A stretch of DNA of 37,296 bases from an uncultured Bacteroidota bacterium. Its GTDB lineage: Bacteria; Bacteroidota; Bacteroidia; Bacteroidales; CG2-30-32-10. Each line of letters opens with the position of its first letter. Positions within the stretch are counted from its first letter, which is position 1. Positions 1 through 37,296 of this stretch are shown here, one piece after another. The notes beneath the pieces were generated by a model. That model saw only the letters and a program-made list of their open reading frames with translations. It was not told where the DNA came from and did no database searches. The DNA lies in contig CAISZK010000269.1 of the NCBI GenBank assembly GCA_903889915.1, forward strand, positions 1-37,296. Direction: 5' to 3'. A program made the position numbers and the translations under genes.

Positions 1-30
1 AAAAAAAGGGGCTATTCGCCCCTTTTTTTT
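1..30 (-). terminator. Rho-independent terminator of the T9SS cargo gene (bidirectional)
   Basis: A five-base-pair GGGGC/GCCCC stem with a five-base loop is flanked by seven A on one side and eight T on the other, so it can terminate in both directions. It lies 17 bases beyond the stop codon of the minus-strand surface protein, which is its most likely client. The window edge hides any plus-strand gene on its other side. Confidence 0.85.
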
Positions 31-47
31 ATGAAAATGATCAAAAT

Positions 48-3000
48 TTATTTGTTGACACTTACACTCTTTGTAACAATGCCATTTTTGGTTTCGATCT
101 GGATATAGTAAATACCGTTTGCAAATGCTCCTGTATTTATTTTGGTATTTTCAGCATTCACTTCATTGGTATAAACCAATTGTCCGAATACATTCAGAAC
201 TTTTATCCTGCTGATGGTTCCTGTTGCTGTAATGTTCAGAACATCTTTCGTAGGATTAGGGAATACACTGATGTCAGAATTGTTTACATTTTCAGTGATA
301 CCTGAAACTTCGGTAATATTGATGTCATCAACATAAAGGTTGTATTCATCAGCTGCGCTATAACACTTCCATCCGATATAATAAACACCTGTTGATGGTA
401 CTGTAAAATTAGTAGCGCTTTGTGTGTAAGTAGTAACTACAACACTTGGCAGATCATTGATCAAAGTGGTCAATGATGTTGAAGCAGGTGCAGTGCCAAT
501 GTATGTCTTCAAACTTTCAGGGAATGTTGCTGATTCAGCTTTGTAATAATAAGTGAGTTTGTAGGTTTTTGATGCATCAAGTTGAATACATTTTGAAACC
601 AGCCAGTCGTTGGCAGCATTGGCTGAGTTATAAACATATTTTGCGCAATATGGTGCAGTATTGCCACCTGTTGAAACAATTGACCATGTTGAGCCATCAG
701 CATTCACATCCTGGATTGACCATCCTGTAAAATCTTCAGCCGGTTCGAATCCCATAGTATAAGGAACAGTTGCGTTTGAAACATTCTGAACAGTAAAAGT
801 AATAGTATCGTTTGCAGCAATTGCATCGCCGGTCATTGTGGAATAAGCCTTAATAGTGTAGATTCCGGGTGTTGAAAGGTTAGCCTGTGCGGTGAAAGTA
901 TAGCTTACAAAACCTCCTGCGGGAATGGTTGAAGATATAGTTTCGTTTACTGCAGTTCCTCCATTAATTTTATAATGAACAGGAACACTACTTATGGAAG
1001 TAGTACCAAGGTTTTGAACAATAACAGTAACGTTTTCATTACCCAATCCGCAAGCGCTGACAGGTGATGTATATGCAGAAATACTTGCATCAATTGCCGG
1101 CAATGAAGCGTTGAATGGAATAGCAAATCCTGTGACTTCTGCACTGTCAGCAAAGCTGCCGATAAGTGTGGTAGCGCCTGTAGTTACATTGACAGTTCTC
1201 ATTTCACCGACTGATGTACCTGCATTGTAGGCTGCCATATAAAGTATGTTATTGTTGCGGTCGAATTCCATATCCTGTGCATAACCTGCATTGAATCCAA
1301 TGCCACCAATAATTGTTGAGGCGCCTGTGGTTTTGTTTAAGGAATAAAGTGAATCTGTATTTACACCAACAGTGTATAAATGTCCTGTATTATCACAGGC
1401 AAGGTTAATAAGAAGATCAGTTGAAGACTGTCCGATCAAAGATCCTGCACCATTTGCAGTACTGATGGAATATAAACTTGAAGCAGATCCATCCCATGAA
1501 ACGCCGTAGAGTTTATTTGTTGAATAGTCATAAGACATTCCGGAAATACTATGGCCGACATTTCCTATTACTGTTCTTGCTCCTGTTACTGTGTCAAGAG
1601 TTATGAGATTATTAGAACTATACTCAACACCATACCATTTGTTCAGGCCACCCCATGTTCCTGCACCAACAAAATTCTGAGCTGATTGATCAGCCAAAGA
1701 AACGATGATGTTTGGTGCCTGTAAATAAGTGTAAGCAGGGCCTGCAGGAATAGCTCCTGAAGCGTCATAAGCCACATAGCAATAAACTTTTTTCAGAGTC
1801 TGAACAGAAACAATTTTTTTCAGGGTATCGTTTGTGTGGATGGTATCTCCTGTAAGTTGTGTGTAAACAACAATTGTATCTGTTCCAAGAGCTGCTGTCC
1901 AAGGATCAAAGGTGATCTGGGTAGAAGCGCCTGTTGCAAGTGTGGCAACAGTTTTTGTTGAGGTATATCCTCCTGAAATTTTCATGGTAACATTGAAGCT
2001 TGTTGCATCACCACCATTGTTGATAATGGTTGCTTTCGGAGTGTTTAAACCAACCCCTACTACAGCAGGCATATCAATGGAGGTTGAAGCTGCATCAAGA
2101 AAAACTTTGACCGGTTTTACAAGCGTATCATTTCCGGTATTGGAATCACCGGCAAGTTGAGTGTAAACTTTTATCGTATCTTTACCATTTACTGCAGTCC
2201 AGGGATCAAAAGAAACCTGAATTGAAGCGCCTGAAGCAAGCGCTGTAACAGTTTTTGTTGAAGTGTAACCGCCCGAAATTTTCATAGTAACATCAAATGT
2301 CTGAACAAGCGAACCAACATTTGCGACTGTGGCTTTAGGTGTAATTGAACCCGGTGCATTGATCACAGGAACATCTATTGATGATGTTGCAACATCATTA
2401 GGAGAAGCAACACCCATTGAAAGAAGGTCCAAAGCAAAGTAAGCGCCGTTAGTTTGGTTATCGGCTACCTTTTCCTGGAAAGCAATATAAATATTCTGAC
2501 CTGCATAAGGTGTCAGGCTTATTGAAAACCTTTTCCAGTTTTCATTCAGAACCATTGTGTCGAGAGTCAACAACGTTGTTGTAAAGCTTGCCGTTGCATT
2601 GGTGGTTGTTGATAATTTCACATAAAGAGTATCCTGGTAAGCACCGAATCTGTACAAGTAAAATTTCAAACTATCACCGGTTGTAACAGCAAACTGTGGT
2701 GTGATCAGCCATTGATTGTCGGCAGCAGTACCACCTGTTGCATAAGAACAGTAAGCAGCATAATTACCTCCGCCAGTAGGAACAGTTTGTGTTCCACCAT
2801 TGAATCCTGGTATTGGTGTTGTTCCGTTGGAAACTGTATCCCAGCCTGTGCCACCATCGGGGTCTTGTTTTGTCCATCCCACCGGTAGAAATGCGCCTTC
2901 AAAACTTTCGGAAAGATAAGCCTCAATTTGTTTAGGGCTATTCTGGACTATTGCAGAAGAAGCAGGATTGCTTTTGTAAGCAAAGTTCTTCTCTGTGCTT

Positions 3001-3104
3001 TTTTTCGTTGGAATTGCATTATGCAACACCAATTGATTTCTCTGAGCAATTCCGCTAAAAGCTAAAAGGAATGACAGAATCAAGAGTAAACTAATCTTTT
3101 TCAT
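48..3104 (-). CDS. Secreted multidomain surface protein with type IX secretion sorting domain
   Basis: 1018 residues. A Sec signal peptide (about 1-20, ending SGIAQ) is followed by a jelly-roll module of the cleaved-adhesin / choice-of-anchor J kind (about 65-232, starting SFEGAFLPVGW), two CARDB-like immunoglobulin-fold repeats (about 238-337 and 338-436), a propeller-like part with repeated TVTGARTVIG-type blades (about 440-665), a third CARDB-like domain (about 670-772), a second anchor-J-like module (about 780-932), and a type A T9SS C-terminal sorting domain (about 945-1018, FPNPTKDVLNI then NGIYYIQI). It should be exported by Sec, moved across the outer membrane by T9SS and attached to the surface or released. 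The domain set suggests binding or adhesion, but no catalytic motif is visible, so the function is inferred only. Monocistronic, with a terminator directly downstream. Confidence 0.9.
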   Translation of the reverse strand: MKKISLLLILSFLLAFSGIAQRNQLVLHNAIPTKKSTEKNFAYKSNPASSAIVQNSPKQIEAYLSESFEGAFLPVGWTKQDPDGGTGWDTVSNGTTPIPGFNGGTQTVPTGGGNYAAYCSYATGGTAADNQWLITPQFAVTTGDSLKFYLYRFGAYQDTLYVKLSTTTNATASFTTTLLTLDTMVLNENWKRFSISLTPYAGQNIYIAFQEKVADNQTNGAYFALDLLSMGVASPNDVATSSIDVPVINAPGSITPKATVANVGSLVQTFDVTMKISGGYTSTKTVTALASGASIQVSFDPWTAVNGKDTIKVYTQLAGDSNTGNDTLVKPVKVFLDAASTSIDMPAVVGVGLNTPKATIINNGGDATSFNVTMKISGGYTSTKTVATLATGASTQITFDPWTAALGTDTIVVYTQLTGDTIHTNDTLKKIVSVQTLKKVYCYVAYDASGAIPAGPAYTYLQAPNIIVSLADQSAQNFVGAGTWGGLNKWYGVEYSSNNLITLDTVTGARTVIGNVGHSISGMSYDYSTNKLYGVSWDGSASSLYSISTANGAGSLIGQSSTDLLINLACDNTGHLYTVGVNTDSLYSLNKTTGASTIIGGIGFNAGYAQDMEFDRNNNILYMAAYNAGTSVGEMRTVNVTTGATTLIGSFADSAEVTGFAIPFNASLPAIDASISAYTSPVSACGLGNENVTVIVQNLGTTSISSVPVHYKINGGTAVNETISSTIPAGGFVSYTFTAQANLSTPGIYTIKAYSTMTGDAIAANDTITFTVQNVSNATVPYTMGFEPAEDFTGWSIQDVNADGSTWSIVSTGGNTAPYCAKYVYNSANAANDWLVSKCIQLDASKTYKLTYYYKAESATFPESLKTYIGTAPASTSLTTLINDLPSVVVTTYTQSATNFTVPSTGVYYIGWKCYSAADEYNLYVDDINITEVSGITENVNNSDISVFPNPTKDVLNITATGTISRIKVLNVFGQLVYTNEVNAENTKINTGAFANGIYYIQIETKNGIVTKSVSVNK

Positions 3105-3401
3105 GACTTTGTGTTTAATTTATTTTTATGTTTAACTGATTTTTTAAGAAGCCGCTAAATTAGGTATAATTCTTGAAATGTTAAAAAATTAATGGTTTTT
3201 TTTGAAATAAATCAATCAATCCAGTCATTGCTAATAAATAATGAATGGAAAATTTGCCATTTAACCAGGTGGATTTTTACCAACAATATTGGTTATTATC
3301 CATTGTCAATTTCGGAAAATTCAGTTTTTTAAGATATAGAATATCCGGAATAATTGACCTCTTGGATAGCTTCGGATGTATTAATTTTCTCAATGCTGTA
3401 A

Positions 3402-3409
3402 CAAAAGTA
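3402..3409 (-). promoter_or_regulatory. Candidate -7 element, distal promoter of the T9SS cargo gene
   Basis: TACTTTTG on the minus strand fits the Bacteroidota -7 consensus TAnnTTTG. No clear TTTG -33 element is seen upstream, and the start codon is about 300 bases away, so this is a weak call. Confidence 0.3.
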
Positions 3410-3513
3410 AAGTAATAAATAGGTAGGACTTTATTTTGGGTATATCCTGAATACGCATGGTAAAATGTTGATGGATTATGTCACAATGATAGTCTTGTTG
3501 CTGAATTATTTTG

Positions 3514-3521
3514 TAATTTTG
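3514..3521 (+). promoter_or_regulatory. Promoter -7 element of the toxin-antitoxin locus
   Basis: TAATTTTG matches TAnnTTTG, with a possible CTTG -33 element about 16 bases upstream (3494-3497). Transcription would start only about eight bases before the antitoxin ATG, giving a very short leader. Type II antitoxins commonly repress their own promoter; no operator palindrome is obvious here. Confidence 0.5.
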
Positions 3522-3535
3522 TAAAAAATTGAATT

Positions 3536-3796
3536 ATGGAAACAATATTGAGAATTAAAGTTTCTGATCTGGATGTAGATTTTATTAAGGCCATTAAATC
3601 ACTCTTTAAAAAAGAACGTGAAATTGAAATTACTGTATCCTCTGCCACAGATTTTAATTTGAATAAAACTGAAACAAAAGCCGAATACATTGCAAGGATT
3701 AAAAAAGCGATAAAAAATGTTGAAAAAGGCAATGTCATTGCTTTCACGGATAAGGAATTTAATAAATTGAACAAACAACTTCTTGGTGAAAAATGA
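3536..3796 (+). CDS. Type II antitoxin, partner of a YoeB-like toxin
   Basis: 86 residues, lysine-rich and charged. An N-terminal half (about 1-36, IKVSDLDVDFIKAIKSLF) looks like a small ordered dimerisation or DNA-binding region, and the C-terminal half (about 45-86) looks like an extended toxin-wrapping helix. The assignment rests mainly on context: its TGA overlaps the ATG of a YoeB homologue in the sequence ATGA, the usual arrangement for translationally coupled antitoxin-toxin pairs. The reading frame is intact although the toxin is broken. I do not recognise the exact antitoxin family; it is not an obvious YefM by sequence. Confidence 0.75.
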   Translation: METILRIKVSDLDVDFIKAIKSLFKKEREIEITVSSATDFNLNKTETKAEYIARIKKAIKNVEKGNVIAFTDKEFNKLNKQLLGEK

Positions 3797-4053
3797 AAAG
3801 ATTTGTTTTTGAAAAAGATGCTTTTGAGGACTACAACAATTGGGCAATTTTTGACATCAAAACTTTTAAAAAAATTCAGGAATTGTTGAAAGATATCAAG
3901 AAGTCTCCTTTCAAAGGACTTGGAAAACCTTAAGCACTGAAGCATGAACTTGCAGGTTATTGGTCACGTCGGATCACTGACGAGCACCGCCTGGTATATA
4001 AAATTGCAGCCACTGATATCATCATTTATAGCTGCAAAGGGCATTACTCTTGA
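3793..4053 (+). pseudogene. YoeB-like mRNA endonuclease toxin, nonsense-disrupted
   Basis: The frame reads as a full-length YoeB family toxin of 86 residues apart from one in-frame TAA (3931-3933). Before the stop it has the family pattern SPFKGLGKP; after it come ALKHELAGYW, SRRITDEHRLVY and a final GHYS. In E. coli YoeB the residue after GKP is Glu46, the catalytic base, and a single G-to-T change (GAA to TAA) explains the stop. The other catalytic positions (Arg in EHR, the C-terminal His-Tyr) are preserved downstream, so the lesion looks recent. YoeB normally cleaves mRNA in the ribosomal A site. The 46-residue product should be inactive. Sequencing error is the main alternative. Confidence 0.85.
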
Positions 4054-4174
4054 TTATAATTTGGTTTTTAATTGAAATTTGATAAAATTTTTTAAATCCT
4101 TTTTTGCAGTTTTATTTCCTCCCTCTGGTAAATCAGCGTTCATTTAAAATAGTCGAAGTACATCTGAATTATTG

Positions 4175-4182
4175 TACTTTTG
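4175..4182 (+). promoter_or_regulatory. Promoter -7 element of the DMT transporter
   Basis: TACTTTTG is a full match to TAnnTTTG. A -33 TTTG is not evident. If used, transcription begins near 4189, which excludes the in-frame TTG at 4172 as a start and favours one further down. Confidence 0.5.
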
Positions 4183-4243
4183 CCGACTTTATTGCAGGTA
4201 TATTCTGAAAAACACAAATAAAATATTATTACCCTGGATCATT

Positions 4244-5116
4244 ATGATCGTCCTGATGTTGATTTGGGGTAGCTCCTACATTTTGATGAAAAGAGGACTT
4301 GAATCTTTTTCTGCAATGCAACTGGGGGCATTAAGAATTTCAATTGCTTTTCTTGTATTGTTACCATTTGCAATAGTCAGGATCAGAAAAGTCAAAAAAG
4401 GGAAACTCTATATTTTTGCTTTGGCAGGATTACTGGGAAACGGAATACCGGCATATTTATTTGCTGAGGCACAAACCGGCATTGACAGCCAGATTGCAGG
4501 GATACTAAATTCGGTAGCACCTTTGTTTACTCTGCTAACCGGGGTGCTTTTTTTTGGAGTACGCACAAAATGGTTCAATATTGCAGGCGTTTTTATTGGT
4601 CTTGCCGGCGCCATAGGGCTTTTATCGGCTGATTCCAGCGACACTTTTAATAACAATATGAGTAAGGGAATTTTCATAATCATCGCTACCATTCTTTATG
4701 CAACAAATATCAATGTTGTAAAAAAATATCTGAAAGATACTGACCCTATAACTATCACCTGTGTTTCCTTCGTTTTTATAGGCATACCTTCATTGATCTA
4801 TCTTTTGGCTGGTACGGATTTTATACCCCGTATAACTGTTGAACCCGGTGCACTGAGAAGCCTTGGTTTTATTACTATCCTTGCTGTGGTAGGTACTGCC
4901 TTAACAGGATTCATTTATAACTACCTGATCAAAATTTCGTCTGTCCTTTTTGTTGCTTCAGTTACTTACGTGATACCAATTGTTGCAATTTTGTGGGGTA
5001 TGAGTGATGGCGAACCATTTTTTGTGGAATATTTTATCTGGATAGCTGTGATATTTTTCGGAGTTTTTATGGTGAATAAAGAAAAATCAGTAAAAGTTAT
5101 TGATGGCCATTTATAG
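4244..5116 (+). CDS. DMT superfamily EamA-type transporter
   Basis: About 290 residues with ten predicted membrane helices in two EamA repeats. The first contains LIWGSSYILMKRGL, usual for the start of helix 1, and PLFTLLTGVLFFG; the second ends WGMSDGEPFFVEYFIWIAVIFFGVFMVNKEK. Members export amino acids, metabolites or drugs from the cytoplasm; the substrate cannot be told from sequence. The first ATG is used here because a -7 element lies inside the longer frame opening at a TTG at 4172. Family members often have a few more residues before LIWGSS, so a non-ATG start around 4202-4205 is possible. It stands alone, and no convincing terminator follows. Confidence 0.85.
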   Translation: MIVLMLIWGSSYILMKRGLESFSAMQLGALRISIAFLVLLPFAIVRIRKVKKGKLYIFALAGLLGNGIPAYLFAEAQTGIDSQIAGILNSVAPLFTLLTGVLFFGVRTKWFNIAGVFIGLAGAIGLLSADSSDTFNNNMSKGIFIIIATILYATNINVVKKYLKDTDPITITCVSFVFIGIPSLIYLLAGTDFIPRITVEPGALRSLGFITILAVVGTALTGFIYNYLIKISSVLFVASVTYVIPIVAILWGMSDGEPFFVEYFIWIAVIFFGVFMVNKEKSVKVIDGHL

Positions 5117-5131
5117 CCATGATGATCACTT

Positions 5132-5204
5132 AAATGATGCGATGCAAATGGCCTGAAGAGTATGGCACGAAACAAATGACACGAAGTAAATGACAATTAA
5201 TGAC
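5132..5204 (+). repeat. Degenerate 14-bp tandem repeat in intergenic region
   Basis: Four consecutive 14-bp units start at 5132, 5146, 5160 and 5174, and a partial fifth at 5188. They share the pattern AAATGRCNCGAARN (for example AAATGACACGAAGT). The same motif occurs in reverse complement between rpsD and rpsK. No coding function. Confidence 0.75.
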
Positions 5205-5221
5205 TTTTTTTTAAAAAAACA

Positions 5222-5251
5222 TTTGAATAATTGAAATTTTTAATAACTTTG
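5222..5251 (+). promoter_or_regulatory. Promoter of rplU-rpmA
   Basis: TTTG (5222-5225) and TAACTTTG (5244-5251) are separated by 18 bases, a very good match to the Bacteroidota primary-sigma promoter. Transcription would start near 5258, giving a leader of about 48 bases. Confidence 0.8.
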
Positions 5252-5305
5252 CACCCCCAAATAATTTTAGGATTGGGTTTAAATTAATTATAAAAAACCA
5301 ACACA

Positions 5306-5704
5306 ATGTACGCGATAGTTGATATAGCAGGACAGCAATTCAAGGTTGAACAGGATCAGAAAGTGATTGTTCACCGCCTTGATGGAGAAGTCGGCGCAAA
5401 AGTTGAATTTGATAATGTAATGCTGATAGATAACGATGGTAAGATCGTAGTAGGTCAACCTTTTGTTGAAGGAGCTAAAGTTACCGGAACAATTATTTCA
5501 CATCTTAAAGGAGACAAAGTTCTTATTTTTAAGAAAAAAAGAAGAAAAGGTTATCAGAAAGCAAGCGGTCACCGCCAGTTTTTGACAAAGATTTTAATCG
5601 AGAGCGTTGCTGCAAAAGCTGCCAAAACAAAGAAAGCAAAAGCTGAAGTTGTGGCTGAAACAGCAGAACCCAAGGTTACAGAAACAGAAAACAAAGTAGA
5701 TTAA
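5306..5704 (+). CDS. rplU: 50S ribosomal protein L21
   Basis: 132 residues. The L21 fold covers about 1-103 ([16 protein letters not shown] at the start, then [16 protein letters not shown] near its end). A tail of about 29 residues rich in Lys, Ala, Glu and Val follows, absent from E. coli L21 (103 residues). L21 binds 23S rRNA in the large subunit. First gene of a two-gene operon with rpmA, 20 bases apart. The start is fixed by the conserved N-terminus. The leader can pair TTGGGTTT (5273-5280) with AAACCAA (5295-5301) directly before the ATG. Confidence 0.97.
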
Positions 5705-5724
5705 TCATTTTATAATTACGAATC

Positions 5725-5988
5725 ATGGCACACAAAAAAGGGGCCGGTAGTTCACATAACGGCCGTGAATCACATAGCAAACGTTTAGGAATAAAAATTT
5801 ATGGCGGACAATTGGCTACTGCCGGAAATATTATTTTGAGACAAAGAGGGACAGTCCATAATCCGGGATTAAATGTTGGAATTGGTTCCGATCATACTAT
5901 TTTTGCACTTGTTGACGGCGTCGTGGAATTCAAAAAGAAAAAAGACGACAGGTCTTTTGTTTCTGTAATTCCTTTTGCAGCAGAATAA
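5725..5988 (+). CDS. rpmA: 50S ribosomal protein L27
   Basis: 87 residues, normal length. The N-terminus [20 protein letters not shown] and the [16 protein letters not shown] segment are diagnostic. L27's N-terminal arm reaches the peptidyl-transferase centre. There is no N-terminal extension of the kind processed in Firmicutes. Cotranscribed with rplU and closed by a terminator. Confidence 0.98.
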
Positions 5989-6024
5989 GTTCAATTATAT
6001 TATATTAAGTAGGAAAACTCATTT

Positions 6025-6062
6025 ATCTCCTGGATATTTATTATTCAGGAGATTTTTATTTT
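6025..6062 (+). terminator. Rho-independent terminator of rplU-rpmA
   Basis: ATCTCCTG (6025-6032) pairs perfectly with CAGGAGAT (6046-6053) across a 13-base loop and is followed by TTTTATTTT. It lies 37 bases after the rpmA stop. Confidence 0.85.
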
Positions 6063-6065
6063 CTA

Positions 6066-6073
6066 TACTTTTG
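6066..6073 (+). promoter_or_regulatory. Promoter -7 element of serS
   Basis: TACTTTTG fits TAnnTTTG; a -33 element is not clear. A start near 6080 leaves a leader of about 50 bases before the serS ATG at 6129. Confidence 0.6.
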
Positions 6074-6128
6074 TAATTGACCGCAGAGATTGATCTGCAC
6101 CAATATTGAAATAAAAAAAGTTACAGTT

Positions 6129-7400
6129 ATGCTTCAAATTAACATCATTAGGGAAAACCCTAAAGAGATCATTGACAGGCTTGCCATAAAAAACTTTAAA
6201 GCAGAAGTGCTTGTTGAAAAAATTATTTTACTTGATTCCAAAAGGCGGGAGGTGCAGGGAAAACTGGATAATAATCTGGCCGAATCCAACTCCATTGCCA
6301 AAGAAATCGGTGTGCTTTTCCAATCAGGAAAAAAGGAGGAGGCGAATACTTTAAAAGCAAGAACAGCCGAGTTGAAGACAATTACCAAAGAGTTATCGGA
6401 ATCATTACAGTTGACAGAAAAGGAATTAAACGATACGCTTGTTCTCCTGCCTAATCTTCCGCATCCATCCATTCCTAAAGGAAAAGGTGCTGAAGATAAT
6501 CTAGTTGTTTTGGAAGATGGATTGATCCCTCAATTAGCAGAGAATGCCGTCCCTCACTGGGATCTGGCAATAAAATATGGAATCATTGATTTCGAAACAG
6601 GGGTTAAAATTACCGGTGCCGGCTTCCCTGTGTATAAAGGAAAAGGTGCAAGGCTGCAAAGAGCTCTTATTAATTTCTTTTTGGATAATGCTGTTGAAAA
6701 TGGTTATGCAGAAACTCAGCCTCCTTTTGTCGTTAATGAAGACTCGGCTTATGCTACCGGCCAGTTGCCCGACAAGGAAGGACAGATGTACCATTGTGGT
6801 TTGGATAACTTATATTTGATCCCTACAGCAGAAGTACCGGTTACCAATATATACAGGGACATGATCGTTCGTGGTGATACATTGCCTTTAAAAAACACTG
6901 CATATTCAGCATGTTTCAGAAGAGAAGCCGGTTCTTATGGCAAAGATGTTCGAGGGTTGAACAGGTTGCATCAATTTGACAAAGTAGAAATCGTTCAAAT
7001 TACTCATCCTGAAAAATCATACAATACTCTGGAAGAAATGAAAGATTATGTAGCCGGATTGCTTCGCAAACTTGAACTTCCTTTCCGCATTGTGAAACTT
7101 TGCGGTGGCGATATGAGCTTTGCCTCAGCATGGACTTATGATATGGAAGTGTTCTCTGCCGCTCAGCAGAAATGGCTCGAAGTTAGCTCTGTTTCAAATT
7201 TTGAGACCTTTCAGGCTAACAGGTTAAAACTTCGTTTCAGGGATGGTGAAAGCAAACCTCAATTGGCGCATACTTTGAATGGGAGTGCATTGGCATTGCC
7301 AAGAATTGTTGCCGCACTGCTTGAAAATAATCAAACTGCCGAAGGAATAAGGATTCCAAAAGCTTTAATTCCTTATACCGGTTTTGAATTGATCAACTAA
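6129..7400 (+). CDS. serS: Serine--tRNA ligase
   Basis: 423 residues, usual for a bacterial SerRS. It charges tRNA-Ser (and tRNA-Sec where present) with serine using ATP. The N-terminal part (about 1-105) is the long antiparallel coiled-coil arm that binds the tRNA variable arm. The class II catalytic core follows, with motif 2 (CFRREAGSYGKDVRGLNRLH) and motif 3 (NGSALALPRIVAALLENNQ) both intact. The ATG giving MLQINIIRENP is chosen because this is the conserved family N-terminus. An upstream in-frame TTG would lie only about ten bases after the predicted transcription start. It probably heads an operon with the next two genes. Confidence 0.95.
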   Translation: MLQINIIRENPKEIIDRLAIKNFKAEVLVEKIILLDSKRREVQGKLDNNLAESNSIAKEIGVLFQSGKKEEANTLKARTAELKTITKELSESLQLTEKELNDTLVLLPNLPHPSIPKGKGAEDNLVVLEDGLIPQLAENAVPHWDLAIKYGIIDFETGVKITGAGFPVYKGKGARLQRALINFFLDNAVENGYAETQPPFVVNEDSAYATGQLPDKEGQMYHCGLDNLYLIPTAEVPVTNIYRDMIVRGDTLPLKNTAYSACFRREAGSYGKDVRGLNRLHQFDKVEIVQITHPEKSYNTLEEMKDYVAGLLRKLELPFRIVKLCGGDMSFASAWTYDMEVFSAAQQKWLEVSSVSNFETFQANRLKLRFRDGESKPQLAHTLNGSALALPRIVAALLENNQTAEGIRIPKALIPYTGFELIN

Positions 7401-7411
7401 AATTTTATTTT

Positions 7412-8002
7412 ATGAAAAAACTCATTTTCCTGTTTCTGATTGTACCCTTGGTATTCATCTCATGCAATCATAAAACACATCCAAAGAAAATTGTCAGAAT
7501 AGACAGTCTTTTAAAGGTTGTTGACAGTATAGAGAAGAACTTGTCAAAAATTGATACTATCAATGTCAAAAAAGTTTATGAGGAATACCAGGACAATCTT
7601 GGAATGATAAGTGCATATTTCAAAGAAAAAAAAGAAGACAGCACATGGTCAACAATTACTGCCTACGGAGTGATCAATTCACCACTTAAAAAATTTGTCA
7701 AGGATTATTCAAGCCTTTATCATGACATAAAATATTCCAGGAAACAGCTCGACAGTCTCAAATATGATATAGAACATGACAATCTTGAAAAAGAAAAAGT
7801 GGACACATATACTAATAACGAATGTACTGCCGTTAATGCGCTTAAAATGCAAAGCTTTTCAGATGTGAAAGGAGCTATAATTGAACTGAGGTTATTTGAT
7901 TCTTTGAGTCCCAAAATTGACAGGGTGATAGAAAAGCTTAAAAAAGAAAACAAAATTGACCCGAAGAAAAAGTCCACATTTAAAGGTGGTGATGATGATT
8001 AA
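7412..8002 (+). CDS. Putative lipoprotein of unknown function
   Basis: 196 residues. The signal sequence ends in the lipobox-like FISC with Cys18, so the mature protein should be a lipid-anchored envelope protein. The rest is strongly charged and probably mostly alpha-helical, with coiled-coil character (RIDSLLKVVDSIEKNL and similar stretches), ending in a GGDDD tail. I recognise no domain. It starts 11 bases after serS and 15 bases before the TPR gene, so the three are probably one transcript. The neighbouring TPR protein is a possible partner, by position only. Confidence 0.8.
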   Translation: MKKLIFLFLIVPLVFISCNHKTHPKKIVRIDSLLKVVDSIEKNLSKIDTINVKKVYEEYQDNLGMISAYFKEKKEDSTWSTITAYGVINSPLKKFVKDYSSLYHDIKYSRKQLDSLKYDIEHDNLEKEKVDTYTNNECTAVNALKMQSFSDVKGAIIELRLFDSLSPKIDRVIEKLKKENKIDPKKKSTFKGGDDD

Positions 8003-8017
8003 TGGGTTTGTGAAAAA

Positions 8018-9988
8018 ATGAAATTTCAAAGTAATTATATTGAAACGGTGAATAGGAGATTGGGCAAAATGATGAATAATTTTCCCTTAGCTCGTTTCCC
8101 TTTTCGCTTGTTTATTACTTTAATTTTCACAACCAATATTTTTCTTCAAAAAAGGACTTTTCATTTTAAATCTGCTTTAGCTTTTTTCTTGCTGATATTT
8201 GGCATCAATGCAACGTCCACAGCACAGGTTGATTCAACCGATGATCTTTTGGCTGCCCAATATTTTCAGGCGAAAGATTATGATAAGGCTGTAGTTCTTT
8301 ATGAAAAACTTTTCAGTAAAAAACAGGAATACATTTATTACAACCCCTACCTTGAATGTCTTATTCAGCAAAAAGATTACAAGAAAGCTGAGAAGATGAT
8401 CAAAAAACAAATAAGATTACATCCGCTGGTTGCACAATACTCAGTTGATCTGGGTTATCTTTATCTCTCCGAAGGTGAACAAAAAGAGTCAAAAGAGCAG
8501 TTTGATCTGCTGATCAAAATTGTTCCCAAAGATAAACAGTCAGTGATTGATCTTGCCAATGCATTCCTGCTTCGTGATGAAACCGATTATGCCATTCAAA
8601 CTTATTTGAAAGCACGCAAAGAGATGAAAGGAGAATATCCCTTCAATCTCGAACTGGCAGATATTTATAACGAACTGTCGGAGTATGATAAGATGATGGA
8701 TGAGTATATCAGCCTTATTGATTTCAGTGATTTTTATCTTGATGAAGTGGAGGGATTATTACAAACAATAATTACAGAGGAAAAAGACACCAAAAAAAGC
8801 ACAGCATTGAAAAATGTTCTTCTGCTAAGGATTAAAGATAGCCCTGATAACGACCTTTATTCGGAATTGCTTTTGTGGTATTCCACGCAAATGAAAGATT
8901 TCGAAACCGCTTTGGTGCAGGCCAAGGCGCTTGACAGAAGAAAAAAAGAAGATGGCAAAAGGGTTTTCAATATTGCCAGGCTTGCAACTTCAAATGAATA
9001 TTATGATGTTGCTATAAGCGCTTATCAGTACATCATTGATAAGGGAGCAGAAAGTTATTATTACCTGAATAGCAAGATTGAAATTCTTGATGTAAAATAT
9101 CTGAAGATCACAACAACTCTTACTTATACAAAACAAGAACTCGTTTCGCTTGAGAAAGAATATATTTCAGCTCTTGCTGAATTTGGAAAGACTTCTTCGT
9201 CCATTCCCTTAATGACCAATCTTGCACATCTGCAAGCTTTCTATCTCGATAGTTCGGCTGCTGCTACAAAGCTGCTTTATGAAGCGTTGGATATTAAAAC
9301 AGCAACACCGATACTTCTTGCAAAATGTAAACTTGAATTGGCAGATATACTGCTCATGACAGGTGAAGTATGGGAAGCTACATTGCTATATTCACAGGTT
9401 GATAAGGATTTTAAAGATGAACCAATAGGATCATTGGCGAAATTTAAAAATGCAAAATTGTCGTACTACATTGGAGAATTTGAATGGGCAAAGGCACAAT
9501 TGGATGTTCTTAAAGCAGCAACTTCGAAACTTATTGCCAATGATGCAATGGATCTTTCACTTCTGATAAGTGATAATTCAGATATGGATAGTTCCTATGA
9601 TGCGCTGGCAATTTATGCAAGAGCCGACCTTTGGGAATTCAGGAACAAATATGATATTGCATTGAAAACACTGGACACTCTTTTTGTGAAGTACAAGTAT
9701 CACACAATATTTGATGAGGCCTATTACAAGAAAGCTGAAATTTATATCAGGAAAGGATTGAATGATTCAGCGGTTGTTTACTATAAAAAAATATTTACAG
9801 AGTATCCCTACGATATACTGGCTGATGATGCCATGTACAAACTTGCCGTTCTTTATGAGGATGTTTATAAAGATAAGACGAAGGCGATGGATATGTATGA
9901 AAAATTAATGACGATTTATCCCGGAAGTACCTACGTTGTTGAGGCAAGAAAGAAATTCAGGAAACTACGAGGCGATGTGCTGAATTAA
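8018..9988 (+). CDS. Tetratricopeptide-repeat protein, exported or membrane-anchored
   Basis: 656 residues made of degenerate TPR helices: clear units near 80-190 (AAQYFQAKDYDKAVVLYEKL) and near 560-645 (ADDAMYKLAVLYEDVYKDKT), the latter resembling the outer-membrane-assembly or cell-division type of TPR. The N-terminus is unusual. A hydrophobic stretch (about 30-42) precedes a second, signal-peptide-like one (about 52-69, ending STAQ). Starts at 8069 or 8072 are also possible, but no ATG, GTG or TTG lies just before the second stretch. A scaffold role in the envelope is inferred; no catalytic motif is visible. Converges on the pyruvate kinase gene. Confidence 0.85.
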   Translation: MKFQSNYIETVNRRLGKMMNNFPLARFPFRLFITLIFTTNIFLQKRTFHFKSALAFFLLIFGINATSTAQVDSTDDLLAAQYFQAKDYDKAVVLYEKLFSKKQEYIYYNPYLECLIQQKDYKKAEKMIKKQIRLHPLVAQYSVDLGYLYLSEGEQKESKEQFDLLIKIVPKDKQSVIDLANAFLLRDETDYAIQTYLKARKEMKGEYPFNLELADIYNELSEYDKMMDEYISLIDFSDFYLDEVEGLLQTIITEEKDTKKSTALKNVLLLRIKDSPDNDLYSELLLWYSTQMKDFETALVQAKALDRRKKEDGKRVFNIARLATSNEYYDVAISAYQYIIDKGAESYYYLNSKIEILDVKYLKITTTLTYTKQELVSLEKEYISALAEFGKTSSSIPLMTNLAHLQAFYLDSSAAATKLLYEALDIKTATPILLAKCKLELADILLMTGEVWEATLLYSQVDKDFKDEPIGSLAKFKNAKLSYYIGEFEWAKAQLDVLKAATSKLIANDAMDLSLLISDNSDMDSSYDALAIYARADLWEFRNKYDIALKTLDTLFVKYKYHTIFDEAYYKKAEIYIRKGLNDSAVVYYKKIFTEYPYDILADDAMYKLAVLYEDVYKDKTKAMDMYEKLMTIYPGSTYVVEARKKFRKLRGDVLN

Positions 9989-10036
9989 AAATAATTTCCA
10001 GTTGGACTTATTTTAGCCGAAACTCTTCCGGCAACA

Positions 10037-11467
10037 TTACAAAACATGACTTATCTTTAAAATGTTCGTCTTCCCATGTTCATTCAATGGGGAACTTCCA
10101 ACATGAATAATACAATCACCTTCCTGCAAAAGATCCTTTCCTTTCAGTAATTTTATAGATTGCTGGATGGCCTCCTCCAATTGATCGAATGTGTGCAAAT
10201 AAAAGACCCGCACACCCCACACCAGCGACATGTACTGCAATAGTTCAATATTGTTCGTAAAGGCAAAAATATCTGCATCCGGTCTGTGACTGGATATGCG
10301 AAACGCTGTATAACCGGAATGTGTAAAAGTAATGACCGCTTTTGCCTTGGTTTCTTTGGCAAGTGTGGTTGCATTGTAACAAATAGAGTCAGCAAGAAAG
10401 GTGGTTGTTTCCTCAACAGGGGTGTATTGTTTATTAAAAGGATTTCCTTTTGTTTCGGTATAGTTGATAATTTTCTGCATGCAAACAATGGTCTCGACAG
10501 GATATTTTCCAACAGAAGTTTCGCCACTAAGCATAAGTGCGTCGGCACCATCGAGTACAGCATTTGCAACATCAGTAGCTTCAGCACGGGTAGGAGTGAA
10601 ATTCGTGATCATGCTTTCCATCATTTGTGTGGCTACGATAACCGGTTTCGAATGGTTGATGCATTTCTCAATGATTTGTTTTTGGATCAAAGGTATTTCA
10701 TCAAAAGGCATTTCTACGCCGAGGTCGCCGCGTGCTACCATTATGCCATCTGCATTTTCAATGATAAGATCAATTTCCTGAAGCGCTTCAGGTTTTTCAA
10801 TTTTAGCGATTACACCTGCATGCCCCTTATTATCTATAATCAATTTCTGAAGTTCTAGAACATCGGTGGCTTTCCTGACAAAGGACAAAGCTATCCAGTC
10901 AACATCATGCTCAATGGCATAAACAGCATTTGCAATATCTTCCTCAGTGAGGCATGGGAGCGAAACTTTGGTGTCGGGGAGGTTAACCCCTTTGTGTGAT
11001 GAAAGTGGTCCTCCAAAAATTACCTTTGCTTTTACAGTATCTTTTTTATTTGTTTCAATTACCTGTAATTTGATTTTACCATCATCAATCAATATCATTT
11101 CATCAGTTTTGACATCCTGCGGAAATTGTTGATAACTCATGTAAACCCTGTCTTTATTGCCGATACATTTTTCTGAAACAAATGTAACCACGTCGCCTGG
11201 AGCCAAATTGAGCAGATTGTTTTCAATCACACCAACCCTTAATTTAGGTCCCTGCAGATCGGCAAGCACTGCAACATGTGTATCCATTTCGATGTTTAAT
11301 TCCCTGATCAGATTCGCAAGTTTCAAAAACTCATCTTTGCCTGAATGTGAAAAATTAATTCTGAAAACATCCACCCCCTCGTCAATCATGCGTTTCATGA
11401 TGTCTTTGGATGAAGAGGCAGGTCCCAGTGTGGCTACAATTTTGGTTTTGGAAAGATTTTGTTTCAT
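10037..11467 (-). CDS. pyk: Pyruvate kinase
   Basis: 476 residues. It catalyses the last step of glycolysis, phosphoenolpyruvate plus ADP to pyruvate plus ATP. The active-site signature IAKIEKPEAL is at 220-229 (Lys222, metal ligand Glu224), followed by ARGDLGVEMP (about 245-254) and VATQMMESM (about 278-286). FRINFSHS (35-42) supplies the N-terminal Arg/Asn/Ser ligands. A C-terminal allosteric-type domain is present. The ATG before KQNLSKTKIVATLGPASS is chosen because this is the family N-terminus; a longer frame opening 63 bases upstream would cross the -7 element. Convergent with the TPR gene, with only 48 bases between the stops. Confidence 0.97.
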   Translation of the reverse strand: MKQNLSKTKIVATLGPASSSKDIMKRMIDEGVDVFRINFSHSGKDEFLKLANLIRELNIEMDTHVAVLADLQGPKLRVGVIENNLLNLAPGDVVTFVSEKCIGNKDRVYMSYQQFPQDVKTDEMILIDDGKIKLQVIETNKKDTVKAKVIFGGPLSSHKGVNLPDTKVSLPCLTEEDIANAVYAIEHDVDWIALSFVRKATDVLELQKLIIDNKGHAGVIAKIEKPEALQEIDLIIENADGIMVARGDLGVEMPFDEIPLIQKQIIEKCINHSKPVIVATQMMESMITNFTPTRAEATDVANAVLDGADALMLSGETSVGKYPVETIVCMQKIINYTETKGNPFNKQYTPVEETTTFLADSICYNATTLAKETKAKAVITFTHSGYTAFRISSHRPDADIFAFTNNIELLQYMSLVWGVRVFYLHTFDQLEEAIQQSIKLLKGKDLLQEGDCIIHVGSSPLNEHGKTNILKISHVL

Positions 11468-11495
11468 GTAAAAATGTTTGAAGAATTTTGAATTG

Positions 11496-11503
11496 CAAAG
11501 ATA
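11496..11503 (-). promoter_or_regulatory. Promoter -7 element of pyk
   Basis: TATCTTTG on the minus strand matches TAnnTTTG, 28 bases upstream of the pyk ATG. A -33 element is not clear. Confidence 0.55.
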
Positions 11504-11538
11504 AAGTGTTTGCTTAAAATCCGCAGACAATAGGTGTC

Positions 11539-11579
11539 AAAAAACAAATATTCAAAACGCCATGCGCTTTGAATATTTG
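11539..11579 (-). terminator. Rho-independent terminator of the osmC-family gene
   Basis: A near-perfect hairpin: CAAATATTCAAA (11545-11556) pairs with TTTGAATATTTG (11568-11579). Inside, after one A/C mismatch, CGC pairs with GCG across a CAT loop. On the minus strand it is followed by six T (11539-11544). It lies 63 bases beyond the osmC-family stop. Confidence 0.85.
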
Positions 11580-11642
11580 CAAAGATTGTGTTGTTAGTAA
11601 AAGAGATTTTGAAATTCTTACATGAAGCATGTTCCTGGAAAA

Positions 11643-12062
11643 TTAATCCCCAAGGAATTTAGCTTCTGAAGTAATGGAAAAGTTCAATGCTTTAGATACG
11701 ATGCAGTTCTTTTCAGCATCTTTTGTAACCGTTTCAAACTCCCCGGCACTTAATCCCGGCACTCTACCTGTAATAGCCAGGTGAGAATTTGTAATTACTC
11801 CGTTTTCAAGAGTGATTGTAGCCACTGTGTCGAGTGAGGTTGGATTAAATCCTTTTTGAGATAAGATTGAACTTACAGCCATTGTAAAACATCCTGAGTG
11901 TGCTGCTGCTATCAATTCTTCCGGATTTGTGCCTGTCAGTCCTTCTTCAAAACGCAATTTGAAGCTGTAGTTCGCCTGATTTAAAATATTACTTTGTGTG
12001 GTCAATGTGCCTTTACCTTCTTTGAGGTTTCCTGTCCAATGTGCTTTTGCTGTACGTTTCAT
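11643..12062 (-). CDS. OsmC/Ohr family protein, probable peroxide-detoxifying
   Basis: 139 residues from the ATG giving MKRTAKAHWTGNLKEGKG, the usual OsmC-like opening; an in-frame TTG 36 bases upstream is less likely. The two redox cysteines of the family are present: Cys58 in NPEELIAAAHSGC and Cys120 in AEKNC, together with an Arg at about 37 and Glu48/49. OsmC and Ohr proteins reduce organic hydroperoxides through these thiols in the cytoplasm. The sequence resembles the OsmC subgroup more than Ohr, but a gene symbol is not given. A near-consensus -7 (GAATTTTG, 12087-12094 on the minus strand) lies 25 bases upstream, and a strong terminator follows. Confidence 0.9.
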   Translation of the reverse strand: MKRTAKAHWTGNLKEGKGTLTTQSNILNQANYSFKLRFEEGLTGTNPEELIAAAHSGCFTMAVSSILSQKGFNPTSLDTVATITLENGVITNSHLAITGRVPGLSAGEFETVTKDAEKNCIVSKALNFSITSEAKFLGD

Positions 12063-12446
12063 TTTATGTGTATTTTTCAATTTTTGCAAAATTCTCAATT
12101 ATCTGAATCATAATAAAAATAATTGTGATTTATTTAACACTTATTCTGCACTAAACCCCGAATTTTCAAACAGACTAGCTTGTTTACACTTTGCGGCGAC
12201 GGATGTCTTCAGTTAGAAAACCGGTATAAGCTAAGAGGTGTAAGGAAACTCAGGCACGAGTTACAAGTTCCATTCTTTATACCATTTTAACTTTTACATT
12301 ATTCCTCACAACCTGGCAGTAACTCTTACCAATTTCAGAATTATTCATGCTATGTCTGACTTTAATAGTAATTTTGAATAAAATTTAAACAGGTTTTATT
12401 GTTGAAAGCGGACTTGTTTGAATTATTAAAACTTTATGAAACCCGC
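12063..12446. other. Divergent intergenic region between the osmC-family gene and ksgA
   Basis: It carries a near-consensus -7 on the minus strand (12087-12094) and TAATTTTG (12369-12376) on the plus strand. The central 12150-12340 part is slightly richer in GC than its flanks, but I see no gene, tRNA, hairpin with T-tract or repeat there. Confidence 0.5.
12369..12376 (+). promoter_or_regulatory. Promoter -7 element of ksgA
   Basis: TAATTTTG matches TAnnTTTG, about 70 bases upstream of the preferred ATG; -33 not clear. Confidence 0.45.
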
Positions 12447-13223
12447 ATGTATCCTGTAAAAGCAAAGAAATTTCTGGGTCAGCATTTTTTGAAAGACGAC
12501 AACATTGCAATGAAAATAGTGGCTTCATTGCATGATCATGTCAATGTTCTGGAAATAGGCCCGGGCACAGGTGTTTTAACAAAACATCTGATGCAAATTC
12601 CGGGAGTGAATTTGAAATTAATTGATGTTGACCGCGAGTCAATCGCATTCCTGCTGACCGAATACCCGGAATATAAAGACAGGATCATACTTGCCGACTT
12701 TCTGAGGTTTGATCTGAATTCTTTATTTAACGGAAGTTTTAGCATTATCGGAAATTTCCCATACAACATTTCAACACAAATTCTTTTCAAAGTTTTGGAT
12801 TATAAAGATCAGGTAAAAGAAGTAGTGGGCATGTTTCAGAAGGAAGTGGCAATGCGGATAGCTTCACCTCCAGGATCAAAAGACTATGGAATTATCAGTG
12901 TTCTTCTGCAGGCTTATTATGATATTGAATACTTATTCACAGTGAATGAAACTGTGTTTTCGCCTCCTCCCAAAGTAAAATCAGGAGTAATTCGTTTGGT
13001 AAGAAATGATGTGAAATCCCTGGATTGTGATGAAAAACTCTTTGTTTCTGTAGTAAAGACTGCCTTTAATCAAAGACGCAAAACCCTGCGGAATGCTTTG
13101 TCCACATTTAAATTTCAGAAAACAGAAGGGATAGATTTGTTGTTGACAAAAAGAGCGGAGCAATTGGGCATTCAGGAATTTGTTTTATTGACTGCAAGTG
13201 TGATTTCTCAAAACAATCCTTGA
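12447..13223 (+). CDS. ksgA: 16S rRNA (adenine(1518)-N6/adenine(1519)-N6)-dimethyltransferase
   Basis: 258 residues. It dimethylates the two adjacent adenines in helix 45 near the 3' end of 16S rRNA, a late 30S maturation step. The KAKKFLGQHFLKD start, SAM motif I VLEIGPGTGVLT (34-45) and catalytic NFPY (103-106, the usual NLPY/NFPY) are present, as is SPPPKVKSGVIRL. The first ATG gives the normal N-terminus; an upstream in-frame TTG would add 16 residues without family support. Its 3' end overlaps the convergent Nramp gene by 16 bases. Confidence 0.95.
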   Translation: MYPVKAKKFLGQHFLKDDNIAMKIVASLHDHVNVLEIGPGTGVLTKHLMQIPGVNLKLIDVDRESIAFLLTEYPEYKDRIILADFLRFDLNSLFNGSFSIIGNFPYNISTQILFKVLDYKDQVKEVVGMFQKEVAMRIASPPGSKDYGIISVLLQAYYDIEYLFTVNETVFSPPPKVKSGVIRLVRNDVKSLDCDEKLFVSVVKTAFNQRRKTLRNALSTFKFQKTEGIDLLLTKRAEQLGIQEFVLLTASVISQNNP

Positions 13224-14488
13224 ATAAGACTAAACAGCAGCCATATATTCAGTGCTATGACTACAACTGTGATAATTATCAAAATGATTTTTGTACTCAA
13301 TGTGTTCGCGTATTTTCCCATCACCTTTTTTGATGATGTAAGGAAAATCTGTGCAACTATCGTGAAAGGAAGCTGAATACTCAATATAACCTGCGAAATG
13401 ATCAGCCCCTGGAAAGGATTGCTGATTAAAAAAATGATCAAAAGAGCCGCCAGATAAGTGATCCCAACTCCAATTTTGGTATGGCTGTCTTTAATATTGT
13501 AAGGCTCTCCGTAAAGCCCGGCAAACACACTTCCTCCCGCAATTCCAGCAGTGATGCTCGAAGCCACACCGGCAAACAGAAGTGCAACTGCAAATATGAT
13601 GGCTGCAGAATGACCCAATAACGGATGTAACATTTCTTCAGCCTGGCTAAGGTCGGTTACAATTATATGTTTGTTGAAAAACACAGCAGCAGCAACAATG
13701 ATCATGGCTCCGTTGATGGCCCATCCCACAAACATTGACAGGAGAGTGTCGGCAAATTCGTAATCAAGTTGCTTTTTGATGACTTTGCTGTTTTCCAGGT
13801 TCCATTGCCGGCTCTGTATCACCTCTGAATGAAGAAAAAGGTTGTGTGGCATCACCACGGCACCCAACAAGCTCATGATCACAAAAATTGAACTGTGTGG
13901 AAACGATGGTATGACAAAACTTGTGGTTGCTTCTGCCCAGGGAACATTGACAAGGAATAGCTCATAGATAAATGATATACCAATGATGGAAACAAATCCG
14001 ATGATCCACTTTTCCAAACGCCTGTAGGAATTGGAGAGAAGCAGGAAAGTGACAACTACAGTGACAATGACAGCTCCAATATTCAAAGGAACATGAAAAA
14101 GCATATTGATGGCAATAGCACCCCCAAGTATTTCGGCAATGGCAGTGGATATTGATGCAAAGATGGCCGAGATCAATATTGGCTTGGCCACCGATTTTTT
14201 TATGTAGCGATTGGTGGCTTCCGAAAGGCAGTAACCTGTTGCTATTCCAAGGTGGGCAACGTTATGCTGAAGAATGATCAGCATGACGGTTGATAAAGTG
14301 ATCACCCATAAAAGTGCATAACCGAATTGGGAACCGGCAGCAATGTTGGATGCCCAGTTGCCAGGATCAATAAAACCTACAGTGACAAGTAAACCGGGAC
14401 CAATATATTTGAATATTTCCCGAGCACCGAATACAGGTTTGTGATGTTTTCCTAATATTTCTTGAAATATGTTCACCTTTAAAATCAC
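13208..14488 (-). CDS. Nramp family divalent metal (Mn2+/Fe2+) transporter
   Basis: 426 residues with about eleven membrane helices. The metal-binding residues of the family are present: DPGN in helix 1 (41-44) and MPHN in helix 6 (213-216). The methionine favours soft transition metals such as Mn2+ and Fe2+ over Mg2+. Members import metal with protons across the inner membrane. The listed start is a GTG. A possible -7 (TATTTTTG, 14491-14498 on the minus strand) touches it, so the real start may be the GTG 12 bases further in; no ATG is available near. Tail-to-tail overlap with ksgA. mntH would be the usual symbol, but substrate is not proven. Confidence 0.92.
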   Translation of the reverse strand: MILKVNIFQEILGKHHKPVFGAREIFKYIGPGLLVTVGFIDPGNWASNIAAGSQFGYALLWVITLSTVMLIILQHNVAHLGIATGYCLSEATNRYIKKSVAKPILISAIFASISTAIAEILGGAIAINMLFHVPLNIGAVIVTVVVTFLLLSNSYRRLEKWIIGFVSIIGISFIYELFLVNVPWAEATTSFVIPSFPHSSIFVIMSLLGAVVMPHNLFLHSEVIQSRQWNLENSKVIKKQLDYEFADTLLSMFVGWAINGAMIIVAAAVFFNKHIIVTDLSQAEEMLHPLLGHSAAIIFAVALLFAGVASSITAGIAGGSVFAGLYGEPYNIKDSHTKIGVGITYLAALLIIFLISNPFQGLIISQVILSIQLPFTIVAQIFLTSSKKVMGKYANTLSTKIILIIITVVVIALNIWLLFSLIQGLF

Positions 14489-14647
14489 TGCAAAAATAAT
14501 CTAAAAAAAAGGTTTAAAAAAATAGAACTCAAAGGATGCTGATTGTTTATGATTTATTAAGATTATAGAGGTGCCTGTATATTGATGTATTATCTCTAAT
14601 CTTCTTTTTATTCCACATCTCCTGTGCCCGGTAACGGTTATTTTTTA

Positions 14648-14655
14648 TAATTTTG
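14648..14655 (+). promoter_or_regulatory. Promoter -7 element of the hydroxyacid dehydrogenase gene
   Basis: TAATTTTG matches TAnnTTTG and lies 38 bases before the ATG; no good -33 is visible. Confidence 0.5.
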
Positions 14656-14693
14656 AAAATCCCCGTGGTAACTAAAACCTGCGGAAATATTGC

Positions 14694-15647
14694 ATGAAAA
14701 CTAAGGAAATTAAAATTTTATTCATTGATTCCATTCATCCCTGTTTGCCTGAGATGCTTGAGCACGCGGGCTTTTTCTGCGATCTTTTTACAGACTATAA
14801 TCGTGAAAAGATCCTGGATATTATTGATGATTACACAGGGATCATTGTTAGAAGCAGAATACATATTGATAAGGAGATCATTGATAAAGCATCAAAACTG
14901 AAGTTTATCGGCAGGGTAGGAGCGGGGATGGAAAGCATAGATATGGATTATGCAATTCAGAATGGCATTCAATGTTTCAATTCGCCTGAAGGCAACAGGG
15001 ATGCAGTTGGTGAGCATGCGCTGGGTATGCTGATAGCTTTGATGAATAACTTTCTCCGTGCCGACAGGCAGGTGCGCAATGGCCTGTGGAAGCGGGAGGA
15101 AAACAGGGGTGTTGAAATAAAAGGCAAAACCATTGGCATCATTGGCTATGGGAATATGGGAAGCGCTTTTGCCCGTCGTTTAAAGGGATTTGATGCAAAT
15201 GTGATTGCTTATGATAAATACAAATTCAAATATTCTGATGATTTTGCGAAGGAAGTTTGCCAGGAGGAAATTTTTGAAAATGCCGACATCTTAAGTCTGC
15301 ATGTACCCCTCACCGATGAAACGCATCATCTGTTTAATAACGATTACATCCACAAATTCAAAAAGAATATCTGGCTCATCAACACCTCACGTGGACCGGT
15401 GGTTAACACTGACGATCTTGTGCATGCAATTGAATCAGGAAAAATAAAAGGAGCCGCCCTTGATGTAGTGGAATACGAATCTCCTTCTTTTATAAAACTA
15501 CAAAATAAAGAACTTCCCGAAGCATGGAAATATTTGACCAACTCCGATAAAGTGATACTCACACCTCATATTGCAGGTTGGACTGTTGAATCGGAAGTGA
15601 AACTGGCACAGGTGTTGGGAGCGAAGATCATTGAATTTCTAAAGTGA
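14694..15647 (+). CDS. D-2-hydroxyacid dehydrogenase, phosphoglycerate-dehydrogenase-like
   Basis: 317 residues. Substrate-binding segments at both ends (GRVGAGMESID, 73-83) flank a Rossmann domain with GYGNMG (151-156). The catalytic triad Arg233 (TSRG), Glu260 (DVVE) and His292 (TPHIAGWT) is complete. The family oxidises D-2-hydroxyacids with NAD. The N-terminal pattern is like 3-phosphoglycerate dehydrogenase of serine synthesis (SerA), in the short form without an ACT domain. No serC or serB lies beside it, so SerA is not certain. It appears to be transcribed alone. Confidence 0.88.
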   Translation: MKTKEIKILFIDSIHPCLPEMLEHAGFFCDLFTDYNREKILDIIDDYTGIIVRSRIHIDKEIIDKASKLKFIGRVGAGMESIDMDYAIQNGIQCFNSPEGNRDAVGEHALGMLIALMNNFLRADRQVRNGLWKREENRGVEIKGKTIGIIGYGNMGSAFARRLKGFDANVIAYDKYKFKYSDDFAKEVCQEEIFENADILSLHVPLTDETHHLFNNDYIHKFKKNIWLINTSRGPVVNTDDLVHAIESGKIKGAALDVVEYESPSFIKLQNKELPEAWKYLTNSDKVILTPHIAGWTVESEVKLAQVLGAKIIEFLK

Positions 15648-15941
15648 TTGTAAAAATTGTTTAAAGATTAAATAAATTGAAAGTTCACTCAATGAGATTT
15701 AAGATTTTGTTCAATGTAAAAGGTTTGCTAATCTATTGACCCATGACAAATGACTATTGGTTTATTCTTTTTCAAAAGTTATTAGGTTTTAAATTTTTAG
15801 ATTGTAATTTAGCTGCCTAAATTCTTTTAATGAATTTTCAAAACACAATTTCATTTTCGAGGAAAAACTCTCTCACAAAAGTGGTGAGGAACAATATAAA
15901 TTACACATCAAATCTCATTGGCAGCAATAATAATAAAGGCG

Positions 15942-16018
15942 TTGGCAAATTATCAAAAACAGGGTCGTTTCCCCACTTTTATTCCTCAGCGAAGAGCTTT
16001 GCTTTTGGCAAATTATCA
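15942..16018 (+). repeat. 14-bp direct repeat, copies 63 bp apart
   Basis: TTGGCAAATTATCA occurs exactly at 15942-15955 and 16005-16018. The 63-bp offset is three times the 21-bp period of the palindromic array that follows, which suggests the same repeat structure has decayed upstream. Confidence 0.7.
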
Positions 16019-16059
16019 GTAAATGAGCCGTCAAGGAATAATTACCTTGAGATTTCGAT

Positions 16060-16333
16060 ACTTTTCGCCCGGGCGAGAAGTGTTTTCGCCCAGGCGAGAA
16101 TACTTTTCGGGTCAATTTTGAGACTTGTTTCGGGTACCCGACAATACTTCTCATCCCAGTTGCAGACTTTTCGCCAAGGCGAGAAGTATTGTCACCAAGG
16201 CGAAAAGTGTTCTCGCCTTGGCGAGACTCCTAAAACACTCAATTTATTTAGAATTTTGTTGAGGCGACAAGGTTTCTCGCCCGGGCGACAAGTGTTCTCG
16301 CCCATTCGAGAAGTCTCGACATTGAGGCGAAAT
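16060..16333 (+). repeat. Array of degenerate 21-bp palindromic units
   Basis: About thirteen 21-bp units. Each ideal unit is a left arm TTYTCGCC, two central bases and a right arm GGCGARAA plus linker. Good palindromes are centred near 16070, 16091, 16135, 16176, 16197, 16218, 16282 and 16303, at steps of 21 bp or close multiples (41, 44, 64). Some have perfect 12-bp cores (TCGCCCGGGCGA at 16065 and 16277; TCGGGTACCCGA at 16130). Intermediate units are decayed. Arms can pair inside a unit or between neighbours, where GGCGAGAA-GTG-TTTTCGCC makes a three-base-loop hairpin. It is not CRISPR: no unique spacers of constant length. Confidence 0.85.
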
Positions 16334-16373
16334 ACGAACTCAGCGCTTTGATTTTACTTAAAAAATATGTTCA

Positions 16374-16919
16374 ATGAAGCAATTGATTACTTTTATTTTT
16401 ACACTTATTTCTCTAGGTTTATTTGGACAATCGCCTGCAATTTCGCATAAAATTTTTAAAGTTACTGAATACAATATCGGAGGTTCTGTTAGTCGTGAGG
16501 CTTTTGATACAATCCCTATTGATACCCAAAAGATCAATCTTGCCTTCTATAAACTGCATTTTTTTATTCCACATTACCTTCCTCAAAGTTTTATTGATAC
16601 CACACATAAAAAGGTTACGATCACCGTTTGGCGTGACATCAATGAGGTTAAAGACTTTAAAGATAATTGGAAGCATGAATATACTTATGACAGCCTGTCG
16701 CGGGTAGTCAGATATTCTTATTCGGGATGCGTTATTTGCTCAGATATGGCATACAATTATTACGTGACTTACAACGCATACGGGGAGGTTGCAAAAATCA
16801 CCAACTTTATAGGGTCTCATGATAGCTACCAAATTCAATACAATATCAAAGGCGATGTTATTCAGTTGGATTATTTGCGCTCGGGCAATCCGGAGAAACA
16901 AATAAAACTATTGAAATAG
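16374..16919 (+). CDS. Small secreted protein of unknown function
   Basis: 181 residues. A signal peptide (about 1-19, MKQLITFIFTLISLGLFGQ) indicates export to the periplasm or beyond. The C-terminal half contains YDSLSRVVRYSYSG, YVTYNAYGEVAKI and IQYNIKGDVIQLDY, which resemble the spacing of YD/RHS-type beta repeats, but with too few copies to name a family. Two cysteines in GCVICSD are close enough to form a disulfide or bind metal. No T9SS sorting domain. Located between the palindromic array and a hairpin. I do not recognise it. Confidence 0.75.
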   Translation: MKQLITFIFTLISLGLFGQSPAISHKIFKVTEYNIGGSVSREAFDTIPIDTQKINLAFYKLHFFIPHYLPQSFIDTTHKKVTITVWRDINEVKDFKDNWKHEYTYDSLSRVVRYSYSGCVICSDMAYNYYVTYNAYGEVAKITNFIGSHDSYQIQYNIKGDVIQLDYLRSGNPEKQIKLLK

Positions 16920-16942
16920 AGTAGGAGCAGGGTTTAGTGCAG

Positions 16943-16981
16943 GGAAATGATCTTTTGCAAACGATTTTGCGCATCATTTCC
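16943..16981 (+). terminator. Strong hairpin after the small secreted protein, possible terminator
   Basis: GGAAATGAT (16943-16951) pairs perfectly with ATCATTTCC (16973-16981), and inside it GCAAA pairs with TTTGC. Only CTTT follows, so the T-tract is poor. It may be a terminator for the upstream gene or another RNA structure. Confidence 0.45.
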
Positions 16982-17087
16982 TTTAGAACTTTGGGGCCTT
17001 ACGATTATGAATGCAATCAGCCATCAGTAACAGACCTGTGGCAGTAGGACAATTTTTATTCTAAAATAAAAGTAATGCCGGGACAAA

Positions 17088-17333
17088 TTATCTACTATGA
17101 ATTTTATCGTAGTGATCAGAACTGCACTGAGGACTGCAGAATTTTTTCTTACTGTAGGTAGTTAGAAAAGGGTTGTTACAGCTTAAACAGATCTTTTCAA
17201 CTGATTTTTCCTTTTTCCTTTTTTCTTTTAAAGCTATCCGGCATTCAGGGCTGCAATAAATTCTTTTTTTAAAATGAATATTTAAAGGCTTATTGCATAT
17301 ACTACAAGTTTTCACAGCTATAGTAGATTCCAT
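17088..17333 (-). CDS. Small protein with two tandem zinc-ribbon motifs
   Basis: 81 residues containing two copies of CxxC-x13-CxxxC: Cys10, 13, 27, 31 and Cys49, 52, 66, 70, exactly 39 residues apart and joined by a Lys/Glu-rich linker (about 35-46). Each half (CNKPLNIHFKKRIYCSPEC and CNNPFLTTYSKKKFCSPQC) resembles the short zinc-binding ribbons found at the ends of nucleases and DNA-binding proteins. Very basic, so nucleic-acid binding is plausible but inferred. No other domain is attached. It lies just after the end of the ribosomal cluster but behind its terminator, so it is probably transcribed separately; no promoter matching the consensus was found. Confidence 0.75.
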   Translation of the reverse strand: MESTIAVKTCSICNKPLNIHFKKRIYCSPECRIALKEKRKKEKSVEKICLSCNNPFLTTYSKKKFCSPQCSSDHYDKIHSR

Positions 17334-17398
17334 TTTTTTAAGTGTTAGTTTGTACTGCTATTAATAATTATATAAGGCAGGCAGGAAAGTATAAATCA

Positions 17399-17429
17399 TG
17401 AAAAAGGGATAAAACCGCAGTTTTATCCC
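17399..17429 (-). terminator. Rho-independent terminator of the ribosomal cluster
   Basis: GGGATAAAAC (17406-17415) pairs perfectly with GTTTTATCCC (17420-17429) over a four-base loop. On the minus strand five T follow. It lies 22 bases after the rplQ stop and closes the alpha operon. Confidence 0.9.
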
Positions 17430-17451
17430 AGCTCAATTAATCATAAACAAT

Positions 17452-18081
17452 TTATTGTTTCTTCTCTTCTTCAGAACTTTCGTTCTTCAATTCTTCTTTA
17501 TGCTCGTCTTCAACTGCAGGCTCAGTTTTTGCAACTGTTGTTTCAATAACCTCGGCATCCTGAATTTCGTCAGTTATTTTTTCAACTTTTCCGGCTTTTG
17601 TTTTCGGAGCTTTTTCCTTTGGAGTTGCAGTTTCATCTTTAGCACCAGCTTTTTTAGCTCCACCTCTACGTCGGGTGGTTTTTACTTTTTTGTCAGCTTT
17701 TTCAGCAAGCAGGTTCTCATTATAATCAACAAGCTCAATAATACACATGTCGGCATTGTCGCCTTGACGGTAATTGGTCTTGAGTATTCTTGTATATCCT
17801 CCTGGTCTCTGTGCAATTTTCACAGCCACTTCACGAAACAGTTCCGTGACGGCTTCCTTGCTTTGAAGATAACCAAACACAACCCTGCGTGAATTGGTGG
17901 TATCATCTTTTGAGCGGGTGATGAGAGGTTCAATATAAGTTCTCAAAGCTTTGGCTTTTGCCAAAGTAGTGGTTATTCTTTTTTTCGGGCTTAATATCAA
18001 TGAAGAAGCCATGTTCGACAACATTGCTTGTCTGTGGGCGCTGGTTCTTCCCAAATGATTTATTTTATTTCCGTGTCTCAT
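17452..18081 (-). CDS. rplQ: 50S ribosomal protein L17
   Basis: 209 residues. The L17 core covers about 1-125 ([20 protein letters not shown], then [21 protein letters not shown]). An extra tail of about 85 residues follows, rich in Lys, Ala, Glu, Thr and Val, first basic ([12 protein letters not shown]) and then acidic ([20 protein letters not shown]). E. coli L17 is 127 residues. L17 sits near the polypeptide exit tunnel. Last gene of the cluster, just before the terminator, separated from rpoA by a heptad-repeat spacer. Confidence 0.96.
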
Positions 18082-18089
18082 TGCAAAAT

Positions 18090-18184
18090 GTTTGTAGTTT
18101 GTTGTTTGATGTTGTTATTCTGTTCAAAGTTTACGGTTCAATGTTTAATGTTGCATAAACTGTGAACATTAAACATTGAACTTT
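18090..18184 (-). repeat. Heptad-phased repeat spacer between rpoA and rplQ
   Basis: On the plus strand GTTTGTA-like heptads run from 18090, and from 18122 every 7 bp (18122, 18129, 18136 ... 18178) a GTTnnnn-type word changes to its complement (AAACATT, GAACATT). This builds a perfect 17-bp inverted repeat, 18136-18152 against 18165-18181, with a 12-base loop. On the transcribed strand no T-tract follows, so it is not a standard terminator. Confidence 0.85.
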
Positions 18185-18185
18185 T

Positions 18186-19178
18186 TCAGTCTTTATCCAA
18201 TTTATATTTTAAAAGGTTCATTCCAAAATGCAGCGCTTTGTTTTTTACCAATTCTTCAAGTTCTGCAAGTGATTTTTTGCCAAAATTTCTGAACTTCAAA
18301 AGATCATTTTTGTTGAAGGTAACAAGGTCGGCCAATGTTTCAACATCAGCAGCTTTCAGGCAATTCAATGCTCTCACTGAAAGATCCATGTCAACAAGTT
18401 TGGTTTTCAATAACTGACGCATGTGTAATGAAGTTTCATCAAATTCTTCGCTTACTGCTTTTTCTTCCGTATCCAGGGTGATCTTTTCATCTGAGAATAA
18501 CATGAAGTGATGGATCAATATTTTTGCTGCTTCTTTTAATGCATCCTTAGGATTTATTGAACCGTCAGTGGTTACTTCCATCAGCAGTTTTTCGTAGTCA
18601 GTTTTTTGTTCAACGCGATAATCCTCGATAGTATAAGTTACATTTTTAATAGGAGTATGAATTGAATCAATAAAAATGGTTCCGATAGGAGCATTAAGGG
18701 ATTTGTTTTCTTCCGAAGGAACATATCCTCTTCCTTTGTCAATATTGAACTCAACGGTAAGTTTTACTGAAGGGTTCATGTGGCAGATCAATACTTCAGG
18801 ATTCAATACCTGAAAACTCTGCATGTACTTATTGAGATCGCCTGCTAAAAATTTATCCTGACCTGAAATTTTCACAATAACCTTTTCACTATTTACGCTG
18901 TCAATCTGACGTTTGAACCTGATTTGCTTAATGTTCAGTATCATTTCAGTAACATCCTCAACAACGCCTTTAATCGTCGAAAACTCGTGCTCAACGCCTT
19001 CAATTTTAATTGAAGTGATGGCAAAACCTTCGAGCGAAGACAGTAAGATTCTGCGTAATGCATTACCAACAGTAATTCCATAACCTGGTTCCAATGGACG
19101 GAACTCAAATTTTGTTTTGAATCCATCGGATTCTAACATAATAACCTTATCGGGTTTCTGAAAAGCTAATATTGCCAT
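18186..19178 (-). CDS. rpoA: DNA-directed RNA polymerase subunit alpha
   Basis: 330 residues, normal length. The N-terminal domain (about 1-230), which nucleates polymerase assembly, has [27 protein letters not shown]. The C-terminal domain (about 250-320), with the helix-hairpin-helix segment [22 protein letters not shown], contacts activators and upstream promoter DNA. As usual for this operon it lies between rpsD and rplQ. Both of its flanking spacers are made of heptad repeats. Confidence 0.98.
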
Positions 19179-19188
19179 TTATTTAAAA

Positions 19189-19254
19189 GTTTGTTGTTTG
19201 TAGTTTGTATTGTTGTTTTGTTTAAGGTTTAAAGTTCAAAGTTCAATGTTGCGT
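19189..19254 (-). repeat. Heptad-phased repeat spacer between rpsD and rpoA
   Basis: Plus-strand heptads GTTTGTT (19189), GTTTGTA (19196 and 19203) and, after a 10-base break, GTTTAAG, GTTTAAA, GTTCAAA, GTTCAAT, GTTGCGT (starting 19220, every 7 bp). This is the same word set as in the neighbouring spacers. No inverted copy is visible here. Confidence 0.8.
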
Positions 19255-19282
19255 TAATTTTACATCTAAACTTTTACATTTT

Positions 19283-19888
19283 TTACTTCGAGTATAACTC
19301 GACGATAAGCTGTTCTTTAATATTTTCAGGTATCTGATCCCTCTCAGGATAACTTGATAATTTTCCTGACATTGTTTCCTGATTCCACTCAAGCCATGGA
19401 TATTTATTCTTCCTGTAAGCAAGCGAGGTTGTGATAATTTCAAGAGATTTCGACTTTTCGCGAACTCCGATTTCATCACCAGCCTTAATAGTTGCCGATG
19501 GAATACTGGTAACTTTTCCGTTCACTGTGATATGCCTGTGAGATACAAGTTGTCTTGCACCATCGCGGGTAGGGGCAATGCCTAATCTGTAAACGATATT
19601 GTCAAGTCTTGCTTCCAAAAGTTGCAAAAGATTTTCACCGGTAATACCTTTTTTACGCGAAGCTTTTTCAAAAGTATTGGCAAATTGTCTTTCAAGAATT
19701 CCGTAAGTATATTTTGCTTTTTGCTTCTCGGTTAACTGAATACCATATTCCGAAACTTTCTTTTTCCTTTTGGATGAACCATGCATTCCGGGAGGATAAT
19801 TTTTCTTTTCGTAATTTTTATCAGGTCCGAAAATCGGATCTTTAAATTTTCTTGCAATTCTGCTCTTTGGGCCTGTATATCTTGCCAT
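19283..19888 (-). CDS. rpsD: 30S ribosomal protein S4
   Basis: 201 residues. The opening [15 protein letters not shown] and the S4 RNA-binding domain [19 protein letters not shown] with [11 protein letters not shown] (about 90-155) are diagnostic. S4 is a primary 16S rRNA binder and in many bacteria represses the alpha operon. The N-terminal region lacks the four-cysteine zinc site found in some S4 proteins (zinc-free form). Confidence 0.97.
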
Positions 19889-19893
19889 TTTTT

Positions 19894-20029
19894 ATTTATG
19901 ATTTACGATTTACTAAAATTGTCATTTACTTTGTGTCATTTGCTAAGCGTCATTTATTGTCATTAACTTCGCGTCATTTTTTTCTTTTTAATGACTGCTA
20001 ATGACCATCAATGACCATCAATGACTATT
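19894..20029 (-). repeat. Mixed-period repeat spacer between rpsK and rpsD
   Basis: Three successive registers on the plus strand. A 7-bp part has ATTTATG, ATTTACG, ATTTACT (19894, 19901, 19908). A 14-bp part has GTCATTTACTTTGT-like units starting at 19921, 19935, 19959 and 19973 with one 10-bp unit between. A 10-bp part has AATGACTGCT, AATGACCATC twice and AATGACTATT (19990-20029). The GTCATT half can pair with the AATGAC half. The 14-bp unit is the reverse complement of the one upstream of rplU. Confidence 0.85.
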
Positions 20030-20033
20030 TATT

Positions 20034-20432
20034 TTAAACTCTTCTTCTTTTTGGTGGTCTGCAACCATTGTGTGGTAAAGGAGTAATATCAACAATTTCC
20101 ATCACTTCAATACCTGCAGCATGAAGATTTCTGATTGCTGATTCTCTACCGGCGCCCGGACCTTTTACAAACACTTTCACTCTTCTGAGTCCCATGTCGA
20201 ATGCAACTTTTGCACAATCCTGAGCTGCAGTCTGAGCTGCATAAGGTGTGTTTTTCTTTGATCCTTTAAAACCCATCTTACCTGCTGATGACCATGAAAT
20301 AACCTGACCTGTGTTGTTGGTCAGTGAAATAATGAGGTTGTTGAATGAAGCAAAAATATGTGCTTGCCCTATTGCCTCAACTTTTACTACTTTTTTCCTG
20401 GTGCTTTTTGCTGTTTTTGTTGTTTTTGCCAT
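20034..20432 (-). CDS. rpsK: 30S ribosomal protein S11
   Basis: 132 residues, normal. The conserved [37 protein letters not shown]-type core (split here as [11 protein letters not shown] and [20 protein letters not shown]), [11 protein letters not shown] and a final [10 protein letters not shown] are present. S11 lies on the 30S platform near the E site. Repeat-filled spacers lie on both sides. Confidence 0.98.
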
Positions 20433-20458
20433 ATTAAATTTATGATATCAACGTTGTT

Positions 20459-20531
20459 GTTTGATGTTTAAAATTGTTTAAGGTTCAAAGTTTAAGGTTC
20501 ACTAAACATTGAACTTTAAACTTTAAACTTT
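20459..20531 (-). repeat. Heptad-phased repeat spacer between rpsM and rpsK
   Basis: Eight consecutive heptads start at 20476 and every 7 bp after (GTTTAAG, GTTCAAA, GTTTAAG, GTTCACT, then AAACATT, GAACTTT, AAACTTT, AAACTTT), preceded by GTTTGAT at 20459. The two halves are imperfectly complementary over about 22 bp and can fold into a hairpin. Confidence 0.85.
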
Positions 20532-20533
20532 TT

Positions 20534-20914
20534 TTAACCTTTAGGTGCTTTCTTTTTGTTAGCAACTGTTTTTTTCTTTCCTTTTCTGGTCCTTGCATTG
20601 TTCTTGGTGCGCTGACCTCTCAAAGGCAGACCACTACGATGACGAATACCCCTGTAACAACCGATATCCATCAATCGTTTTATGTTCATCTGAACTTCTG
20701 AACGAAGAGCTCCTTCGATTTTGTACTTTTCAGTAATGATATTACGAATTCTTGTTTGTTCTTCATCTGTCCAATCCTGAACTTTCTTGTCAAAAGAGAT
20801 CTCAGCTTCAAGAAGTATCTTGCGGGCATTGCTTCTTCCTAAGCCATAAATGTAAGTAAGCCCTATTTCTCCTCTTTTGTTATTTGGTAAATCTATACCA
20901 GCTATACGTGCCAT
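20534..20914 (-). CDS. rpsM: 30S ribosomal protein S13
   Basis: 126 residues. [27 protein letters not shown] opens the protein, [33 protein letters not shown] is the 16S-binding part (given here from R to G in pieces [16 protein letters not shown] and KNNARTRKG), and a basic tail follows. S13 forms intersubunit bridges and touches P-site tRNA. Follows rpmJ after a repeat spacer. Confidence 0.98.
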
Positions 20915-20926
20915 GTTTTGGAATAT

Positions 20927-21033
20927 GTTTGTAGTTTGTTGTTTGTTTTTTGTTGTTAATAGTTTGGATTGTTCAGGGTTTAGGGTTTATTGTTGCAATT
21001 AACAACAAACTACAAACCACAAACAATTTAAAC
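20927..21033 (-). repeat. Heptad-phased repeat spacer between rpmJ and rpsM
   Basis: Heptads GTTTGTA, GTTTGTT, GTTTGTT (from 20927), then nine in exact 7-bp register starting at 20971 and running to 21033 (GTTCAGG, GTTTAGG, GTTTATT ... CAAACTA, CAAACCA, CAAACAA). The sequence at 20927-20943 is perfectly complementary to 21001-21017, a 17-bp inverted repeat around a 57-base centre. Confidence 0.85.
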
Positions 21034-21037
21034 TTTT

Positions 21038-21154
21038 TTATCCCTGTCTTTGTTTGTATTTAGGATTCTTCTTATTGATTACGTATACCACTCCCTTACG
21101 GCGCACAATCTTGCACTCAGGAGTTCTTTTCTTTACAGAAGCTTTTATTTTCAT
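21038..21154 (-). CDS. rpmJ: 50S ribosomal protein L36
   Basis: 38 residues: [20 protein letters not shown] followed by [18 protein letters not shown]. Of the four zinc ligands of the C-plus form, three are replaced (Thr11, Asn27, Tyr33), leaving only Cys14, so this is the zinc-free C-minus form. Position between infA and rpsM is the normal one. L36 is the smallest 50S protein and packs near helix 91 of 23S rRNA. Confidence 0.97.
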
Positions 21155-21252
21155 GATTTCTAAATTTAAATTGTTTAATTGCTTTATTGTTTATTTGTTT
21201 TATAGCTGTTGAAATTTCTTTTAGCCATTTAACAGTTTAGCGATTCAGCAAT

Positions 21253-21471
21253 TTATTTATATCTAAATGTTATCCTTCCTTTTGTAAGGTCATAAGGAGA
21301 CATTTCTATTTTAACTTTATCACCGGGCAAAATCTTGATGTAATGCATCCTCATCTTTCCGGAGATATGTGCAATTATCACGTGCCCGTTTTCAAGTTCA
21401 ACCCGAAACATGGCATTTCCTAGTGACTCGACAACAGTTCCATCCTGTTCAATCGATAATTGCTTTGACAT
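21253..21471 (-). CDS. infA: Translation initiation factor IF-1
   Basis: 72 residues, the family length: a single OB fold with [36 protein letters not shown] and ending [11 protein letters not shown]-1 blocks the A site during initiation. Its ATG follows the map stop by one base, so the two are probably translationally coupled. A 98-bp AT-rich gap separates it from rpmJ, without recognisable promoter. Confidence 0.98.
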
Positions 21472-21472
21472 A

Positions 21473-22255
21473 TTAACTATATTGTTTACTAATAATCTCT
21501 TCTATTTCAGTAAATGATGATAAAATTTCAGCATTGTTCTTTCTTACAACCAAAGTATGCTCAAAATGAGCTGAAGGTAACCTGTCTGATGTTCTTATTG
21601 TCCATCCATCCGATTCCTGAATTACATTGTATTTCCCCAAATTGATCATCGGTTCAATTGCAATTACAAGACCTTCTTTTAACTTCATTCCAGACCCTCT
21701 TTTGCCAAAATTTGCAACCTCGGGTTTTTCATGAAGTTCTCTGCCAACACCATGTCCAACAAGATCCCTGACTACTGAGTAACCCAGACTTTCAACATGG
21801 TTTTGAATTTCATAACCTATGTCTCCAAGTCTTTTTCCAGAGTGAGCAGTTGCAATTCCTTTATAAAGGGATTCTTTGGTGGCCTTCAATAACATTACCA
21901 CTTCAGGTTTAACCTCTCCAACTTCAAAAGTATAGGCAGAATCGCCATAATATTCATCTTTGAGAACGCCGCAATCAACCGAAACGATGTCACCATCTTT
22001 TAATTCAATGTTTCCCGGAATTCCATGCACTACCTGATCGTTTATAGAAACACACAGTGTAGCAGGAAACCCTCTGTAACCTTTAAAAGCGGGTACTGCT
22101 TTATTATCTCTGATAAACTCTTCTGCCAGCCTGTCCAGTTCAATTGTTTTTATTCCTGGCCTGATACATTTGGCTACTTCAGCTAAAGTTTTTCCAACAA
22201 GTAAAGAACTTTTTCTTATTTTATCAATTTCTACTTCAGTTTTATAAAAAATCAT
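21473..22255 (-). CDS. map: Methionine aminopeptidase, type I
   Basis: 260 residues. It removes the initiator methionine from new proteins. The five metal ligands are present: Asp94 and Asp105 ([17 protein letters not shown]), His168 ([12 protein letters not shown]), Glu201 (AIEPMI) and Glu232 (FEHTLVV); His77 (VVHGIP) is the catalytic histidine. No N-terminal zinc-finger extension. Between secY (11 bases) and infA (1 base), the standard place in Bacteroidota. Confidence 0.98.
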
Positions 22256-22266
22256 CTGGTAAAATT

Positions 22267-23664
22267 CTAGCTTACCATACTGGTAGATGCACGTCCCTTA
22301 ATACGTCCTGATTTCATCAGTCCGTCATAATGACGCATTAACAAATGACTTTCTATTTGCTGTAATGTATCAAGTACAACACCTACCAAAATCAGTAAAG
22401 ATGTACCTCCATAGAATTGCGCAAACTGACTGTTCACTCCAACCAGCCTTACGAAGGCAGGCATGATTGCCACAAAAGCAAGGAACAAAGAGCCGGGAAG
22501 TGTTATTCTCGACATTACAGTATCTATAAAATCGGCTGTCTTTTTACCTGGTTTAACACCCGGAATAAAACCACCGTTCTTTTTCATATCTTCTGCCATC
22601 TGATTAGGGTTTACAGTTATAGCTGTATAGAAATAAGTAAACACAACAATCAATAATGCAAAGGTAAAATTATACCAGAATCCATTAAAATCTGCAAAAG
22701 TAGCTGCAAATCCTGATAAAGCTTCTGAACTTGCAAAACCAGCCAGTGTTAATGGGAGAAACATGATTGCCTGGGCAAAAATGATAGGCATTACACCTGC
22801 AGCATTCACCTTTAAAGGAATATACTGTCTGACTCCACCATATTGTTTGGTTCCTACTATTCTTTTAGCAAACTGTACCGGTATCTTTCGCGTCCCCTGC
22901 ACCAGCAATATACTGATAAGAATTACCAGTACCAGGACAACCAATTCAACAATGAAAATTACAAGACCTCCCCCTTGTTCTTCCATTCTTGAAATGAATT
23001 CACCGAATAATGCAAATGGTAAACGGGCAATGATTCCAACCATAATGATCAGCGAGATGCCGTTACCTATACCTTTATCTGTTATCCTTTCTCCCAGCCA
23101 CATGATGAACATTGTTCCTGCGGTAAGAATAATGATTGATGAGATCCAGAAAAATGTAGTAGGGCTTGTAACGCCAGGGTCGAATGGAGAAATAGCTTCA
23201 TTCGGTAATTGTGAGATTACATTGCCCAAATAGGCCGGAGCCTGGGCTGCAGTAATGATCACAGTTAAATACCTTGTAATCTGGTTAAGTTTCTTCCTTC
23301 CACTTTCACCTTCTTTTTGTAATTTCTGGAAGTAAGGCACCGCCATACCCAACAATTGTATTACAATCGAGGCAGAAATATACGGCATGATACCAAGAGC
23401 AAATATCGAGGCATGCGAAAATGCTCCACCAGAGAACATGTTCAGCAGTCCTAATAATCCGTCCTTGGTCTGTCCCTGAAGGGCGTCAAGTTTGGTAGGA
23501 TCAATTCCGGGCAGAACTACATAGGCACCTAGTCGGTAAATAAGTACAAAACCGATAGTACTGATGATCCTCACACGAAGATCTTCAATTTTGTAGATAT
23601 TCCTTATAGTCTGGAAAAACCTGGGATTGATCTTGAATTTTAACATTGAAAGATTCCAAGCCAT
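22267..23664 (-). CDS. secY: Protein translocase subunit SecY
   Basis: 465 residues with ten membrane helices. Conserved parts include YRLGAYVVLPGIDP at the periplasmic plug entry, GIMPYISASIVIQLL (helix 2) and GGTSLLILVGVVLDTLQQIESHLLMRHYDG near the C-terminus (helix 10 and tail, cited from GGTSLLILVGVVLDT). It forms the Sec channel for export and membrane insertion. A second ATG 18 bases in (before LKFKINPRFFQ) is an equally possible start. The listed one lies four bases after the rplO stop. Confidence 0.97.
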   Translation of the reverse strand: MAWNLSMLKFKINPRFFQTIRNIYKIEDLRVRIISTIGFVLIYRLGAYVVLPGIDPTKLDALQGQTKDGLLGLLNMFSGGAFSHASIFALGIMPYISASIVIQLLGMAVPYFQKLQKEGESGRKKLNQITRYLTVIITAAQAPAYLGNVISQLPNEAISPFDPGVTSPTTFFWISSIIILTAGTMFIMWLGERITDKGIGNGISLIIMVGIIARLPFALFGEFISRMEEQGGGLVIFIVELVVLVLVILISILLVQGTRKIPVQFAKRIVGTKQYGGVRQYIPLKVNAAGVMPIIFAQAIMFLPLTLAGFASSEALSGFAATFADFNGFWYNFTFALLIVVFTYFYTAITVNPNQMAEDMKKNGGFIPGVKPGKKTADFIDTVMSRITLPGSLFLAFVAIMPAFVRLVGVNSQFAQFYGGTSLLILVGVVLDTLQQIESHLLMRHYDGLMKSGRIKGRASTSMVS

Positions 23665-23668
23665 TATC

Positions 23669-24115
23669 TTATAATTTAGTTATTGAACCACCTAGTTTTT
23701 CAATTGCTTCTTGAGCGGTTTTGGAAAATGCGTGGGCTGTAACTTCCAATTTGATAGTTAACTCACCTTTTCCCAGTATTTTTATACGATCGTTTTTTGC
23801 AGTAAGTCCATTGATTTTAAGAATGTCAGGGTCAATTACAGATAATCCTTTACTTTCAGCAAGTTTCTGTAATATTTCCAGGTTTATCCCTCTATATTCA
23901 ACACGGTTGAAATTCTTAAATCCAAATTTTGGTAATCTTCTGTGCAAAGGCATCTGACCTCCTTCAAAACCACGTTTTGAAGAATATCCTGAGCGTGATT
24001 GAGCTCCTTTATGACCTCTTGTAGAAGTTCCGCCTTTTCCTGATCCCTGACCTCTGCCAATTCTTTTTCTATTTTTTACTGAACCTTCTGCCGGTTTCAG
24101 ATTAGATAAATCCAT
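23669..24115 (-). CDS. rplO: 50S ribosomal protein L15
   Basis: 148 residues. The glycine- and arginine-rich N-terminus GRGQGSGKGGTSTRGHKGAQ and FEGGQMPLHRRLPKFGF are diagnostic. A late-assembly 23S rRNA-binding protein. Tight spacing to rpmD (26 bases) and secY. Confidence 0.98.
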   Translation of the reverse strand: MDLSNLKPAEGSVKNRKRIGRGQGSGKGGTSTRGHKGAQSRSGYSSKRGFEGGQMPLHRRLPKFGFKNFNRVEYRGINLEILQKLAESKGLSVIDPDILKINGLTAKNDRIKILGKGELTIKLEVTAHAFSKTAQEAIEKLGGSITKL

Positions 24116-24141
24116 AGTATATTGTCCTTAAACTTTAATAA

Positions 24142-24330
24142 TTACTGAATTTCTTCAACTAAAAGCAGGTGCGATATTTTCCTGATCATTCCTTCGATCT
24201 GTGGAGTCGCTTCAACTACTCTTTCACGGTTCATTTTTGTAATACCTAATGCGCGTAAAGTCCTTTTTTGAACTGCAGGACGATCAATTGCACTCTTCAC
24301 TTGTTTTATTTTGAGTTTCTTCATTTTCAA
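24142..24330 (-). CDS. rpmD: 50S ribosomal protein L30
   Basis: 62 residues, normal for bacterial L30. KIKQVKSAIDRPAVQKRTLR and ALGITKMNRERVVEATPQIEG give the single ferredoxin-like fold. The second ATG (two codons in) is an alternative start. Located between rpsE and rplO as usual. Confidence 0.96.
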   Translation of the reverse strand: MKMKKLKIKQVKSAIDRPAVQKRTLRALGITKMNRERVVEATPQIEGMIRKISHLLLVEEIQ

Positions 24331-24349
24331 AAAAAATTATCAACGATTA

Positions 24350-24868
24350 TTATCCATTAAAAACTTTTTGCATACTGATACCTCTGAGCTGAGCTACTGT
24401 GTAAGGATCTTTCATTTTCTGAAGAGCATCAATCGTAGCTTTCACAACACTGTGTGGGTTGGATGAACCTTTTGACTTTGCCAAAACGTCTCTGACGCCA
24501 ACGCTTTCAAGAACTGCACGCATTGCACCACCTGCAATTACTCCGGTACCCTGTGCTGCGGGTTTCAGAAAAACCAATGCTCCACTATATTTTCCTTCCT
24601 GTTCGTGAGGAACTGTACCATTATAAACCGGTACACGAATAAGGTTTTTCTTTGCATCGTCAATACCTTTGGCGATAGCCGTAGTTACTTCCTTTGCTTT
24701 ACCAAGTCCGTAGCCGACAACTCCGTTTTCATTTCCAACTACAACAATTGCAGAAAAGCTAAAAGTTCTACCGCCCTTGGTGACTTTTGTTACCCTCTGA
24801 ATGCTGACAAGTTTATCTTTAAACTCGATCTCGCTTGATTTAACTCTCTTTATATTCAAATTTGGCAT
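24350..24868 (-). CDS. rpsE: 30S ribosomal protein S5
   Basis: 172 residues. The double-stranded RNA-binding-like N domain contains [24 protein letters not shown] and the C domain [29 protein letters not shown] (cited as [17 protein letters not shown]). S5 affects decoding accuracy at the mRNA entry. Seven bases after rplR. Confidence 0.98.
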
Positions 24869-24875
24869 ATCTCAA

Positions 24876-25232
24876 TTAAAATTTAAGTCCTCCTTCTCTT
24901 GCAGCTTCTGCCAGAGATTTTATCCGACCATGATACAAATAACCATTTCTGTCAAAAACAACATCATTTATTCCGGCAGCAATACTACGTTCGGCAATTA
25001 ACTTACCTACTTGTTTTGCCTGTTCAATTTTGTTCACCTTCTGGTCTGCCAGTTCTTGCACTCTTGAAGATGCAGCTATCAGGGTTTTACCGGCGAGATC
25101 ATCAATGACCTGAGCATAAATTTGTTTATTGCTTCTGAATACTGTCAAACGGGGTTTCTCAGCAGTTCCTTTAACCACCTTACGAACCCGCATTTTTATT
25201 CTCTTCCTTCTGAATTCTTTCGTAATAGACAT
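24876..25232 (-). CDS. rplR: 50S ribosomal protein L18
   Basis: 118 residues. RPRLTVFRS-type segment ([20 protein letters not shown]) and a [21 protein letters not shown]-terminus identify it. It binds 5S rRNA with L5. Follows rplF after 26 bases. Confidence 0.98.
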
Positions 25233-25258
25233 ACTATTATCATTTATTTGTTAATGAA

Positions 25259-25816
25259 TTATTTTGCTGCTGCAGATTTTCCGGCTTTTCTTCTTAGAAT
25301 TTCACCTGCGAATTTAATACCCTTGCCTTTGTAAGGTTCAGGTTTCCTAAATGAACGGATTTTAGCAGCAACTTGTCCTATGAGTTGTTTATCAGTTGAC
25401 TCAAGAATGATAGTCGGGGTTTTACCTCTTTCAGCGGTGGTTAACACTTTGATCTCTTTTGGTAACTCCATGATGATATTATGAGAATAACCAAGAGTCA
25501 GTTCAAGGATCTGACCGGTGCTTGTTGCTTTATAACCCACACCCACTAATTCCTGAACGATTTTATAACCAGTAGAAACTCCCACAACCATATTATGCAG
25601 AAGAGATCTGTAAAGTCCATGCAAAGCCTTATGTCTTTTCTGTTCAGTGCTTCTTTTTACAACAATATTTGTATCCTGAACTTCAACAGTGATTGCAGGA
25701 TCAAGAGCCTGGTGAAGTTCACCCAAAGGACCTTTTACAGTAACAAGATTTTTCTCATTAACCTTAACTGTTATACCTTTAGGTAATGCAATCGGTAATT
25801 TTCCTATTCGTGACAT
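25259..25816 (-). CDS. rplF: 50S ribosomal protein L6
   Basis: 185 residues with two L6 repeats. MSRIGKLPIALPKGI at the start and the signature PEPYKGKGIKFAGE close to the C-terminus are present. It lies at the base of the stalk near the factor-binding site. Confidence 0.98.
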   Translation of the reverse strand: MSRIGKLPIALPKGITVKVNEKNLVTVKGPLGELHQALDPAITVEVQDTNIVVKRSTEQKRHKALHGLYRSLLHNMVVGVSTGYKIVQELVGVGYKATSTGQILELTLGYSHNIIMELPKEIKVLTTAERGKTPTIILESTDKQLIGQVAAKIRSFRKPEPYKGKGIKFAGEILRRKAGKSAAAK

Positions 25817-25832
25817 TTTTTTCTCTTTCTGT

Positions 25833-26231
25833 TTAACTAATATAACAAAGTACTTCTCCGCCTACTTTAAGTTTCTGGGCTTCTTTGTTGGTCATTATCC
25901 CATGGGAGGTTGACAAAATAGCAATTCCAAGTCCATTCATTACTCTGGGTAATTTTTCTGAACCTGTATATTTTCTAAGACCAGGCTTACTTATTCTTTC
26001 AAGGTTTGTAATAGCAGAAATTTTAGTGACAGGGTGATATTTCAAAGCTATTTTAATAGTCCCTGGTACTAGTTCTTCTTCGAATTTATAATTAAGAATA
26101 TACCCTTTTTCAAACAAAATCTTGGTGATTTCTTTTTTAATATTTGAAGCAGGGATCTCCACTATTCTGTGGTTTGCCATTACAGCATTCCTTATTCTTG
26201 TTAAATAATCTGCGATAGGATCGGTAATCAT
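25833..26231 (-). CDS. rpsH: 30S ribosomal protein S8
   Basis: 132 residues. TDPIADYLTRIRNA starts the fold, and GLGIAILSTSHGIMTNKEAQ holds the conserved STSxG RNA-binding loop. S8 binds helix 21 of 16S rRNA and in E. coli represses the spc operon; no leader structure of that kind was looked for beyond eye inspection. Confidence 0.98.
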   Translation of the reverse strand: MITDPIADYLTRIRNAVMANHRIVEIPASNIKKEITKILFEKGYILNYKFEEELVPGTIKIALKYHPVTKISAITNLERISKPGLRKYTGSEKLPRVMNGLGIAILSTSHGIMTNKEAQKLKVGGEVLCYIS

Positions 26232-26263
26232 TCTTCTATGTTTTTTATATTTTTAATAATATT

Positions 26264-26533
26264 TTACCAGCTAGCTTTTGTTACGCCCGGGATCAAACCT
26301 GCTACTGACATTTCCCTGAAGTTAATACGTGAAATACCAAACTGACGCATATACCCCTTTGGTCTTCCTGTAAGCTGACATCTGTTATGAAGACGTACAG
26401 GTGAAGCATTTTTTGGAAGTTTCTGCAAAGCTGTGTAATCACCTGCCAACTTTAATGCAGTTCTTTTGGCTGCATATTTTTTTACAAGTTTTTGTCTTTT
26501 TAATTCTCTTGCTTTAACTGATTCTTTTGCCAT
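26264..26533 (-). CDS. rpsN: 30S ribosomal protein S14, zinc-free form
   Basis: 89 residues, the long C-minus form. Only one cysteine ([20 protein letters not shown]) is in place of the CxxC-CxxC of the short zinc form. Ends [13 protein letters not shown] as usual. A late 30S assembly protein in the head. Confidence 0.98.
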
Positions 26534-26548
26534 AATTTCTTATGTGTT

Positions 26549-27103
26549 TTATTTTTGATTTTTGAAAGGTAATCCGAATTCTTTTAAAAGGCCAAGGGCT
26601 TCTTTATCGTTCTTTGCTGATGTAACAAAGGTGATATCCATTCCCATGATCTTGCTTATTTTATCAATGTTGATTTCAGGAAAAATGATCTGTTCAGTCA
26701 CTCCTAAAGTATAGTTTCCCTTACCGTCGAAACCTTTATCATTTATACCCCTGAAATCGCGGATACGTGGCAAAGCTACTGAGATAAGCCTGTCAAGGAA
26801 TTCATACATTCTTTCACCGCGCAATGTTACCCGAACACCAATAGGCATACCTTTTCTGAGTTTGAAGTTAGATATATCCTTTTTAGATTTCGTGGTAACG
26901 GGTTTCTGACCAGCTATCATTGTCATTTCATTGACGGCAACGTCAAGAAGTTTCTTATCAGCAATTGCATCTCCCACACCCTGATTGAGGCATATTTTCT
27001 TCAATACAGGTACCTGCATAGGATTTTTAAATTCGAACTGCTTCATCAAAGCCGGAATGACTTCGTCTTTATATTTTATTTGCAACCTGGGTTTAGCTTC
27101 CAT
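26549..27103 (-). CDS. rplE: 50S ribosomal protein L5
   Basis: 184 residues. Contains [40 protein letters not shown] and [10 protein letters not shown]5 binds 5S rRNA and the P-site tRNA elbow. Its ATG overlaps the rplX stop by one base (TAATG), indicating coupled translation. Confidence 0.98.
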
Positions 27104-27423
27104 TACTTAATTACCTCCCCTGATTTTTTAGAATAACGTACTAATTTTCCTTTGCTGTCCAATTTACGTCCGACGCGTGCAGGTTGTCCTGTATTGTCTT
27201 TCACCATCAGGTTAGAAATATGAATTGGAGCTTCCTTTTTTACAATGCCACCTTTGGTATTTTTAGCATTTGGCTTGGTGCTTTTTGAAACCATATTTAT
27301 GCCCTCAACAATAGCCTTGAAATCTTCAACAAGAACTTTCAGAACTTTACCTTCCTGTCCTTTTGAATCACCGGCTATCACTTTAACCATGTCGCCTTTT
27401 TTGATATATAGTTTTGATCCCAT
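27103..27423 (-). CDS. rplX: 50S ribosomal protein L24
   Basis: 106 residues. The KOW motif is at about 8-35 ([20 protein letters not shown]), followed by [20 protein letters not shown]. It starts 23S rRNA folding and borders the exit tunnel. 11 bases after rplN and overlapping rplE by one base. Confidence 0.98.
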
Positions 27424-27434
27424 AATAATAGAAT

Positions 27435-27803
27435 TTAAAGCACTTCTGGTGCTAGTGAAACGATTTTCATGAACTGTTTCTCTCTGAGTTCTCTTGCAAC
27501 AGGTCCAAAGATACGCGTTCCGCGTAATTCTTCAGTAGCTGTTAAAAGGACTACCGCATTGTCATCAAAACGAATATAAGATCCGTCATTACGCCTGATC
27601 TCTTTATGTGTTCTCACAACGACTGCTTTTGTAACAGTTCCCTTTTTTATATTTCCCGAAGGCAATGCGTCTTTGACAGTGACAACTATTTTATCACCAA
27701 TTGAAGCATACCTTTTTTTTGTGCCGCCCAACACTCTGATGCAAAGTACTTCCTTTGCACCACTGTTATCGGCCACCGTTAATCTTGATTCCTGTTGTAT
27801 CAT
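27435..27803 (-). CDS. rplN: 50S ribosomal protein L14
   Basis: 122 residues, exact family length. [20 protein letters not shown], then [20 protein letters not shown], and [20 protein letters not shown] at the end. Sits at the subunit interface. Two bases after rpsQ. Confidence 0.98.
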
Positions 27804-27805
27804 AA

Positions 27806-28063
27806 TTATTTAGCTCTTTCGATGATTTCTACTAATCTCCAACATTTATTTTTACTCAACGGCCGGCTTTCCATGATGCGAACTGTGTCGCCAATGTTAC
27901 AATCGTTGGTTTCGTCATGAGCCATAAAAGTTGAAGTTTTTTTCACAAACTTACCGTATTTGGGATGTTTGATTTTTCTCTCAACTTCCACAACAATAGA
28001 CTTGTTCATTTTATTGCTTACAACCAAGCCGACTTTCTCTTTTCTTAATTTTCTTACTTCCAT
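27806..28063 (-). CDS. rpsQ: 30S ribosomal protein S17
   Basis: 85 residues. [20 protein letters not shown] and [20 protein letters not shown] are diagnostic for the OB-fold S17, an early 16S binder. Confidence 0.98.
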
Positions 28064-28075
28064 TTTTAAGAAATA

Positions 28076-28288
28076 TTACTTTATAGAATTTTCTTTTTCT
28101 TTCTGTATTCTGCCGCGAAGTTCAGTTTCAAGCCTGGCAACAGTTTTTTTATATGCAATGATCTTCATTGGATTTTCCAGTGGAGATACAGCATGGCTAA
28201 ATTTCAATTTCACCAACTGTTTTTTTTCTTCTTCAAGTCTTTCCCGGATTTCACCCGTTGAAAGTTCTCTGATTACTGATTGTTTCAT
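28076..28288 (-). CDS. rpmC: 50S ribosomal protein L29
   Basis: 70 residues forming a two-helix hairpin; KQLVKLKFSHAVSPLENPMK and the IAYKKTVARLETELR helix are typical. It borders the exit tunnel, near the trigger-factor site. Three bases after rplP. Confidence 0.97.
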   Translation of the reverse strand: MKQSVIRELSTGEIRERLEEEKKQLVKLKFSHAVSPLENPMKIIAYKKTVARLETELRGRIQKEKENSIK

Positions 28289-28291
28289 TTT

Positions 28292-28726
28292 TTACTTAGC
28301 TATAATTTCTTCTTGGTAATCTCTTCTCATGATAAACTTCATTTTGATTGGAAGTTTCTGTGAAGCCAAACGTAATGCTTCTTTGGCGATAGGTAATGAA
28401 ACACCTTCGGCTTCGAAAAGAATTCTACCCGGTGTTACACGTGCAACAAAATATTCCGGTGCACCTTTTCCTTTACCCATACGTACTTCAGCAGGCTTTT
28501 TGGTAACAGGTTTGTCAGGGAATATCCTGATCCAGATTTGACCTTCACGTTTCATAAAACGGGTGACGGCCTGACGTGCAGCTTCAATCTGGCGGCCGGT
28601 TATCCAGCACTCTTCCATAGCTTTTATTCCGAAGGAACCAAATGCAAGCTGACTGCCTCTTTTGGCATTGCCTTTCATTTTGCCCTTCTGCATTTTTCTG
28701 TATTTTGTCTTCTTAGGTTGTAACAT
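28292..28726 (-). CDS. rplP: 50S ribosomal protein L16
   Basis: 144 residues. [20 protein letters not shown] at the start, [20 protein letters not shown], and [20 protein letters not shown] are diagnostic. It contacts the A-site tRNA and the peptidyl-transferase region. Confidence 0.98.
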
Positions 28727-28770
28727 TTCCTATTGTTTTAAATATTCTCACTTAACTGAATACAACGTAA

Positions 28771-29487
28771 TTACTTTCTTTTTTTGCTCTTTCCGAACTT
28801 TGGGCCATTCATGCTTGGTTTCAAAGTGCTTGTCATTCCAATAGTTGGAGACAGATCTCTCTTGCCAAATATTTCGCCTTTACAAATCCATACTTTAATA
28901 CCAATTCTTCCAAAAGTGGTATGAGCTTCTGCTGTGGCATAATCAATGTCGGCTCTTAAAGTATGCAGTGGTGTTCTGCCTTCTTTATAAGTCTCGCTTC
29001 TTGCCATTTCAGCGCCAGCAAGTCTTCCTGCTATACCAATCTTTATCCCTTCAGCTCCCATTCTCATGGTGGAGGCGATGGCTGTCTTGATTGCGCGACG
29101 GAAAGAAATTCTGCCTTCTATTTGTTTTGCAACGGTAGCAGCAACAATAACAGCATCAACTTCGGGTCTTTTTATCTCGGTGATATTAATTTGTACTTCT
29201 TTGCTGGTAAGTTTCTTTAATTCTTCTTTTAATTTGTCAACTTCCTGGCCGCCTTTACCAATAATAATACCTGGTCTCGCAGTATTGATGGTTATTGTAA
29301 CAAGCTTTAAAGTGCGTTCAATGATGATCTTTGAGATACCGGCTTTTGATAAACGAGCATTCAGGTATTTTCTGATAGTGTCATCTTCAATCAACTTTGC
29401 TGCATAATTGTTACCACCGTACCAATTAGAATCCCATCCTTTAATGATTCCGAGCCTGAGGCCTATTGGATTTGCTTTTTGTCCCAT
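28771..29487 (-). CDS. rpsC: 30S ribosomal protein S3
   Basis: 238 residues. [20 protein letters not shown], a KH domain with [15 protein letters not shown] (about 78-92) and the C domain with [20 protein letters not shown]. It lines the mRNA entry channel together with S4 and S5. Confidence 0.98.
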
Positions 29488-29497
29488 TTATACGTTA

Positions 29498-29971
29498 TTA
29501 TTTTTTGTTTGATTTGTTCTTTTTAGTTTCTTTAACTTCAACAGGTTCCACTGCTGTTTCAACTTCGGGTTCTTCAATAATTTTACTGCCCAAATACAAT
29601 GTAACATGGTTGGAATGTTTGTGAATACGATGAGCACGACCTTGTGGTGCAGGTTGTATCCTTTTTAGCATTCTGCCACTATCAACATAAATTTCTTTTA
29701 CAAAAAGATTGGCGTCTTCAATTCTGTCACCTTCGTTTTTGTGTGTCCAATTTGAGATAGCAGATAAAAGTAGTTTGTGAACCTTTACAGCTGCATCCTG
29801 TGAACTGTGTTGTAACATTTGCAAAGCACGGTCAACCTTGACACCTCTGACCATATCGGCAACCAACCTCATTTTACGCGGAGAAGTAGGACAATTCCTT
29901 AGCTTAGCAAAATATTCCTGCTTTTTTGCTTCTTTAACTTCTTCAGCTTTATTACGTTTTCTGACTCCCAT
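29498..29971 (-). CDS. rplV: 50S ribosomal protein L22
   Basis: 157 residues. Core about 8-130 with [20 protein letters not shown] and the tunnel loop [20 protein letters not shown]. About 25 extra C-terminal residues follow, acidic and then basic ([21 protein letters not shown] region). The loop, whose mutations give macrolide resistance, looks undamaged. Confidence 0.97.
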
Positions 29972-29992
29972 TTTTAAAATATTTTGCTATTA

Positions 29993-30259
29993 TTATTTTT
30001 TACTTCCTGAATGTCCTCTAAAAATTCTGGTAGGAGCAAATTCTCCAAGTTTATGACCCACCATATTTTCTGTAACATAAATGGGTATAAACTTATTGCC
30101 ATTATGCACAGCTACTGTTTGTCCAACAAAATCAGGAGAGATCATCGAGCCTCTTGACCAAGTTTTGATAACAATTTTCTTTTTAGAATCAATGCTTGCC
30201 TGAATCTTTTTTTCAAGCTTATAATTGATGTATGGACCTTTTTTTAATGAGCGACTCAT
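29993..30259 (-). CDS. rpsS: 30S ribosomal protein S19
   Basis: 88 residues. [40 protein letters not shown] and [19 protein letters not shown] are canonical. Forms a head complex with S13. Confidence 0.98.
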
Positions 30260-30270
30260 AGTATCGTTAA

Positions 30271-31095
30271 TTATTTCTTACTTTTTTCAACTATATATTT
30301 ACTTGACTGTTTCTTGGGTGCGCGGGTTTTATATCCCTTAGCAGGCATACCATTGCGTGAACGTGGATGGCCTCCTGAGGCTTTTCCTTCACCACCGCCC
30401 ATGGGGTGATCAACCGGGTTCATTGCAACACCTCTTACTCTTGGTCTTCTGCCAAACCAGCGGCTTCTGCCTGCTTTCCCTGATTTTTCAAGACTATGAT
30501 CAATGTTCGAGACCATCCCGATAGTGGCCTTGCAAGTAACAAGCACCATTCTCGATTCGCCTGAAGGCATCTTTAGTATTGCATACTTTCCGTCCCTTGA
30601 TAAAAGCTGTGCATAAGAACCTGCACTTCTTGCAAAGTTAGCACCCTGACCAGGTCTCAGCTCTATATTATGTATTACTGTTCCCAGTGGGATCTCAGCA
30701 ATAATTAATGTGTTACCCAGATCCGGAGCAATTCCTTTGCCCGAAAGAATCTTCTGACCTACTTTAATTCCATGAGGAGCGATGATATATCTTTTTTCAC
30801 CATCAACATAATCTATCAAAGATATACGTGAAGTTCTGTTTGGATCATATTCAACAGTCTTTACAATACCGGGGATATTGTCTTTGTCTCTTTTGAAATC
30901 TATGATACGGTATTTCTGTTTGTGACCTCCACCGACATTGCGGATAGTCATTTTACCTGTATCATTTCTTCCTCCATGTCTTTTCATAGGAGCAAGTAAA
31001 CTTTTTTCAGGAGTACCTGTAGTAATATCTTTATTGTCGCTGACAACTTTAAAACGCTGTCCAGGAGTTGTCGGATTTAATTTCTTTAAACTCAT
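30271..31095 (-). CDS. rplB: 50S ribosomal protein L2
   Basis: 274 residues. The conserved [20 protein letters not shown] and [20 protein letters not shown] contain the histidine linked with peptidyl-transferase function. Four bases after rplW. Confidence 0.98.
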
Positions 31096-31099
31096 TTAT

Positions 31100-31390
31100 T
31101 TAAATATTGCTGTAAAAATCAATTGTTTGTCCTTCACCTAATTTAACTATTGCTTTTTTGAAAGCACTTTTACTGCCACTTACAAAACCTTTTTTTGTAT
31201 AACGTGATTTGTTCTTGCCTGCATACCTGATGGTATTAACGGCTGTAACATTCACCTGATACATTTCTTCAATGGCTTTCTTAATCTGGATCTTGTTGGC
31301 TTTAATGTCAACCATGAATCCATATTGATGTAGTTTTTCGCTGATGCCAGTCATCTTTTCAGTAATAACCGGTTTTATTAAAATGTCCAT
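31100..31390 (-). CDS. rplW: 50S ribosomal protein L23
   Basis: 96 residues. ILIKPVITEKMT at the start, IQIKKAIEEMYQVNVTAVNT and a basic segment GKNKSRYTKKGFVSGS. Docking site for trigger factor and SRP at the tunnel exit. A 54-bp gap to rplD is one of the wider ones in this part. Confidence 0.98.
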   Translation of the reverse strand: MDILIKPVITEKMTGISEKLHQYGFMVDIKANKIQIKKAIEEMYQVNVTAVNTIRYAGKNKSRYTKKGFVSGSKSAFKKAIVKLGEGQTIDFYSNI

Positions 31391-31444
31391 CTTATCTTTT
31401 TTACTTTTATACTATTTACCAATCAATCAAATATAACTCTATAA

Positions 31445-32080
31445 CTATTCGGATACGGAAAATAATTTTTCAATTTCCTTGAGGGAACTTTCAACGAAGA
31501 GCAAATTATTAGCGTTTAATATGTCATAAGTGTTTAAATCAGAAGCAGAAGCAACCTTTGCATTCTTTATATTCCGCGATGACAAATATACATTTTTATT
31601 TGATTCTGAAAGAACTAATAAAGTTTTTTTCTCCGGCATGTTCAAATTTACAAGCATTTCGATATAACTCTTTGTCTTAGGACCTTCAAAACTAAAGTCT
31701 TCAAGAATGACTATGTTATTATCTTTTGCCTTGTAAGTTAATGCAGAGATACGGGCCAGCTTTTTTAGTTTTTTATTCAACTTAAAGCTATAGTCTCTTG
31801 GTTCCGGACCAAACACTCGGCCACCACCTTTGAACAATGGGCTATTGATATCACCTGACCTGGCACCGCCTGTACCTTTTTGTTTTTTCAGTTTCTTGGT
31901 ACTTCCGGAGATTTCCCATCTGCACTTTGATTTATGAGTACCCTGACGTTTGTTAGCCATGTGCTGTTTAACATCAAGATAAATAGCATGGTCATTCGGC
32001 TCAATAGCAAATATTGCATCTGCAAGCTCTACCTTTTTTGAGGTTTTTGCTCCACTAATATTATATACTTCTAATTCCAT
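31445..32080 (-). CDS. rplD: 50S ribosomal protein L4
   Basis: 211 residues. The tunnel loop is recognisable ([60 protein letters not shown]). In E. coli L4 represses the S10 operon through its leader; here rpsJ follows fusA after about 35 bases, so such a leader is absent at that place. Nine bases after rplC. Confidence 0.98.
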
Positions 32081-32089
32081 TTTCTTTGA

Positions 32090-32719
32090 TTAAATAAAAC
32101 GTTCAACCAATACGTAAGAACCCTTTGGACCAGGTACTGATCCTTTTACAATAATAAGGTTTTTCTCCTTAACAATTTTCAGAATCTGAAGGTTAATCAT
32201 TTTAACCCTATCTCCTCCGGTGCGTCCTGCCATTCTGGTACCTTTAAAAACTCTTGAAGGCCATGAGGAAGCGCCAACTGAACCGGGAGCTCTCAAACGG
32301 TCATGCTGACCATGTGTTTTATCACCTACGCCTCTGAATCCGTGACGTTTCACAACACCCTGAAATCCTTTACCTTTTGAAGTTCCAACAACGTCAACGT
32401 ATTCACCTTCTATGAAGATATCTGTGTCGAGAATTTCTCCGAAAGTCTTTCTGTGTCCTTCTTCAAATCTTGTAAATTCAACAACTTTCTTCTTTGGGGT
32501 AGTTCCGGCTTTTGAAAAATGACCTTTTAACGCTTTGGTAGTCTGTTTTTCTCTTTTATCATCAAAAGATAACTGGATAGCATCGTATCCTTCTTTATCT
32601 TTTGACCTGATCTGTGTAACAACACAGGGACCGGCTACCAATACCGTACATGGAATATTTTTGCCAGCGGCATCATAGATGCTTGTCATTCCAAGTTTTT
32701 TACCAATTAATCCTGACAT
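32090..32719 (-). CDS. rplC: 50S ribosomal protein L3
   Basis: 209 residues. [20 protein letters not shown] start and the [20 protein letters not shown], then [20 protein letters not shown] signature. An early 23S assembly protein whose loop nears the catalytic centre. Confidence 0.98.
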
Positions 32720-32781
32720 TATTTAATTTATTTTTAAATGCTTTTTTTTTAAAGTTATTTCCTCTGTTGATGCAATCATCA

Positions 32782-33087
32782 TCATACCTTGATCTCTACT
32801 TCCACTCCACTGGGAAGTTCAAGTTTCATCAGAGCGTCAACAGTTTTTGATGTTGAACTGTAAATGTCGAGCAAACGCCTGTATGAACATAATTGAAACT
32901 GTTCCCTTGATTTCTTATTTACAAATGTTGACCTTAAAACTGTATAGATCCTTTTGTTTGTTGGCAATGGAATAGGTCCACTAACCACAGCACCGGTGGA
33001 TTTTACGGTCTTTACAATCTTCTCGGCTGATTTATCAACCAGGTTGTAGTCGTAAGATTTCAATTTAATTCTGATTTTCTGACTCAC
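32782..33087 (-). CDS. rpsJ: 30S ribosomal protein S10
   Basis: 101 residues. [20 protein letters not shown], the [18 protein letters not shown] segment and [21 protein letters not shown] 30S head protein, also known as NusE in antitermination. It begins the S10 part straight after fusA; tuf is not between them. Confidence 0.98.
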
Positions 33088-33122
33088 AATATATTGTTTT
33101 TAAATTATCTTTTATCCTAAAA

Positions 33123-35228
33123 TTAAAAATTCATGATCATTCCCCTGAGTCTGTATAGCACCTCTTCCATCACGTTTCTTGGAGTTTCCTCATAATGCGA
33201 AAACTCTAAGGTGGAGGTTGCACGACCCGAAGTGAAAGTTCTGAGATCTGTTACATATCCGAACATTTCAGCCAAAGGGACTTTTTCCTTAATTATAACC
33301 AATCCTGATTTTGAAGTTACATTTTCAGTATTACCCCTGCGACGGTTCAGATCACTCAACACATCACCAAGATATTCTTCAGGTGTAACAACCTCAAGCT
33401 TCATTATTGGTTCCAGCAACACTGACTTCGATTTTTTGCATGCATCTCTGAATGCCAATCTAGATGCAATTTCAAATGAAAATGCATCCGAGTCAACAGC
33501 ATGGAAAGAACCATCAATCAAACGGATCTTTACGCTTTCGACAGGGAAACCTGCCAATGGTCCGTTAGAGATAGCTGCTTTAAATCCTTTTTCAACGGCA
33601 GCAATATATTCTTTTGGTAAAGCTCCACCTTTTATTTCATCAATGAACTGTAAACCTTTTTTACCTTCATCAGCCGGAGAAATAATAAATTCAATATCGG
33701 CAAATTTGCCTTTACCACCGGTCTGTTTTTTATAAATTTCCCTGTGAGTAACTGTTTCAGTGATTGCTTCTTTATATGCTACCTGTGGTTTACCTTCATT
33801 GCATTCAACATTGAACTCTCTTTTGAGCCTGTCCATTAAGATTTCAAGATGCAATTCGCCCATTCCACTGATAACTGTCTGACCGGTTTCTTCGTCAACA
33901 ACTACGCGGAAAGTCGGATCTTCTTCTGCAAGCTTATGTAATGCGATTGACAACCTGTCAATATCGGCCTGTGTTCTTGGTTCTATTGCAACACCTATCA
34001 CAGGTTCAGGGAAGGTCATTGATTCAAGAACAATCGGATGTTTTTCTTCGCAAAGTGTGTCGCCTGTTCTGATTTCTTTGAATCCAACTGCAGCACCAAT
34101 ATCACCTGCTTCAATTTCTTCAAGCGGTATTTGTTTGTTGGCATGCATCTGAACTATTCTTGCAATACGTTCTCTTTTTCCTGTTGTGGCGTTCAAAACT
34201 GTTGAACCGGCTTTCATGCTTCCGGAATAAACCCTGAAAAAAGCTATTTTCCCAACATAAGGATCAGTAGCAATTTTGAATGCAAGTGCACTGAAAGGAT
34301 CATTAACATCAGGATGCCTGAGTTCTTCTTTTTCATTGCGTGGGTTTGTTCCTTTAACTGCCTCAATATCCATAGGACTTGGCAGGTAAGCGGCAATAGC
34401 ATCCAGCAAACTCTGAACACCTTTATTTTTAAATGACGAACCACATAAAACCGGAGTGATCCTCATTTCAATAGTAGCTTTTCTTAACTCGGCAATAACT
34501 TCATCTTCTGTAAGTGAATCTGCGTTGTTCAGGAACTTTTCAAGCAGGTAATCTCTTTCTTCGGCAGCGCCTTCAATGAGCTTTAACCTGTATTCTTTCA
34601 CAGTTTCTTTTAAATCCTCAGGAACAGGAATTTCTTCAAATTTCATTCCCTGAGAATCATCATCCCAGATATATGCCTTATTTGATACGAGGTCAACAAT
34701 ACCCTGAAATGTTTCTTCACTTCCGATGGGGATTTGAATAGGCACAGGGTTACCGCCCAACCTTGTTTTTATTTGTTGAATGACACTAAAAAAATCAGCC
34801 CCAGGCCTGTCCATTTTATTGATGTAACAAATCCGGGGTACATGATATTTATTTGCCTGACGCCACACTGTCTCTGATTGAGGCTGAACACCTGCAACAG
34901 CACAAAAGATGGCTATTGCGCCGTCCAGTACTCTCAGCGATCTTTCAACTTCAACAGTAAAATCAACGTGACCTGGTGTGTCAATGATATTGATCTTGTT
35001 TTGTATGTTGTGATAATCCCAAAAACAAGAAGTAGCAGCAGCAGTGATCGTGATTCCGCGTTCCTGTTCCTGAATCATCCAGTCCATGGTAGCAGCGCCG
35101 TCATCCACTTCGCCTATTCTGCGGTTGACGCCCGTATAATACAAGATGCGCTCAGTAGTTGTGGTTTTACCCGCATCTATGTGAGCCATTATGCCAATGT
35201 TTCTTGTATGTGTGAGGTCTCTCGACAT
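33123..35228 (-). CDS. fusA: Elongation factor G
   Basis: 701 residues, full length, all five domains. GTPase motifs: AHIDAGKT (15-22), Thr61 in switch I ([12 protein letters not shown]), DTPGHVDF (83-90), NKMD (137-140). Domain IV carries [20 protein letters not shown] and domain V ends [13 protein letters not shown] drives translocation and, with RRF, ribosome recycling. Its place in the str operon points to the housekeeping copy and not a paralogue. Between rpsG (56 bases) and rpsJ (35 bases). Confidence 0.98.
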
Positions 35229-35284
35229 TATTTTGTTGCTTTCAGCGCTACCTTATAATAATACCTTTATTTACTTATTTACTC

Positions 35285-35752
35285 TTAGAATCTGAAATGA
35301 GAGAAAGCTTTGTTAGCTTCGGCCATCCTGTGAGTATCTTCTTTCTTTTTAAAAGCGCCACCTTCTTCTTTGGCTGCCGACATGATCTCTCCTGCCAGTT
35401 TCTGACTCATTGATTTCTCATTGCGCTTGCGTGCATAAGTGATCAATGCTTTGATGCCATAAGAAACTTTACGCTCAGGACGGATCTCTGAAGGTATCTG
35501 GAATGTTGCTCCACCAATTCTGCGGCTGCGAACTTCAACCTGGGGAGTAACATTTACAAGTGCTTTCTTCCAAATTTCCAGTCCATTCTCATTCAATTTC
35601 TGCGAAACAATCTCGATTGAATCGTAGAATATCTTATAAGAGGTATTCTTCTTTCCCTGTAACATCAGGTTGTTTACAAACCTAGTTACCAAAGTGTCGT
35701 TAAACTTCGGATCGGGAAGATAAATTTTCTTTTTTGGTTTTGATTTCCTCAT
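35285..35752 (-). CDS. rpsG: 30S ribosomal protein S7
   Basis: 155 residues. The start [20 protein letters not shown] and [20 protein letters not shown] plus [20 protein letters not shown] are diagnostic. Primary organiser of the 30S head; in E. coli it represses the str operon. Confidence 0.98.
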
Positions 35753-35788
35753 TTTCTATATGATGATTGTTCGAAATATTCTTAATTA

Positions 35789-36178
35789 TTATTTTGCTCC
35801 TTTTTTCTTGGGGCGTTTGGTTCCGTATTTGGATCTGCTTTGATTGCGGCCTTCAACACCTGATGTATCCAGAGCGCCACGAATAACGTGATATCTTACA
35901 CCCGGAAGATCTTTTACCCTGCCACCTCTTATCATAACGATTGAGTGTTCCTGTAAGTTATGACCTTCACCAGGGATGTATGCATTTACTTCCTTCCCGG
36001 TTTTGGTAAGCCTTACTCTTGCCACTTTTCGCATAGCTGAGTTAGGTTTTTTTGGTGTAGTTGTATAAACTCTAACACACACACCACGCTTTTGAGGGCA
36101 GGAATCCAGTGCCGGAGACTTGCTCTTTTCTGCAATTTTACTGCGTCCTTTACGTACTAATTGTTGTATAGTTGGCAT
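35789..36178 (-). CDS. rpsL: 30S ribosomal protein S12
   Basis: 129 residues. [32 protein letters not shown] and [20 protein letters not shown] are intact. Both lysines whose substitution commonly gives streptomycin resistance (in TPKKPNSA and RVKDLPG) are the wild-type residues. S12 sits at the decoding centre. First gene of the 18.7-kb ribosomal cluster, preceded by a clear promoter. Confidence 0.98.
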
Positions 36179-36235
36179 AATATAAATAAGTTATGAATGC
36201 TGTTAAATCAAAATACCCATGAATTTTGGGGAGTG

Positions 36236-36266
36236 CAAAGGTACAAGTATATTTTACAATACCAAA
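36236..36266 (-). promoter_or_regulatory. Main promoter of the str-S10-spc-alpha cluster
   Basis: On the minus strand TTTG (36263-36266) and TACCTTTG (36236-36243) are separated by 19 bases, an excellent match to the Bacteroidota promoter. Transcription would start near 36229, giving a leader of about 50 bases before rpsL. Confidence 0.8.
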
Positions 36267-36387
36267 TGGTAATGTAAAATTCTTTTCAAAATCTTTATTT
36301 TTTTTGCGCTTCTTTTACTGTACCTTTAATATTTATTGTTTTTCAACTAGTTAAAAAACGATTAATTAATTTGAGAGGATTTGACGG

Positions 36388-36426
36388 CGGCAAAATTATA
36401 AATTTATCAACAACCGGCAAAATTAT
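36388..36426 (-). repeat. 12-bp direct repeat upstream of the str promoter
   Basis: CGGCAAAATTAT occurs twice, 27 bp apart. Each copy holds a minus-strand TAATTTTG. Confidence 0.6.
36391..36421 (-). promoter_or_regulatory. Possible second, upstream promoter of the str cluster
   Basis: On the minus strand TAATTTTG (36391-36398) is preceded at 19 bases by TTTG (36418-36421). The TTTG is part of a second copy of the same 12-bp word (see the direct repeat here). Tandem with the main promoter about 155 bases downstream. Confidence 0.45.
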
Positions 36427-36717
36427 TTTCATATTTTTTGAAAAAATCCTTATAAAAAGCAGGTAATAATTGGTGATAGCTATGAGAGGAGTAGGAATGT
36501 TATGAAATTTGAAGTAATGAAATGGGGAATTCGGAAATTAAAACGAAGTGTAGATGACGCTGATGCTACGGAAAAAATGGATTAACAATCCTGGGTATTA
36601 GTCTCATCTGTCAATCCCTACTTGTCCTGCTGAGGAATATTTTCTTTACGCTATGGTGTAAAGGAAATTCAACGATTTATAATGAAAGTTATGCTAAAAG
36701 AACCCGAAACAAACAGT

Positions 36718-37002
36718 TTACGCTGTGTGTTTCGTATTGCACAATGCTGCAAGGACGGACTTTAAAAGTTTTGCTGTGAGCTTATATTCCCTGTACTTAT
36801 TACCCATGACTTTCTTTACAAGTTTGTAATACTCAATTAACCTCAACTTAATGGGATCTTGTTTCTTTGTTTGTAATTTTGTGTAAATGAAAATGCTTTT
36901 AGCAATTTGGTCACGAATTTTATTAAAGATGTAATTTGAAATAGCGTTTGAAAGTTTCGGAAAAAGAAAATTAATGGCTTTCTTATAAAGCTTGTTTATC
37001 AA
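36718..37002 (-). CDS. Doubtful small ORF, hypothetical
   Basis: 94 codons from a TTG, very rich in Lys, Ile, Asn and Leu, as expected for any open frame in AT-rich DNA. The middle (KLRLIEYYKLVKKVMGNKYR) looks helical. No consensus promoter, signal peptide or known motif. It may be a remnant of a longer gene or chance. Kept only because no other frame competes here. Confidence 0.3.
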   Translation of the reverse strand: MINKLYKKAINFLFPKLSNAISNYIFNKIRDQIAKSIFIYTKLQTKKQDPIKLRLIEYYKLVKKVMGNKYREYKLTAKLLKSVLAALCNTKHTA

Positions 37003-37130
37003 TTGAAATTTTCCTTTTTAATAACCCTTTTATTTCGGCATCCTGATAATGAGGTATGATGATCTCAATAGCATTTGTCAGACACGATTTTAATACAGAC
37101 TTTGGTCAACATAATTTCAAATAAAACGTT

Positions 37131-37193
37131 ATGAAAAAAATATATTTTTCCTCTTTAATAATAATATCCTTCCTTATCCTGATTAATTCATAA
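37131..37193 (+). pseudogene. Truncated signal-peptide ORF, possible gene remnant
   Basis: Twenty codons read MKKIYFSSLIIISFLILINS and stop at TAA, immediately followed in frame by Thr-Gln-Lys. A Bacteroidota signal peptide often ends Ser-x-x-Gln, so the TAA could replace a CAA. The frame closes again at 37251-37253 (TGA) without resembling a mature protein. Either a decayed secreted-protein gene or chance. Confidence 0.3.
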
Positions 37194-37296
37194 ACTCAAA
37201 AAATGTTTTTGATAACTGAATTATTGGAACATTTTCTTATCATAACACTATTATTTTCTTGAAATTTTATTTTTCAAACACCATCTTAAGAAAATA

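Follow-up and report, generated by a model that had tools for sequence, protein, structure and literature searches.

A 21-bp palindrome array in the right half of a dispersed element, probably a decaying minisatellite, in an uncultured Bacteroidota genome

Within the window, the whole 37,296-nucleotide stretch of DNA analyzed here, an array of short palindromes at a 21-bp period lies just ahead of a small gene and is crossed by an open reading frame. This raises the question of whether the array serves that gene, encodes protein, acts as RNA, or belongs to something that recurs elsewhere in the genome. The features of the locus are as follows, the other copies being those on contigs C220 and C408.

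15808 to 16057, + strand: leader-like left part, without a 21-bp period; about 65-83% identity per 63-column block in the C220/C408 alignment, with one 1-nt indel
15830 to 16351, + strand: 173-aa reading frame, probably not a gene
16058 to 16333, no strand assigned: palindrome array of 21-bp period, some 8 of its 13 slots holding a clear dyad; found in both other copies
16062 to 16100, no strand assigned: two neighboring clear units, TTTTCGCCCGGGCGAGAA and TTTTCGCCCAGGCGAGAA
16127 to 16144, no strand assigned: variant dyad with another arm, TTTCGGGTACCCGA; the best-conserved palindrome across all three copies
16168 to 16227, no strand assigned: three adjoining units, centered at 16176.5, 16197.5, and 16218.5
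16274 to 16312, no strand assigned: two adjoining units, centered at 16282.5 and 16303.5
16334 to 16370, + strand: tail-like right end; the window copy gradually loses its homology with the other two near 16365
16374 to 16919, + strand: 181-aa gene with a signal-peptide-like start, outside the element; the other copies are flanked by different genes

The array and the dispersed element that carries it

The 276 bp of the array hold 10 dyad centers with arms at least 7/9 complementary, against 0.79 expected, a count that none of 1,000 dinucleotide shuffles of 16058-16333 matched. Identity at an offset of 21 bp is 0.45 versus 0.25, a value also reached by 0/1000 dinucleotide shuffles. The arms TTYTCGCC and GGCGARAA, reported in an earlier note on this DNA, were found around clear palindrome centers at 16070.5, 16091.5, 16135.5, 16176.5, 16197.5, 16218.5, 16282.5, and 16303.5. 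Successive clear centers are 21, 44, 41, 21, 21, 64, and 21 bp apart, which indicates that about 8 of 13 slots of 21 bp are occupied and that the register slips (by +2, -1, and +1 bp). The thirteen or so units counted previously are therefore correct as slots, but only about eight of them contain a clear dyad. TRF splits the array into three 21-bp arrays, at 16058-16109, 16174-16226, and 16263-16303. The central two bases differ among units, as the earlier note had held in describing cores that vary while symmetry is kept; however, these bases are mostly not self-complementary (CA, AA, TT), CG being the exception. Within the intact blocks, further dyads sit midway between the main ones, giving a dyad each 10.5 bp, because each unit is nearly self-complementary and the joints between units are consequently palindromic as well. 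Dyads are also frequent at 4981-5340 of the window, but that stretch is simply AT-rich.

A search of the organism's own genome with the region, carried out on an incomplete assembly, returned two extra copies, one at C220:3843-4428 (77% identity) and one on the opposite strand at C408:3626-4151 (70% identity). Absence of the array from the rest of the genome had been named in the earlier note as part of what would refute its reading; the array is present at both of these further places. The three copies align over about 15808 to 16370, and the array is the right (3') half of a dispersed element of about 560 bp. There are no indels between the window and C220 copies across 516 nt, and the C408 copy has gained one base and lost exactly 42 nt, equal to two units. 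The flanks of the three copies are unrelated: judged from their sequences, the neighbors of the window copy are probably a 2-hydroxyacid dehydrogenase-like gene and a gene for a small secreted protein, those of the C220 copy putative glycosyltransferase-like and small membrane protein genes, and a predicted LexA-like regulator gene lies near the C408 copy. The leader holds a 27-bp direct repeat (78%; 15942-15968 and 16005-16031) with a spacing of 63 bp, or 3 x 21, and is otherwise without 21-bp self-similarity.

Candidate subterminal pairs in the window family are GCCTCAAT/ATTGAGGC and GACTTTTC/GAAAAGTC, the ungapped inverted-repeat search being equalled by 262/301 shuffles. With the element as DNA query, the own genome gave matches to the three copies only and no related autonomous transposon. 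The element was absent from the nearest genomes searched, where matches to its AT-rich left end in G003 and G015 were not elements. Phage and plasmid records and viral contigs contained no DNA or protein match to it, and a virus or plasmid origin was rejected on that ground. The arms are not a motif common across bacteria either: the exact array pattern had only seven scattered matches, in unrelated phyla, and arm matches with one mismatch across the class occurred singly at scattered places and, outside the own genome, were about as frequent as those of a reversed control pattern.

Coding capacity, pairing, and RNA structure

The 173-aa frame is open in the window and one other copy, which differ by no indel over 516 nt, and a neutral simulation gave a P value of 0.006 for a stop-free frame, meaning that its lack of stops is unusual. 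In the third copy (C408) it is open for 132 codons, with a frameshift and a stop. These observations would fit a fast-evolving protein of 130-174 residues; however, dN/dS is 0.8-1.2 in every copy pair, the changes per codon position (41/40/33) show no bias, and Pfam, NCBIfam, PHROGs, tblastn, and HMM searches found no relatives of the frame product. The frame thus shows no purifying selection and is probably not a gene. A protein gene was rejected on the basis of dN/dS, codon positions, families, tblastn, and HMM searches, and we consider a fast-evolving product very unlikely. By the same tests the element has no transposase or other coding capacity. Inspection of the sequence indicates that the array half of the frame is open because the palindrome unit itself is stop-free in the frames. 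Since a 21-bp period keeps frames open, caution is needed when annotating open reading frames through such arrays.

The earlier note had also proposed that symmetry, and not sequence, is under selection. Across the three copies compensatory changes were found in only two pairs, with slid controls giving 0-3, and Watson-Crick pairing is lower in the more diverged copies. The window array looks like a decaying relic, and the proposal is not supported here; it gains support for the wider class of arrays through covariation in a further element family, family B, described below.

If the element were transcribed, the array could fold into linked hairpins or a single long stem and might, for example, influence how stable an mRNA is or work as a small RNA. 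The folding energy lies far under that of shuffles on both strands (z of -7.9 and -8.2 in the window and of -6.4 and -3.2 in the copies), and the element ends are able to pair, GCCTCAAT with ATTGAGGC. Folding on both strands is, however, to be expected of any palindrome array, and the consensus-structure covariation term is unfavorable (+4.59). No known RNA was found, Rfam yielding nothing above threshold. Furthermore, the dyads lack the excess of G.T over A.C mismatches that a strand bias would give, with 16 G.T and 20 A.C in the window family and 24 and 26 in family B. These near-equal counts favor a role at the DNA level over one in a single RNA strand and speak against the hairpin chain suggested previously, and we regard a structured RNA as improbable.

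A class of intergenic 21-bp arrays and its element families

In a census by TRF, made on a sample of 970 kb of the own genome, arrays other than heptanucleotide ones cluster at periods of 21, 42, and 63 bp. About 28 arrays in these 970 kb have a 21-bp base period, and their sequences differ. Elsewhere, base-21 arrays number seven in G639, which belongs to a different family of the order, and four in G003, which is in the same family; none were seen in 151 kb of G004 or in 273 kb of other relatives. All base-21 arrays are intergenic, in tandem (15), divergent (10), and convergent (5) gaps, with no preferred gene orientation around them. Their arms vary (GGAATGNNCATTCC, TTTCGATATCGAAA, TCCGATATCGGA, AAGTTGCAACTT, and others), and higher-order periods of 42, 63, 84, and 105 occur. 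Dyads exceed the column-permutation null at p<=0.05 in 18/39 base-21 arrays versus 2/13 with other periods (Fisher p, 0.057), a count that overstates independence because several arrays are homologous. Within arrays, 6/9 double changes are complementary versus one third in controls, which is suggestive only. Two other candidate hallmarks were rejected: intrinsic curvature through 10.5-bp A/T phasing showed no excess over column permutation (2/40 arrays below 0.1), and a register-specific lack of indels did not set the class apart (25/40 base-21 arrays indel-free versus 23/45 and 17/24 in other classes).

The array at L198:17851-18064 is a 63-bp higher-order array with two half-site types, its units being mixed GTAACG/CGAAAC, self-paired GTAACG/CGTTAC (type 1), and self-paired GTTTCC/CGAAAC (type 2). 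The own genome also has many intergenic 7-bp arrays (GTTGGAT, ACTATTG, TTGACCA), a class distinct from the 21-bp dyad arrays, with examples at L098:10694-10857, L094:1523-1598, and L110:4620-4680. Tandem arrays lie at or beside contig ends (L105:1, L112:1, L113:1, L174:1, L177:1, L192:12511-12704), the one in L105 starting at a piece boundary and not at a contig end. Such repeats, which occupy several contig ends of this assembly, probably break the own and related assemblies, making the census an undercount.

Comparison of flanks was used to sort the arrays into element families, and a leader-array-tail layout was found in the window family, the GTAC family, and family B. Three copies make up the GTAC family, each flanked on either side by about 70-80 bp of conserved sequence. 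Family B comprises six copies plus fragments, and the inner 90 nt of its leader are nearly invariant; the C201 and C29 copies, and likewise two C230 copies, look like segmental duplicates because they share longer flanks. The pair TGTTGAATAATT/AATTATTCAACA adjoins the family B array and is not terminal.

Between copies of family B, as many as 11 of the 21 bases of the consensus unit are changed, while the period is constant at 21 and the best dyad lies 8 bp from the leader end in 6/6 copies, beating its own null at p<=0.06 in 4/6. Across 44 distinct units, the dyad cells pair in 72% of cases versus 66% in shuffled and 41-49% in slid controls; pair-keeping double changes occur in 35 cells versus 24.7 shuffled and at most 10 slid; and the covariation score is 0.253 versus 0.171 shuffled and at most 0.107 slid. 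None of 500 shuffles reached these three values. The remaining two measures of the covariation test were not above shuffles and the relatedness of units inflates the rest, so that the family B result is support and not proof.

In L219-L226, the reverse strand of the family B leader reads by eye as a similar short peptide (FLTNEVVLDALRGFGFKACEEGRIVRFLIK-like) in several copies; this could be the remnant of a gene or a coincidence. A long collagen-like run of the Gly-X-Thr type, ACAGGTCCNACAGG..., follows a family B fragment downstream, at about 1300-1929 of L222 (C404).

Possible origins and related repeats

We consider it probable that a non-coding dispersed element of about 560 bp, composed of leader, 21-bp dyad array, and tail, has this array as its minisatellite core and is now decaying. 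The element would have spread long ago to at least three intergenic places of the genome, presumably by a transposase acting in trans, and then decayed, with the array growing and turning over through slippage or unequal exchange. In the better-kept families, a dimeric DNA-binding protein sitting at every second helical turn might hold the register at 21 bp and preserve the dyad as the bases themselves change; taken alone, this binding step is tentative and rather unlikely. Dispersal, layout, the common 21-bp period, and the absence of amino-acid constraint are direct observations, and the element reading is further favored by three copies that have unrelated flanks and differ by either no indel or a unit-sized 42-nt deletion plus one base. 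The further base-21 arrays in this and two other genomes of the order, their dyads, the recurrence of the layout in the GTAC family and family B, the covariation in family B, and the published layout of BrickBuilt (below) favor it as well. Against it stand the absence of a convincing terminal inverted repeat in the window family, the lack of a related transposon with the same ends in the own genome, the lack of a compensatory excess in the window copies, a frame more stop-free than neutral (P value, 0.006), and the segmental duplicates among the family B copies.

Slippage and hairpin-primed template switching could by themselves make and homogenize such arrays, with no function and no binding protein. 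This purely mutational account, which is a real possibility at somewhat less than an even chance, agrees with units homogenized per copy, with the higher-order periods, and with the change of unit number in C408, but it leaves unexplained the 21-bp period common to unrelated families and the dyad covariation of family B. The two-turn period in unrelated families, together with the family B dyad, suggests either a dimeric DNA-binding factor or amplification that depends on helical phase. That several unrelated families keep the period and the dyad with sequence left free because a dimeric factor, host- or element-borne, reads spacing and symmetry, or co-evolves with each array, is an unlikely version of this. 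A cooperative operator array local to the secreted-protein gene at 16374 would fit both its position, 41 bp upstream of that gene, and a two-turn spacing suited to cooperative dimers; since the other copies lie beside unrelated genes and the class occurs in tandem, divergent, and convergent gaps alike, such an operator is very unlikely.

A single odd array thus becomes part of a testable class, that of intergenic 21-bp dyad minisatellites in leader-tail elements of some Bacteroidota-type genomes, and the class is more interesting than the single array. Should such arrays preserve period and symmetry while letting the sequence go, in line with what family B suggests, this would point to a new binding factor or a new mechanism of amplification.

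Previously no named repeat class was thought to fit, but BrickBuilt-type minisatellite MITEs of Porphyromonas gingivalis share the layout. BrickBuilt consists of a leader, 23-nt tandem repeats, and a tail, and is an intergenic element of 19 copies with predicted stem-loops and promoter activity (Klein et al. 2015, PMC4596501). Like the elements here, it is strictly intergenic and non-coding, with imperfect units, copy-number variation, long predicted stem-loops, and several copies per genome. In contrast, BrickBuilt is one family with one unit type of 23 bp, whereas several families with different units of 21 bp are found here; its terminal inverted repeats match an insertion sequence, where the window family has candidate subterminal pairs; and identity between copies is lower here. 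Because its unit is 21 bp and not 23 nt, the element is not filed as BrickBuilt itself. A BrickBuilt-like kind was thus already known, and the 21-bp form in several families appears to be new.

The 464/PgRS elements of P. gingivalis, with 41-nt internal tandem repeats (PMC4596501), are by description also alike in being dispersed and in having an internal array near four helical turns, to be compared with the 42-bp higher-order units here. REP/BIME sequences with RAYT transposases are likewise clustered intergenic palindromes (PMC3733652). Unlike these, the unit here carries no GTAG or CGTC tag on inspection, and it forms a tandem 21-bp array inside a longer element. Plasmid iterons are direct repeats about two helical turns apart that are bound cooperatively; the present array, by contrast, does not seem to lie at an origin, and arrays of its class occupy many chromosomal places with a different sequence at each. 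In another genome of the order, G022 (L155), one of the other relatives sampled, two 23-bp arrays at 8231-8298 and 9647-9736 have a near-palindromic ACAAGCTTGT core and the same period as BrickBuilt.
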